In this document: piece by piece, positions 1-64,000 of the stretch
How the letters are laid out: each line of letters opens with the position of its first letter
How positions within the stretch are numbered: position 1 is the stretch's first letter
NCBI GenBank assembly: GCA_036378175.1
Contig: DASUWY010000001.1
Coordinates: forward strand, 1 to 64,000
Direction of reading: 5' to 3'
DNA from: Thermoleophilaceae bacterium
Lineage (GTDB): Bacteria; Actinomycetota; Thermoleophilia; Solirubrobacterales; Thermoleophilaceae
Length of the DNA: 64,000 nt
The notes under the pieces: model-generated
The model's database searches: none
What the model was told of the DNA's origin: nothing
What the model saw: only the letters and a program-made list of their open reading frames with translations
Translations under genes and position numbers: made by a program

Positions 1-1362
1 GAGGCGTACCACCGCGTGCGGATCAGCCCGGAGGCCCTGGTCGCTGCGGCGGAGCTGTCCGACCGTTACATCACGGACCGCTTCCTCCCGGACAAGGCGA
101 TCGACCTCATCGACCAGGCGGCGGCGCGGGTGCGTCTCCGCGCGAAGACCAAGCCGGCGGACCGCCGTGCACTCGAGGAGGACATGGCGCGCAACGAGCG
201 TGAGCGCGATCAGGCCGTCGCGGCGGAGGACTACGAGCGTGCGAACACGCTGAAGGGGGAGATCGAGGGGCTACGCGAGGGGCTGGACGAGAGCCGCTCC
301 GGCGGACGCGAGCGTGCCGCCGAGGTGCTCGCCGACGACGTCGCCGAGGTCGTGTCGCGCCGGACCGGGATCCCGGTCTCACAGCTGACCCAGGAGGAGC
401 GCGAGCGGCTGCTCGGCCTCGAGGCGCAGATCCACGAGCGCGTGGTCGGACAGGACGAGGCCGTCGGGGCGGTTGCCCGCGCGGTCCGGCGCGCGCGCGC
501 CGGGCTCGGCGATCCGAACCGGCCGGTCGGCTCGTTCCTCTTCCTCGGGCCAACCGGCGTCGGCAAGACCGAGCTCGCACGGGCGCTCGCCGAGACGCTG
601 TTCGGCGACCAGGACGCGATGGTCCGGTTCGACATGAGCGAGTTCCAGGAGCGCCACACCGTGTCGCGCCTAGTCGGCGCGCCCCCGGGCTACGTCGGCT
701 ACGAGGATGCCGGTCAGCTCACCGAAACCGTGCGCCGGCGCCCCTACTCGGTGCTGCTGCTCGACGAGATCGAGAAGGCGCATCCCGACGTCTTCAACAT
801 CCTCCTGCAGCTGCTCGATGACGGACGCCTCACAGACGGCCAGGGCCGCACCGTCGACTTCCGACACACAGTCGTCATCATGACCTCGAACCTGGGGGCC
901 GAGCGCATCCAGGCGCACGCGCGGCGTAACGAGCCGTTCGAGGCGCTGAAGGACGAGCTGATGGAAACGCTACGCCAGAGCTTCAGGCCCGAGCTGCTCA
1001 ACCGGATCGACGAGATCATCGTGTTCCGCGCCCTTGACCGAGATCAGCTGATGCAGATCACGCGGCTGCTGCTCGGCCGGGTCGCGCGGCGAATGCATGC
1101 CCAGGGCGTGGAACTGGAGGTGTCGGACGAGGCCGTCCAGTACCTCGCGAACGCCGGGTTCGACCCAGAGTACGGGGCGCGCCCGCTGCGGAGAGCCATC
1201 CAGCGGCTGTTGGAGGACGAGCTGTCGGAACGGCTGCTGGCGGGCGATATCGAGCCCGGCCACCGCGTGCGGGTTGACCTGCGCGAGGGCCGGCTCCATG
1301 TGGAGGCGGTGCCCGAGGCGGAGGCGGTGGGAGTGGTGTCGGAAACCGGCGCCCGCGCCTGA
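1..1362 (+). CDS. clpC: Clp ATPase, ClpC-like, C-terminal part (5' end outside window)
   Basis: Hexameric AAA+ unfoldase. The frame is open from base 1, so only the end of the first AAA module, the middle region and the second AAA module are seen (453 residues). Early residues carry the ISPEAL...LSDRYITDRFLPDKAIDLIDQA block typical of the first module's small domain. A short UVR-like middle (AAEDYERANTLKGEIEGL) favours ClpC over ClpB, whose middle coiled coil is much longer. The second module has Walker A GPTGVGKT (547-570), Walker B LLLDEIEKAHPD (from about 754), FRPELLNRIDEI and the small domain GARPLRRAIQRLLED. The stretch between TSNLGA and FRPELLN has no LGF/VGF tripeptide, the loop that docks ClpP in family members, so this ATPase may act without ClpP. 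Family call is sure; ClpC versus unusual ClpB less so. Confidence 0.9.
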   Translation, partial: EAYHRVRISPEALVAAAELSDRYITDRFLPDKAIDLIDQAAARVRLRAKTKPADRRALEEDMARNERERDQAVAAEDYERANTLKGEIEGLREGLDESRSGGRERAAEVLADDVAEVVSRRTGIPVSQLTQEERERLLGLEAQIHERVVGQDEAVGAVARAVRRARAGLGDPNRPVGSFLFLGPTGVGKTELARALAETLFGDQDAMVRFDMSEFQERHTVSRLVGAPPGYVGYEDAGQLTETVRRRPYSVLLLDEIEKAHPDVFNILLQLLDDGRLTDGQGRTVDFRHTVVIMTSNLGAERIQAHARRNEPFEALKDELMETLRQSFRPELLNRIDEIIVFRALDRDQLMQITRLLLGRVARRMHAQGVELEVSDEAVQYLANAGFDPEYGARPLRRAIQRLLEDELSERLLAGDIEPGHRVRVDLREGRLHVEAVPEAEAVGVVSETGARA

Positions 1363-1603
1363 CGAGCCAACCCCACTCTGCCGTCCGGCCACGGCGCCTG
1401 AGTGATTGGGTGCCCGTAACAGATCAGTTCGGGACCGAGCGGATCGCGCTGACTCCGGGAGCGGCTTGGGGCAAGCCGTGTCAGCGCTTCGCGCCGGACA
1501 CAATTTGGGCACATCGGAGCGGGAAACTGAGTCCGACGAAGGGAAGCGCAGTACGTCGGTTGGAGGACGAAACTAGGCGGGCAAGGCCCCGCTCTCAGGT
1601 CAG

Positions 1604-1651
1604 CCCTCCATGGTAAGGAGGGGGTCATCGGTTCGAGTCCGATAGTCGGCT
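1604..1651 (+). tRNA. tRNA-Thr(GGT) 3' half, probable attachment-site remnant
   Basis: Seen: anticodon stem CCTCC/GGAGG (1605-1609, 1617-1621) around loop ATGGTAA with anticodon GGT at 1612-1614, variable GGGTC, T-arm ATCGG-TTCGAGT-CCGAT (1627-1643), 3' acceptor strand AGTCGGC (1644-1650) and discriminator T1651. No CCA is encoded. The expected 5' acceptor strand GCCGACT and a D-arm are absent from the sequence between the Clp stop and 1604, so this is not a complete tRNA. A fragment running from the anticodon arm to the 3' end is the usual footprint left by tRNA-targeting integrases. Confidence 0.6.
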
Positions 1652-1752
1652 TGGGGTCAGTTCCTGAATCAGTTCCAAGAACTCGTTCGGAGAGCTCGCC
1701 TCCCTCCTCACGAAGGTGCTCAACGCGAAGCCGGCCGGTTCGGCGCAGTCGC
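1650..1752 (+). repeat. Left direct repeat (attL/attR-like)
   Basis: The first 36 bases (1650-1685) are identical to 12715-12750. After an insertion of about 14 bases in this copy, homology resumes (CTCAACGCGA, GCCGGCC, GGCGCAGTCGC) with scattered substitutions to 1752. The core starts at the 3' end of the tRNA-Thr remnant. Confidence 0.8.
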
Positions 1753-1791
1753 TGTTGGGTGCGAGAGAAGTAGTCGGCCCTGAAAAGCCGA

Positions 1792-1823
1792 AAGCCGCCG
1801 TGCCTGATCGGCGCCGGCGGCTT
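1792..1823 (-). terminator. Possible terminator of the transposase-like gene
   Basis: A perfect 9-bp inverted repeat AAGCCGCCG (1792-1800) / CGGCGGCTT (1815-1823) with a 14-base loop lies 43 bases past the end of the minus-strand gene that stops at 1866. On the minus strand the stem is followed by a modestly T-rich TCGGCTTTTC stretch. Confidence 0.4.
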
Positions 1824-1865
1824 CCGGGTACTTCTTCTACTTCTTCTTCTGGGCTACCCGGGGCG

Positions 1866-3596
1866 CTAGAACGGCGCTGGGTCGGGATCCGTGACGGGAG
1901 CCCAGGGTCCTTCACGTGCGAGCTTCACGCGCTCGGCGGCAGCGCCGTAGGGGAGCATCAGGCCGCGCATGCGGCGGGTGCGGATGAGCCGGTCGACGGC
2001 GGTCTCGCCGACGACCTTGCGCGGCCGCGGCTCAGTCATGACGCGGCGGACGTGACCGACGGCGAGCCAACCGCGCTGGAAGCTGATGCGCAGCCAGTCG
2101 ATCGCCATCGAGGCGGCGGCGCGCAGTTGCTGGACCGGTAGGCCGGCTCGCTTTGGGCGGCTGTGCAGCGAGTTGCCGGCGACCTGGTGGCGGTCGCGGT
2201 TGTGGTCGTGCACGGCTTCCTTGTTCTTGTGGATGTGCAACAGCTCGTGGCCGACCTCGTCGAACTTGCTGATCGGGAGCAGCAGTCGCCACTCCTTCGA
2301 GCACGAGATCGACTGCTTGCTGGCGCAGGCTGCGCCGAGGTGGCGGTGGCGGCAGCGGAAGCGGATGCGCGGGTCGCCCGCGCCGGTGATGTAGAAGCCG
2401 AGTCCGCTGCCCTTGACGTCGGTTTCGCCGCCGCAGTGTTTGCAGCGGGGCATGCCGTGCTCGTCGAACTCGTCGCAGCGAAGGTCGACGTAGCTCTTGC
2501 CCGCCGCGGGTGCGCGCTCGGGCGCGAAGGTCATCACGCCGCGCCGGGTGTTGTGCTCGAAGATCGCGCGGAAGGCGAGCCCGCGGTCGACCGTGATCGA
2601 GACCGGCTCGGTCTCGATCGTGTTGACGATCTTGCGGTGGAGCTCGGGGTACTCGGTGTGCTCGTTGCGGTCGGCTCGGAATTGGTGGGTAGCGACGGGC
2701 AGCTCCGTGTAGTCGTCGATCGCGGGCATCGAGGTGCCGCCGAACCAGAAGCGCTTCGAGCGCTTGCGGTGTCCGTAGAAGCGTGCGCCCGCGGTCTTGT
2801 CGCGCGAACGGTAGAGGTGCCCGTCCTGGATCCAGTAGCTGTAGTTCTCGACGTCCCAGCCGTGGCGGGAGGGGATCTCGTCGGGCACCCGGCGCAGACC
2901 GTTGGTCGGCACATCCGGGATGGCGTCCTCGGGCTTCGCGGCGTCGTCGTGGCGTTGCGCGTTGATCGTCTCGTCGAAGGCCTTGCGCAGCACCCTCGGG
3001 TGGTGGCCCCGCAGCTCTCGGCAGCGCTGCTTGTCGGGGCAGCAGTGCACGAGCGCGGCGTGAGTCTGGTAGCCGGTGCCGTCGACGTGCAGGTGGCGCG
3101 CGACGCGCTTGTCCTTGGCCATCGCGTTGCGGATCACCTTCGCCGCGAGCTCCTCGAACGCGGACACGTAGCGCTGCTGCTCAAGTCGGCAGAAGTGGTG
3201 GTGCACGGTCGAGTAGGGGACCGGACCGTCGAAGCCGGCTTCGGCCCACAGCGCGCTGTTTGCTTCGATCGACGTGTACCACGGCTGGATGTCGGGCGTG
3301 TCGGCGAGCATGAAAGCGATGTAGAGCAGCGCCCAAGAGCCCGGGCGCGGCCTGCGCCCGCGGCCGCAGTAGGTCGGCCGGGTGCGCTCATCGAGCTCGC
3401 CCACCCAGTGGGGGAACTGCTTCAGCAGCCGTAGGAAGCGGACGGCCTCCTTCAGATGCGGGTCGCGCGCGAAACGGGTCGCGTCGGGCAGCGCGTAGGC
3501 GGGCTGGGAGCGCGGGATCCGCTTCACGCCGAACCCCGGCACGCGGCCGCCGGCGGTCGCGGGCGGCTTGCGCTTGGTCCTGGGCTTCCGTGCCAT
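1866..3596 (-). CDS. DDE transposase-like protein, 576 aa
   Basis: Probable RNase-H-fold transposase or a domesticated relative. Candidate acidic residues lie in HLHVDGTGYQ, SITVDRGLAFRAIF and the C-terminal KNKEAVHDHNRDRHQVAGNS block, followed by RPKRAGLPVQQLRAAASMAIDWL, an arrangement seen in IS-encoded DDE enzymes. An inserted CKHCGGE...FRCRHRHLGAAC segment looks zinc binding. The lysine/arginine-rich N-terminus (MARKPRTKRK) would suit DNA binding. The gene is full length with no frameshift. Terminal inverted repeats were not found in the sequence on either side, so it is not clearly part of a complete insertion sequence. A LexA-type box lies 79 bases upstream. Family assignment is from motifs only. 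Confidence 0.65.
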   Translation of the reverse strand: MARKPRTKRKPPATAGGRVPGFGVKRIPRSQPAYALPDATRFARDPHLKEAVRFLRLLKQFPHWVGELDERTRPTYCGRGRRPRPGSWALLYIAFMLADTPDIQPWYTSIEANSALWAEAGFDGPVPYSTVHHHFCRLEQQRYVSAFEELAAKVIRNAMAKDKRVARHLHVDGTGYQTHAALVHCCPDKQRCRELRGHHPRVLRKAFDETINAQRHDDAAKPEDAIPDVPTNGLRRVPDEIPSRHGWDVENYSYWIQDGHLYRSRDKTAGARFYGHRKRSKRFWFGGTSMPAIDDYTELPVATHQFRADRNEHTEYPELHRKIVNTIETEPVSITVDRGLAFRAIFEHNTRRGVMTFAPERAPAAGKSYVDLRCDEFDEHGMPRCKHCGGETDVKGSGLGFYITGAGDPRIRFRCRHRHLGAACASKQSISCSKEWRLLLPISKFDEVGHELLHIHKNKEAVHDHNRDRHQVAGNSLHSRPKRAGLPVQQLRAAASMAIDWLRISFQRGWLAVGHVRRVMTEPRPRKVVGETAVDRLIRTRRMRGLMLPYGAAAERVKLAREGPWAPVTDPDPAPF

Positions 3597-3674
3597 GCCG
3601 GGAGAGTGCTGTCTGCACTGATCCCGGTCGCAAGCACAGCCATCGTCGGCACGATGCCAGTCTACTACGGATTA

Positions 3675-3688
3675 CGAACGTATGTTTG
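3675..3688 (-). promoter_or_regulatory. Putative LexA (SOS) box
   Basis: CGAACGTATGTTTG matches the actinobacterial LexA consensus CGAACRNRYGTTYG at every defined position. It sits in the 116-bp gap upstream of the transposase-like gene (start 3596) and just past the end of the XRE gene, so it would control the transposase-like gene. Confidence 0.6.
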
Positions 3689-3712
3689 TCCCCCAAATAG
3701 GGTAGAAGCCCG

Positions 3713-4123
3713 TCAGCCCGATGAGCGCCGCCGACGGCGCCTCGCACGCTCCGCGAGCAACTTCCCGAGCGCCGCCTGCTCCGCGTCGCGACCGCCCCAT
3801 TCGGCCGATTGCCCGACCTCCGACCACGGCGCCGTGTGCCAGAGCCCGTCGCGCCGCGGTGGCTTGGCTCGGCGTTCGTTCAGCGGGAGCCACTCGCGCC
3901 AGTCGTCGTCGACGAGCTCCTCCCAGTCGATCCCGAGCGCGATCCCGGCGTTCACGAGCCAGCGCAGCGGCGGGTTCTGCGTCTGCCCGCGCTCAAGCGC
4001 CCGGTAGGCAGTCAGGGAGATCCCGATCGCCTCGGCCAGATCGGCCTGCGTCACCTCACGGAAGACCCGCGCGACCGCCAGCCGCGTCTCCTGTCTCGAC
4101 TGCTCGTCACGACGCGCCGGCAT
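3713..4123 (-). CDS. XRE-family HTH transcriptional regulator, 136 aa
   Basis: Helix-turn-helix of the Cro/C1 type at roughly residues 17-60: TQADLAEAIGISLTAYRALERGQTQ is the canonical fold signature, followed by LRWLVNAGIALGIDWEEL. The remaining half (about residues 75-136) is a basic, tryptophan-containing tail of unknown role ending in an Arg run. It is divergent from the RAMA-domain gene at 4271, with a 147-bp shared intergenic region that contains an inverted repeat, so it may regulate itself and that neighbour. Confidence 0.85.
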   Translation of the reverse strand: MPARRDEQSRQETRLAVARVFREVTQADLAEAIGISLTAYRALERGQTQNPPLRWLVNAGIALGIDWEELVDDDWREWLPLNERRAKPPRRDGLWHTAPWSEVGQSAEWGGRDAEQAALGKLLAERARRRRRRSSG

Positions 4124-4153
4124 CGCGCGAGCGTAACGGTCAGGCCGCCCGGC

Positions 4154-4188
4154 GGCTGGCCGCCTTTCACCCTCGGCTCAGGCCAGCC
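4154..4188. promoter_or_regulatory. Inverted repeat in divergent promoter region
   Basis: Perfect 8-bp arms GGCTGGCC (4154-4161) and GGCCAGCC (4181-4188) separated by 19 bases lie between the XRE gene and the RAMA-domain gene. A candidate operator for the XRE protein; no binding evidence. Confidence 0.3.
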
Positions 4189-4270
4189 GCGCGCCGGTCG
4201 ATCTCACGGCCATGAACACGTTGACGATGGCCATGGCCGCGCGATCCCGGTCCGTGCCTACGGTCGCTCG

Positions 4271-5926
4271 ATGACAGCGACCGCGCCCGCGCCGCGCAGG
4301 CGCTACAGCCTCGACAGTCTGCTCGACGTGCTCGGGGCGGTCGCTCGTGTGGCCGACCCGGGCGATCCCGCCTCGGTCTCGACGCGCGCCTACAACGCGG
4401 CGATCGCGGGCTCCCCGTATCCCGACGCACCGACCGCGAACGCGACGCTGATGCGCTTCAATCGCAAGCGGCCGCTGCGGCTCGCCTGGCGGGAGATCGT
4501 GGAGCTGGCGCTGCGCGAGCCGGACAAGCGCACACCGCTGATCACGGCCGCCACGCGAGAGGAGGAGGCGCCCTGGCTCGACGAGCGGCACGTCTTCTTC
4601 GCGCTCAACCGCGTCGCTCGGGCGGAAGAGGTCGGCGAGCTCAGTCCGGCCGTCTACGCGCAGGCCCGCGAGCGCCTACTTGCACGCGAGCGCCGCAACG
4701 GGCGAGGGGAGATCGCTGAGCTGCTGCCGACCGTTGGGCAGGTCGAGCGGATCTGCGGCGACTGGCAGGGCGCGCTGAAGGTCGCCGGCCTGGCGGTCCC
4801 GGCGAAGCGGGCGCCCTCGCGGCGGACCACGCTGTTCGCGGCCGACAGCGTCGGCTGTGCGGAGGCGGCAGCGATCTTCGCTGCCGTCAACGACCGTTTC
4901 CCCTCCTACAGGACACTCGCGCTGTTCGCGCGCGAATGCGGCTTCCAGCTCGCCGACAAGAAACACGGCGGTTCCTGGGCCGGGCAGCTCAAGACCGCCG
5001 GAGCGCTGCTCGCAGACGCGGGGCTGCCCGTCCCGGAGGCGCACCCGCGAAGCGCCGGGCGGCGACGGCGGCCGGACTTTCAGGTGCCTGTCGAGGGAGT
5101 GCCCGGCGCGCCCAAGCCGTCGTGGCGGCCGCCCGCCAGCGAGATCACGCGCGAGCGGGCGATCGAGGCGCTGCGGGCGTTCGACCGCGAGCAGCCTGCC
5201 AGCGCCAAGCGCGGTGTGCGCGAATTCCAGGCCTGGCAGCGCGGCGGCGAATGGCCCGGCCTGTCGACCATCCAGCGCGTCGGGCGCTTCTCCGAACTGA
5301 AGGCGGAGGCGATCAAGCTCAACCGCGAACAAGGGAAGACGCAGCACGTGCAGCAGCAAGAACAACAACAACAACAGCAGCAAGAGGAGGAGGTGCGGCG
5401 AGATCGCCAGCGCGACGATGATCATCACCACGATCACGCCGATCACGATCGCGCCGATGCCGTCGATCACGATCACGAGCGGGCCGCCGAGCTCGACCAT
5501 GATGATCATTACCCGGCGAGGACGTTCGAGATCGGCCCTGCGCTCCGCCGCGCCGCGGCCGCACCAACCCGCACAGTCAGCACAGGGCCGCCCGCTCGCC
5601 CCTACCGTGGGCCGCGGCCCTGGGTGAGCGATCTCGCCGAGGTTGGGCTGCTCGACTCCGACGAGACGCTTGTCGCCACGCACGAGGGGCAGCGCTACAC
5701 CGCCACCTTCGACACCGACGCGGTGATCACGGTCGCCGGGCTCGGGACCGCGCTGACGCTTTCGGAGGCGCGTGCGCTAGTGCGGGGCAGTCGAACGGAC
5801 GGCGGCGGCTGGTCCTACTGGAAGGTCGAGCGCCACGGCGAGCTCGTGCCGCTCAGCCGGTTGCGCGAGCAGTGGCGTGAGCTGCGCACCTACAGCGGCT
5901 GGACTCCGCGCGCCCCGCGGCGCTAG
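4271..5926 (+). CDS. Four-repeat HEAR-like protein with Gln and His/Asp tracts and C-terminal RAMA domain
   Basis: 551 residues from ATG 4271; the open frame extends upstream, but into sequence antisense to the XRE gene. About four helical repeats (residues 12-85, 100-172, 195-250, 293-352) resemble homing-endonuclease-associated repeats, e.g. ITRERAIEALRAF...WPGLSTIQRVGRFSELK. Then come a glutamine run (about 361-372) with a glutamate run, and a His/Asp tract (about 382-415, DDDHHHDHADHD). The C-terminus (about 450-545: LAEVGLLDSDETLVATHEGQRYTATF...WSYWKVER.GELVPLSRLREQW) matches the RAMA domain pattern, which in known cases accompanies restriction and modification proteins and is thought to read DNA modification. 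No nuclease or methylase catalytic motif is visible. Convergent with the next gene, overlapping 4 bp. Confidence 0.65.
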   Translation: MTATAPAPRRRYSLDSLLDVLGAVARVADPGDPASVSTRAYNAAIAGSPYPDAPTANATLMRFNRKRPLRLAWREIVELALREPDKRTPLITAATREEEAPWLDERHVFFALNRVARAEEVGELSPAVYAQARERLLARERRNGRGEIAELLPTVGQVERICGDWQGALKVAGLAVPAKRAPSRRTTLFAADSVGCAEAAAIFAAVNDRFPSYRTLALFARECGFQLADKKHGGSWAGQLKTAGALLADAGLPVPEAHPRSAGRRRRPDFQVPVEGVPGAPKPSWRPPASEITRERAIEALRAFDREQPASAKRGVREFQAWQRGGEWPGLSTIQRVGRFSELKAEAIKLNREQGKTQHVQQQEQQQQQQQEEEVRRDRQRDDDHHHDHADHDRADAVDHDHERAAELDHDDHYPARTFEIGPALRRAAAAPTRTVSTGPPARPYRGPRPWVSDLAEVGLLDSDETLVATHEGQRYTATFDTDAVITVAGLGTALTLSEARALVRGSRTDGGGWSYWKVERHGELVPLSRLREQWRELRTYSGWTPRAPRR

Positions 5927-7338
5927 CGGGCGAGCAGGTAAGCGACGAACGCTGCCGGCAGCGCGCGGGCGCCGTTGACTTCCTGCACCACGGCGCGCGT
6001 GGCGAGCACCCCGCCGTTGAACATCGTGCGCATCGTCTGAGATTCCCGGGCGAGCTTGGTGTCCGAGTACTTGCCCTCAAAGGCGACCGGGCTGAGCGAG
6101 CGGCCGCAGAAATCGACCTCGGCGCTGGTGCTCGTCCTGGCGTACATGACGTGGGTGAAGTCCGCGTAGTGCTCGGGATCGCCGGCCGCGACCTGCCGCA
6201 GCAGGGCGGCACCGAGCTGCTGCTCGGAGATCTTCGAGGTGTCGGGCTCGGGCAGGTGATCGGCTCGCAGGTGGGCCATGCGGGCGAGCAGCGGGTCGGT
6301 GAAATAGACCTTGGCGCGGGCGCTGAGGTTCGGCATCCAGTGATCGCCGAGCTGGTGGCAGGGCCACGCGAGGTAGGACTCGATCAGATTCTGGATCCTG
6401 CGCTCGGCGGTGTGGTGGCTGCCGACGCCGATCTCGGTGGCGACCGCGGACACGTTGACCGGACTGGTCAGGTCCTTCGAGAGCTTCAGCATCAGGTGGA
6501 GGCTCTGGGTGGAGGTGAAGTTGGCGCTGGCGAGCGCGTCGCCGTGGATCACATCCCAGAGGCCGTTGGCGAACACCTGACTGACCTCGCCGCCGTGCAC
6601 GTAGTCGCTGACCGCGCGTGGGAAGCCGCCGACGCGACAGTAGACCTCCCACAATGTGACCAGGTCATCCAGCCACGGCTGCAACTCGTAGGCCGCCTCC
6701 TCTGCTTCGCGGCCGAGGAAGTCGGCCGGCCTGATCGGCGGCGGGTCGGGCAGGCCCGAGAGGCCGGTCGCGGCAACAAACGACCGGAACGACATCGGCA
6801 TCAGTAGCCGGTCCGAATCCGCAGCGCGCCCACGTCGATGCGCGAGCTCCTTCCGCGCCTCCTCCAGATCGCGGGCCGAGGAGCCGGTCAGGACCACGCA
6901 GTCCTCCCCGAGTCCGGTGTTGTCGCGCAACCACTTGATCGCCGTGAACCACTCCGGCACCGCCGTGACCTCGTCCAGGAACCAGTAGCGGGGCTCGGCG
7001 ACCTGACGGGTGAGCTGGTCGCGGCCGACGCGGACGAGCCGGCGCAGATCAGCCGCAGTCAGACCATCGCAGGCGAAGTGCAGGATCCGCCGGCTGTCGA
7101 CTCCGGCGCTGAGCAGGCGCACGACCGCACGCTTGATCTCAACGCTCTTGCCGACACGGCGTGGTCCCCGCAACACGTACAGACCATCGGGGACGATGTC
7201 GTGCAGCGGATCCGGCTCGTACTGGAGGGGCGCGTCGCGAAGGCGCCGCAGGTCCGGATCGTCAAGCTCCCAGCCCTGCGGAGTACGCCACCAGCGGTTG
7301 CCGGCGGTCATCATGCGGCTTAGTTCGGCCTCGTTCAC
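5923..7338 (-). CDS. AAA ATPase with C-terminal DUF4143/PD-(D/E)XK-like domain
   Basis: 471 residues from GTG 7338; ATG at 7314 is an alternative start. Walker A is GPRRVGKS, Walker B is RYWFLDEVTAVPEW, and LTGSSARDL fits sensor 1, giving an AAA_14-type ATPase in roughly the first 230 residues. A winged-helix-like middle (SPVNVSAVATEIGVGSHHTAERRIQNL) precedes a DUF4143-type end with SAEVDFCGRSLSPVAFEGKY, where the spaced D and E-x-K fit a PD-(D/E)XK nuclease core. Members of this group are often viewed as mobile or conflict-linked. The promoter region holds the iterated palindromes at 7344-7487. Longer readings of the frame upstream run antisense to the gene at 7651 and were not used. Confidence 0.8.
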   Translation of the reverse strand: MNEAELSRMMTAGNRWWRTPQGWELDDPDLRRLRDAPLQYEPDPLHDIVPDGLYVLRGPRRVGKSVEIKRAVVRLLSAGVDSRRILHFACDGLTAADLRRLVRVGRDQLTRQVAEPRYWFLDEVTAVPEWFTAIKWLRDNTGLGEDCVVLTGSSARDLEEARKELAHRRGRAADSDRLLMPMSFRSFVAATGLSGLPDPPPIRPADFLGREAEEAAYELQPWLDDLVTLWEVYCRVGGFPRAVSDYVHGGEVSQVFANGLWDVIHGDALASANFTSTQSLHLMLKLSKDLTSPVNVSAVATEIGVGSHHTAERRIQNLIESYLAWPCHQLGDHWMPNLSARAKVYFTDPLLARMAHLRADHLPEPDTSKISEQQLGAALLRQVAAGDPEHYADFTHVMYARTSTSAEVDFCGRSLSPVAFEGKYSDTKLARESQTMRTMFNGGVLATRAVVQEVNGARALPAAFVAYLLAR

Positions 7339-7343
7339 TCGGG

Positions 7344-7487
7344 AAAGTATACTTTTTCGGCTCCCAGCGGCCAAAAAAGTATCGTTTTCTGGCTGTTCGC
7401 GGCCGACAATCCTCGTTTTGGGCCGTAACGGCCGAAAAACTATAGTTTTCTGGTCGGCCACTGCCGATAATGAATACTTTTCCCTGT
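7344..7487. repeat. Iteron-like array of AT-rich palindromes, about 31-bp period
   Basis: Five sites with centres near 7349, 7381, 7412, 7442 and 7473. The clearest are the perfect palindromes AAAGTATACTTT (7344-7355) and AAAACTATAGTTTT (7436-7449) and the near-palindrome AAAAGTATCGTTTT (7375-7388); the third and fifth are degenerate. Spacers also share GC-rich GGCC motifs. The 31-bp step is three helical turns, so all sites would face the same side of the DNA. The array is AT-rich against a GC-rich background and fills the gap between the divergent ATPase and sigma-like genes. Confidence 0.7.
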
Positions 7488-7610
7488 GGCGTCGCTTTCG
7501 TGCTCGTCGGGGGCGGACGCTCGCCGCTCGGAACGGCGAGCTCCCGCGCTCGGACCCGCGCAAAAGTGGCGCGTTAGCCCTAGGAGACGGGGCTGCTCTG
7601 TCTGGTGAGA

Positions 7611-7629
7611 GGACCGGAACGGCCGGTCC
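7611..7629 (+). promoter_or_regulatory. Hairpin in the leader of the sigma-like gene
   Basis: GGACCGG (7611-7617) pairs perfectly with CCGGTCC (7623-7629) across five bases, ending 9 bases before the ribosome site GAAGGAG of the gene at 7651. Function unknown. Confidence 0.3.
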
Positions 7630-7650
7630 GGACGCTAGAAGGAGTGCTTG

Positions 7651-8751
7651 ATGAAGACGAAGTGGAGCGCCGACTGGGACGAGCGTGTCGCTCGCCGCCG
7701 CTGGGAGCAGTCCAGTGACCCTTACCTGAACGACCGCCAAGACGACCGGGTGCCCTATCGCACGCCGGCGTTCGAGCCGCACGACGCCGCCACGAAGGTG
7801 CTGATCCGGGAGTACACGGACATGGCGCGGCTGCCGTACGGCGAGCTGATCGTGGAGCTGCTCGACGAGTGGCGCTGGCTCGACGCGATGGCGCCGCCGG
7901 AGCAGAAGCAGCGCTTCCTTGAGCCGCTGATCGCGGCCATCCGCAAGGACCCGCACAGCCACACCGCGAAGCTCGTGTTCCTGCTGATCGTCTGCGAGCC
8001 GGTGCGCCGCAGCGTCAGCCGCGCCTTCGTCAACGCACGCGGCAGCCTCGACCGGCCGCCCGCTCCCGCGGCGACCTGGCACCGCCGCTCCGAAGCGCGC
8101 ATGCTGCGCGAGATCGAGCAGCAGGCGCTGTTCGACGTCACCCGCGCCGCGACGCTTGAGGCGCTGTACCGCTACCCCGTCCCGGCCCCACGCGCTTTCT
8201 TCCCCTGGCTGCGCGAGGCGATCGCGCACCGCACGCTCAACCATCTACACGGCGAGCTGCCCGAGATCGAGACGACCGCCGGCACGGCAGCCGAGGCCGT
8301 CGCGCTGCAGAACTACCTGGCCGGCTTCGAGAACGCGGCCGCGCCCGCGATGCGAGAAGAAGGCGGCTTCAAGGCCTGGCGAGCGCGCGTCGGGCTGCGC
8401 AGCGTGTTCGAGATCAGCGACAGCTACTACGAGAACAGCATGATCCGAACGATCTGCCAGGACGCGATCGGGCGGCTGCCGCGCCGCCAGCGCGAGTTCG
8501 TCGAGAGCTACTTCTACGCCGAGCTCCCCGTCGAGCAGATCGCCGCGCAGCGGGGCGTCAGCACCAGCACGATCTACAACACCAAGACCCAGGCGCAGGA
8601 CAACCTGCGCGAGGACGACTACTTCTTCTTCGCGCTCCACAACCTCGGCCTCGTGCGCGATCGTGCACGCGCCGCCGAGATCGAGCGGCGCTATCCGGAC
8701 GGGCGCCTCCTCGACGGCCGGCGGATCGTCGCGATCAGCGACGCCGCGTAG
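7651..8751 (+). CDS. Sigma-70-region-4-like HTH protein, 366 aa
   Basis: ATG 7651 follows GAAGGAG at 7638-7644; TTG 7648 is a possible alternative. Residues about 270-315 (IGRLPRRQREFVESYFYAELPVEQIAAQRGVSTSTIYNTKTQAQDNL) form a sigma-70 region 4/LuxR-like helix-turn-helix. The first 250 residues are helical and not recognised; no canonical region 2 (-10 recognition) motif was seen, so a true promoter-selecting sigma factor is uncertain. It heads a same-strand run with the membrane peptide, the DUF5677-like gene and two unknown genes, and is divergent from the nuclease-ATPase across the palindrome array, making it a candidate regulator of the island. Confidence 0.65.
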   Translation: MKTKWSADWDERVARRRWEQSSDPYLNDRQDDRVPYRTPAFEPHDAATKVLIREYTDMARLPYGELIVELLDEWRWLDAMAPPEQKQRFLEPLIAAIRKDPHSHTAKLVFLLIVCEPVRRSVSRAFVNARGSLDRPPAPAATWHRRSEARMLREIEQQALFDVTRAATLEALYRYPVPAPRAFFPWLREAIAHRTLNHLHGELPEIETTAGTAAEAVALQNYLAGFENAAAPAMREEGGFKAWRARVGLRSVFEISDSYYENSMIRTICQDAIGRLPRRQREFVESYFYAELPVEQIAAQRGVSTSTIYNTKTQAQDNLREDDYFFFALHNLGLVRDRARAAEIERRYPDGRLLDGRRIVAISDAA

Positions 8752-8759
8752 GAGGGGCT

Positions 8760-8864
8760 GTGGACCTCGGCACCGCCGCCGTGCTGATCGGCATCCTCAA
8801 CGGCGTCGCCTCGCTCGCGCTCGCGCTCGGCAAGCTCGCCGACCGCTACCGCCAAAGGCGCTAG
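8760..8864 (+). CDS. 34-residue single-span membrane peptide
   Basis: GTG start 5 bases after a strong GGAGG (from 8751), 8 bases past the stop of the sigma-like gene and 7 bases before the next gene. The product starts MDLGTAAVLIGILNGVASLA, one hydrophobic helix, and ends with a basic tail (ADRYRQRR). Tight packing and a good ribosome site support expression. The shape is that of a small membrane-active or anchoring peptide; a toxin role is only a guess. Confidence 0.55.
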   Translation: MDLGTAAVLIGILNGVASLALALGKLADRYRQRR

Positions 8865-8871
8865 GCCTCGG

Positions 8872-9666
8872 ATGGAACTCTGGGATCCCGCGACGATCGC
8901 CCAGATCACGGCCGCCCGCAAGCAGGCCCGGGCGCTCGGCGAGCTCACGCGCCGCTTCCTGCCGGCGACGGTCGAGAGTGGTAACCGCCACGGTGACTGG
9001 CCCGTCACCGGCTACGCGATGATCGCCCGCGCGAGCGGCACGCTCGAATCCGTGATGTCGCTCTTCCCGCGGCGCCGGAACGCCGACGCCGCGGTGCTCG
9101 CCCGCGCGCTTTACGAGGAGGTCGTCACCTTCGCCTGGGTCGCAATCGACCCCGAGGAAAACGCCCGCGCGTGGGTGCGCTGGGACCGCCGCCAGAGGCT
9201 GAAGGCGGACAACGACGTGCGCTCGGTCGGCGCAGAGCCGCTGTTGTACGAAGACACGCGCGAGGACTTCAAGCGCCAGCTCGCCGCCGGCGACGCGATG
9301 CCGGACAGCCTCGCGCGCCGCGCAGAGCACGCCGATCAGCACTGGGCCCAGCAGCTCGACGCGATCGAGCCCGACCCGGCCAGCCCCCGGAGCTTCCGTG
9401 GCATGTACCGCTACGTCTACCGCGCGCAATCACAGTTCGCGCATGCAGCCCCGCACTCGATCGAGTCGTTCGTGCACAACAGCCCACAGCCGGGCCACCA
9501 GGACGTGATCCTGAGCGAGGGCGATCCCAGCACGCCGATGGCGTTCACGCTCTCTCCGGCGCTTTACGCGCTCGCGCTTCAAGTCGCCGAACCAACACTT
9601 TCACTCGACGGCATCACGCCCGCGCTCGAAACGATCTTCACCCGCTACCCGCACGAGCAGGGCTGA
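8872..9666 (+). CDS. DUF5677-like helical protein, 264 aa
   Basis: The central block DAAVLARALYEEVVTFAWVAIDPEENARAWVRWDRRQRLK resembles DUF5677-type proteins, which are all-helical and of unknown activity. A later YRYVYRAQSQFAHAAPHS segment carries conserved-looking histidines. There is no signal peptide or membrane segment. It follows the small membrane peptide by 7 bases and probably shares its transcript. The domain call rests on pattern memory. Confidence 0.5.
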   Translation: MELWDPATIAQITAARKQARALGELTRRFLPATVESGNRHGDWPVTGYAMIARASGTLESVMSLFPRRRNADAAVLARALYEEVVTFAWVAIDPEENARAWVRWDRRQRLKADNDVRSVGAEPLLYEDTREDFKRQLAAGDAMPDSLARRAEHADQHWAQQLDAIEPDPASPRSFRGMYRYVYRAQSQFAHAAPHSIESFVHNSPQPGHQDVILSEGDPSTPMAFTLSPALYALALQVAEPTLSLDGITPALETIFTRYPHEQG

Positions 9667-9764
9667 GCACACGGCACCAGCGCGACGGGTGAGGTCGCGA
9701 GCCGGCTCCACATCGCTTTCTGGCGCACGTTGCCGGATGCGAGGGCGCATGGGAGGGTGGCTGC

Positions 9765-10388
9765 GTGACCGGCAGAGACACCCCGCGGCGTCGCGAGGCA
9801 GGCGTGCCCCCGCCGCCGCCGCCGCCGACAGGGCTGCGGTTGCTGCACTTCCCAGTGCCGCTGGCGCGCGAGCTGCGTTCCGCCGCCGGGCGCTACCACC
9901 GGTCGCTGTGGTGGCGGGCACGACGCTGGCGCTCGTTCGGACTGTCCACCGTGCGACGGGCATGGGCTCGGACCGATCCGCACCACATCAGGCGCACGGC
10001 CGCGGCGTTCACGCCGCTGGTCGCCCGATCGGCGACACTGCCGCCGCCTCCGCCCGGGACGGCCGTGACGCTGAGGGGCGAGCTGGGTCCCGCGCTCCTG
10101 GTCTGGAGCGCTCTCCAGCTCGACGGGCGCGATCTCGACTATGCGCTGATCGCTGCGCTGAACATCAAGCCGCGCACCGAGCCGTTCGTCGCCGAGATCA
10201 CGGTGCGGGTCGCGCCTGGTCGCATGAGTCGCAGCCAGCGCGCCGTCGAGCTTGCCGACCAGGTCGTAGCTGCCCCAGCCGCGAGGCGCGAGCTCGAACG
10301 GTTGTGCCGCCAGGCAGGTGTCCCTGCCGAGATCCTGCTCGAAGAGGCAGCGGCCCGGGCGCGTGCCAAAACGAGCGAGGACGTCTGA
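9765..10388 (+). CDS. Unrecognised protein with polyproline stretches, 207 aa
   Basis: GTG 9765 follows GGGAGGG at good spacing. The N-terminus has a proline run (VPPPPPPPTGLRLL) and another at about residue 93. A basic Arg/Trp-rich region (YHRSLWWRARRWRSF) and a C-terminal helical region (RSQRAVELADQVVAAPAARRELERLCRQAGVPAEILLEEAAARARAK) are visible. No family recognised. Co-directional with the genes on either side. Confidence 0.55.
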   Translation: MTGRDTPRRREAGVPPPPPPPTGLRLLHFPVPLARELRSAAGRYHRSLWWRARRWRSFGLSTVRRAWARTDPHHIRRTAAAFTPLVARSATLPPPPPGTAVTLRGELGPALLVWSALQLDGRDLDYALIAALNIKPRTEPFVAEITVRVAPGRMSRSQRAVELADQVVAAPAARRELERLCRQAGVPAEILLEEAAARARAKTSEDV

Positions 10389-10424
10389 GACAGCCGCATC
10401 CCGGTCGCGTCCTACGGTCGAGGC

Positions 10425-10706
10425 GTGAGTTCGCGACGATGGGTCCCGGTCCAGCTTCCGCGCCAGACCTGGGAGGAGCTTCGTGATCTGGTGATCAAGC
10501 CGGCGGAGCGAGAAGCGCTCCGTGCGGGATCCGATTACGCCGAGCTGAACTGGCTGCGCGACGCGTGGAGGGTGGTGGAGTTCGACGGCGACCTGGTGAC
10601 GATCAGGCTTGACCGTGAGCTGCTGGACGTGTTGGCGCGCGAGGTTCGCGCGCGAGCCCTCCGCAGGTTGCTCGACACCGTTCGCGAACTGGAGGCGCAG
10701 CTCTAG
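10425..10706 (+). CDS. Unrecognised small protein, 93 aa
   Basis: GTG start at 10425, 36 bases after the previous gene. Acidic-basic mixed protein with WVPVQLPRQTWEELRDLVIKP near the start and a C-terminal amphipathic helix (REVRARALRRLLDTVRELEAQL). No catalytic motif, signal or membrane segment. Codon use fits the neighbours. Last gene of the island's plus-strand run; a weak inverted repeat (CCGCTTT/AAAGCGG, about 10729-10758) follows and could end transcription. Confidence 0.5.
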   Translation: MSSRRWVPVQLPRQTWEELRDLVIKPAEREALRAGSDYAELNWLRDAWRVVEFDGDLVTIRLDRELLDVLAREVRARALRRLLDTVRELEAQL

Positions 10707-10835
10707 CCAGGGATCACCTCGCGCCGGCCGCTTTCCATACAGCGCTTCTTCTAAAGCGGTAGCCGCACCGTGCGCGAGCACTGACTGCTCCGTCTCGCGC
10801 GATACGGAATTGGTGGTCCGACGGGCCGTGCAGGG

Positions 10836-12527
10836 TCAGCGCTCGCCGTCCCAGCGAGCCATCGCGTCATCAAGGGTGGGGATCCAGCCGGTGATGAGCG
10901 CGGGTACGCGGTCATCGACGAGAGCGTCGGTGAGGATGGCGACCATGGTGCGGCCCATCGGCGCCGAAATCGCGCCTTTGGTGTCGAGCGCCACCTGCGC
11001 GGCTCGGTCGCACCAGCGGATGTCGTGGAGGTAGTTGGGCGTGTAGGCGCCGGAGGCGCCTGCGGCGTCGCTGTCAGGGTGCTCGATGCCGCGGTCGTCG
11101 ACGTTGAGCAGCCGAGGGGCCACGCGGGCAATGGCTGCGGCGGCCTGGGCCGGGACTGGCGACAGAACGGTGAAGCACCCCGCCCCCGGCCCATCAAAGT
11201 CTGCGTCGCTGTCGAGGGGTACTGGGCCCAGGACGTCTTGAGCGACGGTAACCAGGTCGGCTGGGTCGGCGTCGCGGTGCCGGCTTGCTATGTCCTGCAG
11301 CAACGCCCAGGCTTGCTCGTGATCGTCGGCGGCGGCGGCGTCGCGGACGATCGCGAGCGCGCCGGCTAGAGAACCGGCATCAACGGTTCGTTGGTAGCGA
11401 GCTTGGCGCTCGGCGGCGGCGGCGAGGATGGTGCGTTCGGCCTCTGCGGCGATCTCGGCAATCGCGTCGGTGCCACGCTGGTTGGTGTCGTTAGTCGCAT
11501 CGCCACCGTTGAAGGGTGTCTCGGGCGATCGTGATCTGGACGTTGTGTCCGTGCCTGCCGTGGACATCGAAACATCAGTCCGGTCGTCAGGCTCGACCGC
11601 GGGGACTTCGAGCATGAGGAGGACCAGGGCGCTGTCGCGCGCGAGGGCCGTGCGGACGGCGGGGTCGCCGTCGCTGGGGCCGAGCAGAATGAGGATGTGG
11701 TCGAGGAGAGCCATCCTCGCCCGCTGGCCCAGCGCGTCGGACAGCAGGGCCGCGACTTTCGACGCCTGCAGCGTCGCCCGGTCGCCAGGCGGATTAGTGG
11801 CGACGAAGCCCAGCATTGTCTTGCGGACCGATTCCTCGCCGGGGCCGTAGATCCCCGTTAGGTCGTGGACGGCGAACGCGTGAGCGCTGATGTGCGCGCT
11901 CGAATGCGGGACGGCGGTCGCGATCTGCGCGTCGAGGGTCCTTGCGCGGGCTTCGTGCACTGCGGGCGGACGGGGACGGCCCGCTGCGTTGAGTTCGGCG
12001 AGGAAGGCGCCGGCGTTGTCGATCTTAAAGGCGGGCTGCACCAGCCAAGCAGCATCGGCGTGCCTACCAGCCTCCACGGCGGCTTCGAGCTCGGGCACAG
12101 CGCCCTCGTACAGCAGCGTCTTCATCTCACCGTCGGAGGCCGCCATCAGGGCCGGGGCGAGTTGCCCACCCCACGCCGCCGATCGCTGCGCGAGCCGGGC
12201 AACAAACCCCGAGTCCGGACTCCAGTCGACATTGACATTCCCGCGGGAAATGACCTCCCGTGCTGCCCAAGCGGCCCCAGCGACCTCGGCCAGCGAAGTC
12301 GCCCGGGCGGCGGACGGCGCGCCGATCGCTTCGGGCGCGCTGGAGGTCAGCGAAGTGGCCGCGTTGACGAGGACCTTTAGGCATGCGTTGTCGCGTTCCC
12401 CGCGGCGCCGAATGCCCATCAGCATCCCGGCAACGCGGTTGTAGCTCTCGACGTAGGCTCGATGCCAATCGGCTAAGTCAACGCGGTCGGTCACCCACGC
12501 AACCCTAGGACACCCCCCCTTTCGCAT
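10836..12527 (-). CDS. Unrecognised 563-aa protein
   Basis: Open across its length from ATG 12527; GTG 12494 (VTDRVDLADWHRAYVESYNR) is an equally plausible start, and neither has a clear ribosome site. Alanine-rich and mostly helical: a first region of about 300 residues, a Ser/Thr/Asp linker (about 315-350, STAGTDTTSRSRSPETPFNGGDATNDTNQ), and a C-terminal region with AAEAERTILAAAAERQARYQRT and YLHDIRWCDRAAQVALDTKGA. No membrane segment or signal peptide. No family recognised. It is the last gene of the island before the right repeat. Confidence 0.6.
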   Translation of the reverse strand: MRKGGCPRVAWVTDRVDLADWHRAYVESYNRVAGMLMGIRRRGERDNACLKVLVNAATSLTSSAPEAIGAPSAARATSLAEVAGAAWAAREVISRGNVNVDWSPDSGFVARLAQRSAAWGGQLAPALMAASDGEMKTLLYEGAVPELEAAVEAGRHADAAWLVQPAFKIDNAGAFLAELNAAGRPRPPAVHEARARTLDAQIATAVPHSSAHISAHAFAVHDLTGIYGPGEESVRKTMLGFVATNPPGDRATLQASKVAALLSDALGQRARMALLDHILILLGPSDGDPAVRTALARDSALVLLMLEVPAVEPDDRTDVSMSTAGTDTTSRSRSPETPFNGGDATNDTNQRGTDAIAEIAAEAERTILAAAAERQARYQRTVDAGSLAGALAIVRDAAAADDHEQAWALLQDIASRHRDADPADLVTVAQDVLGPVPLDSDADFDGPGAGCFTVLSPVPAQAAAAIARVAPRLLNVDDRGIEHPDSDAAGASGAYTPNYLHDIRWCDRAAQVALDTKGAISAPMGRTMVAILTDALVDDRVPALITGWIPTLDDAMARWDGER

Positions 12528-12615
12528 GAAGTGGGCGCCGCTTGTTGCCTAACAGCAACACCCTGCCGCCTCCGGCAGCGACTCCCGCTTTCCGTGCAAG
12601 CAGAAGGGGACCGTT

Positions 12616-12633
12616 GTTCGACAGCGATCGAAC
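12616..12633. promoter_or_regulatory. Inverted repeat near island right end
   Basis: GTTCGA (12616-12621) and TCGAAC (12628-12633) around six bases, in the non-coding stretch upstream of the 563-aa gene. Could be an operator or an integrase arm site; no direct support. The 12528-12858 stretch holds this, smaller hairpins and the right repeat, but no gene. Confidence 0.25.
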
Positions 12634-12698
12634 CTTAACGCGTGGGGATACGGGTGGCCGATCGCGGCCGGATCCTGCTAAGGAAAGCGCCACCCGAC

Positions 12699-12748
12699 GT
12701 TCTTGGAACTAGCCCTTGGGGTCAGTTCCTGAATCAGTTCCAAGAACT
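12699..12748. repeat. 12-bp inverted repeat overlapping the right island repeat
   Basis: GTTCTTGGAACT (12699-12710) is the exact reverse complement of AGTTCCAAGAAC (12737-12748), with 26 bases between. The right arm lies inside the 36-bp direct-repeat core; the left arm lies outside it and is not present next to the left copy. Could be a recombination-site structure or a terminator. Confidence 0.5.
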
Positions 12749-12803
12749 CGCCCCCTCCTCACCAAGGTGCTCAACGCGAGGCCGGCCAGTCCGGCGCAGT
12801 CGC
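12715..12803 (+). repeat. Right direct repeat (attL/attR-like)
   Basis: 36 bases identical to 1650-1685, then a shorter but recognisable continuation of the left repeat to 12803, with substitutions and lacking about 14 bases. Confidence 0.8.
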
Positions 12804-12858
12804 GCCGCGGAAGACGCGAAAAGCGCATGAGGGCGGAAGCGGGGGTAGTGGGTGTGGC

Positions 12859-13971
12859 ATGAGCAGAGCACGCCGCAACGGCGCAGTTGTGCTGGGTCTG
12901 GTGGCGCCGAGCGGGGTGGCGCGCGAGCTTGCCGAGCAGATCGCCGCTGAGTTGCCGGGCGAGCTGGGGGCCCGACTGGGTGATGTGAACTGGCAGGTGC
13001 GGGTAGGGGGCGCGGAGCGCGCGGACATGACCCCGACCACCGAGGCGCTCAAGCGGTCAGTTCGGAGGCGGATGCAGCAGGAGGGGTGGGACCTCGCCGT
13101 CGGGCTGACCGATCTCCCGCTGCGGGCGAACCGGCGCCCCGTCATCGCCCACGCGAGCGCGATGTACAGGGTGGGACTGCTGTCGGTCCCCGCGCTCGGC
13201 GCGCGCTCGGTCCCTCGGCGCGCGATCCGGGCCGTGCTCAACCTGGTGGAGGGGCTGCTCAGCGAAGACGTCGGCCGCGGCAGCGACGCGGGCCGGCCGC
13301 GACGCGCGCATCGGATGCGCCAGCGCCTCGACGAGTTGCGGTCGCCGCTCGGGCGCACCCGCGCGGATGAGGACGGCACGATCGCGTTCGTCGGCGCCAC
13401 GCTGCGGGGCAACCTGCGGCTGCTGATCGGCATGGTCCGCGCGAACCAGCCGGCGCGCGTCATCGCGCGCCTGTCAATCGCGCTCGCGGTATCACTCGGG
13501 ACCGCCGCTTACGCGATGAGCTCCTCCAGCATGTGGATGCTCTCTCACGGGATGGCGTGGTCGCGTCTCGCTCTCCTCGCAGCGGCGTCGGTCACCACGT
13601 TGTGCGTGGTCTTGGTGCTGGCACACGGCTTATGGGAGCGGGCGTCTGGCCCGGACGATCGCGAAGCCGTCGTCCTCTTCAACCTCACGACGTCCGCGAC
13701 TTTGGGGCTCGCGGTCCTCAGCCTGTACGCCGGCCTGCTCGCGCTCAGTGTCGTGGGTAGCGCGGGCCTCATCCCGCCGACCGTGTATCGCGCCAGCGTC
13801 GGGCACTCACCGGCGGTCGGCGACTATCTCAAGCTCGGCTGGCTCGCGGCGACGATCGCAACGGCGGCCTCGGCACTCGGCTCGCTCACCGAGAGCGACG
13901 AGGCCGTCCGCGAGGCGGCCTACCGCCACCACCCCGACGAACGCACAGAGCGCGACGAGGGCGACAGCTAG
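12859..13971 (+). CDS. Multi-span membrane protein of unknown function, 370 aa
   Basis: The N-terminal half (residues 1-190) is soluble and includes WDLAVGLTDLPLRANRRPVIAHASAMYRVGLLSVPALGAR, a block I associate with uncharacterised actinobacterial membrane proteins. The second half has about four hydrophobic spans (near 195-215, 228-252, 270-305 and 325-345). No transporter or enzyme motif seen. First gene to the right of the island repeat. Confidence 0.7.
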   Translation: MSRARRNGAVVLGLVAPSGVARELAEQIAAELPGELGARLGDVNWQVRVGGAERADMTPTTEALKRSVRRRMQQEGWDLAVGLTDLPLRANRRPVIAHASAMYRVGLLSVPALGARSVPRRAIRAVLNLVEGLLSEDVGRGSDAGRPRRAHRMRQRLDELRSPLGRTRADEDGTIAFVGATLRGNLRLLIGMVRANQPARVIARLSIALAVSLGTAAYAMSSSSMWMLSHGMAWSRLALLAAASVTTLCVVLVLAHGLWERASGPDDREAVVLFNLTTSATLGLAVLSLYAGLLALSVVGSAGLIPPTVYRASVGHSPAVGDYLKLGWLAATIATAASALGSLTESDEAVREAAYRHHPDERTERDEGDS

Positions 13972-14051
13972 GCGGGAGCGACGTGGCGCCGGCGCATCCA
14001 GGCGCTGCCGAGGTGTAGCCTCCCCCGCCTTCACACGGGAGGGGAGAAGCC

Positions 14052-15833
14052 TTGATTAACCGGTTCGCACTGACCGTCATCGTCGCGCTGTTCGTGCTCG
14101 GCGGTGGCACGGCTCAGGCCGCCTCGCTGCACTTCACCGCGCCCACGCCTCTGCCTGGGTCGCTGCCCACAGACACCCCACAGCGGCAAGGCGGCGAGCC
14201 GTCGCTTGCGTTCGACCCGGGCGGCCAGCTCGTGTACGCGGCGTCGCCCGGCGCGCCGGATCACGGCGGCAACTTCTGGCGCTCCACCGACGGCGGCAAG
14301 ACCTTCCAGCCTGGGATCTCCGTCGGCGGGGTGGGACCTGCGGGCGGGGGCGACTCCGACCTTGCGGTGGGGTTCGACCCGGCGGCCACGGTCTTCTACA
14401 TCGACCTCGAGGATCTCGGCGCCTCGGACCTTTGTGCCTCGACCGACCACGGCCAGTCGTTCCCGACGAACGGCTGCGACAGCGGGCAGGCGCAGAGTCA
14501 GCAGGATCCGGCCGTCGACCGTCCGTGGCTCACGACAGTTCCGGGCAAGCCGGGGCTCGTGTTCATCAGCTACGACGGGCTCGCGTTCGGTGGCGGAGCG
14601 CCTGAGATGGAGCGCTCGACGGACAACGGCGCCAGCTTCAGCCAGTGCGGTCAGGTCCTCCAGACAGGGAGCGACGCGTTCGCCCACTTCAGCCCAACGG
14701 GTGCGACCGAGAACAGCGAGGTGATCGGCAAGCCGGCCGTCGGACCCGACGGGAGCCTGTACGTGCCGTTCACCGAGCCGCACCAGGCGGGGCAGCAGGT
14801 CTCGGAGCCAACCGACCCCACCCCGAGCAACCTGTACGTGGGCATCGGATCTCCCGACTGTTCCTCATTCAAAGACGTGACGGTCTTCAAGGACGACGCC
14901 GGCGCGGGATCAGACTTCGTCTCGATCTTCCCCAACGTGGCGGTCGATTCCGGGGCCAACGTGTACGTGCTCGCCGAGGGCCGGCTGCACGGCTCCCAGG
15001 CGGGCAAGGGCGACGGCGTGTACCTGTTCGTCTCCACGGACGGCGGCAACCATTTCTCGAGTCCGATCCAGGTGAACTCGGGGCCGCCTGAGGCCGCTCA
15101 GCTGGGCGCTCTTGCGGCCGGCAACGCGCCGGGCGAGGTGCTGGTGGGCTGGTACAGCTCGCAGGCCAGCCCCGACCACAACAGCCCCGCCGGCCAGTGG
15201 CGCTACCACGTGGCCGAGAGCTTCGACTTCGGGGGCAGCTTCAACCGGTACACGGTCACGCCCGACGCCTTCCACTTTGGTGCGATCTGCAACCTCGGCG
15301 TGGAATGCAACGGCGGGCGCAACCTGCTCGACTTCACCAGCGTCGGGGTGAACCCGGTGAGCGGCTGCGGCTACGCGATCATCCCGGGAGACCCGTTCGA
15401 CACGCCGCAGAACGGGAAGACCGATCCCGCCGCCGCGTACACGTCCTATCAGGACAGCGGTCCCTGCCTCACCCCGGCGAACGCGGGCACGGTCGGCGCG
15501 GTGCCCGGCGGCAGCAAGGCGCCGCACCCGCGCTGCGTCGACAGGCGCAAGTTCACGTTCCGGCTGCACCACGACCGGCACGCGCGCGTGGTGAGGGTGG
15601 ACGTCTACGTGAACGGCAAGCGCAAGGTTCACCGCCGCGGGCGGAACATCAAGAAGGTCAGCCTGAGGCGGCTGCCGAGGAGGACGTTCGTCGTAAAGAT
15701 CGTGTCGACCGAGAACACGGGCTCACAGCGCATCAGCGTGCGGACGTATCGCGGCTGCAAGAAGAGCGCGCCTCGGACCCACCACCGCCATCACCACAAG
15801 AAGCGGCGGCACATCACCCAAGCCAGACGGTGA
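14052..15833 (+). CDS. Secreted Asp-box (BNR) beta-propeller protein, 593 aa
   Basis: TTG start after GGGAGGGGAG. The N-terminus is a classical signal peptide (RFALTVIVALFVLGGGTAQAA, about residues 4-24). Asp-box repeats RSTDGGKTF, STDHGQSF, RSTDNGASF and STDGGNHF mark a sialidase-like propeller, exported to the surface or medium. The sialidase catalytic Arg triad could not be identified, so hydrolase activity is not claimed. The C-terminal 100 residues are Lys/Arg/His-rich (NGKRKVHRRGRNIKKVSLRRL...HHRHHHKKRRH) and could bind wall polymers. Convergent with the collagen-like gene, 20-bp overlap. Confidence 0.8.
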   Translation: MINRFALTVIVALFVLGGGTAQAASLHFTAPTPLPGSLPTDTPQRQGGEPSLAFDPGGQLVYAASPGAPDHGGNFWRSTDGGKTFQPGISVGGVGPAGGGDSDLAVGFDPAATVFYIDLEDLGASDLCASTDHGQSFPTNGCDSGQAQSQQDPAVDRPWLTTVPGKPGLVFISYDGLAFGGGAPEMERSTDNGASFSQCGQVLQTGSDAFAHFSPTGATENSEVIGKPAVGPDGSLYVPFTEPHQAGQQVSEPTDPTPSNLYVGIGSPDCSSFKDVTVFKDDAGAGSDFVSIFPNVAVDSGANVYVLAEGRLHGSQAGKGDGVYLFVSTDGGNHFSSPIQVNSGPPEAAQLGALAAGNAPGEVLVGWYSSQASPDHNSPAGQWRYHVAESFDFGGSFNRYTVTPDAFHFGAICNLGVECNGGRNLLDFTSVGVNPVSGCGYAIIPGDPFDTPQNGKTDPAAAYTSYQDSGPCLTPANAGTVGAVPGGSKAPHPRCVDRRKFTFRLHHDRHARVVRVDVYVNGKRKVHRRGRNIKKVSLRRLPRRTFVVKIVSTENTGSQRISVRTYRGCKKSAPRTHHRHHHKKRRHITQARR

Positions 15834-16893
15834 ACCCCGGTGCGCCGTGCCCTCCGCCGCCTCCGCCGCTCGCGGAGAGGGTCAGGCCTGCGGGCGGCGA
15901 CGAGGTCGTGGTGACCACGACCACCGCTCCGCCGCCGCCACCACCTCCACCGGGGCCGCCATCGCCGCCGTCCGCGCTGAAGCGTGCGCTGCTGCCCGTG
16001 AGCACGACTGTCCGCGCGGCGATCATGACCACTCCGCCGCCGCTGCCACCGGCGCCCTGGTCGTTGGTCGCCCCACCGCCGCCGCCGGCGCCGCCGTTGA
16101 CGAGCGTGGCGTCGAGCGACCGGCCGCTGATCGCCTGCAGGGCGGAGTAGAAGACCCGGCTACCGCCCACGCCCTGGGCGGGCGCGTTCGCGATCCCGCC
16201 GGAGTTGGCCCCACCAGAGCCGCCGGACCCGCCCAGCGAGTTCATCACGGTCTCACCGTTGGCGCCGACTACGGCCCCCTGGCCCGAGGACCCAAGTGTG
16301 CCTGCCTCAATGCGCGCCCCGGGCTGAGGCTCACCCATCGAACCGGCGTGAGCAGAGTTGCCGTCGTTGTCGATCGTCGCGCCGTCGCCGAGTGTCAGCG
16401 TCCCAGACACGAAGATCCGGTAGCTGCCCGCGTCGAGCGCCTGCCCGGCCGCGACCGTCAGGTTCCGGTAGTACATGTCGCGGGTGAGCGTGGTCGCGCC
16501 CGAGATCGTCACGTTGCCGTCCGATCCGTTGCCGAACAGCGTGTCGAGGCCGGCCCCCGCCGGCCCGGTTGCGCCGGCTGCACCGGTATCGCCCTTCGGG
16601 CCCTGCGCGCCGGCGACACCGTTGAGTCCCGGCTGGCCGGGTGGCCCTTGCGCCCCAGCGGGGAGCTCGCCCGCCTTGAAGTCGCGTGCGAGCAGCGAGT
16701 GATCTTTCACCTTCGCCGACGTCACCGCGTTGTCGTGCAGCTCACGAGTGCCGACGCTCGCTTTGGGCAGCCTGCTCGCGGCGTAGGCACCGCCGCCCAG
16801 CGCGACGAACAGCGCCACCATCGCCACCACCATCGCGGGCGACGGACGACCGATCCGTACACGCTGCGCGCGACCCTCCTCCTGTCCGAGCAT
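15814..16893 (-). CDS. Collagen-like, glycine-rich surface protein, 359 aa
   Basis: One membrane-spanning or signal segment (about residues 20-40, [20 protein letters not shown]) follows a basic start. Residues 80-115 are Gly-X-Y repeats with the collagen-like GPPGQPG and GPKGDTG triplets. The C-terminal 240 residues are beta-prone and then very glycine-rich ([19 protein letters not shown]). Likely an exported filament or adhesin. Ribosome site AAAGGA is 7 bases before ATG 16893. Confidence 0.75.
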
Positions 16894-17031
16894 CCCAGTC
16901 CTTTCGCTCGCGCGAGTCCCGCGCAGTCAGGCAATCTCCGCCAGCAAGGGCGCCTCGCGCCCACCGTAAGCTCGGCGCGACGAGAGCGCCACCGGGTGTC
17001 CGAATACGGACCTCGGGGGTGCGTGAACTGC

Positions 17032-18933
17032 TCAGAGCTGAGGCAGCGCGAGGCCGAAGCCGAACGGGTACAGCACGGTGCGGGAGGGGGGAGGCTTGCG
17101 CACCGTGACCGGCAGCCGGCCCGCCGGTGCGCGCTGCCCGAACATCACGTTCACCAGGGCGTCGAGCGACACGGGCTGGAAGTCGTAGGTGGCGAGGACG
17201 GTGGAGGCGCCCTGGAGGTACGCGGCGTCGTACGGCGTGCCGACCATCGCCACCACCACCGGCTTCCCGGTGCCGAGGAGCGCGTGCACGAGAGCGATCT
17301 GCCCCGGCGCAGCGTTCCAGACGTTGAACGTGGAGACCACGATCAGGTCCGCATGACTGGCTGCTGAAACGGCGGCCGCGATCGTGGCGCTGTTCGGATT
17401 GGTTCCGGTGGTGACCACGTTTGCCGGCAGGCCCCGTGCAGCGATGTCATGGCCGAGCGTGGTGGTGGCTGTCTGCCCGAAGCCGGTGACGAGCACCTGC
17501 TTGCCGCTGCCGGCAGAGAGCGGGAGCAGCTTCGCGGAGTTGCGGATCAGGGTGATCGAACCCTCCGCGGCGCGGCGCGCGACCGCCAGGTGCGGTTTCG
17601 TGCCGACCACCCGGCCCACGTTCCGCGTGTTCACGAGCGGATGACTCACCAGGCCGAGCTTCCACTTCATCCGCAGAATCCGCCTCACCGACAGGTCCAG
17701 CCTGGCCCTGCTCAGCGCGTGCGTGTGGACGGCGTGCAGCACGGCCGTGTACGCGGACACGAGGTCCCCGGGCGGGCTGTCGATCGGCGCGGGTTGCGCG
17801 ACCTCCAGTAGCTGATCGTCGCCCGCGCGCAACGCCCGGAGCGCCACCTCCCCTGGAGAGAACTTCTTCAGCGCCGCGGCATCCAGGGCGTCCGTGACCA
17901 CCGGCCCGTTGTAGTGCAGGCGGCGACGCAGCATGCCGTCCACCCAGAACGGGCTGAGGCTCGTGGGAACCCTGCTCCCCGTGATCTTCGGAAACAGGAT
18001 GTGGGCGGCCATGATCCGGTCCACCCCGGCTCGGATGGCCGCGGCGAAGGGCGGCAGGTTCGTCCGCTTCACCTGGGCGAGCGTCTGCGGCGAGATGGCA
18101 ACCCCGTTGTCGCTGTTGATCCGCACGTGGCCAAAGCCGGGGAAGTGCTTGGCCGTCGCACCCACGCCGCTCACGGGCGAGCTCTGGTAGCCGTTGATCT
18201 GCGCGACCCCGAAGCGCGTGACCATGGGAGTGCGGTCACCGAACGCGCGGATGCCATCCGCCTGGTTGAGCGGATCGACGTTCACGTCGAGCACCGGCGC
18301 GTTGTCCACGTTCACGCCCATCGCGCGCAGCTCCTGCCCCGTGATCAGCGCCGCCTCGTGCGCCAGCGGGACCGACCGCGCAGCGCCGAGCGCCATGCTT
18401 CCCGGGAAGACGGTGGCGGGCGACCCGATGCGCAGCACCTCTCCCTGCTCCTGATCGGTGCTCGTGAGCAGGGGGACCGGCGTGTGGGCGCGTAGTGCGA
18501 CTCGCTGAACCCCGTTCGACAGCGCGGCGATCTGCGGCGGGTTGACGAGGTTGCCGGAGAAGGCGAAGTAGATGACCCCGCCGAGGTGGTACCTGCGGAT
18601 CAGCTGCGCGAAATTGTCCACGCCGTAGTAGCTGCGGTTCAGCTTGACCATCGCCGGGTCGGAGTCGCGTACGGATTGCCCGAACGCGTTGACCTCGAAC
18701 AGCTGGCCGACCTTCTCCGCCGTGGTCATGTGCGCGAGCGTCTGGCGGATCCAGGTGCCTTCGGTCAGCCCCTTGCTCGTTGCTGCCGAGGCGCCGGTCG
18801 TGCCCACGGCGGTAGCGCTCCCGGCCAGAAGGAGCGCTATCGCCAGCCGTGCGAATGGGCAGCGCAGTGCCGCGCGTGTGGGTGTCAAGGCTTGCGAGTC
18901 CAGTACATCCGCCGGGTCGGCGCATGTTGGCAC
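17032..18933 (-). CDS. Glycoside hydrolase family 3, exported, 633 aa
   Basis: Retaining beta-glycosidase of the NagZ/beta-glucosidase family. A hydrophobic export signal lies at about residues 28-50, and TTG 18888 (LTPTRAALRCP) may be the real start. The catalytic domain has AKHFPGFGHV at 261-270 and VVTDALDAAAL with Asp348 as expected nucleophile. The C-terminal GH3 domain (about 450-630) has the LVTGFGQTATTT and VVAMVGTPYDAAYL blocks. Substrate is not determinable; beta-N-acetylhexosaminidase and beta-glucosidase are both possible. Confidence 0.88.
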   Translation of the reverse strand: MPTCADPADVLDSQALTPTRAALRCPFARLAIALLLAGSATAVGTTGASAATSKGLTEGTWIRQTLAHMTTAEKVGQLFEVNAFGQSVRDSDPAMVKLNRSYYGVDNFAQLIRRYHLGGVIYFAFSGNLVNPPQIAALSNGVQRVALRAHTPVPLLTSTDQEQGEVLRIGSPATVFPGSMALGAARSVPLAHEAALITGQELRAMGVNVDNAPVLDVNVDPLNQADGIRAFGDRTPMVTRFGVAQINGYQSSPVSGVGATAKHFPGFGHVRINSDNGVAISPQTLAQVKRTNLPPFAAAIRAGVDRIMAAHILFPKITGSRVPTSLSPFWVDGMLRRRLHYNGPVVTDALDAAALKKFSPGEVALRALRAGDDQLLEVAQPAPIDSPPGDLVSAYTAVLHAVHTHALSRARLDLSVRRILRMKWKLGLVSHPLVNTRNVGRVVGTKPHLAVARRAAEGSITLIRNSAKLLPLSAGSGKQVLVTGFGQTATTTLGHDIAARGLPANVVTTGTNPNSATIAAAVSAASHADLIVVSTFNVWNAAPGQIALVHALLGTGKPVVVAMVGTPYDAAYLQGASTVLATYDFQPVSLDALVNVMFGQRAPAGRLPVTVRKPPPSRTVLYPFGFGLALPQL

Positions 18934-18969
18934 CCACGCCGGTCGGCCACAAGCCGTGACCGCTGCGCG

Positions 18970-19644
18970 TCAGTGCACGCGCTCGTGCTTCGCGCGGCTC
19001 GTACCGGTCGCGTGCTTGTCGTCCTTGAGCACCCGTGCGCGGAACACTCCGTTGGCAGTGAGGCGGATCCGCTTCGAGTAGGTCGAGAAGTTGCCGGCGG
19101 TGTGGTGCAGGAGCACCCTCCTCACCGTGTGGTAGGCGCCGCTGGCGGTGCGCCGCTGGATGTAGACCGTCGCCCCGTCGTGCGCCGGTGCCGTGGTGCC
19201 AGAGAAGCGCACGCGCTGACCGCGGGCCGGCGTGTAGTCGCTCAGGCGCAGGGTCACCTTGAAGCGCACGGGCAACGTGAGCTCGGGACTCGTTGCCGTC
19301 GGGCTTGCCTTCGCCACCGCCCGGTACTTCGTGCTCAGCCCGGGCTGGACGGTGAAGCTGAACTTGCCCTGGCTGTCAGTGGTCGCGGTGGCGCCGGCCA
19401 CGTTCTTGAAGCCGGCCGTGAACGGCGCGGGCTGCTGCTGGAGCTGCACCGTCACGCCGCCGGCCTGGCCGCCCTTCAGCTGTCCGGACAAGACGTCCTT
19501 CTGCCCGAACGTGATTATTGGCGCGCTCGAACTCAGTGTGACCTGGTTCGGCTTGGGCGGCTTGGCGGCGTCCGCGCCCGCGAAGGGGACCGCTGCGGCG
19601 CCTGCAATAAGGGAAATCGCAACTGCAGTTGTTCTAGTTCGCAT
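18970..19644 (-). CDS. Secreted Ig-like/beta-sandwich protein, 224 aa
   Basis: Signal peptide at residues 1-27 (RTTAVAISLIAGAAAVPFAGADAA). Two beta-sandwich-like units follow: FGQKDVLSGQLKGGQAGGVTVQLQQQ...GKFSFTVQPGLSTKYRAV and YTPARGQRVRFSGTTAPAHDGATVYIQRR...YSKRIRLTANGVFRARV. This pattern is common in actinobacterial exported proteins of unknown ligand. Lies 36 bp upstream of the GH3 gene on the same strand, so possibly co-transcribed. Confidence 0.7.
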   Translation of the reverse strand: MRTRTTAVAISLIAGAAAVPFAGADAAKPPKPNQVTLSSSAPIITFGQKDVLSGQLKGGQAGGVTVQLQQQPAPFTAGFKNVAGATATTDSQGKFSFTVQPGLSTKYRAVAKASPTATSPELTLPVRFKVTLRLSDYTPARGQRVRFSGTTAPAHDGATVYIQRRTASGAYHTVRRVLLHHTAGNFSTYSKRIRLTANGVFRARVLKDDKHATGTSRAKHERVH

Positions 19645-19725
19645 ATCCCCTAAACGCGGCGGCCTCCCCGACGTTGGGTAAACCTCCCTCGCAGTCGGGT
19701 CTCACTGAGTCCCAAGGCCCACGAC

Positions 19726-20457
19726 TCAAACGCGCTGTGCGACCGTGATCATCCGGCGGCTGCCGGCCGTGAGCCGCTCGCCGTCCGCGCCATAGAAGCT
19801 CACGGTGTCGAACCCCGCGGCGCGCAGCCAGTCACCCAGCTCGGCCGCGACGAACATCCGCACCGAGAAGCGGAAGCGCCTCACTCGGCCATCGCGCACG
19901 ACGACTCGCTCGGTGGTCGCGCGACCCGTCTCAGCATCGAACTTCGGGCGGTCCACCATGAGGTCATCGCCGCGCTCAACCACCACGTACGGCAGCCAGC
20001 GAGGGAGCAGCTCGACGAGGTTGTTGTTCTCGATAAGGAGCCTGCCGCATGGCCGCAACACGCGACGCGCCTCCGCCAGCACGCGCCGGTTGTCCTCATC
20101 GTCGAAGTAGCCAAACGATGTGAACCAGCTGATCACGCAGTCGAACGTCTCGTCCGGCCACGGCAGCTCGCGCATATCGCCCAGGATGTAGCTCGCATCA
20201 GTCGGCGCCTCCCGGGCACGCTCGAGAAACAGCTCGCTCGCGTCAAGCCCGGTTACGTCCGCACCGCGCTGCGCCAGCCGGTTGGCGATGCGACCGTGGC
20301 CGCACGCGACGTCCAGCACTTTCATCCCAGGTGCCAGCTGGAGCAGCTGGCAGATCAGCCCGGCGTCAGATTCGCTCGCGGCGTCGAGACCCGGCCCGTA
20401 GAAGTAGAGATAGTCCTCATCGAAGACCTCGTCGAAATCGAACGGACCGGCCGCCAT
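19726..20457 (-). CDS. SAM-dependent class I methyltransferase
   Basis: 243 residues from ATG 20457; an upstream in-frame TTG at 20466 exists. Motif I MKVLDVACGHGRIANRLAQRGADVTGLDAS, motif II FDCVISWFTSFGYF and post-motif LRPCGRLLIENNN define the methyltransferase fold. The N-terminal FDFDEVFDEDYLYFYG cap suits a small-molecule methylase. Substrate unknown. Confidence 0.85.
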   Translation of the reverse strand: MAAGPFDFDEVFDEDYLYFYGPGLDAASESDAGLICQLLQLAPGMKVLDVACGHGRIANRLAQRGADVTGLDASELFLERAREAPTDASYILGDMRELPWPDETFDCVISWFTSFGYFDDEDNRRVLAEARRVLRPCGRLLIENNNLVELLPRWLPYVVVERGDDLMVDRPKFDAETGRATTERVVVRDGRVRRFRFSVRMFVAAELGDWLRAAGFDTVSFYGADGERLTAGSRRMITVAQRV

Positions 20458-20468
20458 GTGCGGCAACT

Positions 20469-20507
20469 ATCCCATCTGGCTGTGCTGTACGAACACCCAG
20501 ATGGGAT
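20469..20507. promoter_or_regulatory. 11-bp perfect inverted repeat upstream of methyltransferase
   Basis: ATCCCATCTGG (20469-20479) and CCAGATGGGAT (20497-20507), 17-base loop, in the gap between two minus-strand genes. Either an operator for the methyltransferase (start 20457) or a terminator for the upstream oxidase-like gene (stop 20566); no T-run is visible. Confidence 0.5.
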
Positions 20508-20565
20508 CGTGGCTTGGCGCGCGGCCCGCGCCTCCGCCGCCGAGCCATCCCTGCCCGCGCGCCGC

Positions 20566-21195
20566 CTAGTACATCCCCTCGCGGCGCGCGTAGCGCTCGG
20601 CGCGCTCCTTTTCGTACTGCTCGACGTCGAGGTCTGACAGCCTGATGGTCTTGAGGATCTCGCCCTGCTTGGGCAGCTCGCTGCGCTCGATGTGCTTGTC
20701 CGGGTTCCAGAGGTCCGACCGGATCAGCGCCTTGGCGCACTGCGTGTAGGCCTCGGTCACGGACACGAGAATCCCGAGCTTCGGGACCTTGCCCTCCACG
20801 GCGCATGGTGCAAGCAGCTCCTGGTCGTCCGTGATCACGGCCGTCCCGTTCACGCGGAACGTGTCGCCCACGCCGGGAATCAGGAACAGCAGCGCGATCC
20901 GTGGATCCGCCAGCAGGTTGGTGAGCGTGTCCGCGAGCCGGTTGCCGGGCCGCTCCGGCAGCAGCACCGTCTCGTGATCGAGCACGCGCACGAAGCCGGG
21001 AGGATCGCCGCGCGGTGAGACATCGATCCCACCGTCGGGCCGTGCCGTCGCAACGCACACAAACGGCGAATGCTCGATGAACTGACGAGTGAGGTCGTTC
21101 AGCCGGTCCGCGAGCTTCGCCTGCACCAGCTCCGTCGGCTCGCCGATGATGTCGCGCAGCTCTGCCTCAGAGGCGATCGTCCGAATAGTGTGCAC
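20566..21195 (-). CDS. Pyridoxamine 5'-phosphate oxidase-like FMN-binding protein, 209 aa
   Basis: Split-barrel flavoprotein fold: FVCVATARPDGGIDVSPRGDPPGFVRVLDHETVLLPERPGNRLADTLTNLLADPRIALLFLIPG is the conserved FMN-binding core, resembling the MSMEG_1061-type subfamily. Length fits. True PNP oxidase activity is unlikely; general flavin- or F420-dependent reductase is the safer view. No partner gene is obvious. Confidence 0.82.
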   Translation of the reverse strand: MHTIRTIASEAELRDIIGEPTELVQAKLADRLNDLTRQFIEHSPFVCVATARPDGGIDVSPRGDPPGFVRVLDHETVLLPERPGNRLADTLTNLLADPRIALLFLIPGVGDTFRVNGTAVITDDQELLAPCAVEGKVPKLGILVSVTEAYTQCAKALIRSDLWNPDKHIERSELPKQGEILKTIRLSDLDVEQYEKERAERYARREGMY

Positions 21196-21232
21196 GGTCT
21201 GAGCTTACCGAGGACTAGGGTGCAGAGCCCTC

Positions 21233-22266
21233 ATGCCCGACTATCGCCACGACCTCCAGTTCGGCGTGTTCATCACGCCCGTCGCCGGGCAGGCGGACGC
21301 CCTGCTCGAGCTCTCGCGGCTCGCCGACGTGGTCGGGCTCGACGTCGTCAGCTTCCAGGATCACCCCTACCAGGCGCAGTTTCTCGACACCTGGACGCTG
21401 CTGTCGGTGGTTGCCGCGCAGACCACGAACGTCCGCATCGCGCCCAACGTCGCCAACCTGCCGCTCAGGCAGCCGGTGGTGCTCGCTCGCAGCGCGGCGA
21501 GCCTCGACATCCTGAGCGGCGGCAGGGTGGAGCTGGGGCTCGGCGCCGGAGCGTTCTGGGACGCGATCGCCGCAAACGGCGGGCCGAAGCTCACGCCGGG
21601 TCAGGGCGTGGACGCGCTGGCCGAGGCGGTGGACGTGATCCGCGGGATCTGGAAGTCGCAATCAGCGCCGCTCGCCGCCCGGCCCACTCCCGGCCCGGAG
21701 CGGCCTCTCAGCGACGAGCGGGTGTGGGAGGAGAGCACTCGCCCGGCGGGCCCCGCGCCCGATCGCTCGCGCACGTACACCGCGCAGGAGCAAGCGGCCG
21801 GCCAGCACCTGATGGACGTCCACGACGCGCTGCGCGACGAGCTCGCCCAGCTGCGCGACCTCGTGGAGCAGGTGGCGGCGGGCAGCTCCAACCCGGCGGC
21901 GGTGCGCTCGTTCATCAACCGCATGACGATCCGGCAGAACAACTGGACGCTCGGCACGTGCTGCGAGACCTACTGCCGCGTCGTCACGAACCACACACGC
22001 TCGAGGACCGCAGCGTGTTTCCGCACCTTCGCCGCAGCGAAGCCGAGCTTGCGCTGGTGCTCGACCGCCTCGAGGAAGAGCACGAGCAGATCGCCGACCT
22101 GCTCGAGCGTGTGGACCAGGCGCTGGTGGCGCTCGTCTCGTCGGAGGAGGACGGCATCCACCGCGTGGGGCGGGCCATGGACCTCCTCACGGATGCACTT
22201 CTGTCGCACTTCTCCTACGAGGAGCGCGAGCTCATCGAGCCGCTGGCGCGGCATGGCTTCTACTAG
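21233..22266 (+). pseudogene. Luciferase-like monooxygenase/hemerythrin fusion, decayed
   Basis: ATG 21233 opens a luciferase-like (LLM) flavin oxidoreductase domain (LQFGVFITPV...VEAL-type barrel start, LDILSGGRVELGLGAGAFW) that stops after about 145 residues, half a barrel. It then joins directly to TPGPERPLSDERVW and a hemerythrin-like domain (HLMDVHDALRDELAQL...FINRMTIRQNNWTLG). Near 21992-21997, within CCACACACG, one base is missing: the rest of the hemerythrin domain (TLEDRSVFPHLRR...HFSYEERELIEPLARHGFY) continues in another frame to the stop at 22266. So there is an internal deletion plus a frameshift. The frameshift alone could be a sequencing error. Confidence 0.75.
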
Positions 22267-22721
22267 CGATCAGCGAGTCGCCGGAGGCTCTCCTCCGGCC
22301 AGAGCGCTTGCTCGTCGTAGTACTTCTCGAACGCCGGCGTGCCCGCCGGCAGGCTCACCCAGTCGACCTTCGAGCGAGTGAAGATGTGGACGTCCGGCGC
22401 GATGCCTGTGGGGTGGTCGAGCGTGCCGCCGCGGACGAAGAGGATGTCGGCCCTGCCGTACTCGCTGTACACCGCGATCTTGCAGTCAGGGCAGCGATGA
22501 ATCCGCTGCGGCTTGCCATGGTCGCGCGGCACGTCCACGACCCGTGGAGCCTCGCCGAGCACCTCCACGCGCTCGGCCTCGATGAGCAGGTTGATGACGA
22601 ACGCGCTGCCCGTCTGGCGCTGGCAGTTCAAGCAGTGGCAGCAGTGGACGAAGAGCGGCTCCGAGGCGAGGCGGTAGCGAACTGTCCCGCACGCGCACCC
22701 GCCCTCGCGCTCAACGCTCAT
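22263..22721 (-). CDS. GFA-family zinc protein, 152 aa
   Basis: Cysteine motifs GGCACGTVRY, CHCLNCQRQTGSAF and HRCPDCKIAVYSEY are those of the glutathione-dependent formaldehyde-activating (GFA)/CENP-V fold, which binds two structural zincs. Actinobacteria mostly lack glutathione, so the name describes the fold rather than the reaction. Overlaps the end of the LLM/hemerythrin pseudogene by 4 bp. Confidence 0.88.
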   Translation of the reverse strand: MSVEREGGCACGTVRYRLASEPLFVHCCHCLNCQRQTGSAFVINLLIEAERVEVLGEAPRVVDVPRDHGKPQRIHRCPDCKIAVYSEYGRADILFVRGGTLDHPTGIAPDVHIFTRSKVDWVSLPAGTPAFEKYYDEQALWPEESLRRLADR

Positions 22722-22744
22722 GGTGGGACGGTAGCGTCGGTTTC

Positions 22745-24340
22745 GTGACGGTGCGCGGAGGGTACGCGCCGGCGATGCGCTGGTGGCAGCAGGCGGCGAT
22801 CTACCAGATCTATCCGCGGAGCTTCTCGGACTCGAACGGCGACGGCGTGGGGGACCTGCGCGGAATTGTCGACCGGCTGGACCACCTCGCGGGGTCCGAC
22901 TCCTCCCTCGGGGTCGGGGCGGTCTGGATCTCGCCGTTCTACCGCTCGCCGATGGCCGACTTCGGCTACGACGTGGCCGACTACACGGACGTGGATCCGA
23001 TCTTCGGCACGCTTGACGACTTCGACCTGCTCGTGCGTGAAGCTCACCGGCGGGACCTGCGCGTGATCGTCGACTGGGTGCCGAACCACACCTCGGACCA
23101 GCACCCGTGGTTTCTCGAGTCGCGCTCGAGCCGCCACAACCCCAAGCGCGACTGGTACGTGTGGCGCGATCCAGCGCCGGACGGCGGGCCGCCGAACAAC
23201 TGGGAGTCGGCCTTCACGGCGGTCGGGCAGGCATGGACTCTCGACCACGCCACCGGCCAGTACTACCTGCACTCGTTCATGCCGCAGCAGCCGGACCTCG
23301 ACTGGGAGAACCCGGAGGTGGAGGCGGCCATGCACGACGTGCTCCGCTTCTGGCTGCGGCGCGGCGTGGACGGCTTTCGCATCGACGTCGTGCACAAGCT
23401 CGCGAAGGATCCGGAGCTTCGGGACAACGGCCCGGGGCTGCGCCATGACGAGGACTGGCAGCCGACGATCCACGACCGGCTGCGCGGCATCCGCAGGGTG
23501 GTGGAGGAGTTCGACGACCGGATGCTCGTGGGCGAGGTGTACCTCAAGGACCTCCGGCGGGTGGTGGAGTACATCAACACGGGCGACCAGCTCGACCTTG
23601 CGCACAACTTCGTGTTCCTCGATCTGCCGTGGGACGCAGAGGCCATGAGGGCGTCCGTGGACGACTTCGAGCAGCTCGCCGAGCAGGCGGCCTGGCCGGC
23701 CTGGTTCCTGTCGAACCACGATCACCCGCGCGTGGCCTCGCGCTTCGCGGACGGAACCCCGGGCAGCGGCGAGCGCCGGGCGAGGGTGGCGGCGATGCTC
23801 ATCTGCACGCTGCGCGGCACGCCCTTCGTGTATCAGGGCGAGGAGCTCGGGCTCGCCGGCGCGGACATAGCGCCGGAGGCGGTGGTGGACGTGGACGGGC
23901 GCGATCCGGAGCGGGCGCCCATTCCGTGGGAGCCGCCGGCCGACGCGGGCGACGCGGCGGGGTTCACCACCGGCACGCCGTGGCTGCCCCTGCCGCCGGA
24001 TGCGGACCGTCTCGCCGTGAGCGCCCAGCTTCGCGACCCCGCGTCCACGCTCCAGCTCGTGCGGCGCATCCTCGCGCTGCGCGCGCGGGAGCCCGCGTTC
24101 CAAGGCGGCGCACAACGGTGCATCGACTGTGCGCCGCAGGTCTTCGCCTACACGCGCGAACACTTCTTGGTGGCGCTCAACTTCACAGCGGATTCCGTGG
24201 CACTCGAGCCACGCGTGCCGCTCGGAGCGCGCGCTCAGATCGAGCTCTCCACACACCCGGCGCGCGAGCTCGGCGAGGTGGACCCCTCGGAGCTTGTGCT
24301 GGGGCCCGACGAGGGAGTGATCGCTCGCCTCTCCGGCTAG
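22745..24340 (+). CDS. GH13 alpha-glucosidase / oligo-1,6-glucosidase-like, 531 aa
   Basis: Alpha-amylase superfamily enzyme that hydrolyses or transfers alpha-glucosyl units. GTG start at 22745; ATG 22775 (MRWWQQAAIYQIYPRSF) is possible. Family motifs: DWVPNHTSDQHPWF, DGFRIDVVHKL with nucleophile Asp214, LVGEVYLK with acid/base Glu264, and LSNHDHPR with Asp326. The NGDGVGDLRGI sequence fits the oligo-1,6-glucosidase/sucrose-type subfamily. The C-terminal beta domain is present and there is no signal peptide, so cytoplasmic. The gene stops convergently on the P-type ATPase, 4-bp overlap. Confidence 0.92.
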   Translation: MTVRGGYAPAMRWWQQAAIYQIYPRSFSDSNGDGVGDLRGIVDRLDHLAGSDSSLGVGAVWISPFYRSPMADFGYDVADYTDVDPIFGTLDDFDLLVREAHRRDLRVIVDWVPNHTSDQHPWFLESRSSRHNPKRDWYVWRDPAPDGGPPNNWESAFTAVGQAWTLDHATGQYYLHSFMPQQPDLDWENPEVEAAMHDVLRFWLRRGVDGFRIDVVHKLAKDPELRDNGPGLRHDEDWQPTIHDRLRGIRRVVEEFDDRMLVGEVYLKDLRRVVEYINTGDQLDLAHNFVFLDLPWDAEAMRASVDDFEQLAEQAAWPAWFLSNHDHPRVASRFADGTPGSGERRARVAAMLICTLRGTPFVYQGEELGLAGADIAPEAVVDVDGRDPERAPIPWEPPADAGDAAGFTTGTPWLPLPPDADRLAVSAQLRDPASTLQLVRRILALRAREPAFQGGAQRCIDCAPQVFAYTREHFLVALNFTADSVALEPRVPLGARAQIELSTHPARELGEVDPSELVLGPDEGVIARLSG

Positions 24341-26724
24341 CTGCCTTCGCTCAGGGTGGCCGCCGCGCCCGGTGTGAAGCCGCTGAGGTTGAGCGCGAAG
24401 AGCGAGAGCAGCGAGCCGCAGACCGACGTGGCGACGATGGCGAAGTTCGGAAGGGCGAGCTCGAAGAAGTCGCGCAGCGGCGGCACGAGCAGCACCACCA
24501 CGTAGACACCGGCGAGCGCGATCACCGCAAGCGAGACGATCGTGCGCCGGCGCATCCCGGTGGCCTCCAGCACGACGATCAGATAGAGGCCGAGCACTAT
24601 CAGGACGGTGATCGCGACGGTGCGGGCCTCGATCAGCGGCAGCCGCAGCGGGTGCAGCGCGAACAGGTAGCTCGCGAGCACTCCGATCCCCACGAGCGTC
24701 CCGGCCGGCACGGCGAAGCGAGCCACCTCGCGCGCGAAGTTCGCTGAGCGCCACGGCCCGCTGCTCGGCGCGAGCGCCAGGAAGAAGGTGGGGATGCCGA
24801 TCGTGACGGTGGCGGCCAGGCTGAAGTGGCGCGGCAGCAGCGGATACGCGGTGGTGGTCGTCCCCACGAGCAGGATGAGGAAGGCCGCGAACGAGGACTT
24901 CGTCACGTACAGCTTGGCCACGCGCTGGAGGTTGCGGAGTGCCTGGCGACCCTGCTCGACCATCGGCGGCACCACCGCGAAGCTCCCGCGCACGAGCACG
25001 AGATCGGCCACGCTGCGGGCCATCTGCGCGCCGCTGCCCTGCGCGATCGCGAGACGCGACGCCTTGAGGGCCGGCACGTCGTTCACGCCGTCGCCCACCA
25101 TCGCCACATAGCGGCCGGCCGCCGCCAGCGCCTCGACGAAGCGGCGCTTGTCCTCGGGCGAGACGCGTCCCACCACCCCGGTTCGCAGGGCCACCTCGCG
25201 GAGACGCTCGGGCTCCGCCGGCAGGTCCGCGCCCGCAAGGGGCGGCCCGTTCAGCGGAATCCCGGCATCGCGCGCGATGGCCGCCACCGTCTCCGGGGCG
25301 TCGCCCGAGAGCACCTTCAGCTCAACGTTCTCACCGAGCAGGTAGCGCACCATCTCGCGTGTGTCGTCGCGCAGTTGCTCGCCCAGCGCCACCAGTCCGA
25401 GCACGTCCAGCCCGGGCGGTGGCGGCGCGCTGCCCTCGGCCCCGCCGAGCGGTGCGCTGCCCCGCGCGAGGGCCAGCACGCGCCGCCCGGCCGCCGCATC
25501 GCGTTCCGCCTCCTCGGCGAGCGCCCCGAGTTCGAATCGCTCCGGCGCGCCCAGCACGAGCACCTCGCCGCCGTCGAACTCGAGGGCGCTCCACCGCCGC
25601 TGCGACGAGAAGGGCACGCGATGGACCACCTCGTCGGGCTCGGCGGGAAAGCCCTCCGCGATGGCGGTGAGCGTGGTGTTGCGCTCGGTCGCGCTGGCGG
25701 CGTAGCGGCCGAGCGCGCTCACAACCTCGTCCCGGTCGAGCCCCGCGCGCGGGGTCACATCCACGACCCGCAGCGTGGCCTCCGTGAGCGTGCCGGTCTT
25801 GTCCGTGCAGATCACGTCAACGGCGGCGAGCGACTCGATCGCGTTGAGCTGCTGCGCGAGCGCCCCTCGCCCTGCCATGCGCAGGGAGGCGACCGCGTAG
25901 GTGAGGCTCACGAGCAGCACGAGTCCCTCGGGCACCATGCTGAGTACGGCGGCGGTGGAGGTGGACACCGCGTCGCTCACGCCGGCCTGCCTGCGCCAGA
26001 GCGCGTAGCCGAGGATCGCGCCGAGCGCGACCATCAGCCCCACGAGCCAGAAGAGCAGGCGGTTCACCGCGCGCTCGAGCGGCGAGCGAGGATGGCGAAA
26101 CGCCCTCGCCTCGCCGGCCACCCGCTCCGCGTAGCTGTCCGGCCCCACGGCCTTCACCACGTACGCGCCGCCTCCTTCGACCGCGAACGAGCCGGAGCGC
26201 ACCTCGTCGCCCGCCTCCACCGCCACCGGTTCCGATTCGCCGGTGAGAATCGACGCGTCGATCCCGAGTGCCTCCGCCTCCTCCACCTTCCCGTCCGCCA
26301 CCACCTGGTCGCCGGCCTTGAGTCGCACGAGGTCGCCGGTCACCACCTCGTTCACAGCGAGCTCGCGCACCTGGCCGTCCCTCACCACGGTCGCCGTGGG
26401 GGCCACGAGCGCCGCGAGGCGGTCCAGCGCGTGCTTGGCGCGCACCTCCTGAACGATGCCGATCGACGTGTTCGCCACCAGCACACCGAGGAAGAGCGCG
26501 TCCCGCGGGTCGCCGAACGCGAGCGTGAGCACGCCGAATACGACGAGGATGAGGTTGAACACGGTGAGCGTGTTCGCGCGCACGATGCTGGCGTAGGAGC
26601 GGCTGGTGGCCGGCGGGCGGACCTCGCCGCGCTCCTCGAGCCGCCGCTGCGCCTCCGCCTCGCTCAGCCCCGCGGACGGGAAGGCAGACGGCGACCGCTG
26701 GAGCTCAGCGGGCGTGGAGCTCAT
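24337..26724 (-). CDS. Cation-transporting P-type ATPase, 795 aa
   Basis: ATP-driven membrane pump. Actuator TGES at 161-164, MVPEGL (263-268) in the fourth membrane helix, phosphorylation site DKTGTLT with Asp308, and hinge MVGDGVNDVPAL. The proline-glutamate M4 motif fits P2/P3-type cation pumps rather than CPx heavy-metal pumps. Two N-terminal spans, two more around 222-275 and several C-terminal ones. ATG 26724 was chosen because it starts the actuator-side N-domain directly; the frame continues upstream but is low in coding character. Ion not determinable. Confidence 0.9.
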   Translation of the reverse strand: MSSTPAELQRSPSAFPSAGLSEAEAQRRLEERGEVRPPATSRSYASIVRANTLTVFNLILVVFGVLTLAFGDPRDALFLGVLVANTSIGIVQEVRAKHALDRLAALVAPTATVVRDGQVRELAVNEVVTGDLVRLKAGDQVVADGKVEEAEALGIDASILTGESEPVAVEAGDEVRSGSFAVEGGGAYVVKAVGPDSYAERVAGEARAFRHPRSPLERAVNRLLFWLVGLMVALGAILGYALWRRQAGVSDAVSTSTAAVLSMVPEGLVLLVSLTYAVASLRMAGRGALAQQLNAIESLAAVDVICTDKTGTLTEATLRVVDVTPRAGLDRDEVVSALGRYAASATERNTTLTAIAEGFPAEPDEVVHRVPFSSQRRWSALEFDGGEVLVLGAPERFELGALAEEAERDAAAGRRVLALARGSAPLGGAEGSAPPPPGLDVLGLVALGEQLRDDTREMVRYLLGENVELKVLSGDAPETVAAIARDAGIPLNGPPLAGADLPAEPERLREVALRTGVVGRVSPEDKRRFVEALAAAGRYVAMVGDGVNDVPALKASRLAIAQGSGAQMARSVADLVLVRGSFAVVPPMVEQGRQALRNLQRVAKLYVTKSSFAAFLILLVGTTTTAYPLLPRHFSLAATVTIGIPTFFLALAPSSGPWRSANFAREVARFAVPAGTLVGIGVLASYLFALHPLRLPLIEARTVAITVLIVLGLYLIVVLEATGMRRRTIVSLAVIALAGVYVVVLLVPPLRDFFELALPNFAIVATSVCGSLLSLFALNLSGFTPGAAATLSEGS

Positions 26725-26955
26725 GTGGCCACCGCGTCGCGTGGCCCTGGGCGCGTGGCGGCGTCCCCGAGGCTCAGCTCGCGCTCGACCGGACGGACTA
26801 GCGTCGCACCCGTCGGCATGGGCCACGAGCGTAGCCCGTGCCCGCGGCTCCTGCTCCCGGCGTGGCCACGTGGCGCGCGGCACCAGCTTCCGCTTCTGAT
26901 CGCCGACCGGAGCGCCTAAGCATTCCCCCAAATTGTTACGGGGGCGACTTTTCCG

Positions 26956-26979
26956 GTTTACATCCGGCCGTCCGGGTGA
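26956..26979 (+). promoter_or_regulatory. SigB/SigF-type promoter of sigF
   Basis: GTTTAC (26956-26961), 12-base spacer, GGGTGA (26974-26979), close to the GTTT-N12..15-GGGTAT consensus of the SigB/SigF group, 143 bases upstream of the sigma gene it would drive. The 26725-27122 gap holds this and a CCCCC/GGGGG hairpin near 26925-26944. Confidence 0.5.
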
Positions 26980-27122
26980 TACTCCATCGAGAGGCAACGC
27001 CACGACGGTCGACGTCCTCTCTCGAGGGGGCGTCCTCCACCGAAGTGCCTCAGGAGACGCAAGCGCGGTCACCCCGCTGGCCGCCACTCGGATCCTCCCA
27101 CCAACCGCAACTGGAGGGTCCG

Positions 27123-27911
27123 TTGCAAAAGCTCCTACATCCGCCTGCCACCAGGCATTCCACCAGTGCACGCCAGTACGAAGACGAGCTGTTCCAACGC
27201 TTCCATCGCGATGGCGATCTGGCCGCCCGCGGCGAGCTGGTGGAGCGCTTCCTGCCGCTCGCACGCAAGCTGGCTCGACGCTATGAGCGGGCCAGTGAGC
27301 CGCTCGACGATCTCATCCAGGTCGCGAGTCTTGGGCTGCTGAAGGCAATCGACCGCTACGACACCTCGCGCGGCGATGCCTTCTCGAGCTACGCGGTGCC
27401 CACAATCCTCGGCGAGCTCAAGCGCCACTTCCGTGACACCGGCTGGGCGCTCCATGTGCCGCGCGGCATGCAGGAGCGCGTGCTCGAGGTGAATGGGGCC
27501 GTGGAGGCGCTGTCGCGCGACCTCGGCCATTCGCCGACCCCTCAGCAGGTGGCCGTCAGGATGAACATCCCGGTGGAGCGCGTGCTCGAGGCCATGGAGG
27601 CCGGCGCGGCGTACGACACCGCGTCACTCGATCGCCCACGCCGCAACGGCGACGACGAGGACTCCGAGACGGTTGCAGACGCGATCGGAGAAGCCGAAAA
27701 CGGCTACTCGCTCGTGGAGGACCGGGCAACCATCGGTCGCGGACTCCAGGCTCTGCCCGAGCGGGAGCGAACCATCCTCTACCTGCGCTTCGCCGAGGGT
27801 CTCACGCAGGCGGAGATCGGTGAGCGGATCAACATCTCGCAGATGCACGTGTCGCGCCTCATCCGGCGCGCGATAGACCGGATGCGAGTCGTCGCCGGCG
27901 CGGCGGAGTAG
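27123..27911 (+). CDS. sigF: RNA polymerase sigma factor, SigB/SigF/SigG subfamily, 262 aa
   Basis: Alternative sigma factor for general stress. TTG start chosen because GGAGGG lies 5 bases upstream (27112-27117); the frame extends further upstream without a ribosome site. Region 2: PLDDLIQVASLGLLKAIDRYDTSRGDAFSSYAVPTILGELKRHFRD, the SigB/F signature. Region 3: VPRGMQERVLEVNGAVEALSRDLGHSPTPQQVA. Region 4: LPERERTILYLRFAEGLTQAEIGERINISQMHVSRLIRRAI. No anti-sigma (RsbW) or anti-anti-sigma gene lies beside it. A matching promoter upstream suggests autoregulation. Confidence 0.93.
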   Translation: MQKLLHPPATRHSTSARQYEDELFQRFHRDGDLAARGELVERFLPLARKLARRYERASEPLDDLIQVASLGLLKAIDRYDTSRGDAFSSYAVPTILGELKRHFRDTGWALHVPRGMQERVLEVNGAVEALSRDLGHSPTPQQVAVRMNIPVERVLEAMEAGAAYDTASLDRPRRNGDDEDSETVADAIGEAENGYSLVEDRATIGRGLQALPERERTILYLRFAEGLTQAEIGERINISQMHVSRLIRRAIDRMRVVAGAAE

Positions 27912-27921
27912 GGCTGGTTCG

Positions 27922-28176
27922 ATGCCGTACGTCAGGTGTCCGCACTGCGGGGCGTCGTGCTTCAGCGTCGCCCGCCACTCCACACGTGAGGAGTGCCCGG
28001 TGTGCGCCGGCGAGCTGAACGTCGCGCGCTGTGTGACTCAGCCGGCGCAGCTGCCCGTAAACCGCTTCTGCTCCGCGTGCGGGTCCGCCATAGAGCCGGA
28101 CGACGAGGTTGTGCGGGTGCTCGGCAGGCCGGTGCACGCCTCGTGTGCGGTGTATCGCGCCAGACGCAGCGCGTAG
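27922..28176 (+). CDS. Small zinc-ribbon protein, 84 aa
   Basis: Three Cys pairs: RCPHCGASC, ECPVCAGE and FCSACGSAI, then a CAVY end. Probable structural zinc binding with an RNA, DNA or protein partner. Lies 10 bases after sigF on the same strand, so likely co-transcribed; no function known. Confidence 0.65.
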   Translation: MPYVRCPHCGASCFSVARHSTREECPVCAGELNVARCVTQPAQLPVNRFCSACGSAIEPDDEVVRVLGRPVHASCAVYRARRSA

Positions 28177-28212
28177 GCGGTGCATCCGCCGCGACCCGGG
28201 TAGCTCGCGGAG

Positions 28213-29544
28213 ATGTCCAGCCAGGACCAGCTCGTGCCCCAGGCTTCCGTGGGGGAGACGCTCGGTGTGCTCGCGGACGTCGTGATCCCGCTCATGGCCC
28301 GCGGCGCCATCGTCAGGCGCCAGCGGGTGGTGGACGCGCTCGACCGTCTCGATGCCGACAGGCGCGCCGTGCGCCGGCTGCAGCGTCTGCGCGAGCGATA
28401 CGGGCGCGGCCCCGTGCTCCTGCGCGCGCCGGGGCGCAGGCTCGCGCTGCTCCTGGCGCCGGACGATGTGCACCGGGCGCTGGGCCAAACGCCTGACCCG
28501 TTCACCCCCGCCAACCTCGAGAAGAGGGCGGCGCTCTCTCGCTTCCAGCCGCACGCCGCCCTGATCTCGGAGGGCGCGGCGCGGGCGGAGCGCCGGCGGG
28601 TGAACGAGGACGCGCTTCAGCCGGAGCGGCCCATCCACAGGTTCGGCGATGAGATCGTGCGCAAGGTGGCCGAGGAGGCGGACGCGCTGCTGGACGACGC
28701 TCGCCGCGCCGGCACGCTCACCTGGGATCGCTTTCCGCCGGCATGGTGGCGAATGGTCCGCAGGGTGGTGCTCGGCGATGCCGCGCGCGAGGACCACTGG
28801 ATCACGGACACGCTGGCCACGCTGCGTGCCGACGCTAACTGGGCTTACCTCGCGCCCAAGCGGCGCGGGCTGCGAGACGAGTTCCTGCGCCGCGTGGAGC
28901 AATACGTACAGGGGGCGGAGCCCGCCGGCCTGGCGAGCCTCGTCGCGTCCGCGCCCGCCGGCTCATATCCACATGAGCAGGTGCCCCACTGGCTGTTCGC
29001 CTTTGACGCCGCGGGAATGGCGAGCATCAGGACCCTCGCTCTCCTCGATGCTCACCCGGAGCAGGCGGCCCGCGCACGAGACGAGGTGGGGGCCGCGGAC
29101 CTCTCGGCACCGGCGGACCTGCCCTTTCTGCGCGCCTGCGTTCTCGAAGCGGTGCGTCTGTGGCCCACCACGCCCGCGATCCTGCGGGACACAAGCGCCC
29201 CAACCAGCTGGGGCTCGGGCACCCTGCCGGCGGGCGCCGCGGTGCTCGTGTTCGCGCCCTTCTTCCACCGCGACGACGAGCGCCTTCCCTATGCGGACTC
29301 GTTCTCCCCCGACCTCTGGATGGGCGAGCAGGATCGCGACTGGCCGCTCATCCCATTCAGCGAGGGACCGGGGGTCTGCCCGGGCCGCAACGTCGTTCTG
29401 CTGACCACGAGCTCGCTCCTCGCGAAGGTGGTCGCGGCGCGTCCGCCCCGCCCTGGAAGTGGTCGCGCGCTCGACTCCGGGCGCCCCCTGCCGCGTACTT
29501 TGAGCCCCTTTCGGCTTACGTTCGATTTGGGCCGGTCCGGGTAG
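28213..29544 (+). CDS. Cytochrome P450, 443 aa
   Basis: Heme-thiolate monooxygenase. Heme-binding FSEGPGVCPGR with Cys389, ExxR in LEAVRLWPTTP, I-helix FDAAGMAS, and the PERF-like region FSPDLWMGEQDRDWPLIPFSEG. Length is standard. No signal; soluble. No ferredoxin partner nearby, so electron donor and substrate unknown. Same strand as sigF and the zinc ribbon, possibly in the stress operon. Its stop overlaps the -10 element of the next promoter. Confidence 0.9.
   Translation: MSSQDQLVPQASVGETLGVLADVVIPLMARGAIVRRQRVVDALDRLDADRRAVRRLQRLRERYGRGPVLLRAPGRRLALLLAPDDVHRALGQTPDPFTPANLEKRAALSRFQPHAALISEGAARAERRRVNEDALQPERPIHRFGDEIVRKVAEEADALLDDARRAGTLTWDRFPPAWWRMVRRVVLGDAAREDHWITDTLATLRADANWAYLAPKRRGLRDEFLRRVEQYVQGAEPAGLASLVASAPAGSYPHEQVPHWLFAFDAAGMASIRTLALLDAHPEQAARARDEVGAADLSAPADLPFLRACVLEAVRLWPTTPAILRDTSAPTSWGSGTLPAGAAVLVFAPFFHRDDERLPYADSFSPDLWMGEQDRDWPLIPFSEGPGVCPGRNVVLLTTSSLLAKVVAARPPRPGSGRALDSGRPLPRTLSPFRLTFDLGRSG
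29520..29544 (+). promoter_or_regulatory. SigB/SigF-type promoter of the ferritin-like gene
   Basis: GTTCGA (29520-29525), 13-base spacer, GGGTAG (29539-29544), at the 3' end of the P450 gene and 36 bases before the ferritin-like start. Same layout as the element upstream of sigF. Confidence 0.5.
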
Positions 29545-29579
29545 CCGAAACGGAGACCAGAAACCGGAAGGAAACGCAC

Positions 29580-30080
29580 ATGTTCGAGAGGCTCAACACA
29601 CCCCAGGAGCTCTTCCACTACAAGCTCGGCGCGGCTCTGAAGATGGAGAACACCGTGCTCTCGATGCTCGGTGACCTCGAGGAGAACGCGCAGCGCGAGC
29701 AGCTCAAGCAGCAGTTCCGGCATCACGCCGAGGAGACGCAGCAGCACATACGGAACATCGAGCAGGCGTTCCAGGCGCTGGGCGAAGAGGTGGACGACAG
29801 CCCGTGCCCCGCGATCGAGGGCCTGGAGAAGGAAGGCAAGGCGAACATCAAGAAGGCGGACGACCAGATGGTCGACGCGGTGATCCTCTCCGGCGCCGCC
29901 GAGACGGAGCACCATGAGATCGCCGTGTACGAGGGCCTGATCACCGAGGCGCAGGCGATGGGCAAGCAGGACGTGGTCCAGCTCCTGCAGCAGAACCTCG
30001 AGCAGGAGCAGCACACGCTCGAAGAGGTCAAGCACGCCACCGAGCAGCTTGCGCGGGAGCAGTTCGCGCACGCGGCGTAG
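29580..30080 (+). CDS. DUF892/YciF-type ferritin-like protein, 166 aa
   Basis: ATG 29580 follows AAGGAA by 7 bases. Four-helix-bundle protein with the family's FERLNTPQELFHYKLGAALKMENTVLSML start, FRHHAEETQQHIRNIEQAF and AAETEHHEIAVYEGLITEA, whose Glu/His residues would bind a di-metal centre. Length is normal for the family, commonly induced by stress. An apparent SigF-type promoter precedes it and a hairpin follows. Confidence 0.88.
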   Translation: MFERLNTPQELFHYKLGAALKMENTVLSMLGDLEENAQREQLKQQFRHHAEETQQHIRNIEQAFQALGEEVDDSPCPAIEGLEKEGKANIKKADDQMVDAVILSGAAETEHHEIAVYEGLITEAQAMGKQDVVQLLQQNLEQEQHTLEEVKHATEQLAREQFAHAA

Positions 30081-30105
30081 CCTCAGACTCCAGGCAGATT
30101 CACCC

Positions 30106-30132
30106 GAACCCGCCGCCTCGTGCGGCGGGTTC
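30106..30132 (+). terminator. GC-rich hairpin terminator
   Basis: GAACCCGCCGC (30106-30116) and GCGGCGGGTTC (30122-30132) form a perfect 11-bp stem with a CTCGT loop, 25 bases past the ferritin-like stop. No U-run, typical of high-GC actinobacterial terminators. Confidence 0.75.
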
Positions 30133-30174
30133 GCTCGTTCACGGGCGGCGTCGCCTACGGCAAGTATTCCGAGA

Positions 30175-30213
30175 AAGATTATGTTGTGATACATAATCTT
30201 CTCTGCCATAATC
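30175..30213. promoter_or_regulatory. AT-rich palindrome upstream of ATPase gene
   Basis: AAGATTATGT (30175-30184) and ACATAATCTT (30191-30200) are perfect inverted arms around TGTGAT, with a third half-site CATAATC at 30207-30213 reaching to 8 bases before the ATG at 30221. Strongly AT-rich against the local background; a candidate operator. Confidence 0.6.
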
Positions 30214-30220
30214 AAGCGCG

Positions 30221-31372
30221 ATGGCCAGGCAAGCGGCTCCCGCCAATCCCTTCCAGTACGGCGCTCTGGCGCTCGATGAGTCCTTTACGGACCGTCAGGA
30301 TGAGCTCGCCGAGCTGAGCGCCGACATTCGCAACGGCCAGGACGTGGTGCTGTTCGCGCCGCGGCGGTACGGCAAGTCGTCCCTCATGTGGCGCGTGGTT
30401 CAGAGGGTGGTGCAGCGTGGGGTGCTCGTCGGCCAGATCGATCTGATGAGCACGCCCACGCGCGAGAGGTTCGCCGAACGGCTCGCGAAGACCATCCACG
30501 ACGAGATGGCGTCGCGGCTCTTCAAGGCGAAGGAGCGGCTCGCGGTCTTCTCCGGTCTCAGGGTCACGCCGACCATCACGGTGAACCCGGAGGATGGATC
30601 GATCTCGTTCAGCTTCGACGCGCGTGCCGCGCGCGATGACATTGATGCGACGCTCGAGGAGCTGTTCGCGCTGCCCGGGCGGATCGCCGCCGAGCGCGGC
30701 CGTCGCGCGGCGCTTGTCTTCGACGAGTTCCAAGAGGTGGTGGAGATCGACCCCGCGCTTCCGAAGCTCATGCGCTCGGCGTTCCAGGAACAGCCGGAGG
30801 TGTCGCATGTCTACCTGGGCAGCAAGCGCCACATGATGGAGCGGATCTTCAGCGACGCGAACGAGCCGTTCTGGCGGAGCGCCAAGCAGATGGAGCTGGG
30901 CGTGATCGACCCGGAAGCGTTCAAGCCGTGGGTGGCGGAGCGCTTCGAGGACACCGGTAAGAAGGTGACGGACGGGACTCTGGACCGCGCGTTCGAAATC
31001 ACCGGCGGGCATCCGTACGCCACGCAGGAGCTGTTCTACTTCCTGTGGGGGCAGACGCCGTCGGGCGGCAGCGCGATCGCACAGCGGCTCGAGCAGGCGC
31101 TCGACGCGGCTCTTCGTTCCGAGAACGCTCACTTCGGCCTGCTCTGGGACAACCTCGCGGCGTCGCAGCGGCTCGTGCTGATGGCGCTCGCGGACGAGCA
31201 GCCGGGCCATCCGCTCACGGCGGAGTATCAGCGCCGCCATTCGCTTCCCGCCACGCCCACGGTCCAGACTGCACTTGGCGCGTTGACGCGCGCGGAGCTC
31301 GTCACCCGGTCGGGCCGGGGGGAATACACGATTGCGGAGCCGTTCCTGGCCGAGTGGCTCAAACGCCGCTAG
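30221..31372 (+). CDS. Archaeal-type ATPase (ATPase_2 family), 383 aa
   Basis: Walker A FAPRRYGKSS, Walker B AALVFDEFQEVVEIDP, the family's LGSKRHMMERIFSD and FEITGGHPYATQELFYFLW blocks, then a winged helix near the C-terminus (LPATPTVQTALGALTRAELVTRSGRGEYTIAEPFLAEWLKRR). Predicted STAND-like switch ATPase. No nuclease domain follows, unlike the longer relatives. The gene is alone, with its start just behind an AT-rich palindrome. Confidence 0.85.
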   Translation: MARQAAPANPFQYGALALDESFTDRQDELAELSADIRNGQDVVLFAPRRYGKSSLMWRVVQRVVQRGVLVGQIDLMSTPTRERFAERLAKTIHDEMASRLFKAKERLAVFSGLRVTPTITVNPEDGSISFSFDARAARDDIDATLEELFALPGRIAAERGRRAALVFDEFQEVVEIDPALPKLMRSAFQEQPEVSHVYLGSKRHMMERIFSDANEPFWRSAKQMELGVIDPEAFKPWVAERFEDTGKKVTDGTLDRAFEITGGHPYATQELFYFLWGQTPSGGSAIAQRLEQALDAALRSENAHFGLLWDNLAASQRLVLMALADEQPGHPLTAEYQRRHSLPATPTVQTALGALTRAELVTRSGRGEYTIAEPFLAEWLKRR

Positions 31373-31444
31373 CGCCGCAGACGGTGGTTGAGTCTGGGCC
31401 GCGCAGACTCAAGGATCACCCCCGCCGATCCGACCGCTTGAGTC

Positions 31445-34201
31445 ATGAACCCTCCGGACGCGCCGCCGCCGGGCGCGACCCTCGTGGACAGCATGCTCGA
31501 GGACATGCTCGAGCGCCGCTACCTCGTGGTGGACGGCCACGGAAGGGTGAGCCGCTGGAGCGCGGGCGCGGAGCGCCTGCTCGGCTGGCGGGAGGAGGAG
31601 GTCACGGGACGCTCAGCCTTCGCGCAGCCGCTCGCCTGGGCGGGCGAGGGAGTGGGGCTCTGGAACACGTACTTCGAAGGCGGGCAGAAGGGCCGGCCGC
31701 CCACGCGGACGAGCCTGATGATGCTGTGCCGGGGCGGCTGGGGCCTCGCGGTGGAGATGACGGCGGTGCCGGTGCCGCTGGTGCTCGGTTACGAGTTCAC
31801 GATGCTCGTGGCGGACCTCGCGGTGGGCGGGCCGGGCTCGCAGAGCGAGGATCAGCTCGCTCGCGTGCATCCGCTCGCGGCCGACGCAATCGCATCCGCA
31901 CTCAGTGAGGACGCGCCGGCGCCCGACTCCGTCGCGGGGCTGCTCGTCACGCTTCGCGCGGTGGCGGACGCGGCCGTGATCGAGGACCCGGACGCGGAGC
32001 ATGCCGCTCGCGCGCTCGCGATCGACCGCGCCGAACCCCCGGCGGAGGTTCCCGCGGACGATCTCGTGATCGAGCCGGACGGCGACACGACGGCCGAGGA
32101 CCTGGCCCAGGCACAGGCGAGTCTGCAGGCGGCCTCGGCCGAAGTCACACGGCTGCGCGAGGAGATCGGCCGGCTGCGCAAGGAACTGGGCGAGCAGGGC
32201 CAGTGCACGGAGCAGGCGCGTGCCGAGGCCGGCCGGCTGGCAGCGGAGCTCGGCCAGATGGCCAGCGAGGCGCAGGAGGCGCGCGGCGAATTCGCGACCG
32301 CGCGCGAGGAAACCGAAGCGCTGCGGGCGGAGGCAACTGCCGCCGCCACACGCTGCAGCGAGCTCGAGACGGCGCTCGAGCAGAAGGCGGCGGAGCTCGA
32401 GTCGCTCGCCGCCGCCGACCGCGAGAAGGCCGCGACCGCGGCGCAGCTCGCGCAAGCCGCGAGCGAGCTCGACACGCTCCGCGCCGAGCTCGAGCGCACG
32501 CGCGAGGAGCACAAGCACGCGGTGGCCGCCGCGGAGGCGCTCGAAGCGGACCGCAGGAGCGTGGGCGACCAGCTCGAGCTGGTCCAGCAGGAGCTCGAGG
32601 CGGCGATCGAGGAGCGCGATGCGCCGATGGCCGAGCGCGACCGGCTGCGCGAGACACTTGACGAGGCGAGCGCCGAGCGCGATCGGCTGCGAGAGGCGCT
32701 TGAGGAGGCTCGGGCAGCGCAGGGCGAGCTTGCGCGCGAGCGTGATCAGGTGCGCGCCGAGCACGAGGAGCTGTCCGCGGAGCACGAGCAACTGAGAAGC
32801 ACGCTGGAGTCGGCGGCGGCCGAGAGCAGCGCGCTGTCCGCCGAACGTGACGGCCTGCGGCAGGAGCTCGAAGCGGCGCGTGTGCAGCACGCCGAGCTGG
32901 TGGCCGCGCGCGACCGGCTGGAGAGCGCGCTCAAGGCCGCGGCAGCGGACGGCGGGGCACTCGCCGCCGACTTCGACCGGTTGAGGCAGGAGCTGGAGGA
33001 GGCGAGCGCAGCGCGGGGCGAGCTGACCGGGGAGCTCGATCGGGCCCGAGCGCAGCAGGAGGAGGTGTCCGCCGAGCGGGAACGACTCGCGGCAGCCCTC
33101 CACCAGGCCACGGCCGAGCGCGATCAGCTACGCCGGGAGCTGGATGACGCCCGCGCGGCGCTGGGCGACGCCACCCGGGAGCGCGAGACGGTGGGCATGG
33201 TCGCGAGCGAGGGCGAGCGCGAGCGCGAGGCGCTTCGGACCGAGCTCGAACGTGCGGCGCGTCGCTGCGAGGAGCTGAGCTCCGCCCTCGACGCGAAGAC
33301 GGCAGAGCTTCAGGCGCTGCCGGGCAAGACCGTGCTCGAAGCCGCCACGCGCGATCGCGACGAGGCTCGCGCCGCGCTCGCCGCAACGCTGGCGGAGCGC
33401 GACCGGGCAGCGGAAGCGCTCGAGGCTGCCGCGACCGAGCGTGAAAGTGCGGGCGCGGCCCTTCGTCAGGCGGAGGCGGAGCGCGACGACGCGCGCAAGG
33501 CGCTGGCGGCCATGGCCTCCGAGAGCGAGGCCGCCCGCGCGGCCGTGGCCGAGCACGAGGCGCGTGCCGAGGAGCTGCGCGAGCGGCTCGAGAAGGCCGA
33601 GCAAGCAGCCGACCAGCGGGCGGCCGACGTGCGCGAAGCCACGCGCGAGGCCGCGGAGCAGCGGGAGCGGGTGGCCGCCGGCTTCCTCGAGACGGAGGCC
33701 CTCGCGCGCGAGCGCGCGCGCGTAAGCGACCTCGAGGCGCAGATCGGCGCGCTCACGCGCGAGCTCGAAGGCGCGCTGGCGAGGGCGGCGGAGCACGCGC
33801 CCGCGCTTCCCGGGCAGAAGAAGCGCAGCCGCGACATCGCGGCTCGTCCCCACCAGCCCGGCCTCGACGACGCGGAGCGCCCGCGGGCGCACATTGGGCT
33901 CGACGGCCGCTTCCTCGCGCTCAACGACGACTTCTGCCGGCTCGTGGGCTACTCGGAGAGCGAATTCAGCGATGCCTACTGGCCACCGGTGGTAGACGCC
34001 GAGAACCGCAACGTGCTGCGGCGCGACACAGCCCGGATCATCGCCGGCGAGCTGTCGAGCTGCGATGTGGACACGCTCTACATGGCGGCGAACGGCACGC
34101 TCGTTCGCGTAACGGGCACGCTGCGGCTCGAGCGGGACGAATCGGGCTCCGCCACGCACCTCGTCCTGGACGCCGAACCGCTGTCGCCTGTGAGTTCCTG
34201 A
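31445..34201 (+). CDS. PAS-coiled coil-PAS protein, 918 aa
   Basis: N-terminal PAS (about residues 18-125: RYLVVDGHGRVSRWSAGAERLLGWREEEVTGRS). Residues about 220-785 are an almost unbroken, highly charged Glu/Arg/Ala coiled coil, and a second PAS (about 802-918: IGLDGRFLALNDDFCRLVGYSESEFSDAYW...RVTGTLRLERDESG) ends the protein. No kinase, cyclase, phosphodiesterase or methyl-accepting domain, and no membrane span. Likely a cytoplasmic sensor-scaffold. Sits 75 bp upstream of the prepilin operon, so it might serve pilus assembly or polarity; that link is positional only. Confidence 0.75.
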   Translation: MNPPDAPPPGATLVDSMLEDMLERRYLVVDGHGRVSRWSAGAERLLGWREEEVTGRSAFAQPLAWAGEGVGLWNTYFEGGQKGRPPTRTSLMMLCRGGWGLAVEMTAVPVPLVLGYEFTMLVADLAVGGPGSQSEDQLARVHPLAADAIASALSEDAPAPDSVAGLLVTLRAVADAAVIEDPDAEHAARALAIDRAEPPAEVPADDLVIEPDGDTTAEDLAQAQASLQAASAEVTRLREEIGRLRKELGEQGQCTEQARAEAGRLAAELGQMASEAQEARGEFATAREETEALRAEATAAATRCSELETALEQKAAELESLAAADREKAATAAQLAQAASELDTLRAELERTREEHKHAVAAAEALEADRRSVGDQLELVQQELEAAIEERDAPMAERDRLRETLDEASAERDRLREALEEARAAQGELARERDQVRAEHEELSAEHEQLRSTLESAAAESSALSAERDGLRQELEAARVQHAELVAARDRLESALKAAAADGGALAADFDRLRQELEEASAARGELTGELDRARAQQEEVSAERERLAAALHQATAERDQLRRELDDARAALGDATRERETVGMVASEGEREREALRTELERAARRCEELSSALDAKTAELQALPGKTVLEAATRDRDEARAALAATLAERDRAAEALEAAATERESAGAALRQAEAERDDARKALAAMASESEAARAAVAEHEARAEELRERLEKAEQAADQRAADVREATREAAEQRERVAAGFLETEALARERARVSDLEAQIGALTRELEGALARAAEHAPALPGQKKRSRDIAARPHQPGLDDAERPRAHIGLDGRFLALNDDFCRLVGYSESEFSDAYWPPVVDAENRNVLRRDTARIIAGELSSCDVDTLYMAANGTLVRVTGTLRLERDESGSATHLVLDAEPLSPVSS

Positions 34202-34262
34202 ACATCCGTCCACCGCTCGCACGTTCAAAGTCTTGGCGCGTTAAAGCTCGCCTAGAACGGCA

Positions 34263-34287
34263 CCGATATCCCTCATATGGGTATCGG
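34263..34287 (+). promoter_or_regulatory. Hairpin over the first prepilin start codon
   Basis: CCGATATCCC (34263-34272) pairs with GGGTATCGG (34279-34287) with one bulged T; the ATG at 34277 lies at the loop-stem edge. No ribosome site is visible upstream, so the fold could limit initiation. Confidence 0.35.
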
Positions 34288-35575
34288 CCGCCCAACCGCC
34301 TCTCGGTCACGCCTGCGCAGGGAGGAGAGCGGTTGGCTGATCGTCGAGATGATGATCGGCGCGGTGGTGCTGATCATCGCGGGCATCGCGATCTACAACG
34401 GTCTCGATGCCGCCTCGAAGGCATCCGGGCGCAACCGCAACCGCTCGGTCGCGTCGTACCTGGCCCAGCAGGATCAGGAGCGACTCCGCACGATGGATGC
34501 GGCAACCCTCGCCGGCTACACGTCGAACCGCACCGTCACGGTCGCAGGTGTGAGCTACAAGGTCGTGTCGAGCGCCACGCTCGTGAACGACTCCACCGGG
34601 GCGATCAGCTGCACCAACAAGTCCGGCACGGCGCAGTACCTCAAGATCAGCTCCACCGTCACTGACCCGCGCGGTCAGAACGGTCCGGTGACCGAGGACA
34701 GCCTCATGTCGCCAAAGCCCGCGGACGGCAACGCGGCCGTAAAGGTGGTGGATCGCACCGGAGTCACCGGAGTGTCGGGTGTGCCCGTAGTCCTCACGGA
34801 GCCCCCCGGCCAGACGACCAACACGGATTCGGGCGGCTGCTCGCTGTTCTCGTTCCTGTCGAACGGCACGCAGTACCACGTGTCGTTCGCGCTGCCGAAC
34901 TACGTGGACGTGAACGGCATGAACACCGTGAGCGGCCCGATCACCGTCGTGCCCGGCACCGTGAGCATCACGTCCTTCCAGTACGACAAGGCGGGGACGA
35001 TCGCGGTGAAGATGGTCACCGGAGCCGGCGGCACGCCGCTGTGCCCGGGCGTGAGCGCCTTCGACAGCCACATGACGATCAACCCGCGCGTGCGGGTGTT
35101 CGACAACACGTCGTGTGACGGTGCAAATCCGCCTACCGCCACGGCCACGGGCCTCTTCCCGTTCACCGATCAGTACGCCGTCTATCCCGGCACCTGCACC
35201 GCCAACGATCCCGCCACCTGGAAGAAGACCTCGACCTTCGCGCCGGTGCTCGGCTCCGGCGGCAGCGTGAACGCGACGTTCACAGAGCCGATGGTCAACG
35301 TAACGGTGACGCGCAACAGCAGCGCCTACTCGGCGGCGCACGTGACGATCACGGAGAACGACGCCGGGTGTGACGGCAACGTGTTCACGCCGCCGGCGCT
35401 GAGCTCGAGCGGCACCATGTCGATCGGCCTGCCCTACGGCAAGTACACGATCTGCGCCGACGACGGCACGTACGAGGCGAGCGACACCAGCGTCAACAAC
35501 ATCACCACGGGCGGCGACACCGCCGCGATCAACATCAACACCGGCTTCTTCGGAAAGAAGGGCACCTGCCCGTGA
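34277..35575 (+). CDS. Type IV prepilin-like protein with large extracellular domain, 432 aa
   Basis: Class III signal ending at Gly in EESGWLIVEMMIGAVVLIIAGIAIYNGL: basic leader, glycine before the mature W, Glu at +5, hydrophobic helix (about residues 20-43). The rest is a Thr/Ser/Gly-rich beta domain with paired cysteines (CTNKSG, GGCSLF, CPGVSA, TSCDG, CTAND, GCDGN, ICADDG). Probably a minor pilin or pilus-tip adhesin exported by a type IV or type II-like system. First gene of a three-prepilin operon, next start overlapping by 4 bp. Confidence 0.78.
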   Translation: MGIGRPTASRSRLRREESGWLIVEMMIGAVVLIIAGIAIYNGLDAASKASGRNRNRSVASYLAQQDQERLRTMDAATLAGYTSNRTVTVAGVSYKVVSSATLVNDSTGAISCTNKSGTAQYLKISSTVTDPRGQNGPVTEDSLMSPKPADGNAAVKVVDRTGVTGVSGVPVVLTEPPGQTTNTDSGGCSLFSFLSNGTQYHVSFALPNYVDVNGMNTVSGPITVVPGTVSITSFQYDKAGTIAVKMVTGAGGTPLCPGVSAFDSHMTINPRVRVFDNTSCDGANPPTATATGLFPFTDQYAVYPGTCTANDPATWKKTSTFAPVLGSGGSVNATFTEPMVNVTVTRNSSAYSAAHVTITENDAGCDGNVFTPPALSSSGTMSIGLPYGKYTICADDGTYEASDTSVNNITTGGDTAAININTGFFGKKGTCP

Positions 35576-36282
35576 TGCGGCTCTCGGATTCCCGCGGCTT
35601 CACGCTCATGGAGCTGGTGGTGGCGATGTCGCTCGGCATGATCGTGCTGCTCGCGTCGTTCACGGTGATCGACCGCGCGTTCATCACCAACAAGGCGGTG
35701 TCTGATCGTGAGGACGCGCTGGCCCGCGGCCGCATCGCGCTGGAGCAGATGACGCGCCAGATCCGCTCCATGACCTGCGCCGGCAACAACACGCCGATCT
35801 CGCTGGCCACCGACAGCGAGGTCGACTTCTACGCCTACATGGGCGACCCGACGAAGGGCGGCAGCCTGCTGCCCGACCTTCACAAGCTCACCTATGACTC
35901 GACGAAGAAGACGATCGTCGAGACCCAGTACACGGTGACGAGCGTGAACACGACGCCTCCCACCGTCAACGCCACTCCGTACAAGAACCGCACGCTGCTC
36001 ACGAACGTCGTGCCGGTGGACGCGAACACGCCCATCTTCAGCTACTACACCTTCGACCCGGACGCGGCCAAGGGCTCGGGCAGCTTCATCGAGCTCGACA
36101 GGCCCGCCGTGGCCGCCGCCGACCTGCCGACGGTGGTGAAGGTGTCGATCAACTACCTGACGATGCCGACCGGCATCAAGGTCAACGACCCTCACTCCAC
36201 CACGTTCCAGGACGACGTCTTCTGGCGTGCCATCGACCCGGAGACGCCGAACGCCCAGCCCTGCTCCCAGGGGGTTTCATGA
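35572..36282 (+). CDS. PilW/GspJ-type prepilin, 236 aa
   Basis: N-terminus SRGFTLMELVVAMSLGMIVLLASFTVIDRAF is a textbook prepilin cleavage and methylation site (G-FTLME, Glu at +5). GTG 35572 overlaps the upstream stop; ATG 35575 is the alternative. The middle (REDALARGRIALEQMTRQIRSMTC) matches the conserved helix after the signal in PilW/GspJ pseudopilins. The stop overlaps the next ATG, implying translational coupling. Confidence 0.82.
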   Translation: MMRLSDSRGFTLMELVVAMSLGMIVLLASFTVIDRAFITNKAVSDREDALARGRIALEQMTRQIRSMTCAGNNTPISLATDSEVDFYAYMGDPTKGGSLLPDLHKLTYDSTKKTIVETQYTVTSVNTTPPTVNATPYKNRTLLTNVVPVDANTPIFSYYTFDPDAAKGSGSFIELDRPAVAAADLPTVVKVSINYLTMPTGIKVNDPHSTTFQDDVFWRAIDPETPNAQPCSQGVS

Positions 36283-37883
36283 CGAAGCTGCTGAAGAAGC
36301 TAAGCCACCAGTCTGGCTTCACCACCGTCGTGGTGATGGGGATGATGTTCGTGGGCACGATGCTCGTGGTGGCGGCCTTTGCGGCGGCGAACGGCGACAC
36401 GACCGTCACGCGCCACGACCAGTACTACAAGGAGGCGTACAACGCCGCCGAGGCCGGCGTGAACTGGTACCTGTACCACCTCACGCAGGACGCCAACTAC
36501 TGGTCGAAGTGCGCGCAGGCGAGCGGCCCGGACAAGAACTCGCCGCCGGTGTACGACAACACGGAGGGCTCGAGCTTCGCCTGGACCAACATCCAGGGCT
36601 CGCAGGCGCAGTTCATGATCGACCTGCTGCCTGCGCCGGGGCAGACGAAGTGCATCATCGGGCAGAGCACCTCGATCGTGAACCCGAGCACGGGCGCGTT
36701 CATGGTCCGATCCACCGGCAACTACCGCGGCGTCCATCGTTCCATCGTCGCCACGTTCCGCCGCGTGGGATTCCTCAACTTCCTCTATTTCACGGACATC
36801 GAGACGCTTGACCCGGCCACGGCGGGCAGCGCCGCTGCCCAGCAGGCCGCCACCACCAACTGCGCCCACTACTACTACGTCGCGGCGCGCGACCCGAGCA
36901 AGTGCACCGAGATCGAGTTCGTCGGCGCGGACACCGTCGACGGCCCGCTCCATACCAACGACGAGCTCTACATCTGCGGGCAGCCCACGTTCGGCCACCA
37001 GGCGAGCGACCACATCGAGAGCTCGTCGCCGCTCCCCACCGATCACCCGGGGTACCGCACGGACTCAGGCTGCTCGGGCAGCAAGCCCAAGATCGTGGGA
37101 ACCGGGAACAAGCTCATCGCTCCGGCGCCCGTGCTCACGCTGCCGCCGTCGAACGCGGAGCTGAAGGCTGACGCCGATCCCACAACCGGCCTCCTCACCG
37201 GCACGAACCACATCGTGCTGCACAAGAGCAACATGTCCGTGAACGGCACCACGATGGCGTACCCGGCGAACGGCGTGATCTACGACCAGAACTCCACCTG
37301 CACGCCGAGCTACGACACCACGCAGGACTACACCCCGTTCGTGACCAACGGCACCGGCTGCGGGGACGTGTACATCAGCTCGGGCACCGGCAGCGACGCT
37401 CCCGCGACCGACCTCACAATCGGCGCCGACAACGACATCGTCATCGACGGCAACGTCGACCACGGCACGAACAACGAGATCGGGCTGATCGCGAACAACT
37501 TCGTGCGCGTGTACCACCCGGTGGACCGCAGCAAGTGCGGCTCGTCGAGCGGCAACCTCACCGATTCCGACGCCGACCCGGGCCACGGCTCGATGTCCAG
37601 CCCCAGCATCAAGGCGGCGATCCTCGCGATCAACCACTCCTTCATCGTGGACAACTGGAACTGCGGCACCGGCCTCGGGAGCCTGACGGTGACGGGCGCG
37701 ATCGCGCAGAAGTTCCGTGGCCCGGTGGGCACGAACAGCGGCGGCGTGGTGGCGAGCGGTTACGCCAAGGCGTACAGCTACGACTACTCGCTGCGCTACC
37801 ACCAGCCGCCGTTCTTCCTGGATCCGGTTCAGGCCGGCTGGGGCATCCTCAACGAGACGGAACAGTCTCCCGCGGCTCATTGA
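36279..37883 (+). CDS. PilX-like prepilin/pilus assembly protein, 534 aa
   Basis: N-terminus SHQSGFTTVVVMGMMFVGTMLVVAAFAAANGD is a prepilin-type helix but with Thr-Thr-Val instead of Leu-x-Glu, so Glu+5 is missing as in PilX-type proteins. YYKEAYNAAEAGVNWYLYHL follows, a signature of PilX-like proteins. The long C-terminal domain (residues about 190-534) resembles DUF7305-type beta-helical domains (FVGADTVDGPLHTNDELYICGQPTFGH). No PilB, PilC or PilD gene is nearby. Convergent 35-bp overlap with the APC permease. Confidence 0.75.
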   Translation: MTKLLKKLSHQSGFTTVVVMGMMFVGTMLVVAAFAAANGDTTVTRHDQYYKEAYNAAEAGVNWYLYHLTQDANYWSKCAQASGPDKNSPPVYDNTEGSSFAWTNIQGSQAQFMIDLLPAPGQTKCIIGQSTSIVNPSTGAFMVRSTGNYRGVHRSIVATFRRVGFLNFLYFTDIETLDPATAGSAAAQQAATTNCAHYYYVAARDPSKCTEIEFVGADTVDGPLHTNDELYICGQPTFGHQASDHIESSSPLPTDHPGYRTDSGCSGSKPKIVGTGNKLIAPAPVLTLPPSNAELKADADPTTGLLTGTNHIVLHKSNMSVNGTTMAYPANGVIYDQNSTCTPSYDTTQDYTPFVTNGTGCGDVYISSGTGSDAPATDLTIGADNDIVIDGNVDHGTNNEIGLIANNFVRVYHPVDRSKCGSSSGNLTDSDADPGHGSMSSPSIKAAILAINHSFIVDNWNCGTGLGSLTVTGAIAQKFRGPVGTNSGGVVASGYAKAYSYDYSLRYHQPPFFLDPVQAGWGILNETEQSPAAH

Positions 37884-39786
37884 CCGGAACGCCGTCCGCG
37901 CGCAGGTCCGGCACGGCGCGCGGCGCCTTCGGCGGCACGGTCTCGATCACGATCCTGCAGGGCCGCTCGCGCAGCAGCGGGCTCGTGATCGGGCCAAACA
38001 CGCGCTCGCCGTGCGGCGCGTGCGCCATGTCGAAGTAGACGATCTCTGAGCCGCGGCTGCGGGCCTCTTCCACGAGCGCCATGCCGGGGTTACGCGTGCG
38101 GATCACGCTCGTGCGCAGCTTGAGCTTGGCCTCGCGCGCGCGGATCCGGGCCGCGTCGAGCAGTGCAATCGCGCGCGCCTCCTCGTCCACCATGCCGGAC
38201 TCGAGCGAGAGCTGCGGCGGCACCTCGATCACGTAGACCGCGTCCACCACGGCGTCCTCGCCCACGAGCTTGGCGGCGCGGCGCAGGGCGCCGGCGCTCA
38301 CGTCGTCGCCGAAGATGGGCACGAGCGCGGACCCGTACGCCAGCTCGGTGAAGCCCTCCGGCGCCTTGGGTCCGGCCATCGTGTATTGCACCTTCGGATC
38401 GAGCCCCCGCGAGCGCCTGTACCAGAAGTAGCCCACCATCCCGATCACCATCCAGCCGACGCCGACGGTGCGGGCCTCCGTGTGGAGCACCACCACCGAT
38501 ACCCAGGCCGTGAAGGTGCCGACGGCGCCGATCACCGCGCCGAGCGGGAGAATGCCGCCCCTGAAGCGCACGTTCCACGGCACGCGGTATGGGCGGTTCA
38601 CGTCCGGCTGCTTGTAGCGCAGCGCCACGATCGCCACGTGCGCAGTGGTGAACGAGAGCATCGCGCCGAAGCTGTAGAGGTTGCCGAGGAAGTCTGTCTT
38701 GCCGGGGATCAGCAGGATCGTGGCGAGCACCGAGAAGAACGCGATGGTGAACCACGGCGTGCGGTAGCGGCGGTGGACGCTCGCGAAGATCGTGGGCAGC
38801 TGGCGGTGCTTGGCGAGCGACCACGAAAGACGGGAGATCCCGATCAGCCCGGCGTTGGTGGCGATCACCAGGATCGTGGCCGCCAGCGCGCCGACGTAAT
38901 AGCGGAGCACGGTCTGCAGGCCGTGCGAGAGCGGCAGCGCGGACACGATGCCGAGCACCGGGTCGTTCTGGTACTTCGTTCCGAGGAGCGTGCTGTAGTG
39001 GCCCGCCGCGTCCTTCGTCACGGGCAGCGCCATCAGCGAGATGATCGAGATGCCGGTGAAGATGCCGAGCACGGCCAGCAGCACGTAGTTCACCGAACGC
39101 GGCACGTCCTCGTCCGGGTCGCGCGCCTCCTCGGCCATGTTCGACACGGTCTCGATGCCGGTGTAGGCGACCATCGAGATCGAGAGCGCGAAGATGAGCT
39201 CCCGGTAGCTCGGCGCCACGCCGAGATGAACCTGATGGATCAGCGTGCCGGGGTGGAAGATGAGCACCGCGCCGAGCACGATCAGCAGCACCTGGGTGAT
39301 GAGATCGGTGAGCGCGAGAAAGATGTTGAGGTTGGCGGACTCACGCAGGCCGCGGATGTTGAGCGCCGCGAGCACGGCGATGGTGATGGCGCCGCCGATC
39401 ACGTCGCCCGGGGGGTGGTGCAGCGCCGGCCAGAACGCGCTCAGGTAGTGAGGCACGAAGAACGCGCTGATCGCGATCGTGATGATGTAGTCGAGCGTGA
39501 GCGCCCAGCCCGCGAAGAACGACGCGATCTCGTTGAACGCGTGGCGCGCGAAGGAGGAGGAGCCGCCGGCCTCCGGGAACATCGACGCGCCCTCCGCGTA
39601 CGTCTTCGCGGTGAGCGCGAACAGCCCGCCCGCGAAGATGAAAACGAGCGGGGTGAGGCCGAGCGCATGCGCGGCCACGAGGCCGAGCGCGTAGTAGATC
39701 GATGAGCCGACGTTGCCGTAGGCCGTGGCGAAGAGGCCCGGAACCCCAACGGTGCGGCGCAGGCCGCGCTCGACCACCCGGGCCAT
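37849..39786 (-). CDS. APC-superfamily permease with cytosolic C-terminal domain, 645 aa
   Basis: About twelve membrane spans over residues 15-455: FATAYGNVGSSIYYALG unwound first helix, GGLFALTAKTYAEGASMFPEAGGSSSFARHAFNE, and MVAYTGIETVSNMAEEARDPDEDVPR. A soluble tail (about 470-645) resembles universal-stress-type alpha/beta domains. Homologues are annotated as amino-acid permeases, but the KimA/KUP potassium transporters share this architecture. The neighbouring KdpDE-like pair makes potassium transport a fair inference; amino-acid transport remains possible. Confidence 0.82.
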   Translation of the reverse strand: MARVVERGLRRTVGVPGLFATAYGNVGSSIYYALGLVAAHALGLTPLVFIFAGGLFALTAKTYAEGASMFPEAGGSSSFARHAFNEIASFFAGWALTLDYIITIAISAFFVPHYLSAFWPALHHPPGDVIGGAITIAVLAALNIRGLRESANLNIFLALTDLITQVLLIVLGAVLIFHPGTLIHQVHLGVAPSYRELIFALSISMVAYTGIETVSNMAEEARDPDEDVPRSVNYVLLAVLGIFTGISIISLMALPVTKDAAGHYSTLLGTKYQNDPVLGIVSALPLSHGLQTVLRYYVGALAATILVIATNAGLIGISRLSWSLAKHRQLPTIFASVHRRYRTPWFTIAFFSVLATILLIPGKTDFLGNLYSFGAMLSFTTAHVAIVALRYKQPDVNRPYRVPWNVRFRGGILPLGAVIGAVGTFTAWVSVVVLHTEARTVGVGWMVIGMVGYFWYRRSRGLDPKVQYTMAGPKAPEGFTELAYGSALVPIFGDDVSAGALRRAAKLVGEDAVVDAVYVIEVPPQLSLESGMVDEEARAIALLDAARIRAREAKLKLRTSVIRTRNPGMALVEEARSRGSEIVYFDMAHAPHGERVFGPITSPLLRERPCRIVIETVPPKAPRAVPDLRADGVPVNEPRETVPSR

Positions 39787-39799
39787 CTAGCTCACCCGC

Positions 39800-40027
39800 T
39801 TATGCGGCGGTGTGCGCCTCGTGGCCGCAGCGCGAGCACTTGTAGATCGTCGGCGCCAGCGGCCTCGGCGACGGATCCCAGTCCCGCAGCCGCTCCTCGG
39901 GCGCCCGCCCGTCCAGCGTTCGCGGGTCCACGAACCTCGCCATCTCCACCAGCCGCCGGCAGCGTGAACAGTGCGCTCGCGCGCTTCCCGCTCGGACTGT
40001 CGTGTGAGAAGTCATCCCACACTTCAT
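39800..40027 (-). CDS. Small two-pair zinc-ribbon protein, 75 aa
   Basis: CSRCRR near the start and CSRCGHE at the end flank a short proline-containing middle (DWDPSPRPLAPTIYKC), a layout for one zinc. ATG 40015 (MTSHTTVRAG) may be the true start. Sits between the KdpDE-like pair and the permease on the same strand; role unknown. Confidence 0.6.
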   Translation of the reverse strand: MKCGMTSHTTVRAGSARAHCSRCRRLVEMARFVDPRTLDGRAPEERLRDWDPSPRPLAPTIYKCSRCGHEAHTAA

Positions 40028-40086
40028 GTTCGAACCGGGTGCGTCAACAGCCCGCTAAGAAAGCGCGGGCGCGCGTAGAGATTTCG

Positions 40087-40778
<692 letters not shown>

Positions 40779-40782
<4 letters not shown>

Positions 40783-42197
40783 GCCGAGGGCGCCGGCTGC
40801 CGCGCGACCGGGAACGAGACGGCGAACGAGGTGCCGTCCGAGGTGCTGAGCTGAATGCGGCCGTGGTTGGCCTCCACGAAGCCGCGGCAGATCGCAAGGC
40901 CCAGCCCCGAGCCGCCGCCGGAGTCGCGCCCGCGGAAGAAGGGCTCGAACACCTGGGCGCGCTGCGTGGCGGGAATGCCGCGGCCGCGGTCGGTCACGCG
41001 CACGGTCACGCGCCCGCCGCTGCTCCCTCCGCTCACCCTCACGGGCACGCCCGGCGGCGAGTGGCGCACCGCGTTGTCGATCAGGTTGGAGAACACCCGC
41101 TCGAGCTGCGCGGCGTCGGCCTGCACGAGCGGCAGGTCGTCCGGCAGCTCGATCGACACCTCGTGGTCGCTCCCCGTGGAGCGCACCTGCGCGGCTGCGC
41201 CAGCCACAACGTCGCGCAGGTCCACCCAGTCCGCCCGCGGGTCCACCGCGCCCGCCTGGATCCTCGACAGGTCGAGCAGGTCCGTGACCATCCGGGCGAG
41301 CCGCTGCGACTCGGTTTCCACGACGTTCACGAGCGCCTCACGGTCGCTCTTCGACAGCCCGCCTTCGCGCAGGCCGCTGGCCGCCGTGGTGATCGCCGTG
41401 AGCGGCGAGCGGAAGTCGTGCGACACGGCGTGGAGAACCGCCGTCTTCATCACGTCGGCACGCCGCGTGGCCTCGGCCTCCGCAGACTTCGCCGCCACGC
41501 GCTCGCGCTCGAGGGCGACGTCGATCAGGCGCGCAAGCGCTGCCGCCAGCCGAGCGGCGTCGTCTCGCTCCCAGCCCATGCCCTTTCGCACGTAGAGCCA
41601 GCCGGAGCGCTGCTCGGCGTTCAGCGGCACGGCGTGCTCGTCCTCCGCCTCGCCGGGCACGGGACGCAGGTCCACGCGGATGAGGGGCCGGCCCGCCTCA
41701 TCGGTGGTCTCTCTCGCGATCTCCGGCAGGCGCTCCTCGATGTTCGCACCGGCCATCACCTCCGCGGCCAGGCGCGCGATCAGGCGCGCCTCGAGCTCGC
41801 GCACGCGCGCCATCCGCTCGCGGTTCTCGGCGCGTTCCGCGCGCTCGCGGGATACAGCGGCGAGCCGCCCGACCACGAGCGCGGCCACGAGGAAGACCAC
41901 GAGGGCGACCACGTCCTCCGAGTGCGAGATGCGCAGCTGGTGGCGAGGCTCGACGAAGAAGAAGTTCAGCGCGAGCACGCTGCCGACGGCCGTTGCGATG
42001 GCCGTGGCCTCGTCGCGGCGGATGGTCACGAACAGCACGGCAAGCAGGTAGATCACGCGCAGGTTGGCCGCCGAGGTGAGCCCCTCCAGAGCGGCAACCG
42101 CGAGCGTGGCGACGGTGATGGCCACGAGCGCGTCCAGCACGCTCATCCCAACCCGCCCTGCGGGCGTTCTGACCGCACGAGCGGCGAACGCGTTCAC
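40779..42197 (-). CDS. KdpD-like sensor histidine kinase without the N-terminal KdpD domain, 472 aa
   Basis: Four closely spaced hydrophobic spans (about residues 18-112) carry the DUF4118 fold, with ANLRVIYLLAVLFVTIRR and LALNFFFVEPRHQL. A GAF-like linker follows, then the kinase: phospho-His260 in VLHAVSHDFRSPLTAI, N box FSNLIDNAVRHSP, and G boxes DRGRGIP, GSGLGLAICRG. The usual KdpD and UspA-like N-terminal domains (about 400 residues) are absent. GTG start at 42197; ATG 42146 is a possible alternative. Confidence 0.88.
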
Positions 42198-42222
42198 ATT
42201 TCCCAGTCTAAAACGACCTGAG

Positions 42223-43428
42223 TTAGATCCGGCAGAGCACCTGGTAAACCGAGGTGAAGCCGGTCTCGAAGCCGTTGCGCGCCGCGCGCAGGTAGAGGCG
42301 CCAGACTCGCACTCGCTCGTCGCCGGCGAGACGCCGCGCTTCGTCGATGTGGTCGTCGAGGCGGCGCGCCCAATGGCGCAGCGTCTCCGCGTAGTCCTCC
42401 CGGAAGCCCTCGATGTGGATCGCCTCGAAGCCCGCGCGCTCGATCGCCGCGAGCACGCGCGAGAGCTGGAGCGGCGCGCCGTCGGGAAACACGTAGCGAT
42501 CGGAGAACGGACCGCCGATCACGTCGCCCGGGTCGAGCCGCGCGATCCCGTGGTTGAGCAGGAGCCCGCCCGGCTTCACCAGCTCGCGCAGCCGCTCGGC
42601 GTAGAGATCGATCTTCTCCTCGCCGACGTGCTCGACCATGCCGATGCTGGCGATCTTGTCGAAGCTCTCGCCGCTGATCGCGCGGTAGTCCATCACGCGG
42701 AAGTCGACCTTGTCCGAGAGCCCGGCGGCGGCGGCTCGCTCCCGCGCCACGCGCGCCTGCGGCTCGGACAGCGTGATGCCGGTGACGTGCACGCCGTGCC
42801 GCCCGGCGGCGTGAAGGGCGAAGCTGCCCCAGCCGCAGCCCACGTCGAGCACGCGCTCGCCAGGCTCGAGCTTGAGCTTCGTGCACACGAGCTCGAGCTT
42901 CGTTTCCTGCGCCTCCTCCAGCGTCTGCGCGCCGCGCGAGAAGAACGCGCACGAGTACGTCATCGACTCGTCCAGGAAGAGCGCGTAGAACTCGGGTGGG
43001 AGGTCGTAGTGGTGGCGCACAGAACGGGCGTCGCGCTCCACGGTGCGGCGCTTGCCCTGCGGCCGAAGCTCGGCGGTGGGAGGGGAGGGCGGCACGGTGA
43101 GGCCACAGGCCCGCACGGCGGCGAGCGCGAGGCGCGCCCGGTCCCCGCGCGCGAGCGGCGGCGGCTCCCAGCTGTCGAGCAGCCGGATCACGCGGTCCAT
43201 GTCGTCCACGTCCAGCTCGCCCGCCACGTACGCGCGGCCAAGCCCCAGCTGCCCGGGCGCGCGCAGTGCATGCGCCAGCGCCCTGGGGGAGCGCACACGG
43301 AAGTGCGGCACGCCGTTCCCGCTCGTGGCGGGCACGCGGGTGCCGTCCCAGAACTCGATCTCGAACGGCCTGTCCGGGAAGCAGCGCTCGAGCTCCGCGC
43401 GGAAGGGGGCGGTTCGAGCGAGTGCCAT
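42223..43428 (-). CDS. Cyclopropane-fatty-acyl-phospholipid synthase-like methyltransferase, 401 aa
   Basis: Adds a methylene from SAM across a lipid double bond. SAM motif RVLDVGCGWGSFALHAA, CFA-family blocks VRHHYDLPPEFYALFLDESMTYSCAFF and SIGMVEHVGEEKIDLYAERL, GPFSDRYVFPDG, and the C-terminal FETGFTSVYQVL. An N-terminal extension (residues 1-100) is normal for the family. The start overlaps the desaturase stop (TGATG), so lipid desaturation and cyclopropanation are coupled. Confidence 0.92.
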   Translation of the reverse strand: MALARTAPFRAELERCFPDRPFEIEFWDGTRVPATSGNGVPHFRVRSPRALAHALRAPGQLGLGRAYVAGELDVDDMDRVIRLLDSWEPPPLARGDRARLALAAVRACGLTVPPSPPTAELRPQGKRRTVERDARSVRHHYDLPPEFYALFLDESMTYSCAFFSRGAQTLEEAQETKLELVCTKLKLEPGERVLDVGCGWGSFALHAAGRHGVHVTGITLSEPQARVARERAAAAGLSDKVDFRVMDYRAISGESFDKIASIGMVEHVGEEKIDLYAERLRELVKPGGLLLNHGIARLDPGDVIGGPFSDRYVFPDGAPLQLSRVLAAIERAGFEAIHIEGFREDYAETLRHWARRLDDHIDEARRLAGDERVRVWRLYLRAARNGFETGFTSVYQVLCRI

Positions 43429-44360
43429 CAGGCGGGCGCGCTCGCCTTCATCGCCTGCCGCTCCGGCGAGATCCTCACCACGTCCCACGCCAGCCCAAGC
43501 CGCTCGAGCCCGCGGATCACGAGCGCCGAGATGTCGAACTCGTAGCGCCTCATGCCGTGCTCGGCGGACGTGGGGAACGCGTGGTGGTTGTTGTGCCAGG
43601 CCTCGCCGAAGGAGAACGGGGCGAGCCACATCAGGTTGCGGGACTCGTCGTCGGTGTTGAAGCGGCGGCTGCCGAAGAAGTGGCAGAGCGAGTTGATGCT
43701 GTAGGTGACGTGGTGCACCACGAGCATGCGCACCGCGCCGCCCCAGAGCAGCCCCGTGACGCCGGCCTTCAGCGAGTGGCCGATGGCGGCGCCGAGGGCG
43801 AATGCGAGCCCGAGGCCGAGCAGCGCCCACGTGACGAAGGTGCGATCCACGAACGCGACGATCGGATCCGCCATCAGATCGGGCGCGTAGCGCTTCTTCG
43901 CGCCGCGCTGGGTATGGATGAAGAGCCAGCCCAGGTGCGCGTGCGCCAGGCCTGCGAGCGCCCCGCGCAACCCGCCGCCATGGCCCACGTGCGGGCTGTG
44001 GGGATCGCCCTCCTTGTCGGAGAAAGCGTGGTGCTTGCGGTGGTCGGCCACCCACGAGATCACCGGTCCCTCGATGGCGGCGGACCCAAGCGCGGCGAAG
44101 ATGAAGCGGAGCGCCGGAGTGGTCTTGAAGCTGCGGTGCGTGAACAGGCGGTGGAAACCCACCGTCACACCCAGCCCGAACGCCACGTACAGCACACCGA
44201 AGACGATCACGTCACTCCAATGGAGGGCTTCCTCCCACAGCTGCCATGCAACGAAGCCGAGCGCCAGGATGGGCGCTGCGGTGACGACAGCGGTAATTGC
44301 CCTGTCGCGCGACTCGTGAGCCACTGGCTCGACGTCGTCGGCCACTGCATAGTCCGTCAT
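43428..44360 (-). CDS. Membrane acyl-CoA/acyl-lipid delta-9 desaturase, 310 aa
   Basis: Di-iron desaturase with three histidine boxes: HRLFTHRSFK, DHRKHHAFSDKEGDPHSPH and EAWHNNHHAFPTSAEHG. Four membrane helices (about 29-50, 53-75, 157-180, 180-200). Provides the double bond that the downstream cyclopropane synthase would modify; same transcript. Confidence 0.93.
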   Translation of the reverse strand: MTDYAVADDVEPVAHESRDRAITAVVTAAPILALGFVAWQLWEEALHWSDVIVFGVLYVAFGLGVTVGFHRLFTHRSFKTTPALRFIFAALGSAAIEGPVISWVADHRKHHAFSDKEGDPHSPHVGHGGGLRGALAGLAHAHLGWLFIHTQRGAKKRYAPDLMADPIVAFVDRTFVTWALLGLGLAFALGAAIGHSLKAGVTGLLWGGAVRMLVVHHVTYSINSLCHFFGSRRFNTDDESRNLMWLAPFSFGEAWHNNHHAFPTSAEHGMRRYEFDISALVIRGLERLGLAWDVVRISPERQAMKASAPA

Positions 44361-44443
44361 AAGAGCCCCCTCGGGTTGGCGGCGGGAGTGTAACTGTCAA
44401 ACCGGCTCACGGGGATGAGCATCGACTTATCCTTGGACGTGGC

Positions 44444-45238
44444 ATGGGGGCCATTGCGGCGGATGCCCTGCGGCGTGGGGCAGAACTTGGGAGGCTGCGG
44501 GAGTTGGTGGCTCATCTCGCCGCGCGCGAGGTGGCGTCGCTGCATCGGTTCACGCTGCTCGGCTGGGCCTGGCCGCTCGTGCGCCAGCTCGCCCAGCTCG
44601 GCGTGCTCGTGATCGCGTTCTCGCACGTGCTCCACCTCGGGGTGCCTCATTACGCGCCGTTCGTCTTCTCCGGCCTGATCGCGTGGAACTGGTTCAGCAC
44701 CGGCGTGGCCAACGGCACCTCGTCGCTGCTCGACCGCCGCCACCTCGTGTTCCAGCCGCGCTTCCCGCTTGTCGCGTTGCCGCTCGTGGCCGTGACGGTA
44801 CCGCTGATCGACCTGCTGCTTGCTCTGCCCGTTCTGGCGGTGATGGTGGTGGCCACCACCGGGCTGCACTGGACGATCCTCTTCCTGCCGGTGCTCGTGG
44901 TCATCCAGCTCACGCTGATGGCCGGGATCGCCTGGCTCACCGCCGCGGCGACCATCTACTTCCGTGACGTCCGGCACATCGTGGGGGTGGGCGTGACCAT
45001 GCTCTTCTACTTCACGCCGGTGTTCTACGACCTGGCGCGCCTGCCCGATCGGTACCGCTCGCTGCTTCGCATCAACCCGATGACCACGATCGTGGACGGA
45101 TACCACTCGATCGTGCTGGGCGGCACGCTCCCCGCACCGGGCTGGCTCGCGCTGGTGGCAGCGGTGAGCGTGATCGTGGCCGGCTCCGGTCTCGTCTTCT
45201 TCAACCGCCTCAGCCCCGGCTTCGTGGACGAGCTGTGA
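44444..45238 (+). CDS. ABC-2 type polysaccharide export permease (Wzm/TagG-like), 264 aa
   Basis: Six hydrophobic spans, with the family's KINPMT-type region RINPMTTIVDGYHSIVLGG near the end and FVFSGLIAWNWFSTGVANGTSSLLDRRHLV in the middle. Exports lipid-linked glycans to the outer face. Its stop overlaps the ATP-binding subunit's GTG by 4 bp. Confidence 0.9.
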   Translation: MGAIAADALRRGAELGRLRELVAHLAAREVASLHRFTLLGWAWPLVRQLAQLGVLVIAFSHVLHLGVPHYAPFVFSGLIAWNWFSTGVANGTSSLLDRRHLVFQPRFPLVALPLVAVTVPLIDLLLALPVLAVMVVATTGLHWTILFLPVLVVIQLTLMAGIAWLTAAATIYFRDVRHIVGVGVTMLFYFTPVFYDLARLPDRYRSLLRINPMTTIVDGYHSIVLGGTLPAPGWLALVAAVSVIVAGSGLVFFNRLSPGFVDEL

Positions 45239-46503
45239 TCCGGCTGGAGGGTGTGTGGAAGTCGTACCCGCGCTGGTCCGGAGAGCGCACGCTGCGCGGC
45301 ACGCTCACGCGGCGCGTGCCGCTGGCCGCCCGCCGCGGCGAGCGCAGCTGGGCCCTCCGCGACGTATCCGTGGAGGTGCGGCCGGGACAGGCCGTTGGCC
45401 TGATCGGCGCGAACGGCGCGGGAAAGTCCACGCTGCTGCGACTTGCGGCAGGGCTCGGCCGGCCCACGCGCGGCAGCGTGGAGGTGGACGGCGAGGTGGC
45501 GTCGATCCTCACCCTTGGCGATTCGTTCGACCTGTCGCTGAGCGGTCGGGAGAACGCGTACACCACCGCGGTGGTGGCAGGGCTGCGGCGCGCCCAGGCG
45601 CGGGCGGTGGTGCCGCGCGCGCTCGAGTTCGCCGAGCTTGAACGATTTGCCGACGCGCCGGTGCGCACCTACAGCGACGGCATGAAGCTGCGGCTCGCGT
45701 TCGGCGTGCTGGCGCAGCTGCACCCGCGCGTCCTGCTCGTGGACGAGGTGATCGCGGTGGGCGACCTTCGCTTCCAGGCGCGCTGCCTCGACCGCATCCG
45801 GGAGCTTCGCGCGCACGGCACCGCCGTGCTGCTCGCGTCGCATGCCCTCGAGACCGTGGTGGAGGAGTGCGACCGGGCGCTGTGGCTGCAGGGCGGCCAG
45901 GTGCGCGCGGAGGGGCCGGCGGGCGAAGTGGTGGGCGAGTACTCGGACGCGATGCGCTCGGAGACGATGGAACGCACGCCGCTCAGCATCCCGGACGCGG
46001 ATGCGGCGCCGGGGCTCGAGCTGCGGCGCAATCGCTTCGGCAGCCTCGAGCTTGTGATCGAGCGGGTGGCGTTCCAGGAGGAGCTCGAGACGGGAGCGCC
46101 GTTCTCGGTGAGCCTCGACGTGACCTCCCGCGTGGACTACGAGGTGCTGGACCCGATCGCGACCGTGACCATCTCACGTGCCCGCGACGGCACGGTGTGT
46201 TGCGACCTCAGTACGGAGGCTGCCGGCGTGCGGCTCGGGCGGGTGGAGCCCCGCGGCGGGGTCCGCGTCTCGCTCGGGTTGGAACGGCTCGAGGTGGTGC
46301 CCGGCGAGTACCTCATCGACGTGGGTATCCATGACCGGAGCTGGGAGTACGCCTATGACTTCCACTGGCAGGCCTATCCCCTGCGCATGACGGGACGCTC
46401 GGCAGGCGAGGGCCTTCTGCGCCCCGAGCACCACTGGGAGGCAGCGCCGCTCGACACGTCCGCGAGCGACGCAGGCGCCGGCGGCGGCACCGCGCTCCTG
46501 TAG
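45235..46503 (+). CDS. ABC transporter ATP-binding subunit with Wzt C-terminal domain, 422 aa
   Basis: Walker A GANGAGKST, signature YSDGMKLRL, Walker B VLLVDEVIAVGD, H-loop ASHALE. After the nucleotide-binding domain (about residues 1-240) a C-terminal beta-sandwich (about 255-400, SLDVTSRVDYEVLDPIATVTISRARDG) matches Wzt carbohydrate-recognition domains, which bind the glycan's terminal modification. The 3' end overlaps the convergent glycosyltransferase gene by 130 bp. Confidence 0.9.
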   Translation: MIRLEGVWKSYPRWSGERTLRGTLTRRVPLAARRGERSWALRDVSVEVRPGQAVGLIGANGAGKSTLLRLAAGLGRPTRGSVEVDGEVASILTLGDSFDLSLSGRENAYTTAVVAGLRRAQARAVVPRALEFAELERFADAPVRTYSDGMKLRLAFGVLAQLHPRVLLVDEVIAVGDLRFQARCLDRIRELRAHGTAVLLASHALETVVEECDRALWLQGGQVRAEGPAGEVVGEYSDAMRSETMERTPLSIPDADAAPGLELRRNRFGSLELVIERVAFQEELETGAPFSVSLDVTSRVDYEVLDPIATVTISRARDGTVCCDLSTEAAGVRLGRVEPRGGVRVSLGLERLEVVPGEYLIDVGIHDRSWEYAYDFHWQAYPLRMTGRSAGEGLLRPEHHWEAAPLDTSASDAGAGGGTALL

Positions 46504-49448
46504 CGCCGCGCGGCGGCCACGCCGGCGAGCCAGGCGCCGGCGTGGGCGATGCCGCCCGCGAAAGTCGGACCACCCGGGATCAGGCCGGCCGCGAGCCGCG
46601 CCAGCGCCGGGCGCAGCGACGCCGACCCGACCTGAAGGAAGGCGCGCGCTCTGGTGAGCGAGAGGCTCTCGGCGCGGGTCGGGGCGGGCAGCCCGGGAAC
46701 GTCCCGCCGTGCCACGAGCCAGCCGCTGTGCAGCGCCCTCTGCACGAGATCGAGCAGCACCGCGTGATCCCCGTAGGGGGCCAGGGTGAGGTCCACCCCG
46801 CCGAGCAGCTCGTACGCGTCGCGGTCCAGGGCCAGGTACGCCGGGGGCTTCCCGATCGCCTGGTAGGCATCCGACTCGGGCGGCTGAAGGAGCACGGGCT
46901 GGGCCGGCTCCCCGGCTCCCACTCCGCTGCCGGTCGCCAGCGCCACCCGCTCGGCACGCGTGGCCTCGGCCGCCTGGTCGAGCCAGCGCGGCTGCGGAGC
47001 CGTCTCGCGCAGCGGTATCACGAGCGTCTGTGCGAACGAGGCACGGATGATGCGATCGCGCTCGCGCCAGGTGGATGCATTCACCACCTCCACCCCGGGA
47101 GCGTGCGCCGGCGGCGTGTCGTCCTCGACCGCTCGCCACCAGTGCCAGTGGCCGGACCTGGCCACCTGCTCGGCGAGTGTCCGGCCCCAGTGCCCGCCGT
47201 AGGCGGAGAACTCGCTCACGGTCTCGCCTCGCACGAGCAGCCTCACTCGCGGCGCCATCATGCGGGGGCGCGGTACGGGCTCGTCGGAGTCGAGCTCGAT
47301 CTCGACCACCGGCGGTACCACCGCGGGCCTGCGCGGATCCCCTGCTTCGCGCCGCCCGCGCTCGTACTGTGCCCCGAGGAAGAGTCCGAACACCCGGGAC
47401 CACGTGGGACGCGCCTTAGCCCATTCGAGCATTTTGAGGGCGAGCATGCCGCACGAGCGGCCAGGCGGCGTCTGAAGCGCCAGGAACAGGGCGGCCTTGA
47501 GCGGCCGCCGCAGCATGTTGCGATAGCTCCAGCGCGTGGGCAGTGCCGCCACGGCAGCGGGGCGCCGGCGGATCAGCGCGGCGTCGGAGACGCCGTGGAG
47601 GAACCCGGCCGCCAGCGCCTTGCGCGCGGAGAAGGTGAACTCGTGCGCCGCGCGCGCACGCGGCTCGTACACCGCGGATACGCCGCACTCGAGCACTCGG
47701 ATGCCCCACTCCCAGTCCTCGCGCCGCGGGAGCGCCGGATCGAAGCCGCCCACACGATCGAACGTCTCACGCCGCACGGACATGTTGCCGCTGAGCATGT
47801 CCATGAACGTGAGGGCGGCGGCGTCGCGCAGAGCGCGGTAGTGGTCCTCCCACCAGGCGGTCGCCCCAAGCGAGGCGAGGTTGCGGCTCCGCGGCCGTGG
47901 CTCGCAGTAGCCGATCACCACGCGGTTGCCGTCCCCGCTATGCGCCTGCAGGTGGCGGGACACGAGGTCGGGCTCGGGCACGACGTCGTCGTCGAGGAAG
48001 ATGAGAAGCTCGCCGCGTGCCGCGGCGGCGCCGGTGTTTCGTGCGCCGCCGGTGCCCGCGCCGCGCGTGTGGATCGTGCGCGTGCCGAAGATCGGCTGCG
48101 TGGGCATGTGGGCGTCGTTCACCACGATCACCTCGAACGGCGGCGTGCCCGGCTCCTGTCGCGAGAGCGCGGCCACGCAGCGCCGGAGCGCGTCTGGCCT
48201 GTTGCACGTGGTGACGACGACCGAGACAAGCGGGTCGTCGCTGGTTTCGAGCGTCAAGTGTCGAGTTTCGAGACTCGATGCTCGATGCTCGATACTCGAA
48301 AGTCGAGTCTGGCCGGAGCTTCGCTTGGCCCTGCGCAGGGCCGTCGGTCCCGCCAGGCCGCCGCGCAGGTAGTCGCGCCCGATCCGCCGCGCGAGAGCGT
48401 CGCCGCCGAGGGAGTCGAGCCACTGCTCGATGAGCCACCGCCAGGCGGCTGGCGCGGTGAGCTCCCGCTCCTCCAGGAGGAGCTTGGTGAGCGCTGCGGA
48501 TAGCCCCGTGCCGTACCCGCGGAAGGTGCGGTGCATGGCTTCGAAGTCCGCGCGGTGGCGGTGGAGGACGTAGGTGCCCGGGTCGTACACCACCCGGTAA
48601 CCCGCCGCCAGCAGTTTGTACAGGGCGTAGAGATCGCCGCCGGACTGGGTTGGCGTTCCGGCGTCGAGCTCAGGCGGAAAGAGCTCGCCGACCTGCGCTG
48701 CGATCGCGCGCCGCAGGATCATGTTCGCGCCCGCGCCGGCGCGGCTCGCGCCCGGCGGCGACAGGTTCTCCCACTCGTGCACGCGGCGGTGGAAGCCGCG
48801 GCCGAATCCGCCGGACTCCTCGAAGGCACGCTTGGCGGGAGCGTCGAGCTGGTGCGCGAAAGCCGGACCGGTCACCGCCGCCACGCGCGGATCGTCGAAG
48901 AGCTCGTCGAGATCGCGCAGCCAGCGCGGGCTGGGAAGGCAGTCGTCGTCGGTGAAGGCCACCACGTCGCCGGTGGCGGCGGCCAGACCGGCCCGCCGCG
49001 CATTGTCGAGGCCTCGGACGTCCTCGCGGATGTAGTGCGCCCCCGCTTGCTCCGCCAGCGCTCGCACGTCCTGGTGGCCGGGATCGTTGTCCACCACCAC
49101 GAGCTGGTGAGGAGCGGGGTCCAGCCTGTCGATCGCCTCGAGCAGGCCCGCGACCATGTGCGGCCGGCGGTGCGTGCACACCACCACCGACTTCGTCAAC
49201 GGCTTTGGGGCCCGGCGCGGCACCCCGAGGCGCCGTTCCATGCGCTCGAGGAGCTCCAAATACGAGCGCTGCCCGTCTGCGTGACGGTCGATGGCCGCCC
49301 GCCGGAACTCCTCGCCGGCCTCGCCGGGATTCGGCAGCCGCACGCGCGCCACCGGCACCCCGTCAAGCGCTATCAGTGCCCGCCACTGGTCGTCCTCGCC
49401 GCCCGGCGGGATCCACCCACCGACGCCGATTACGCATGCCTGCTCCAT
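46374..49448 (-). CDS. Bimodular GT2 glycosyltransferase, 1024 aa
   Basis: Two GT-A domains in one protein. The first (about 88-290): VVVCTHRRPHMVAGLLEAIDRL, DDDCLPSPRW. The second (about 408-600): VVVTTCNRPDALRRCVAALSRQ, DDDVVPEPDL and the family's ED/DW catalytic block (RREDWEWGIRVLE). A repeat-derived linker (48247-48309 in DNA) joins them, encoding SSIEHRASSLETRHLTLETS. The C-terminal 350 residues are not recognised. Last gene of the minus-strand glycan run; the 130-bp antisense overlap with the ABC gene means its last 43 codons share DNA. Confidence 0.83.
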   Translation of the reverse strand: MEQACVIGVGGWIPPGGEDDQWRALIALDGVPVARVRLPNPGEAGEEFRRAAIDRHADGQRSYLELLERMERRLGVPRRAPKPLTKSVVVCTHRRPHMVAGLLEAIDRLDPAPHQLVVVDNDPGHQDVRALAEQAGAHYIREDVRGLDNARRAGLAAATGDVVAFTDDDCLPSPRWLRDLDELFDDPRVAAVTGPAFAHQLDAPAKRAFEESGGFGRGFHRRVHEWENLSPPGASRAGAGANMILRRAIAAQVGELFPPELDAGTPTQSGGDLYALYKLLAAGYRVVYDPGTYVLHRHRADFEAMHRTFRGYGTGLSAALTKLLLEERELTAPAAWRWLIEQWLDSLGGDALARRIGRDYLRGGLAGPTALRRAKRSSGQTRLSSIEHRASSLETRHLTLETSDDPLVSVVVTTCNRPDALRRCVAALSRQEPGTPPFEVIVVNDAHMPTQPIFGTRTIHTRGAGTGGARNTGAAAARGELLIFLDDDVVPEPDLVSRHLQAHSGDGNRVVIGYCEPRPRSRNLASLGATAWWEDHYRALRDAAALTFMDMLSGNMSVRRETFDRVGGFDPALPRREDWEWGIRVLECGVSAVYEPRARAAHEFTFSARKALAAGFLHGVSDAALIRRRPAAVAALPTRWSYRNMLRRPLKAALFLALQTPPGRSCGMLALKMLEWAKARPTWSRVFGLFLGAQYERGRREAGDPRRPAVVPPVVEIELDSDEPVPRPRMMAPRVRLLVRGETVSEFSAYGGHWGRTLAEQVARSGHWHWWRAVEDDTPPAHAPGVEVVNASTWRERDRIIRASFAQTLVIPLRETAPQPRWLDQAAEATRAERVALATGSGVGAGEPAQPVLLQPPESDAYQAIGKPPAYLALDRDAYELLGGVDLTLAPYGDHAVLLDLVQRALHSGWLVARRDVPGLPAPTRAESLSLTRARAFLQVGSASLRPALARLAAGLIPGGPTFAGGIAHAGAWLAGVAAARRYRSAVPPPAPASLADVSSGAASQWCSGRRRPSPAERPVMRRG
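48247..48309. repeat. TCGA-rich palindromic repeat inside the double GT2 gene
   Basis: Near-inverted arms GTCGAGTTTCGAG (48260-48272) and CTCGAAAGTCGAG (48295-48307) around repeated CTCGATG units. The stretch stays in frame as a flexible linker between the two transferase domains. Confidence 0.6.
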
Positions 49449-49513
49449 GGCCTCCCGCCATCCCCTGCTTCTGGTGGTGACTTCTACCGCATGGGTGGTA
49501 CCCGATGCGCCAG

Positions 49514-49873
49514 TCAGGTGATCGTGCTGAGCAGCTCCAGGCGGTTGCCGAACGGATCCGACACGTAGAAGCGCCGGTAACCGGGCAGGTCTTCGTCCCA
49601 GCTCACGTGGTCCAGCCGGACCGCCAGCTCTTCTAGTGCCGTGACAGAGCCGACGAGCAGCGCGGGATGCGCCTTTCGAGCAGGGGCGAACGGCTCCTCA
49701 ACGCCGAGGTGGAGCTGCTGCGCGCCGCATTCGAACCACACTCCGCCTCGCGCGCGGAGCGGCTCTGGCTTCTCGATCTCGCGGAGGCCGAGCAGGCCGC
49801 CGTAGAAGCGCCGCGCCTCGTCCTCGCCGCCGCGCGGGCAGGCGAGCTGCACGTGGTCGAGGCCCTCGACCAC
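49514..49873 (-). CDS. VOC-superfamily (glyoxalase-like) protein, 119 aa
   Basis: Single betaalphabetabetabeta repeat pair: GLDHVQLACPRGGEDEARRFYGGLLGLRE with metal-ligand His at the start, HLGV in the middle and FYVSDPFGNRLELLS with Glu at the end. GTG start at 49873. Seven bases after the CysN-CysC stop, and so in the glycan operon, though its reaction is unknown; dioxygenase, isomerase and resistance roles all exist in the family. Confidence 0.85.
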   Translation of the reverse strand: MVEGLDHVQLACPRGGEDEARRFYGGLLGLREIEKPEPLRARGGVWFECGAQQLHLGVEEPFAPARKAHPALLVGSVTALEELAVRLDHVSWDEDLPGYRRFYVSDPFGNRLELLSTIT

Positions 49874-49879
49874 CCGCGG

Positions 49880-51811
49880 CTACTCGATGATCCCGAGTTC
49901 CTGGAGCCGCGTGACGATCGCCTCCACGGCCTCCTCCGCCGACCCGCCGCGCACGACGATCTCGGGGGCTTCAGGAGGCTCGTAGGGATCGTCGATCCCG
50001 GTCATGCCGCTGATCTCGCCGCGGCGCGCCTTCGCGTACAGGCCCTTCGGGTCGCGGCGCTCGCACTCCTCGAGCGGCGTGTCCACGAACACCTCCACGA
50101 AGTCGAGCTCGAGCTCGTCGTGCGAGGCGCGGGCCGCGGAGCGGTCGCTCACGTAGGGCGAGACGAGCGATGCGATCGCGATCGTGCCGGCGTCGGCGAA
50201 GAGCCGCGCCACGTGAGCGGTGCGGCGCACGTTCTCCGCGCGGTCCTCCGCGGAGAAGCCGAGGTTTCCGTTCAGGCCGTGGCGGAGGTTGTCGCCGTCG
50301 AGGCGGTAGGCGAGCCGGCCGCGCGACACGAGGTGCTGCTCGAGCGCGGATGCGATCGTGGACTTGCCCGACGCCGGCAGGCCCGTGAGCCACACCGTGG
50401 CGCCCTTCTGGCCGAGCGTGCGCCAGCGCTCCTCGCGCGTGAGCCCTCCCTCGTGCCAGGTGACGTTGGGAGAGCGGTCTGACTGCTCCGTGGACGTGCC
50501 GTTGGTGATCAGCTCGGTGATCATCCCGGCGCCGACGGTGTCGTTCGTGGCCTCGTCGACCAGGATGAAGCTGCCCGTTGTGCGGTTGCGGCGGTAGTCG
50601 TCCACGGCGAGTGGCGAGCTCGTGCGGATCTTGAGGCGGCCGATGTCGTTGAGTTGCAGGGACGTGGCCTTCGTGTCGCGGTGGAGCGTCTCCACGTCAA
50701 CCCGGTAGCGGATGTCGTCCACCGTCGCCGTCACCCAGCGGGTGGTGTGCTTCAGCATCAGGCGCTTGCCCACGGTCACCGGCTCGTCGCTCATCCAGCA
50801 CACCATCGCCTCGAGCTGGCGCGAGCGGTGCGGGCGGTTGCCGGGGCGGCAGAGCATGTCCCCGCGCGACACGTCGAGCTCGTCCTGGAGCCGCACCACC
50901 ACCGACATCGGCGGCACAGCCTCGTCCAGGTCGCCGGTGGGGCTCTCGATCGACGCGATCCGCGAAGTGTCGCCTGACGGCACCACGAGCACGTCGTCGC
51001 CCTTGCGGAGGATGCCCGCCGCGATCTGGCCCGCGTAGCCGCGGCCGCCGTCGCCCTCGGTTGGCCGGATCACCCACTGCACCGGGAAGCGAACGTCCAC
51101 GAGATTGCGGTCCGACGCCACGTGCACGTGCTCAAGGTGGTAGAGCAGCGGCGCGCCGTCGTACCACTTCATGCGCTGCGAGCGCTCGACCACGTTGTCA
51201 CCGTCGAGCGCGGAGATCGGGATGAACTCCACGTCGGTGAGCTCGAGCCGCGCGGCGAAGTCCTCGAACTCCTCGCGGATGTTCTCGAACACGTCCTCTG
51301 AGAAGTCCACGAGGTCCATCTTGTTCACGCAGACGGTGAGGTGGGGGACGCCCACGAGCGACGCGACGAAGGCGTGGCGCTTGGTCTGCTCTGACACGCC
51401 CTTGCGGGCGTCGATCAGGATCAGTGCGAGGTCCGCGGTGGACGCGCCGGTGACCATGTTGCGCGTGTAGCGGACGTGCCCCGGCGTGTCCGCGAGGATG
51501 AAGCGCCGGCGCGGCGTGGCGAAGTAGCGATACGCCACGTCGATCGTGATGCCCTGCTCGCGCTCGGCGCGCAGGCCGTCGGTGAGCAGCGCGAGGTCCA
51601 CGTACTCGTCGCCGCGGCGACGGCTCGTCTCCTCCACGTGCTCGAGCTGGTCCGCGAACACCTGCTTGGAGTCGAACAGCAGGCGGCCGATCAGGGTGCT
51701 CTTGCCGTCGTCGACGGAGCCGGCGGTGGCGATGCGGAGCGTGCTGGCGCGCCGCTCGATCGCCGGCGGTTCCGGATGGCCGTTCGTGTCGATGGGCTTG
51801 GACGTGGTCAC
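49880..51811 (-). CDS. cysNC: CysN-CysC fusion: sulfate adenylyltransferase GTPase subunit + APS kinase, 643 aa
   Basis: CysN GTPase (about residues 22-440): GSVDDGKSTLIGRLL, DTPGHVRYTRNM, NKMD, which powers APS formation with CysD. CysC kinase (about 460-643): GLPASGKSTIASALEQ, RLDGDNLRHGLNGNLGFS, which phosphorylates APS to PAPS. GTG start follows the CysD stop with no gap. PAPS would feed the two sulfotransferases of this locus. Confidence 0.94.
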   Translation of the reverse strand: MTTSKPIDTNGHPEPPAIERRASTLRIATAGSVDDGKSTLIGRLLFDSKQVFADQLEHVEETSRRRGDEYVDLALLTDGLRAEREQGITIDVAYRYFATPRRRFILADTPGHVRYTRNMVTGASTADLALILIDARKGVSEQTKRHAFVASLVGVPHLTVCVNKMDLVDFSEDVFENIREEFEDFAARLELTDVEFIPISALDGDNVVERSQRMKWYDGAPLLYHLEHVHVASDRNLVDVRFPVQWVIRPTEGDGGRGYAGQIAAGILRKGDDVLVVPSGDTSRIASIESPTGDLDEAVPPMSVVVRLQDELDVSRGDMLCRPGNRPHRSRQLEAMVCWMSDEPVTVGKRLMLKHTTRWVTATVDDIRYRVDVETLHRDTKATSLQLNDIGRLKIRTSSPLAVDDYRRNRTTGSFILVDEATNDTVGAGMITELITNGTSTEQSDRSPNVTWHEGGLTREERWRTLGQKGATVWLTGLPASGKSTIASALEQHLVSRGRLAYRLDGDNLRHGLNGNLGFSAEDRAENVRRTAHVARLFADAGTIAIASLVSPYVSDRSAARASHDELELDFVEVFVDTPLEECERRDPKGLYAKARRGEISGMTGIDDPYEPPEAPEIVVRGGSAEEAVEAIVTRLQELGIIE

Positions 51812-52717
51812 CTAGAAGTAGCCACCGCGCTTGCGGTCCTCCATCGCGGCTTCACTGACGCGGTCGTCCGCGCGGGTCTCGCCGCGCTCGGTGATTCGCG
51901 TGGCGGCGATCTCCTCGACCACCGCGGTGAGCGTCGTGGCCTCCGACTGCACGGCGCCCGTGCACGACATGTCGCCCACCGTTCGGTAGCGCACGCTCGC
52001 CTCGAACGGTTCCTCGCCGTCGATCAGCGGCACGAACGGGTTGAGCGCGTAGAGCATGCCGTCGCGCCGGAAGACCTGCCGCCTGTGGGCGAAGTAGATG
52101 GATGGGATCTCGAGCTCCTCCTCCGCGATGTACTGCCACACGTCGAGCTCCGTCCAGTTCGAGAGCGGGAACACGCGCACGTGCTCGCCCTTCTTGTGAC
52201 GCCCGTTGTAGAGGCTCCAGAGCTCCGGCCGCTGCGACTTCGGGTCCCACTGGCCGGCCTCGTCCCGGAAGGAGAAGATGCGCTCCTTCGCCCGCGCCCG
52301 CTCCTCGTCGCGGCGCGCGCCGCCGAACGCGGCGTCGAACCCGTGCTCGGCGAGCGCGTCGAGCAGCGTGACCGTCTGCAGGCGGTTGCGCGAGGCTCTC
52401 GGGCCGGTTTCCTCCTGCACCCGGCCCTGACGTATCGACTCCTCCACTGAGGCGACCACGAGCCGCTCGCCGAGGTGGTCGATCAGCTTGTCGCGGAACT
52501 CGATCACCTCGGGGAAGTTGTGTCCCGTGTCCACGTGCATGAGCGGGAACGGGAACTTCGCCGGCCGGAAGGCCTTCTCGGCGAGGCGCACGAGCACGAG
52601 CGAGTCCTTGCCGCCGGAGAACAGCAGCACGGGCCGCTCGAACTCGGCGGCCACCTCGCGCATGATGTGGATCGACTCGGCCTCGAGGGCCCGGAGGTGT
52701 GAAAGCTCGTGGCTCAC
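51812..52717 (-). CDS. cysD: Sulfate adenylyltransferase subunit 2, 301 aa
   Basis: Forms APS from sulfate and ATP with CysN. GTG 52717 chosen because MSHELSHLRALEAESIHIMREVAAEF is the family N-terminus; the frame runs upstream without support. PP-loop SGGKDSLVLVRLA, HVDTGHNFPEVIEFRD, GGARRDEERARAKER, and YFAHRRQVFRRDGMLYAL. No ribosome site is visible. Confidence 0.94.
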   Translation of the reverse strand: MSHELSHLRALEAESIHIMREVAAEFERPVLLFSGGKDSLVLVRLAEKAFRPAKFPFPLMHVDTGHNFPEVIEFRDKLIDHLGERLVVASVEESIRQGRVQEETGPRASRNRLQTVTLLDALAEHGFDAAFGGARRDEERARAKERIFSFRDEAGQWDPKSQRPELWSLYNGRHKKGEHVRVFPLSNWTELDVWQYIAEEELEIPSIYFAHRRQVFRRDGMLYALNPFVPLIDGEEPFEASVRYRTVGDMSCTGAVQSEATTLTAVVEEIAATRITERGETRADDRVSEAAMEDRKRGGYF

Positions 52718-52787
52718 TTTGGGAGGCAAAAGAGTGTAATTCGCCGTGGGTTTAGGGGGTTTACCGGCGCGGCGCGACCATGCGTAG

Positions 52788-53537
52788 TTAAGCGTCCGCC
52801 GGTTCCATCTGCCGAAGCCGAGCGTAGTCGCCCGATGGGGGGACGACCGCAATCAGGCTCTTGCTGAGCAGGAACAGGCGCTCGCGCGCGATCAGGACGG
52901 GCGCGCCCGGAGGAAACAGCTCCCGAAACCGGCGCGCGCTCAGAAGCTCCACCTGGCGGGCGCTCCACTCGGCGTCGCCGCGCTCGGGAATGCGACCCAC
53001 GCGGTCGATCGGGAGCGTCCGCAGGAGAAAAATCTTGGCTTCGAGGGGCAGGAAATGGAAGCCTGGGAACGGGTGGTGCGGATCGATCGGGAACCATCGG
53101 TTCGGCGTCTGGATATAGAGGCACCGGGCCACGCGAAGACATTCCTCGACCATCTGTCGCTGACCGTCCCTCCCGGGGATGTGCTCGATCACCGAGTTTG
53201 AGAACGCCAGGTCGAACTGGGCGTCAGCGAACTCCATCCCCCGCGCGTCCACACCCGCCTGGCACGCGATCTTGGGGTGATCGGTCGCGGCGAGCTCCTC
53301 GAAGAAGTTCGTCACGAGGATCCGTTCAACAGCCTCCGACTCGGCGATGCCGTTGTTGATCCAGGTCTCCACACGCCCGCCCACGTCGAGGACGCGAATG
53401 GGCCGGTCGATCGCCTGCCGCAGGTCCGCGATGAGCGGCTTCAGGAAGCGGTTGTCCCGGCGAGCGCGAAAGCGGCTCGACAGAGACCGGGGATCCCGAT
53501 AGTCAGTCGCGCGACGGACGAGGGCATGGCCGGCCAT
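52788..53537 (-). CDS. Class I SAM methyltransferase, 249 aa
   Basis: Motif I is degenerate: IRVLDVGGRVETW. Core FDLAFSNSVIEHIPGRDGQRQMVEECLRVARCLYIQTPN fits a Methyltransf_11-type fold. Between a glycosyltransferase-like gene (3 bases apart) and cysD, so it may methylate a glycan residue or lipid carrier; this is positional inference. No ribosome site seen. Confidence 0.82.
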   Translation of the reverse strand: MAGHALVRRATDYRDPRSLSSRFRARRDNRFLKPLIADLRQAIDRPIRVLDVGGRVETWINNGIAESEAVERILVTNFFEELAATDHPKIACQAGVDARGMEFADAQFDLAFSNSVIEHIPGRDGQRQMVEECLRVARCLYIQTPNRWFPIDPHHPFPGFHFLPLEAKIFLLRTLPIDRVGRIPERGDAEWSARQVELLSARRFRELFPPGAPVLIARERLFLLSKSLIAVVPPSGDYARLRQMEPADA

Positions 53538-53540
53538 GGG

Positions 53541-54335
53541 CTACCACCGAACACCAGCGGTCTCACGCCGGGCGGATCCGTCCCAGAGCAGGTCGAGGCC
53601 GCGAAGGTCCTTGAAGGGATGGAGGAATGTCTGCCCACGACGCTTGGCCGCGAGTGCGTCCTCCAGCGTGTATTCCGGGCGCCAGCGGAGCCCGGTGTAC
53701 AGGTGGCTGATGGCGTCCACGTCGATGATCTCGAAGCCCAGGTGGTACACGAGGCTGGGAATCAGCAGCTCCATGAACCCGTGAGGCGGATCGCTCACCC
53801 CGGCGACGGCCGCGAGAGTCTCCCGGCGGAAGAGCATGCCGTCGCCCAGGCAGCCCCAGCGCACGGCCGGATCGTCGCGCTGCGAGATCTCGTGGAAGAA
53901 GCGGTTGAGGCGCTCGTCGTGGCGCCCGCGCGCGAAGTGCGGGCAGTTCGTGTCGTTGCGGGGGCTCACGCACTTCGCGAACAAGCCGGCGTCCGAGCGC
54001 TCGGCCAGCGACTCGAGCTCCTGCTCGAAGCGTGGGCTCAGGATCAGGTGGTCGTACTCGATGAAGTAGACGAGGTCGACGCCCGGCTCGTCCTGCACAT
54101 ACGTCTCGTACACGCGGCGGAGGATCTCGTTGTAGGACTGGAACTTCGCAGGCCCGCGGAGGGACGGATCCTCGATGTACACAGCGCGATCGTGCGGCAG
54201 CGCGGCAAAGTCCGAACGCGAGCCGCCGTGGCACAGCACGAAATCGGAATCGGGCGCCAGGGACCGCAGATAGTCGAGTTGCTTCCCGACCTCTGCCGGG
54301 CCGAGGTGAGTGATGATCGCCGTGAGTACGGACAC
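53541..54335 (-). CDS. Glycosyltransferase-like protein, 264 aa
   Basis: GTG 54335 starts 2 bases after the upstream stop. GT-A-like pattern: VLTAIITHLGPAEVGKQLDYLRSL, then DLVYFIEYDHLILSPRFEQEL where EYD stands at the DxD position, and CLGDGMLFRRETLAAVAG as acceptor-loop. No closer family recognised. Part of the minus-strand glycan run. Confidence 0.6.
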   Translation of the reverse strand: MSVLTAIITHLGPAEVGKQLDYLRSLAPDSDFVLCHGGSRSDFAALPHDRAVYIEDPSLRGPAKFQSYNEILRRVYETYVQDEPGVDLVYFIEYDHLILSPRFEQELESLAERSDAGLFAKCVSPRNDTNCPHFARGRHDERLNRFFHEISQRDDPAVRWGCLGDGMLFRRETLAAVAGVSDPPHGFMELLIPSLVYHLGFEIIDVDAISHLYTGLRWRPEYTLEDALAAKRRGQTFLHPFKDLRGLDLLWDGSARRETAGVRW

Positions 54336-54337
54336 AC

Positions 54338-54670
54338 TCAGTCGATCCAGGGTCGCTCGGGCGAGGGGCACTCGCCCGCGTACGCGTGGCGGAATTGCAT
54401 GCTGTCCGAGCTTGCGAACGAGACTCGTACGACGTGCTGGTGCGCGCCGAAGAGCAGCAGCTGGCCACGCCACACGATCGGCAGGCCCACGAAGATCGTT
54501 TGGCCGCACTCCGTGCACTGGATCGGCCGGCCGAGGATCCGGAGCAGCAGCCGTTCGAGTCCGCGCGGGAGGAGTGGGCCCTGCCGCTCCGGCACGTTGT
54601 CGAACGTCGTGATGCTCTCGCGGAGGTACGCGAGCCAAGCCGGGCGCCGTGCCCGCGTGACCGTGCGCAT
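54338..54670 (-). CDS. Small protein with Cys pair, 110 aa
   Basis: Product reads RTVTRARRPAWLAYLRESITTFD then CTECGQTIFVG, with a lone Cys late (GEC) that could join a zinc site. GTG 54673 is an alternative start; ATG 54670 overlaps the glf stop. No family recognised; tight coupling to glf suggests a role with it. Confidence 0.5.
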   Translation of the reverse strand: MRTVTRARRPAWLAYLRESITTFDNVPERQGPLLPRGLERLLLRILGRPIQCTECGQTIFVGLPIVWRGQLLLFGAHQHVVRVSFASSDSMQFRHAYAGECPSPERPWID

Positions 54671-55851
54671 CACGCCACCGCCAGTGACTGCGCGAGCTTC
54701 TCGAACGCGGCGAGCGCCTGACCCACGACCTGGTCCATGTTCAGGTACTGGTATCGGGCGAGGCGGCCGACGAAGGTCACGTCAGGGAGGTCGTCGCCCA
54801 GCGCTGCGTAGCGTCTGTAGAGCGCGCGCGTCTCGTCGGTGGGGATGGGGTAGTACGGGTCGCCCTCGCTGCGGGAGTACTCGTAGGCCACCGTCGAGGA
54901 TGGATGGTGGTGCTGGCCGGTCATGCGCCGGAACTCTGTGGTCCGCGTATACGGCACGTTCTCGCTCGGTTCATTCACCTGGGTCGCCGCGAGCAGGTAC
55001 CCGCCATCCGGCGTCGGCTCGTTCTTAAGCTCGAATTCGAGTGATCGGTACGGCAGGGCGCCGAACTTGTATTCGAAGAAGGCGTCGATTGGGCCGGTGT
55101 AGACGAGGTGGTGATACTCGAGCTCGTCCCTCACCTCTTCGAAGCGCGTGCTGAGCTGGACGTCGATCAGCGGGTGATCGAGCATGCGCTCGAACATCGA
55201 CGTGTAGCCGTCCGCCGGCATGTTCTGGAACGAGTCGGTGAAGTAGCGGTCATCCTCGTCGGTGCGCACGGGAATGCGCGCGCATACCGACGAGTGCAGC
55301 TCCGACGGGTCGCGCTGCCACTGCTTGCGCGTGTATCCCCTGAAGAACTTCTCGTAGAGATCGCGGCCGACCTTCGCAACCACCACGTCCTCGCTGTTAC
55401 GGATGTAGTCCACCGTCTCGGCGCGAGCAGTGAGGAACTCCTCCACCTCCTGCTCGGTGCGCAGCCCGATGCCGTAGAGCTCGTTGAGCGTGGTGCGGTT
55501 GATCGGGATCGGCAGCAACTGGTCACCCACTCGCGCGAGCACGCGGTGCTCATAGGGGCGCCAGTGGGTGAACTCGGACAGGTAGTCCACGACCTTCTGC
55601 GAGTTCGTGTGGAAGATGTGCGGCCCGTACTTGTGAACCAGCACGCCGTGGTCGTCGTAGTAGTCGTGCGCATTGCCGGCGATGTGGTCGCGCCGGTCGA
55701 TCACCAGAACTTGTCGGCCGAGCTGCGACGCGAGGCGCTCGGCCATGATCGCGCCGGCATAGCCGGCCCCTACGACCAGCGTGTCGTAGCGGTCACTTAC
55801 AACGGAAGATGGCGTCGACGACCAGCGCCGCCCCTGCCCGGGCGCCTCCAT
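54670..55851 (-). CDS. glf: UDP-galactopyranose mutase, 393 aa
   Basis: Flavoenzyme converting UDP-galactopyranose to UDP-galactofuranose. Rossmann VVGAGYAGAIMAERLA near residue 27, then GNAHDYYDDHGVLVHKYGPHIFHTNS, RGYTRKQW, VYTGPIDAFFEYKFGALPYRSLEFE and ARYQYLNMDQVVGQAL, all family hallmarks. The 20-residue N-terminal extension before the fold may be non-native, but no later start is in frame. First gene of the minus-strand glycan run. Confidence 0.95.
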   Translation of the reverse strand: MEAPGQGRRWSSTPSSVVSDRYDTLVVGAGYAGAIMAERLASQLGRQVLVIDRRDHIAGNAHDYYDDHGVLVHKYGPHIFHTNSQKVVDYLSEFTHWRPYEHRVLARVGDQLLPIPINRTTLNELYGIGLRTEQEVEEFLTARAETVDYIRNSEDVVVAKVGRDLYEKFFRGYTRKQWQRDPSELHSSVCARIPVRTDEDDRYFTDSFQNMPADGYTSMFERMLDHPLIDVQLSTRFEEVRDELEYHHLVYTGPIDAFFEYKFGALPYRSLEFELKNEPTPDGGYLLAATQVNEPSENVPYTRTTEFRRMTGQHHHPSSTVAYEYSRSEGDPYYPIPTDETRALYRRYAALGDDLPDVTFVGRLARYQYLNMDQVVGQALAAFEKLAQSLAVA

Positions 55852-55933
55852 GGGCGGGGTTATACAGAGCGTGAGACGTGCGCGCGCCGCTTACTGCGCC
55901 GTGGGCAGCCGGCGATTGCTTACGATCCCCTCA

Positions 55934-57142
55934 ATGGGGAGGGACGGTAGCCCGCTGCGGGACCGTGTGATCTTCGTCGAAGGAGCACCCCGCAGCGGTA
56001 CGACGTGGCTGGTGACGCTGCTGGCCACGCATCCTGAGATCGCGGGAGTGCAGGCGGAGTCGCATCTGTTCGACTTCGGCGTCGATCGCCTGTTCGACAA
56101 CATCGAGGGGCGCGACCCGGTCTTCCGAGGGCTGCAGCTCTACCTCGATCGCGAGGAGTTGGTGGACCTTGTGCGGGACCTCTGCGACGGCGTTCTGACG
56201 GCGATGCGTACGCACGTATCGAACGGATCCACGCCGCCGTTCGTGGTGGAGAAGACGCCGATCTCCGGACGGACCGATTCCTTTGACCTCGAACGCAAGC
56301 GCGACGTCTACCCGGACGCCTGGTACATCCACATCGTCCGCGATCGCGAGGCTGTGATCAGGTCCCTGATGCGGGCGCCGTGGATGCCGGACCGGTCATA
56401 CGCGGCCTGCGCCGCGCACTACGACTACACGGTTGACCACGCTCGCGAAACGCTGGGCGACCTCCCGCGCTATCGCGAGGTGAGCTACGAGGACCTGCGC
56501 AGCGCCCCCGCGGCCTTCTGCCAGGAGCTGTTCGAATGGCTGGGCGTGGAGGCCGGAGAGGATGTGCTCGAGACGGTTCGCGTCCTCTCGAGCGAGCATT
56601 TCTCCGATCTCGGCGCGGCGCCGCCTGCCGCTCGGCCCACGCCCGGACTGCGTTCACGTCTCTCGAAGGTGCGGGCGACGCTGCAGCGTCCAGCCTCGGC
56701 CGATCCAGGTGAGCCCGGCGATGCGCTCGCCTTCTACTTCGTGCAGGCCCTGCATGAACGCGACGGCGAAGCCCTCCGGTCGCTCACCACGCCGTCGTTC
56801 GAGCTGCTGTACCGAAGCGCCGATGGCGATCTTTCACTGCACGACGAGGAGGCGCGCGCAGCGCTCGTAATGCTGGCGGAGGACACCTTCGCCCGGCGGT
56901 ACGTCGATGAGCGCTGGATCTCGCCCGGCGGCGGCCGCTCGTCTTGGTGGAGCTCGGCGCCCGGCAACCCGCTCGTAACGGTCTTCTTCTCGGCGATCGG
57001 AGGGGACGCGACCAGGGTCGACTTCGCCATCGCATTGGATGTGGAGAACGAGCTGGTGCGGCGCGCGATCGTGATCTCTGCCGGACCGCTGGCGGGACGG
57101 CCCGTCGTCGCGGCCGGAAAGGGCGCAGGGGCGGCTAGCTGA
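55934..57142 (+). CDS. Sulfotransferase with NTF2-like C-terminal extension, 402 aa
   Basis: PAPS-binding P-loop VEGAPRSGTTWLVTLL (about residues 14-29) and 3'-phosphate region YIHIVRDREAVIRSLM identify a sulfotransferase. Residues about 270-402 (ALAFYFVQALHERDGEALRSLTTPSFELLYRSADG) look like a SnoaL/NTF2-type fold, an unusual addition. ATG 55934 chosen as start because the conserved P-loop follows at once; the frame opens at 55850. Confidence 0.82.
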   Translation: MGRDGSPLRDRVIFVEGAPRSGTTWLVTLLATHPEIAGVQAESHLFDFGVDRLFDNIEGRDPVFRGLQLYLDREELVDLVRDLCDGVLTAMRTHVSNGSTPPFVVEKTPISGRTDSFDLERKRDVYPDAWYIHIVRDREAVIRSLMRAPWMPDRSYAACAAHYDYTVDHARETLGDLPRYREVSYEDLRSAPAAFCQELFEWLGVEAGEDVLETVRVLSSEHFSDLGAAPPAARPTPGLRSRLSKVRATLQRPASADPGEPGDALAFYFVQALHERDGEALRSLTTPSFELLYRSADGDLSLHDEEARAALVMLAEDTFARRYVDERWISPGGGRSSWWSSAPGNPLVTVFFSAIGGDATRVDFAIALDVENELVRRAIVISAGPLAGRPVVAAGKGAGAAS

Positions 57143-57959
57143 TCGGCGCCCCGCCGAGCGCCGCCTCGCGCTCGTCCTCGGTCGCGTAGCCGTACACGAC
57201 GAGCGCGTCACCGGCCGCGCGAAGCACCACCGCCTGGTCTTCGGCGGACATCAGGCCACGCCACTTCTCGGTTCCAACGCTCGTCTGGGAATCCGTGTTC
57301 CGTTCGACACGGGCCTCAGCAAGCGCCGCGCTCAGCACCTTGGCATCGGCGTCCAGCTCCAGAAAGTCATAGAGCCGGGGGATCAAGCGAGCGGGATCGG
57401 ACAGCAGCTCCTCGTAGCGCACCTCGAGAAAGCGCGCCGGTCGCTCCGCGTCGCGGGCGGCGAGCACCGAGCGGCGCCACTCGGCCGCCGCTTCTTCGAG
57501 CGATCCCGAGAACCAATCCATCGATGTGAGCGAGCGCGCCGAGTCCCGGCCATCGCGGATGATGTGGATGTAGTAGGCGTCCGGATAGAGCGCGTTCATG
57601 AGGTCGAGATGCTCGACGTGCCAGGGAGTGCGCTCGCCGATGCGCTGCGTCCCGCGCTCGGCGAACTGGCCGAAGATCCGATCGCAGAAATCGCGCGTGG
57701 CATCGAGCAACAGCTCTCGCTCGGCGTAGATCCTCCCCGTGCTCGGAGCGTCGCGGTCGATGTCCTGAAAGCACTCGAGGAGCGGGGCGATTGCGCGCGA
57801 GAAGAAGAAGCTCTCGGACGGCACGGCCGCGACCGCCGGATGTGCCGTGATGATCCGCTGCAGCCACCACGTACCGCTCCGGCGGGCGCCGAAACTGAAG
57901 ACCATCTTCCCCTTGAGCGGGCTGTGAGCCCGGCCCGAGCTGCGCCTCCGCATACGCAT
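57135..57959 (-). CDS. Sulfotransferase, 274 aa
   Basis: VFSFGARRSGTWWLQRIITAHP is the PAPS P-loop and YIHIIRDGRDSARSLTSMDW the 3'-phosphate binding site. SESFFFSRAIAPLLECF and RYEELLSDPARLIPRLYDFLELD fit the C-terminal half. Convergent with the other sulfotransferase by 8 bp and divergent from the GT2 gene at 58042. Confidence 0.88.
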   Translation of the reverse strand: MRMRRRSSGRAHSPLKGKMVFSFGARRSGTWWLQRIITAHPAVAAVPSESFFFSRAIAPLLECFQDIDRDAPSTGRIYAERELLLDATRDFCDRIFGQFAERGTQRIGERTPWHVEHLDLMNALYPDAYYIHIIRDGRDSARSLTSMDWFSGSLEEAAAEWRRSVLAARDAERPARFLEVRYEELLSDPARLIPRLYDFLELDADAKVLSAALAEARVERNTDSQTSVGTEKWRGLMSAEDQAVVLRAAGDALVVYGYATEDEREAALGGAPIS

Positions 57960-58041
57960 GGGCCGGGCAGCTTACATCCGCCCTCAACCGCGATGTGCCG
58001 GTCCGGCGCGAGGGGCGGCTGCCTGTGATTACAGTGCGCGC

Positions 58042-58899
58042 GTGCCCGAGCTGAGCGTGATCGTGCCGGCGTGTAACGCGGCGGAGTCGCTTCCGCCACT
58101 CCTGCGCAGCCTGGAGTCGCAGACCCTTCCGCGCGACCTCTTCGAGGTGATCGTCGTTGACAACGGTTCGGCGGATCGCACCGCCGAAGTGGCCGAGAGT
58201 CACGGTGCGACGGTGGTGCGCGACCGGATCGCAAACCGCTCGCGCGCGCGGAACCTCGGTGCCGGCGCTTCGAGCAGCCACCTGTATGCCTTCACCGACG
58301 CCGACTGCGTTCCGCGCCCCGACTGGCTCGCGGAGCTGCGCGCGTGTGCGAGCTCAGCTCCGCTCGTGGCAGGCGAGGTGACACTGCAGACCAGCGAAAG
58401 GCCCAACGCGATCGAGCGCTTCGAGGCGCTGTGGAGGTTCGGTCAGGCAGCCTGGGTCAAGCAGGGCTGGGCCGCCACCGCGAACCTTCTGGTGCACGCC
58501 GACGCGTTCAAAGCGATCGGCGGCTTTGACGAGACCTGGCGGCACATCGGTGAGGACGTGGACTTCTGCTTCCGGGCGCGCGATGCCGGCTACGCGCTCG
58601 GCTACTGCCCGAACGCGCTCGTCGATCACGACGGGGAGAGCGAGCTGCGCCCGTTCCTGCGGCGCTTCTTCCGCCACGGCTACTCGGCCAACCAGGCTTT
58701 CCATCGCTTCGGAGTCGGGCACCGGGCCTGGCGGCACCCGCTACCTGCGCTCGCGGGCGACGCCGCCCTCCGCCAGTACGGGCACAAGCCCGACGGCTTC
58801 GATCCGCACGAGTGGCGCCGGATGTCGAGGCTGGCGCGCGCCGGTTACGCCGCCCGCGTGGCCGGCTCGATGTGGTCCGAGCTGCTGCGCGTGCGGTAG
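58042..58899 (+). CDS. GT2 family glycosyltransferase, 285 aa
   Basis: GTG 58042. Core: LSVIVPACNAAESLPPLLRSLESQ, FTDADCVPRPDWLAEL with DAD metal site, and GGFDETWRHIGEDVDFCFRARDAG with ED catalytic pair. Compact, no membrane anchor. Convergent with the flippase (3 bases apart). Confidence 0.92.
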   Translation: MPELSVIVPACNAAESLPPLLRSLESQTLPRDLFEVIVVDNGSADRTAEVAESHGATVVRDRIANRSRARNLGAGASSSHLYAFTDADCVPRPDWLAELRACASSAPLVAGEVTLQTSERPNAIERFEALWRFGQAAWVKQGWAATANLLVHADAFKAIGGFDETWRHIGEDVDFCFRARDAGYALGYCPNALVDHDGESELRPFLRRFFRHGYSANQAFHRFGVGHRAWRHPLPALAGDAALRQYGHKPDGFDPHEWRRMSRLARAGYAARVAGSMWSELLRVR

Positions 58900-58902
58900 C
58901 CG

Positions 58903-60462
58903 TCAGGCGCCCGAGGACTGGCCGGCCGGGACGGCCGTCCACATGCGCTTGGGTCGGCGCCCGCGCATGTATGCGAACAGCTCGCTCACCAGCGTGCGCT
59001 CGAGGAGCCAGGTGGCCCCCACCGCCGTGGTCGCGTACAGCGCGAACTCCGCGATGGCGCGCGGCCCTGACATGCCGCCGCTCGCGAGCGCCCTCACGGC
59101 CAGCACGACGGCGGTGGCCGGAAGCGTTGGAGCGACCGCCCGCAGCATCTGCCGGATCACCTTGAAACCGTGGAACAGCCTGCGCATGTACCACCCGCGC
59201 AAGGCGATCTGGACGATGGTTGCTGCCCCGAATCCCACTGCGTAGCCGGCCGTTCCGAACGCGATCATGGCCGGGATGGACACCGCGAAGAAGGCGACCA
59301 GGTTGGCGATCGATGCCACGAAAAGCGGCTTGGTCTGGTTGACGGCTCGCATGAAGATCTGCCAGTTGAAGGCCACCTGGCTGAGGCCCGTGATCAAAGC
59401 GATGGCCACCACGAGACCAATCGCGGAATGCCAGCGGTCGCCGAGGATGAAGTGGATGAGATCACCAGCGAACAGGGCCACTCCGACGGCGAACGGTGCC
59501 GCCCACATGAGCGCCACGCGGTTCGACTTCACGAACGCTTCCGCGAGCACCTCCCTGCGGTGTGCGACCGCGCACACCGCCGGATAGATCGTCTGGCTGA
59601 CGATCGAGTCCACGCCGTTGGTGAAGGTCACGGCGTTGGTGGCGAGCCCGATGGCTCCGATGCCCACCAGTCCGACCGTGTGGCTGCCGACGATCAGGGT
59701 GCCCTGGATGACCAGGAGGCCGCTCAGGCCGGCGCCGAAGAGCGGCAGCGAGAAGGACGAGTACTCGCGAAGAGTCCCGCGGTCGTAGCGAAGCCGGATC
59801 TTGTACGGGCTGGTGACGGTGCACACCAAAGCGCCGGCGGCGCTCCCCACGATCGCCCCGATGATCATCCCCCAGTAGCCGGCGCCGCTCGCCACGAGAG
59901 CGATCGTCACCACCACGGCTGTGACCGGATCGATCGCCGTCAGCGTCCGCTGCCGTGCGTATTGCATCCGCCGGTACGGGATCCAGGACGGCGACTCGAA
60001 TGCGGTGAGCGGCACCGTGAGCGCCAGCACGATGCCCGGCAGGATCATCCTCGTGTGTCCGTACAGCAGCGCGTACAGCGGCAGTACGAGCACTGCCAGT
60101 AAGAAGAAGGCGACCGACAACGCGAGCTCGAGCGTGAATGCCTTCTGGAATGCCGCTTCCTGGTCGGGCTCGTTCTGCTGGATGTACTTGTCGGCGACGC
60201 CGACCTGCTTCAGCGCGATGAGCGTGACGAGCGTGCCGATGAGGAGTCCCCACAGCCCGTAATCGGAGCGTGTGAGCCAGACTGCGACGGCTACACGCTG
60301 AAGAGTCGCGAGCCCCACCAGTCCGAGCTGGAAGCCGGAATTGATGAGCGTCCCGCGTGCTGTGTGGCTGCGCAGGCTTTTGACGTGCGGATCGAGGCGC
60401 GACGGATCGGTTACGTCCGGACGTGCCTCAGCCGCCTCGACTGTCGAGTCGGCGCCTCCCAT
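58903..60462 (-). CDS. Wzx-type oligosaccharide flippase, 519 aa
   Basis: Twelve to fourteen hydrophobic spans through residues 40-500; the polysaccharide-synthase/MATE-like pattern includes RVAVAVWLTRSDYGLWGLLIG and AFESPSWIPYRRMQYARQ. Translocates lipid-linked sugars. ATG 60462 (MGGADST) used; a TTG lies 12 bases upstream. The start lies in a 30-base leader shared with the acyltransferase at 63528. Confidence 0.87.
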   Translation of the reverse strand: MGGADSTVEAAEARPDVTDPSRLDPHVKSLRSHTARGTLINSGFQLGLVGLATLQRVAVAVWLTRSDYGLWGLLIGTLVTLIALKQVGVADKYIQQNEPDQEAAFQKAFTLELALSVAFFLLAVLVLPLYALLYGHTRMILPGIVLALTVPLTAFESPSWIPYRRMQYARQRTLTAIDPVTAVVVTIALVASGAGYWGMIIGAIVGSAAGALVCTVTSPYKIRLRYDRGTLREYSSFSLPLFGAGLSGLLVIQGTLIVGSHTVGLVGIGAIGLATNAVTFTNGVDSIVSQTIYPAVCAVAHRREVLAEAFVKSNRVALMWAAPFAVGVALFAGDLIHFILGDRWHSAIGLVVAIALITGLSQVAFNWQIFMRAVNQTKPLFVASIANLVAFFAVSIPAMIAFGTAGYAVGFGAATIVQIALRGWYMRRLFHGFKVIRQMLRAVAPTLPATAVVLAVRALASGGMSGPRAIAEFALYATTAVGATWLLERTLVSELFAYMRGRRPKRMWTAVPAGQSSGA

Positions 60463-60480
60463 GGCGCATCCCAAAATAAT
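60447..60480 (-). promoter_or_regulatory. Shared start-region element, flippase copy
   Basis: TATTTTGGG then GCGCCATGGGAGGCGC, an inverted GCGCC/GGCGC around the start codon, then TCGAC. The same order occurs at the acyltransferase start (63507-63545). TATTTT may be a -10 element for a short-leader transcript. Confidence 0.5.
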
Positions 60481-60482
60481 GC

Positions 60483-61706
60483 ATGGATGGAGCCGCCCGC
60501 CTCAGTCGAGCGCCCGCTTGGGCGCTGGGCGCAATGACCGCCGACCTGCATCACGACAGAGGCACGCCGCCGTACGTCCTGCTCGTGTGCTCCGGCCTCG
60601 ACCATGCAGCGAGGGGGTTCGAGTCCTTCGCGCGAGACTGCTTCGACGCGTTCCGCGGGGATGCCCGCCTCGAACTCGAGCTAATCAAGGGAAGCGGGCC
60701 CTCCGGTCCGGGCGAGCGCGCGCTGCCAACGCTGCGTCGTGACTGGGCAGCGTGCCGCGCTCTCTCCCGTCTGACGGGCATCCGTGCCTTCCGCTACGAA
60801 CACCTCTCCTTTGGCCTCAGCCTTCAGCCCGTTCTGCTGCACCGCCGGCCGGACGTGGTGTTCCTCAGCGAGTGGGACACGGCGCGCGCGCTAGCGGCGA
60901 TGCGCCGGCTGACCCGCCAGCGGTTCAAGCTACTGCTGAGCAACGGCACATTCATGAGTCGAGGATTCGATCACCTCGATCACGTTCAAGAGCTCACGCC
61001 AGCGGCACGCGACTACGTCATCCAGCGCGGCGCCGACCCGCGGCGGCACACCGTCCTTCCACTCGGATTCGACATCCGGCCGGACTTCGCGCCCACCTCG
61101 GACGAGCAGCGGCGAGCCCTGCGCGAGCGATTGCGGCTGCCGCTCGATCGGGCCATCGTCCTGAGCGTCGCGGCGCTCAACCGCTACCACAAGCGACTCG
61201 ACTATCTGATCGAGGAGATCGCCGCTATCCCCGCGCCGCGCCCGTTCCTGCTGATGCTGGGGCAAGAGGAGGAGGAGACAGCTCAACTACGGGCTCTCGC
61301 CCGAGACCGCCTGGGAGAGAGTGGGCACGCGTTCCGCACCGTGCCTGCAGAGGAGGTCGCGGACCACTGCCGTGCGAGCGATGTTTTCGTGCTCGCCTCG
61401 CTCGCCGAGATGCAGGGAAGGGCGCTCATCGAGTCAATGGCCACCGGGCTGCCAACCATCGCTCACGACTACAGCGTGAGCCGGTTCGCTCTCGGGCCTG
61501 AGGGTATTTACGCCGACCTCTCGAGACGCGGACGTCTGGCGCCGCTCCTCGCCGAACCGGTGGCCTACTCGAGCGATCCGGTCCGCGCCTGCGCCCGCCA
61601 TAGGTACGTCTATGAGAACTTCAGCTGGGACCGGCTTCGACCGCGCTACGTGGAGCTGTTCGCGGCTGTTGCGAACAGCACTGTCTCCTCCTCGACCGCC
61701 GAATAG
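60483..61706 (+). CDS. GT4-type glycosyltransferase, 407 aa
   Basis: GT-B fold: N-terminal VLLVCSGLDHAARGFESFAR, C-terminal VAALNRYHKRLDYLIEEIA and the DVFVLASLAEMQGRALIESMATGLPTIAHD nucleotide-sugar site with the family's E-x7-E-type spacing. ATG 60534 (MTADLHHDRG) is an equally good start, lying outside the flippase leader. Its end overlaps the convergent FkbM gene by 61 bp. Confidence 0.85.
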   Translation: MDGAARLSRAPAWALGAMTADLHHDRGTPPYVLLVCSGLDHAARGFESFARDCFDAFRGDARLELELIKGSGPSGPGERALPTLRRDWAACRALSRLTGIRAFRYEHLSFGLSLQPVLLHRRPDVVFLSEWDTARALAAMRRLTRQRFKLLLSNGTFMSRGFDHLDHVQELTPAARDYVIQRGADPRRHTVLPLGFDIRPDFAPTSDEQRRALRERLRLPLDRAIVLSVAALNRYHKRLDYLIEEIAAIPAPRPFLLMLGQEEEETAQLRALARDRLGESGHAFRTVPAEEVADHCRASDVFVLASLAEMQGRALIESMATGLPTIAHDYSVSRFALGPEGIYADLSRRGRLAPLLAEPVAYSSDPVRACARHRYVYENFSWDRLRPRYVELFAAVANSTVSSSTAE

Positions 61707-62842
61707 GTGTTGAGGAAGAAGCGGTAGCCCAGCCCCAGTGAATCGATCAGCTCTGGTATCTGCACGAGATCGTCGTCGCGGTGATACGCGGCGATGCCGA
61801 GGCGTGGCCTGAGCTCGGCCAACGCGCGGGTGGCGCCGCGAAGCACGTTCATCTCCACGCCTTCGACGTCCATCTTCACGAAGTCGAGCTGCTCGAGTTC
61901 CGTGCGGTCGACGAAGTCATCGATCGTGACGGTTGGGACCGTGAGCCCGGACGTCGTCCCGTCGGACTGCACATGCGTCATTCGGCCTGCCTGGATGATC
62001 CCGAGACTCTCTCCGGACGTGTCCCAAAGCGCCTGCTCCACGACCTCTATGCGCCGGGCCAATTCCGGATTGAGTGAGAGATTGGCCCGCAGTATCGCCA
62101 GGCTCTCCGGATCGAACTCAAACGTGTAGACCTTGCCCGTTGGCCCCACAAGGCTCGCGAAGTAGAGCGCGGTGTCGCCCCAGCATCCGCCCACGTCCAG
62201 GACGACATCTCCTGGCCCCACGCCCACCCGCCGCCCGTCCTGCCCATAGCTGTACTGGTGGAGCAGGAACACGCTGACGACGTCCACGGAATGGCTGTGG
62301 AGCGTTACCGGTGGTCCGCCGGGGACGGGGACGCGATAGAGCGATAGCGGCGAGAACCAGGGGTCCGACACCTCGAACGTGGCCGACTCGAGCCGTAGCT
62401 CCCGGTCCACCTCAGCCTGCTTGGCGCGATACGCCGCCGAAGTCGTGCGGAGCGGCGCGTGATAGGGCCCGAGCACCCGGAGTTTGAGCAGGTCCAGCAG
62501 GGCGCGTTTCGAAGCTTCATCGGCGAGCAGGTCGAGGGTGCAGTCGAAACCCTCTGAGAGCTCGGCGATCCGGGTCAGGTGCTCCGCGGCCACCCGTGGG
62601 TCGAAGTGGCGACGGCTGAACCCGGCGCGGGCGGCGGTGCGCTCGATCAGGTCGCGTAGGTGCTCCCGTCCGGAGCGCGCCGCGCGGCGTGGCAGGGGCC
62701 CGGACGCCGCGGCGATCCTGGTAGGTAGGCGCTGCTCGACCCCCGGGGCATAGCGGTGCGCATCTCCGAGCACCTCGCGGAGTAGCTGCTGATAGAGGCT
62801 CGTGCGACGGGCCTCGAGCTGAGCCTGCTCGCTCATCGCCAT
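61646..62842 (-). CDS. FkbM-family methyltransferase, 398 aa
   Basis: SAM fold with DVVLDVGGCWGDTALYFASLVGPTGKVYTFEFDP, NLSLNPELARRIEVVEQAL and the FkbM hallmark LDFVKMDVEGVEMNVLRGATR. O-methylation of a sugar is the usual family role. A 170-residue helical N-terminal region is extra. ATG 62842 overlaps the upstream acyltransferase stop (TGATG). Confidence 0.88.
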   Translation of the reverse strand: MAMSEQAQLEARRTSLYQQLLREVLGDAHRYAPGVEQRLPTRIAAASGPLPRRAARSGREHLRDLIERTAARAGFSRRHFDPRVAAEHLTRIAELSEGFDCTLDLLADEASKRALLDLLKLRVLGPYHAPLRTTSAAYRAKQAEVDRELRLESATFEVSDPWFSPLSLYRVPVPGGPPVTLHSHSVDVVSVFLLHQYSYGQDGRRVGVGPGDVVLDVGGCWGDTALYFASLVGPTGKVYTFEFDPESLAILRANLSLNPELARRIEVVEQALWDTSGESLGIIQAGRMTHVQSDGTTSGLTVPTVTIDDFVDRTELEQLDFVKMDVEGVEMNVLRGATRALAELRPRLGIAAYHRDDDLVQIPELIDSLGLGYRFFLNTYSAVEEETVLFATAANSST

Positions 62843-63528
62843 CAGCGCTGCGCCATGGCAGCATCTCTCAGCTGCTTGGGTTCTTGGCCGGGCGGACCGA
62901 AGTAATCGATCGGGCGAGCCGGCGCGCCGACGGCCACTGTGTACGGCGGGATCGGCCTGGTGACCACCGCATTCGCCCCCACGAAGGCCCGCGTCCCCAC
63001 ATTCGCCATGATCGTGCACTTCGTGGTGATCACGGCATCGTCCTCAATGACGAGCGGGCTGAAGTCGTAGCCCTGCTCGAGCATCGGCCGCGTGATGTCC
63101 CGGAAGCGATGCTGGCCGTCCAGGAGGATCGTCGTCTGCCCGAAGTTGCACCGGTCGCCTATGTCGATCGTGGTGGAGCACTGGATCAGCACCGAGTAGG
63201 TGAAGACGCAGTCGGCGCCGATGGTCACGCGACCGCTGCCGGACACCTCGGCGCGGAAGTCGCGCCGGAACTCCACACGGTCGCCGACGATGAACGAGCC
63301 GCCGTGAGGAATGAAGAGGCTGAAGCCCTTCCCCAGATAGACGCCCTTGCCGAAGCGGACGGTGGCGTGCGGGTGACGAGCCAGCACCCACTTCTTGCGC
63401 AGCCAGGACATCAGGCGCGGCCCGTGGATGTATCCGATGCGCATCGGCAGCCAGCGAACGAAGCGCCGGACGCGCGCGGGTGTGGGGACCGTCAGCAAGC
63501 GCGACAGCGTCGAATGAGCGCCTCCCAT
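62842..63528 (-). CDS. Left-handed beta-helix acyltransferase, 228 aa
   Basis: Hexapeptide repeats VRFGKGVYLGKGFSLFIPHG, VTIGADCVFTYSVLIQCS, IDIGDRCNFGQ, VITTKCTIMANVGTRAFVGANAVVTRPIPPYTVAVGAPARPI, the O-acetyltransferase signature of WbbJ/LacA-type enzymes. Probably acetylates a sugar of the glycan. ATG 63528 shares the leader element with the flippase. Confidence 0.88.
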   Translation of the reverse strand: MGGAHSTLSRLLTVPTPARVRRFVRWLPMRIGYIHGPRLMSWLRKKWVLARHPHATVRFGKGVYLGKGFSLFIPHGGSFIVGDRVEFRRDFRAEVSGSGRVTIGADCVFTYSVLIQCSTTIDIGDRCNFGQTTILLDGQHRFRDITRPMLEQGYDFSPLVIEDDAVITTKCTIMANVGTRAFVGANAVVTRPIPPYTVAVGAPARPIDYFGPPGQEPKQLRDAAMAQR

Positions 63529-63545
63529 GGCGCGCCCAAAATAGA
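63507..63545 (-). promoter_or_regulatory. Shared start-region element, acyltransferase copy
   Basis: Same TATTTTGGG ... GCGCCATGGGAGGCGC ... TCGAC order as at 60447-60480, so both proteins begin MGGA(D/H)ST although they are unrelated. Confidence 0.5.
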
Positions 63546-63566
63546 CGATGGCCGGCACCCGCCGCG

Positions 63567-64000
63567 TCAGTCCCGCGGTGCTGTGACGAGCGGCCGCGAC
63601 GCGTTCCAAGCTTCCTCGAAAGCCGGTGCCAACCGCTGCAGGTAGTAGCGGTTGGCGCGCCGTTCGAACGCGCGGCGCAGCCGACGCGGCCTACGGGGGA
63701 TGCGGTCCACCAGCAGTGGATACAGCCTCGACGGGCGCGGCTCGGCCGCGGCCGCGGCGATGTGGCCGTGGAACCACGGCTTGAACCAGTCGTGCTTGGC
63801 GGCCATCAGCCGCTCGCCGGCGGCGTGGCTGCGGTAGCGACGCTCGAGCGTCCCCCAGTCGTACGGATGGAGGTGCTCGACGAGGGCATCACGCTCGTAG
63901 AGCAGCTTCATTCCCAATTGCCCGGCGCGCCAGCCGAAGTCGAGGTCCTCGTAGTCGTAGACGAAGTCAGGGTCGAACCCGCCAACGGCCAGGAAGAACT
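63567..64000 (-). CDS. GT2 family glycosyltransferase, C-terminal part (5' end outside window)
   Basis: The frame is open to the window edge. FFLAVGGFDPDFVYDYEDLDFGWRAGQLG is the acceptor/catalytic ED block of GT2 enzymes, then HPYDWGTLERRYRSHAAGERLMAAKHDWF and a basic tail. Same strand as the acyltransferase, 38 bp upstream of its start. Confidence 0.8.
   Translation of the reverse strand, partial: FFLAVGGFDPDFVYDYEDLDFGWRAGQLGMKLLYERDALVEHLHPYDWGTLERRYRSHAAGERLMAAKHDWFKPWFHGHIAAAAAEPRPSRLYPLLVDRIPRRPRRLRRAFERRANRYYLQRLAPAFEEAWNASRPLVTAPRD

What the first reader, a model, noticed from the sequence alone, without database searches (positions are those of the whole stretch)
4271..5926. HEAR-repeat/RAMA protein with glutamine and His/Asp tracts
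Four homing-endonuclease-associated-like repeats, a glutamine run at about 361-372, a His/Asp run at 382-415 and a RAMA domain, without any catalytic core. His/Asp tracts can chelate metals; long Gln runs are uncommon in bacteria. It could read modified DNA and recruit another island protein.
Basis: partly seen in the sequence, partly recalled or inferred. Interest (0 to 1): 0.72.

Follow-up and report, generated by a model that had tools for sequence, protein, structure and literature searches.

The report
Partner protein of tRNA-targeting bacterial transposon
The gene is one of the two conserved genes of a previously undescribed (as far as I could search) family of bacterial jumping elements that insert at the 3' ends of tRNA and tmRNA genes and often carry anti-phage defence genes; it probably helps the transposase bind or choose its DNA target.

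Summary
Window 4271-5926 (+) encodes a 551-aa protein with four related helical HEAR-type repeats, a Gln run, a His/Asp tract and a C-terminal RAMA domain; no catalytic domain was found. The tracts are absent from every relative and look like a lineage-specific linker.

The surroundings change the meaning. Relatives of the repeat region occur across the host class (named hits are Thermoleophilia). In 18 of 19 loci with usable flanks they lie by a DDE transposase gene related to window 1866-3596 (-); an XRE regulator is optional. The transposase 3' end faces the 3' end of a tRNA or tmRNA gene, or a 3' fragment of one, in 20 of 26 loci (15 found automatically, p about 6e-20). Element ends, ~7-bp target duplications and one empty site (G018 versus G004) show transposition. 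The window element runs 1650-12714, beside a 3' fragment of tRNA-Thr. Cargo elsewhere includes type I restriction-modification, a CD-NTase and AbiE genes.

Best reading: a targeted transposon with a two-protein core, an IS1182-like transposase plus the HEAR protein as DNA-binding partner, most likely the target selector. The element is well supported; the selector role and methyl-DNA reading are inferred. I found no published description.

The parts
4271..5926 (+). HEAR-repeat / RAMA protein (551 aa), the finding
4301..4522 (+). HEAR-type repeat 1 (aa 11-84)
   Evidence: A5 alignment and hhalign; AF2 helices 14-81
4568..4801 (+). HEAR-type repeat 2 (aa 100-177)
   Evidence: the equivalent segment of L067 passes the PF18780 cut-off
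4838..5056 (+). HEAR-type repeat 3 (aa 190-262), the most divergent
   Evidence: matches repeat 4 only
5126..5320 (+). HEAR-type repeat 4 (aa 286-350), HTH-like three-helix unit
5351..5383 (+). Gln run (aa 361-371), modelled as extension of the last repeat helix
   Evidence: absent from relatives
5414..5515 (+). His/Asp-rich tract (aa 382-415), low-confidence (probably disordered) linker
5588..5881 (+). RAMA domain (aa 440-537)
1866..3596 (-). DDE transposase (IS1182/IS5-like), conserved partner; invariant D172, D337, E460 and zinc-ribbon-like CxxC
3713..4123 (-). XRE-type helix-turn-helix regulator, divergent from the HEAR gene; present in a subset of elements
1605..1652 (+). 3' fragment of tRNA-Thr(GGT), the apparent target (intact copy at G000:C73)
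1650..1656 (+). proposed left copy of the target duplication CTTGGGG
1657..1685 (+). left transposon end with two spaced repeats (CAGTTCCTGAAT, CAGTTCCAAGAAC)
12699..12714 (-). right transposon end, inverted copy of the inner left repeat (GTTCTTGGAACT)
12715..12803 (+). second left end in tandem (36/36 bp identical, then about 92%), remnant of a sister element; begins with the right copy of CTTGGGG
5923..7290 (-). cargo: AAA_14/DUF4143 ATPase (PADLOC candidate PDC-S01), start approximate
7648..8751 (+). cargo: protein with sigma-70 region 4
8872..9666 (+). cargo: DUF5677 protein
9765..10388 (+). cargo: no family match
10836..12527 (-). cargo: no family match

Best explanation
The protein is the second core protein of a DDE transposon family, apparently restricted to the host class (Thermoleophilia), whose elements insert at the 3' ends of tRNA and tmRNA genes. 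SHOWN by sequence: a conserved pair of an IS1182-like DDE transposase and a multi-repeat HEAR protein, with an optional XRE regulator; element ends; target duplications of about 7 bp; an empty site; fixed orientation with the transposase end next to the RNA gene; variable cargo, often anti-phage defence. INFERRED: the HEAR protein binds DNA through tandem HTH-like repeats and, together with the transposase, recognises the common T-arm/acceptor end of tRNA and tmRNA genes, so that the element lands where the RNA gene stays intact (a role like TnsD in Tn7). The RAMA domain of the window member, like the winged-helix domain of another member, is an add-on DNA-contacting module; the Gln and His/Asp tracts are a linker.
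For: HEAR to transposase: 18 of 19 HEAR loci with usable flanks have the transposase in the same element-sized neighbourhood. Transposase to HEAR: 12 of 12 loci with an intact transposase and upstream sequence held carry a HEAR gene, one of them with a single repeat. Transposase and HEAR distances correlate (Mantel r 0.80; 0.46, p 0.005 without near-duplicates) and the trees share groupings. DDE residues are invariant in 9 members; 9/9 match IS1182 models, best E 2.3e-17. RNA-gene adjacency: 15 of 26 by ARAGORN (binomial p about 6e-20 against random positions in the same loci), plus 2 tmRNAs by Rfam and 3 gene fragments (window tRNA-Thr; L069 tmRNA; L056 by eye). Empty site: G004 tRNA-Trp against G018, whose insert of about 13.1 kb is flanked by CCCCGCTC. 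Seven further loci share 5-7 bp at both borders, p 0.002-0.19 each. Near-identical pairs (transposase 97%, HEAR 93%) sit at different RNA genes with different cargo (L055, L056). Defence cargo inside defined elements: type I RM in G018, AbiE in G178, CD-NTase in G446. Repeats 2 and 4 resemble HTH domains weakly.
Against: No experiment. Nothing shows that the HEAR protein rather than the transposase recognises the target. XRE adjacency would also fit a regulatory role. Six of 26 transposase loci have no recognisable RNA gene, and one HEAR locus at a tmRNA (L066) lacks the transposase. HTH-like matches are weak (Z 3-4.4). The window's own target is only a tRNA fragment and its target duplication is confounded by the tandem second end. 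For individual loci the border repeats are short.
Confidence: 0.6

Rival explanations
1. The HEAR protein is a core transposition factor that binds the transposon ends (the spaced repeats at the left end and the inverted copy at the right end) rather than the target; the transposase chooses the target.
For: Left ends carry two spaced repeats and right ends an inverted copy, suited to a multi-repeat DNA-binding protein; HEAR and transposase co-evolve.
Against: Transposases of the IS4/IS5/IS1182 group normally bind their own ends (general knowledge); a separate end-binding protein would be unusual.
Confidence: 0.22
2. The HEAR protein is a transcriptional or anti-restriction regulator of the element, paired with the divergent XRE gene; it controls transposase or cargo expression.
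For: Divergent XRE gene next to it in several elements; DNA-binding domains, no catalysis.
Against: The HEAR gene persists in elements without XRE (L055, L056, L058, L064, L065, L130), and in L130 it is co-oriented and overlaps the transposase start, which fits a transposition factor better.
Confidence: 0.15
3. One reading: a reader of modified DNA that recruits the neighbouring ATPase or another effector as a defence protein; the tracts chelate metal.
For: RAMA domain; PADLOC candidate PDC-S14 matches the RAMA part; defence genes nearby.
Against: Most relatives lack RAMA, all lack the tracts, and the ATPase is not conserved; the transposase is. 6mA did not change MPND binding in PMC9963953.
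Confidence: 0.06
4. The islands are ordinary tyrosine-recombinase islands at tRNA genes, and the transposase plus HEAR gene are passengers.
For: tRNA/tmRNA targets are typical of tyrosine recombinases; a tRNA-Thr fragment beside a tyrosine recombinase exists in the same genome (L082).
Against: Duplications are about 7 bp, not long att cores; the transposase stop lies mostly 190-280 bp from the RNA gene end; inverted ends; the empty site. The RNA-facing boundary gene is the transposase.
Confidence: 0.04

Closest known systems
Tn7 and Tn7-like transposons with TnsD/TniQ target selectors, including CAST I-D and I-B2 homing to tRNA genes (PMC10293859)
   Same: Cargo-bearing, directional insertion at conserved RNA or housekeeping gene ends; a dedicated DNA-binding partner is proposed; defence cargo (PMC8649781)
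   Different: Single IS1182-like DDE transposase, no TnsA/B/C or TniQ found among conserved genes; insertion at the tRNA end itself rather than 30-33 nt downstream; duplication about 7 bp
Dada transposons of eukaryotes (PMC3706591)
   Same: DDE transposons inserted in tRNA and other small RNA genes with 6-7 bp target duplications; tandem insertions
   Different: Eukaryotic, unrelated transposase group (MuDR/hAT/IS256-like), insertion inside the gene, family-specific targets, no HEAR partner
IS1182 / IS5-group insertion sequences
   Same: Transposase similarity, 9 of 9 members
   Different: Scores far below the family cut-off; two-gene core with cargo, about one copy per genome, tRNA/tmRNA target
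HEAR (PF18780, HNH_repeat) proteins
   Same: Repeat type; one family member passes the cut-off
   Different: No HNH or homing nuclease domain; four repeats as the main body, partnered with a transposase
RAMA proteins (CcrM C-terminus, MPND)
   Same: C-terminal fold
   Different: Fused to HEAR repeats, present in only 3 members found here

Membership tests
RAMA (PF18755) | Profile match | tested here: inconclusive
   28.8 bits, E 1.2e-6, cut-off 35.2; relative in G018 39.1 bits, above cut-off
RAMA (PF18755) | Fold of the solved RAMA domains | tested here: met
   MPND Z 7.3 over 76 residues, CcrM Z 5.9, top rows
RAMA (PF18755) | Binding to (methylated) DNA | not testable with these tools
   Needs binding assay
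HEAR / HNH_repeat (PF18780) | Profile match on the window protein | tested here: not met
   12 bits against cut-off 26, no hit
HEAR / HNH_repeat (PF18780) | Profile match in a homologous family member | tested here: met
   L067 34.1 bits, E 3.6e-8
HEAR / HNH_repeat (PF18780) | Tandem repetition | tested here: met
   hhalign against shuffled controls; four helical units
DDE transposon | Transposase with conserved D, D, E | tested here: met
   D172, D337, E460 invariant in 9; DDE_Tnp_1 in 6 of 9
DDE transposon | Inverted ends and short target duplications | tested here: met
DDE transposon | Empty site in a relative | tested here: met
   G004 against G018
DDE transposon | Transposition activity | not testable with these tools
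   Needs assay
IS1182 family | NCBIfam NF033551 cut-off (270 bits) | tested here: not met
   Window transposase 16.6 bits; best member E 2.3e-17
Tn7-like | TnsB (rve-type) transposase, TnsC, TniQ | tested here: not met
   Transposase matches IS1182/IS5-type models; rve weak in one member (E 0.14); no TniQ hit on the proteins scanned; TniB-like AAA match only in an L131 cargo ATPase

The most novel reading that the evidence does not exclude
A distinct class of protein-targeted transposon in which a HEAR-repeat protein reads the universal T-arm/acceptor end of tRNA and tmRNA genes as an address and directs an IS1182-like DDE transposase there, with swappable C-terminal DNA-reading domains (RAMA, winged helix) and defence cargo.
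Probability: 0.5. Interest if true: 0.85.

Novelty: new variant of a known kind. Interest (0 to 1): 0.76.

Why it matters
A transposon that inserts beside essential RNA genes without harming them, and accepts many different tRNAs and tmRNA, would be a simple natural example of safe-site targeting outside the Tn7 group. It would explain how defence systems collect at tRNA and tmRNA genes in these bacteria without a tyrosine recombinase, and give a concrete, testable role to HEAR-repeat proteins that lack a nuclease.

Tried and rejected
Viral contigs: no relatives of either protein; phage records: none for a HEAR relative; plasmids: one, Miltoncostaea oceani. AlphaFold2 of the transposase: mean pLDDT 43.8, not used. 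No solved structure matched the transposase profile. tRNA-Lys sites in G182 and G168 as empty sites for G076: the right flank did not align, inconclusive. VIA-align for the repeats: only weak TetR-HTH-like rows, no named fold claimed. Rfam on the window: no tRNA above threshold, as only a 3' fragment is present. Considered and rejected: that the 36-bp direct repeat of the window is a tyrosine-recombinase att site; it continues into a second transposon left end and is absent from the intact tRNA-Thr copy. Paper searches found no description of HEAR-transposase elements or of IS1182-like tRNA targeting; the library lacks most subscription papers and preprints.

Full report
WHAT IS THERE. The ORF at 4271-5926 (+) encodes 551 residues. 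Its N-terminal 350 residues hold four helical repeats. Profile comparison of the repeat columns of 15 relatives links repeats 1, 2 and 4 to each other and 3 to 4, with probabilities of 36-60% against at most 4.7% for shuffled columns. The AlphaFold2 model has matching helical units. The Pfam HEAR model does not reach significance on the window protein but passes its cut-off on relative L067 at the equivalent of repeat 2. The C-terminal domain is RAMA: sub-threshold by Pfam but top structural matches are CcrM and MPND, and the G018 relative passes the cut-off. The Gln run extends the last repeat helix and the His/Asp stretch is a low-confidence linker in the model; both are absent from all relatives examined. 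No catalytic domain was found.

RELATIVES AND PARTNERS. Relatives were found in 20 of 232 genomes of the order and 27 of 399 of the class (some of these match the RAMA part only). Named records among them are Conexibacter sp. DBS9H8, Miltoncostaea oceani and Thermoleophilia or Actinomycetota metagenome assemblies. Of 19 HEAR loci with usable flanks, 18 have a homologue of the window's 1866-3596 (-) gene; the distance is 10 kb in L143. That gene is a DDE transposase: three invariant acidic residues, DDE_Tnp_1 in 6 of 9 members, IS1182 models in 9 of 9, best E 2.3e-17, far below the family cut-off for the window protein. Conversely, 12 of 12 loci with an intact transposase and upstream sequence have a HEAR gene; in L131 only one repeat is recognisable. 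The XRE gene is present in a subset. Distances of the two proteins correlate. Outside the class the transposase is nearly absent, with mostly one copy per genome.

TARGET. Beyond the transposase 3' end lies a facing tRNA or tmRNA 3' end in 15 of 26 loci by ARAGORN (p about 6e-20 against random positions in the same, tRNA-rich, loci), 17 with Rfam tmRNAs and 20 with 3' fragments: tRNA-Thr in the window, a tmRNA fragment in L069 (23.7 bits) and a tRNA-like fragment in L056 (read by eye). The RNA genes are Lys, Trp, Asn, Phe, Ala, His, Cys, Met, Glu and tmRNA. Most distances are 188-228 bp. Six loci (L051, L052, L060, L136, L141, L142) show none.

ENDS AND TRANSPOSITION. Left ends begin within a few bases of the RNA gene and mostly carry two spaced repeats; right ends carry an inverted copy. 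In G018 the element of about 13.1 kb is flanked by CCCCGCTC, and the tRNA-Trp site of G004 has a single copy with continuous flanks. Other borders share CCCACTC (L050), CCATCGC (L058), TCCACTG (L138), CCACTC (L066), CAGCTA (L055), CTGGT (L056) and CACTC(GG) (L057); single-locus p values run from 0.002 to 0.19. The window element is 1650-12714: left end next to the tRNA-Thr fragment, right end 12699-12714, followed by a second, closely related left end at 12715-12803, which suggests a tandem sister insertion, since lost. The window's CTTGGGG duplication is proposed by analogy because the tandem end hides it.

FLEXIBLE TARGET, VARIABLE CARGO. L055 and L056 have 97% identical transposases and 93% identical HEAR proteins but lie at tRNA-Asn and at a tRNA-Trp-like fragment, with different cargo. 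Sister elements L064 and L065 use tRNA-Ala and tmRNA. So recognition is likely of features shared by all of these, such as the T-arm and acceptor end (inference). Cargo inside defined borders includes type I restriction-modification (G018), AbiE (G178) and a CD-NTase (G446); a full CBASS operon neighbours the G393 element, whose right end was not found. The window cargo is an AAA_14/DUF4143 ATPase, a sigma-like protein, DUF5677 and proteins without matches.

MECHANISM. The most likely course, inferred: the transposase cuts and joins the ends; the HEAR protein, a string of HTH-like repeats, binds DNA and helps place insertion at the RNA gene end, so that the left target copy keeps the RNA gene whole. 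The RAMA domain occurs in three members that do not group together in the trees, and L068/L092 has a winged helix instead, so the C-terminus is a swappable module. That the HEAR protein rather than the transposase reads the target is not shown.

KNOWN RELATIONS. It works like Tn7/TnsD homing and like eukaryotic Dada elements (PMC10293859, PMC3706591), but shares neither machinery by the tests made here. No description was found in the papers that could be searched; that is not proof of absence.

Noticed in passing
L082 1500-1550 (G000:C55): A second tRNA-Thr 3' fragment lies beside a reading frame that looks like a tyrosine recombinase, so tRNA-Thr in this genome is also the site of a classical island.
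   Followed up: partly
L069 7842-12360 (G393:C16): Complete CBASS-like operon (SAVED/PD-DExK effector, JAB, E1-E2, cyclase) beside the HEAR gene; right end of the element not found.
   Followed up: partly
L143 12339-13517 (G015): HEAR relative split over two frames, with an HTH and, by eye, a possible nuclease-like C-terminus (no Pfam nuclease hit).
   Followed up: no
L066 8460-9488 (G446): Tyrosine-recombinase-like ORF overlaps the proposed right end of an element at tmRNA, as if the transposon had inserted between tmRNA and an older island's integrase.
   Followed up: no
L057 about 3209-11966 (G224): Element at tmRNA whose cargo looks metabolic (YceI-like, dehydrogenase, NmrA-like, luciferase-like by eye), not defence.
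   Followed up: no
window 7648-8751: Sigma-70 region 4 protein of 367 aa with an unusual long N-terminus, inside the element.
   Followed up: no
L133-L142 (several genomes): Partial or broken transposase copies at tRNA/tmRNA genes without a HEAR gene, probably decayed elements.
   Followed up: partly

Follow-up and report, generated by a model that had tools for sequence, protein, structure and literature searches.

A regularly spaced array of five A-tract sites lies at positions 7337–7487 of the 64,000-nucleotide stretch of Thermoleophilaceae DNA analysed here (the window), at the start of a gene for a divergent AAA+ ATPase, and arrays with a fixed, clade-specific pitch recur upstream of related ATPase genes. 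We propose that the array is a private operator, to which the ATPase probably binds cooperatively through its winged helix, repressing its own promoter. We infer the ATPase as the binder, cooperative binding and repression as the outcome from features that were computed, namely the array, its overlap with the promoter, its conservation with the gene, the distribution of its pitch on the protein phylogeny, the private sequence of its units and the winged helix in a modelled homologue. Across the family, the same features suggest that each ATPase binds and controls its own gene.

The original prediction described evenly spaced AT-rich palindromes at this place, two of them perfect, at a distance of three helical turns. 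The array is real and far above chance. Its sites comprise two perfect 12-bp palindromes, two partial palindromes and one weak one, with dyads (sites 1 to 5) at 7349.5, 7381.5, 7412.5, 7442.5 and 7474.5, and hence spacings of 32, 31, 30 and 32 bp (mean 31.25 bp); three turns is about right, although the pitch that holds across the family is 32/33 bp and not the 31 bp first given. When up to two mismatches are allowed, AAAGTATACTTT has four matches in 64 kb, every one inside the array, compared with 0.05 expected by chance and a maximum of one over 100 shuffles. The identity of region 7338–7490 to itself is 0.50 at a shift of 32 bp and 0.53 at 61 bp, while 1000 dinucleotide shuffles of the region never exceeded 0.40 at 30–33 bp or 0.47 at any shift of 8–79 bp. 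Promoters in GC-rich genomes are AT-rich, and chance or such composition could in principle have left sites of no function here; the shuffle controls, together with the conservation in homologues, the sharp 22/23 and 32/33 peaks and the neighbour-gene control presented below, reduce this to a negligible probability.

The repeat unit is wider than first noted, an AT core between GGCC/CGG arms (consensus nGCCGAAAAAGTATAGTTTTCnGGCT). The perfect palindromes are the core of site 1 (7337–7362; AAAGTATACTTT at 7344–7355) and that of site 4 (7430–7455; AAACTATAGTTT, site 4 having 10 of 13 pairs). Site 2 (7369–7394; core AAAGTATCGTTT) and site 5 (7462–7487; core AATGAATACTTT) are partial, and site 5 is the weakest palindrome of the array, with 5 of 13 pairs. 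At site 3 (7400–7425), the A-tract core CAATCCTCGTTT is weak and the GGCC arms are strong, the site being preserved chiefly through its TTTTGGGCCG arm.

The array adjoins the start of the ATPase gene (5923–7338, minus strand; 471 residues). The gene most likely starts at GTG 7338, because the resulting N-terminus (MNEAEL) aligns with the N-termini of homologues, and with this start 5 bp separate the start codon from the first palindrome core. The best-placed promoter for the gene is the sigma-70-like TTGGCC-17-TATACT (7346–7374, minus strand), 7 nt ahead of the GTG, and a second sigma-70-like promoter, TCGGCA-17-TATAGT (7439–7467, minus strand), lies within the array. These are the two promoter-like sites found in 7200–7800, where 0.1 would be expected, and both are inside the array and on the ATPase strand. 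Their -10 elements sit in the cores of site 1 (TATACT) and site 4 (TATAGT) and their -35 elements at the adjacent site, TTGGCC being supplied by the GGCC arm of site 2. With TATACT only 7 nt from the start codon, the ATPase mRNA is probably leaderless; TAnnnT is also found 6–7 nt ahead of the start in several ATPase relatives. The -10 and -35 elements of the ATPase's own promoter are covered by the sites, and binding of the ATPase would therefore repress its own transcription.

On the other side of the array, a protein with sigma-70 region 4 is encoded divergently (7651–8751, plus strand), and Pfam bears out the neighbours as first described, with AAA_14 and, weakly, DUF4143 matched on the minus strand and the sigma-70 region-4 protein on the plus strand. 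An array between divergent genes, one of whose products has a DNA-binding sigma region 4, might be bound by a separate regulator, either this protein or a host factor, that controls the ATPase gene or both genes, and the sigma-like protein had indeed been named as a candidate binder. Comparison does not support this candidacy: none of five sigma-like homologues checked has an array, homologues are absent at all nine of the ATPase relatives' loci checked, and in genome G246 they sit on a different contig. Of 201 genomes of the order, 6 have a sigma-like homologue, counting the genome of the window itself. The array goes with the ATPase gene rather than with the sigma-like gene, which we judge to be outside the system. 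Control by any separate regulator is also hard to square with six paralogues in one genome having six unit sequences and with a pitch that follows the ATPase tree (see below), and we consider it very unlikely.

The window also encodes a RAMA-domain protein (3809–5926, plus strand), with a low-complexity Q/H/D stretch and a C-terminus resembling PADLOC PDC-S14 (6.9e-11). An RstR/XRE-like HTH gene (3713–4123, minus strand) adjoins it on the opposite strand, and these two genes and the ATPase gene may form a small defence cluster. A 576-aa ORF at 1866–3596 (minus strand) appears transposase-like by eye and has no Pfam or PADLOC match.

By its sequence, the window ATPase is a divergent AAA_14-DUF4143 protein, corresponding to PADLOC PDC-S01 (AAA+, winged helix and PD-(D/E)XK nuclease). 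It contains Walker A (GPRRVGKS) and Walker B (WFLDE) motifs and the nuclease signature EVDF...FEGKY, and its AAA_14 domain (residues 53–187; 6778–7182, minus strand) matches PF13173 above the curated cut-off (E=5.3e-18). The DUF4143-like region (residues 283–423; 6070–6492, minus strand), which ends in a PD-(D/E)XK signature, scores 22.2 bits against a Pfam cut-off of 28.1. DUF4143 is matched at E≤0.01 by eight of the nine members of the window-clade set, in which the signature residues E407, D409, E421 and K423 are invariant; as far as a signature of this kind can tell, the ATPase is a probable DNA-cutting enzyme. Seven PADLOC PDC-S01 models match the protein (best 3.5e-22, taken by E-value without the PADLOC cut-off), and it aligns with canonical family members at 98.9% probability, its identity to the canonical member L160 being about 19%.

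AlphaFold given the window protein's sequence alone produced no usable model (pLDDT 35), and L160 was therefore modelled instead, from an input alignment of the window protein, its closest relative L009 and relatives on viral contigs. By our reading of secondary structure and motifs, the L160 model (pLDDT 91, pTM 0.90) consists of an AAA+ domain, a winged helix (helices 232–246, 255–258 and 264–276; strands 280–286 and 297–306) and a PD-(D/E)XK-like domain. Alignment to L160 would place the winged helix, the proposed DNA-binding part, at about residues 273–349 of the window protein (6292–6522, minus strand). Variability in the recognition helix does not exceed that in the remainder of the C-terminal half, and thus no specificity code is visible. 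When the model was searched with Foldseek, the best PDB match was a Walker ATPase from Pyrococcus abyssi (2qen), followed by DNA-bound Orc1/Cdc6 and ORC subunits (probability 1.00, TM about 0.3). A PDB search by sequence found no relative for the window clade and, for canonical members, only a short midasin match.

The resemblance first to 2qen and then to DNA-bound Orc1/Cdc6 initiators raises the question of whether the array acts as a nucleation site for an active assembly, origin-like or as a self-tether; the ATPase would load on the repeats, and ATP state or invading DNA would turn its nuclease on or off, promoter repression being a by-product. A pitch near whole helical turns, the invariance of the nuclease residues in the window clade and the standing of the family as a phage-defence candidate (PMC12988326) would all agree with such a role. 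However, the Orc1/Cdc6 match is weak at a TM of about 0.3, and the sites overlap promoter elements and occur only upstream of the gene. We therefore regard nucleation as unlikely, and return to the private operator in examining related genes.

The search upstream of homologues that had been suggested as a check on the array was run, and similar sites are present ahead of close relatives. Homologues 42–66% identical to the window ATPase have the same A-tract palindrome type at their gene starts, with dyads near -11/-13, -32/-35 or -43 from the ATPase start. Examples are CAAAAAAGTATACTTTTTTG at L006, CCCGAAAAGGTATACTTTTTTGGG at L014, which has a second half-site 32 bp upstream, and CCCAAAAAAGGTGTGTTTTTTGGG at L015; the ATPase starts of L012 and L009 have the same palindrome type as the window, while L013 has two sites 32 bp apart and L016 is arranged alike. 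The exact 14-mer AAAAGTATACTTTT has one occurrence in 232 genomes of the order, ahead of the L006 ATPase, and the window's own copy, with one mismatch, is unique in its genome. Around the L009 ATPase, short ORFs (464–895, 2796–3170 and 3502–3891 in that locus) look PIN-toxin-like by eye.

To survey pitch beyond these relatives, we analysed the 210 bp ahead of the P-loop region in 107 other ATPases, 105 or so of them from phylum and class surveys, with the window ATPase left out. Direct repeats upstream of these genes are in excess at two pitches alone, 22/23 and 32/33 bp, together with multiples such as 46 and 66, and neither of two coding windows of the surveyed genes shows a 22/23 or 32/33 peak. 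Counting an array wherever the score was at least 9 at any of the four spacings (22, 23, 32 and 33 bp), arrays were found in 63 of 139 ATPase upstream regions compared with 4 of 84 upstream of neighbour genes (Fisher p=7e-12, an optimistic value because relatives are not independent); the neighbour-gene control leaves out divergent promoters that share an intergenic region with the ATPase. On a maximum-likelihood protein tree, the spacing class (22-class, 25 genes; 32-class, 28 genes) needs 4 changes, compared with 18.0 for shuffled labels, and none of 500 shuffles was as low. The spacing class follows the protein tree, and protein type therefore predicts geometry across hosts. Members of the 32 clade have sites every 32/33 bp that are often palindromic, those of the 22 clade have direct repeats every 22/23 bp, and both classes can occur in one genome. 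The close relatives of the window ATPase fall in the 32 clade, and the window spacing of 32/31/30/32 bp, like the 32 bp of L013 and L014, agrees with the pitch of that clade. Of the readings in the original prediction, cooperative autoregulation by the ATPase is thus the half that gains support, from sites upstream of homologues and a spacing that follows the ATPase phylogeny, with binding itself presumed.

The 22/23- and 32/33-bp arrays are absent from 54 of the 107 surveyed ATPases, some of which have one large palindrome and others nothing clear. At L033, L036, L048, L058 and L086, which lack a 22- or 32-bp array, one very large palindrome lies near the start, possibly a third operator architecture. 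Our conclusions rest on the direct-repeat pitch because the inverted-repeat score alone detects poorly. One inverted-repeat pick, at L138, was rejected as a dispersed palindrome with dozens of copies across the genome, the true array there being a 32-bp direct repeat; this palindrome, TGTCCCAAATGGGGACAGTCCCC, occurs at dozens of places in the 3.4-Mb genome G535 and is unrelated to the ATPase arrays.

The pitch rule was further checked on held-out plasmid loci from several phyla and on viral contigs, which were fetched by protein alone after the rule had been seen. Held-out 32-clade loci have a pitch of 32, 33, 64 or 66 bp in Parabacteroides, Bacteroides, Glaesserella, Fusobacterium, Vibrio, Acinetobacter and Criblamydia, and most distinct viral contigs of this clade also fit. 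For the 22 clade, Shinella, Novosphingobium and Sulfitobacter have a pitch of 22 or 23 bp, as does Thermus, where the result is not significant by shuffle. A distant 22-clade viral set was mixed, its closest members having 22 or 44 bp and its distant ones single palindromes or nothing. Plasmid loci of Rhizobium and Emticicia and one of two Thermus loci lack an array, and a first viral scan queried with the window clade gave no matches.

While pitch is common to a clade, the sequence of the repeat unit is private to the gene. In G032, six 22-clade paralogues have the common 22/23-bp pitch (one as 46) and six different unit sequences, and in G622 the repeat unit of L099 is found exactly only in its own array, with one other place at two mismatches. 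Paralogue-private units would be unexpected for a host regulator and expected for a binder encoded by the gene itself. Within otherwise different 32-clade repeats, for instance those of L139, L141, L161 and L170, the octamers AAAAGTGT and AAAAATGT recur, and it is possible that they represent a family-shared half of the site.

Array and gene also appear linked at the DNA level. When relatives from different contexts are compared, a block of homology frequently sets in at or close to the array and continues through the gene, as if the two were a unit of transfer; the downstream ends of these blocks mostly lie beyond the fetched stretch, and some blocks extend well past array and gene. DNA homology runs from the repeat through the ATPase gene in the pairs L031/L039, L057/L078, L118/L120 and L123/L124. 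An upstream similarity score of at least 10 is reached by 74% of different-genome pairs above 55% protein identity and by 14% of those below 25%, in windows that take in some coding sequence in the window clade; low-identity pairs from the same genome are raised as well, and this comparison is therefore not our main evidence. Operator and gene could have been inherited together with no direct contact between protein and array.

Such linkage, the presence of relatives on plasmids and viral contigs and the iteron-like form of the repeats would also suit the iterons of a replicon, or the ends of a transposable element served by the ATPase, a reading the original prediction had put forward and that has found no support. 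The array motif has no second copy at another end or anywhere else within the 64 kb, and a search of the genome allowing one mismatch gave no further copy. A Pfam scan of eight proteins, the ATPase and seven of its neighbours, found no replication initiator. The family can have as many as 14 members in one genome, and the conserved blocks that reach well beyond array and gene likewise argue against a mobile or replicating unit, which we hold to be quite improbable.

We postulate that, as a private operator, the array is bound by the winged helix of the ATPase with one dimer or protomer pair per palindromic site. With about three turns between sites, adjacent protomers would stack on one face of the helix. 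The resulting repression would keep a potentially harmful nuclease scarce, and the same scheme may operate family-wide in two geometries, that of the 32 clade and that of the 22 clade. More speculatively, the array could serve as a ligand that keeps its own AAA+ nuclease inactive within a repressing assembly, and the nuclease would be freed by invading DNA or when the array is lost or titrated, each PDC-S01 gene being self-contained and self-addressed; we put this forward as a tentative idea. On that reading, many PDC-S01 units could coexist without cross-talk, because repeats and protein co-diversify under a fixed 22/23 or 32/33 rule. The private, clade-pitched array is a predicted specific DNA ligand for each ATPase of a common and unvalidated family and, if this is true, would explain how up to 14 members share a genome without mutual interference. 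For annotation, an upstream 22/23- or 32/33-bp array helps to mark the correct start of an ATPase gene.

Several known systems resemble parts of this arrangement. Iteron/Rep plasmid origins have directly repeated sites at whole-turn spacing. They share the whole-turn repeats with the present array, which by contrast has no Rep among the scanned neighbours and lies on the promoter of an ATPase whose family is multi-copy in other genomes. Orc1/Cdc6 initiators have, to our knowledge, no nuclease domain. The archaeal proteins (2qby, 2v1u) combine AAA+ and winged helix and are bound to origin DNA, whereas here the match is weak (TM about 0.3) and there is no sign of an origin. With repeats that are iteron-like in form and a fold that is distantly Orc1/Cdc6-like, the likeness to iterons and origins is one of shape. 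In toxin-antitoxin autoregulation, a protein of the cassette uses several cooperatively occupied palindromes to repress its own promoter. The window system differs in being a single gene without antitoxin, encoding a large AAA+ nuclease, and in its clade-specific pitch.

With the PDC-S01 or AAA_14-DUF4143 (COG1373-type) family, the window ATPase shares the models and the AAA_14 domain, but it belongs to a divergent branch with DUF4143 below the cut-off. According to PMC12988326, PDC-S01 ranks fourth in abundance among the defence systems of prokaryotes, one survey counting 29,494 instances in bacteria and 9,986 in archaea, and is unvalidated, validation being pending for most PDC candidates. 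Upstream arrays are not mentioned in the accessible DUF4143, COG1373 and PDC-S01 literature, as covered by a full-text search that included few subscription papers (PMC12988326, PMC13356809, PMC4406477). In PMC4406477, RNA of the Thermus AAA_14-DUF4143 gene TT_P0211 is up 6.6-fold with plasmid when Argonaute is present, which we take as a lead only. The nearest described mechanism is that of RptR, a repressor of a phage-defence island promoter that binds three direct repeats and has a minimal palindromic site (PMC12255303). The likeness lies in the repeats on a defence promoter and in the palindromic site; RptR, however, is a dedicated repressor of small size whose single conserved site is TAGCTA, whereas for the arrays described here we propose the ATPase-nuclease itself as the binder, and the site differs from gene to gene.
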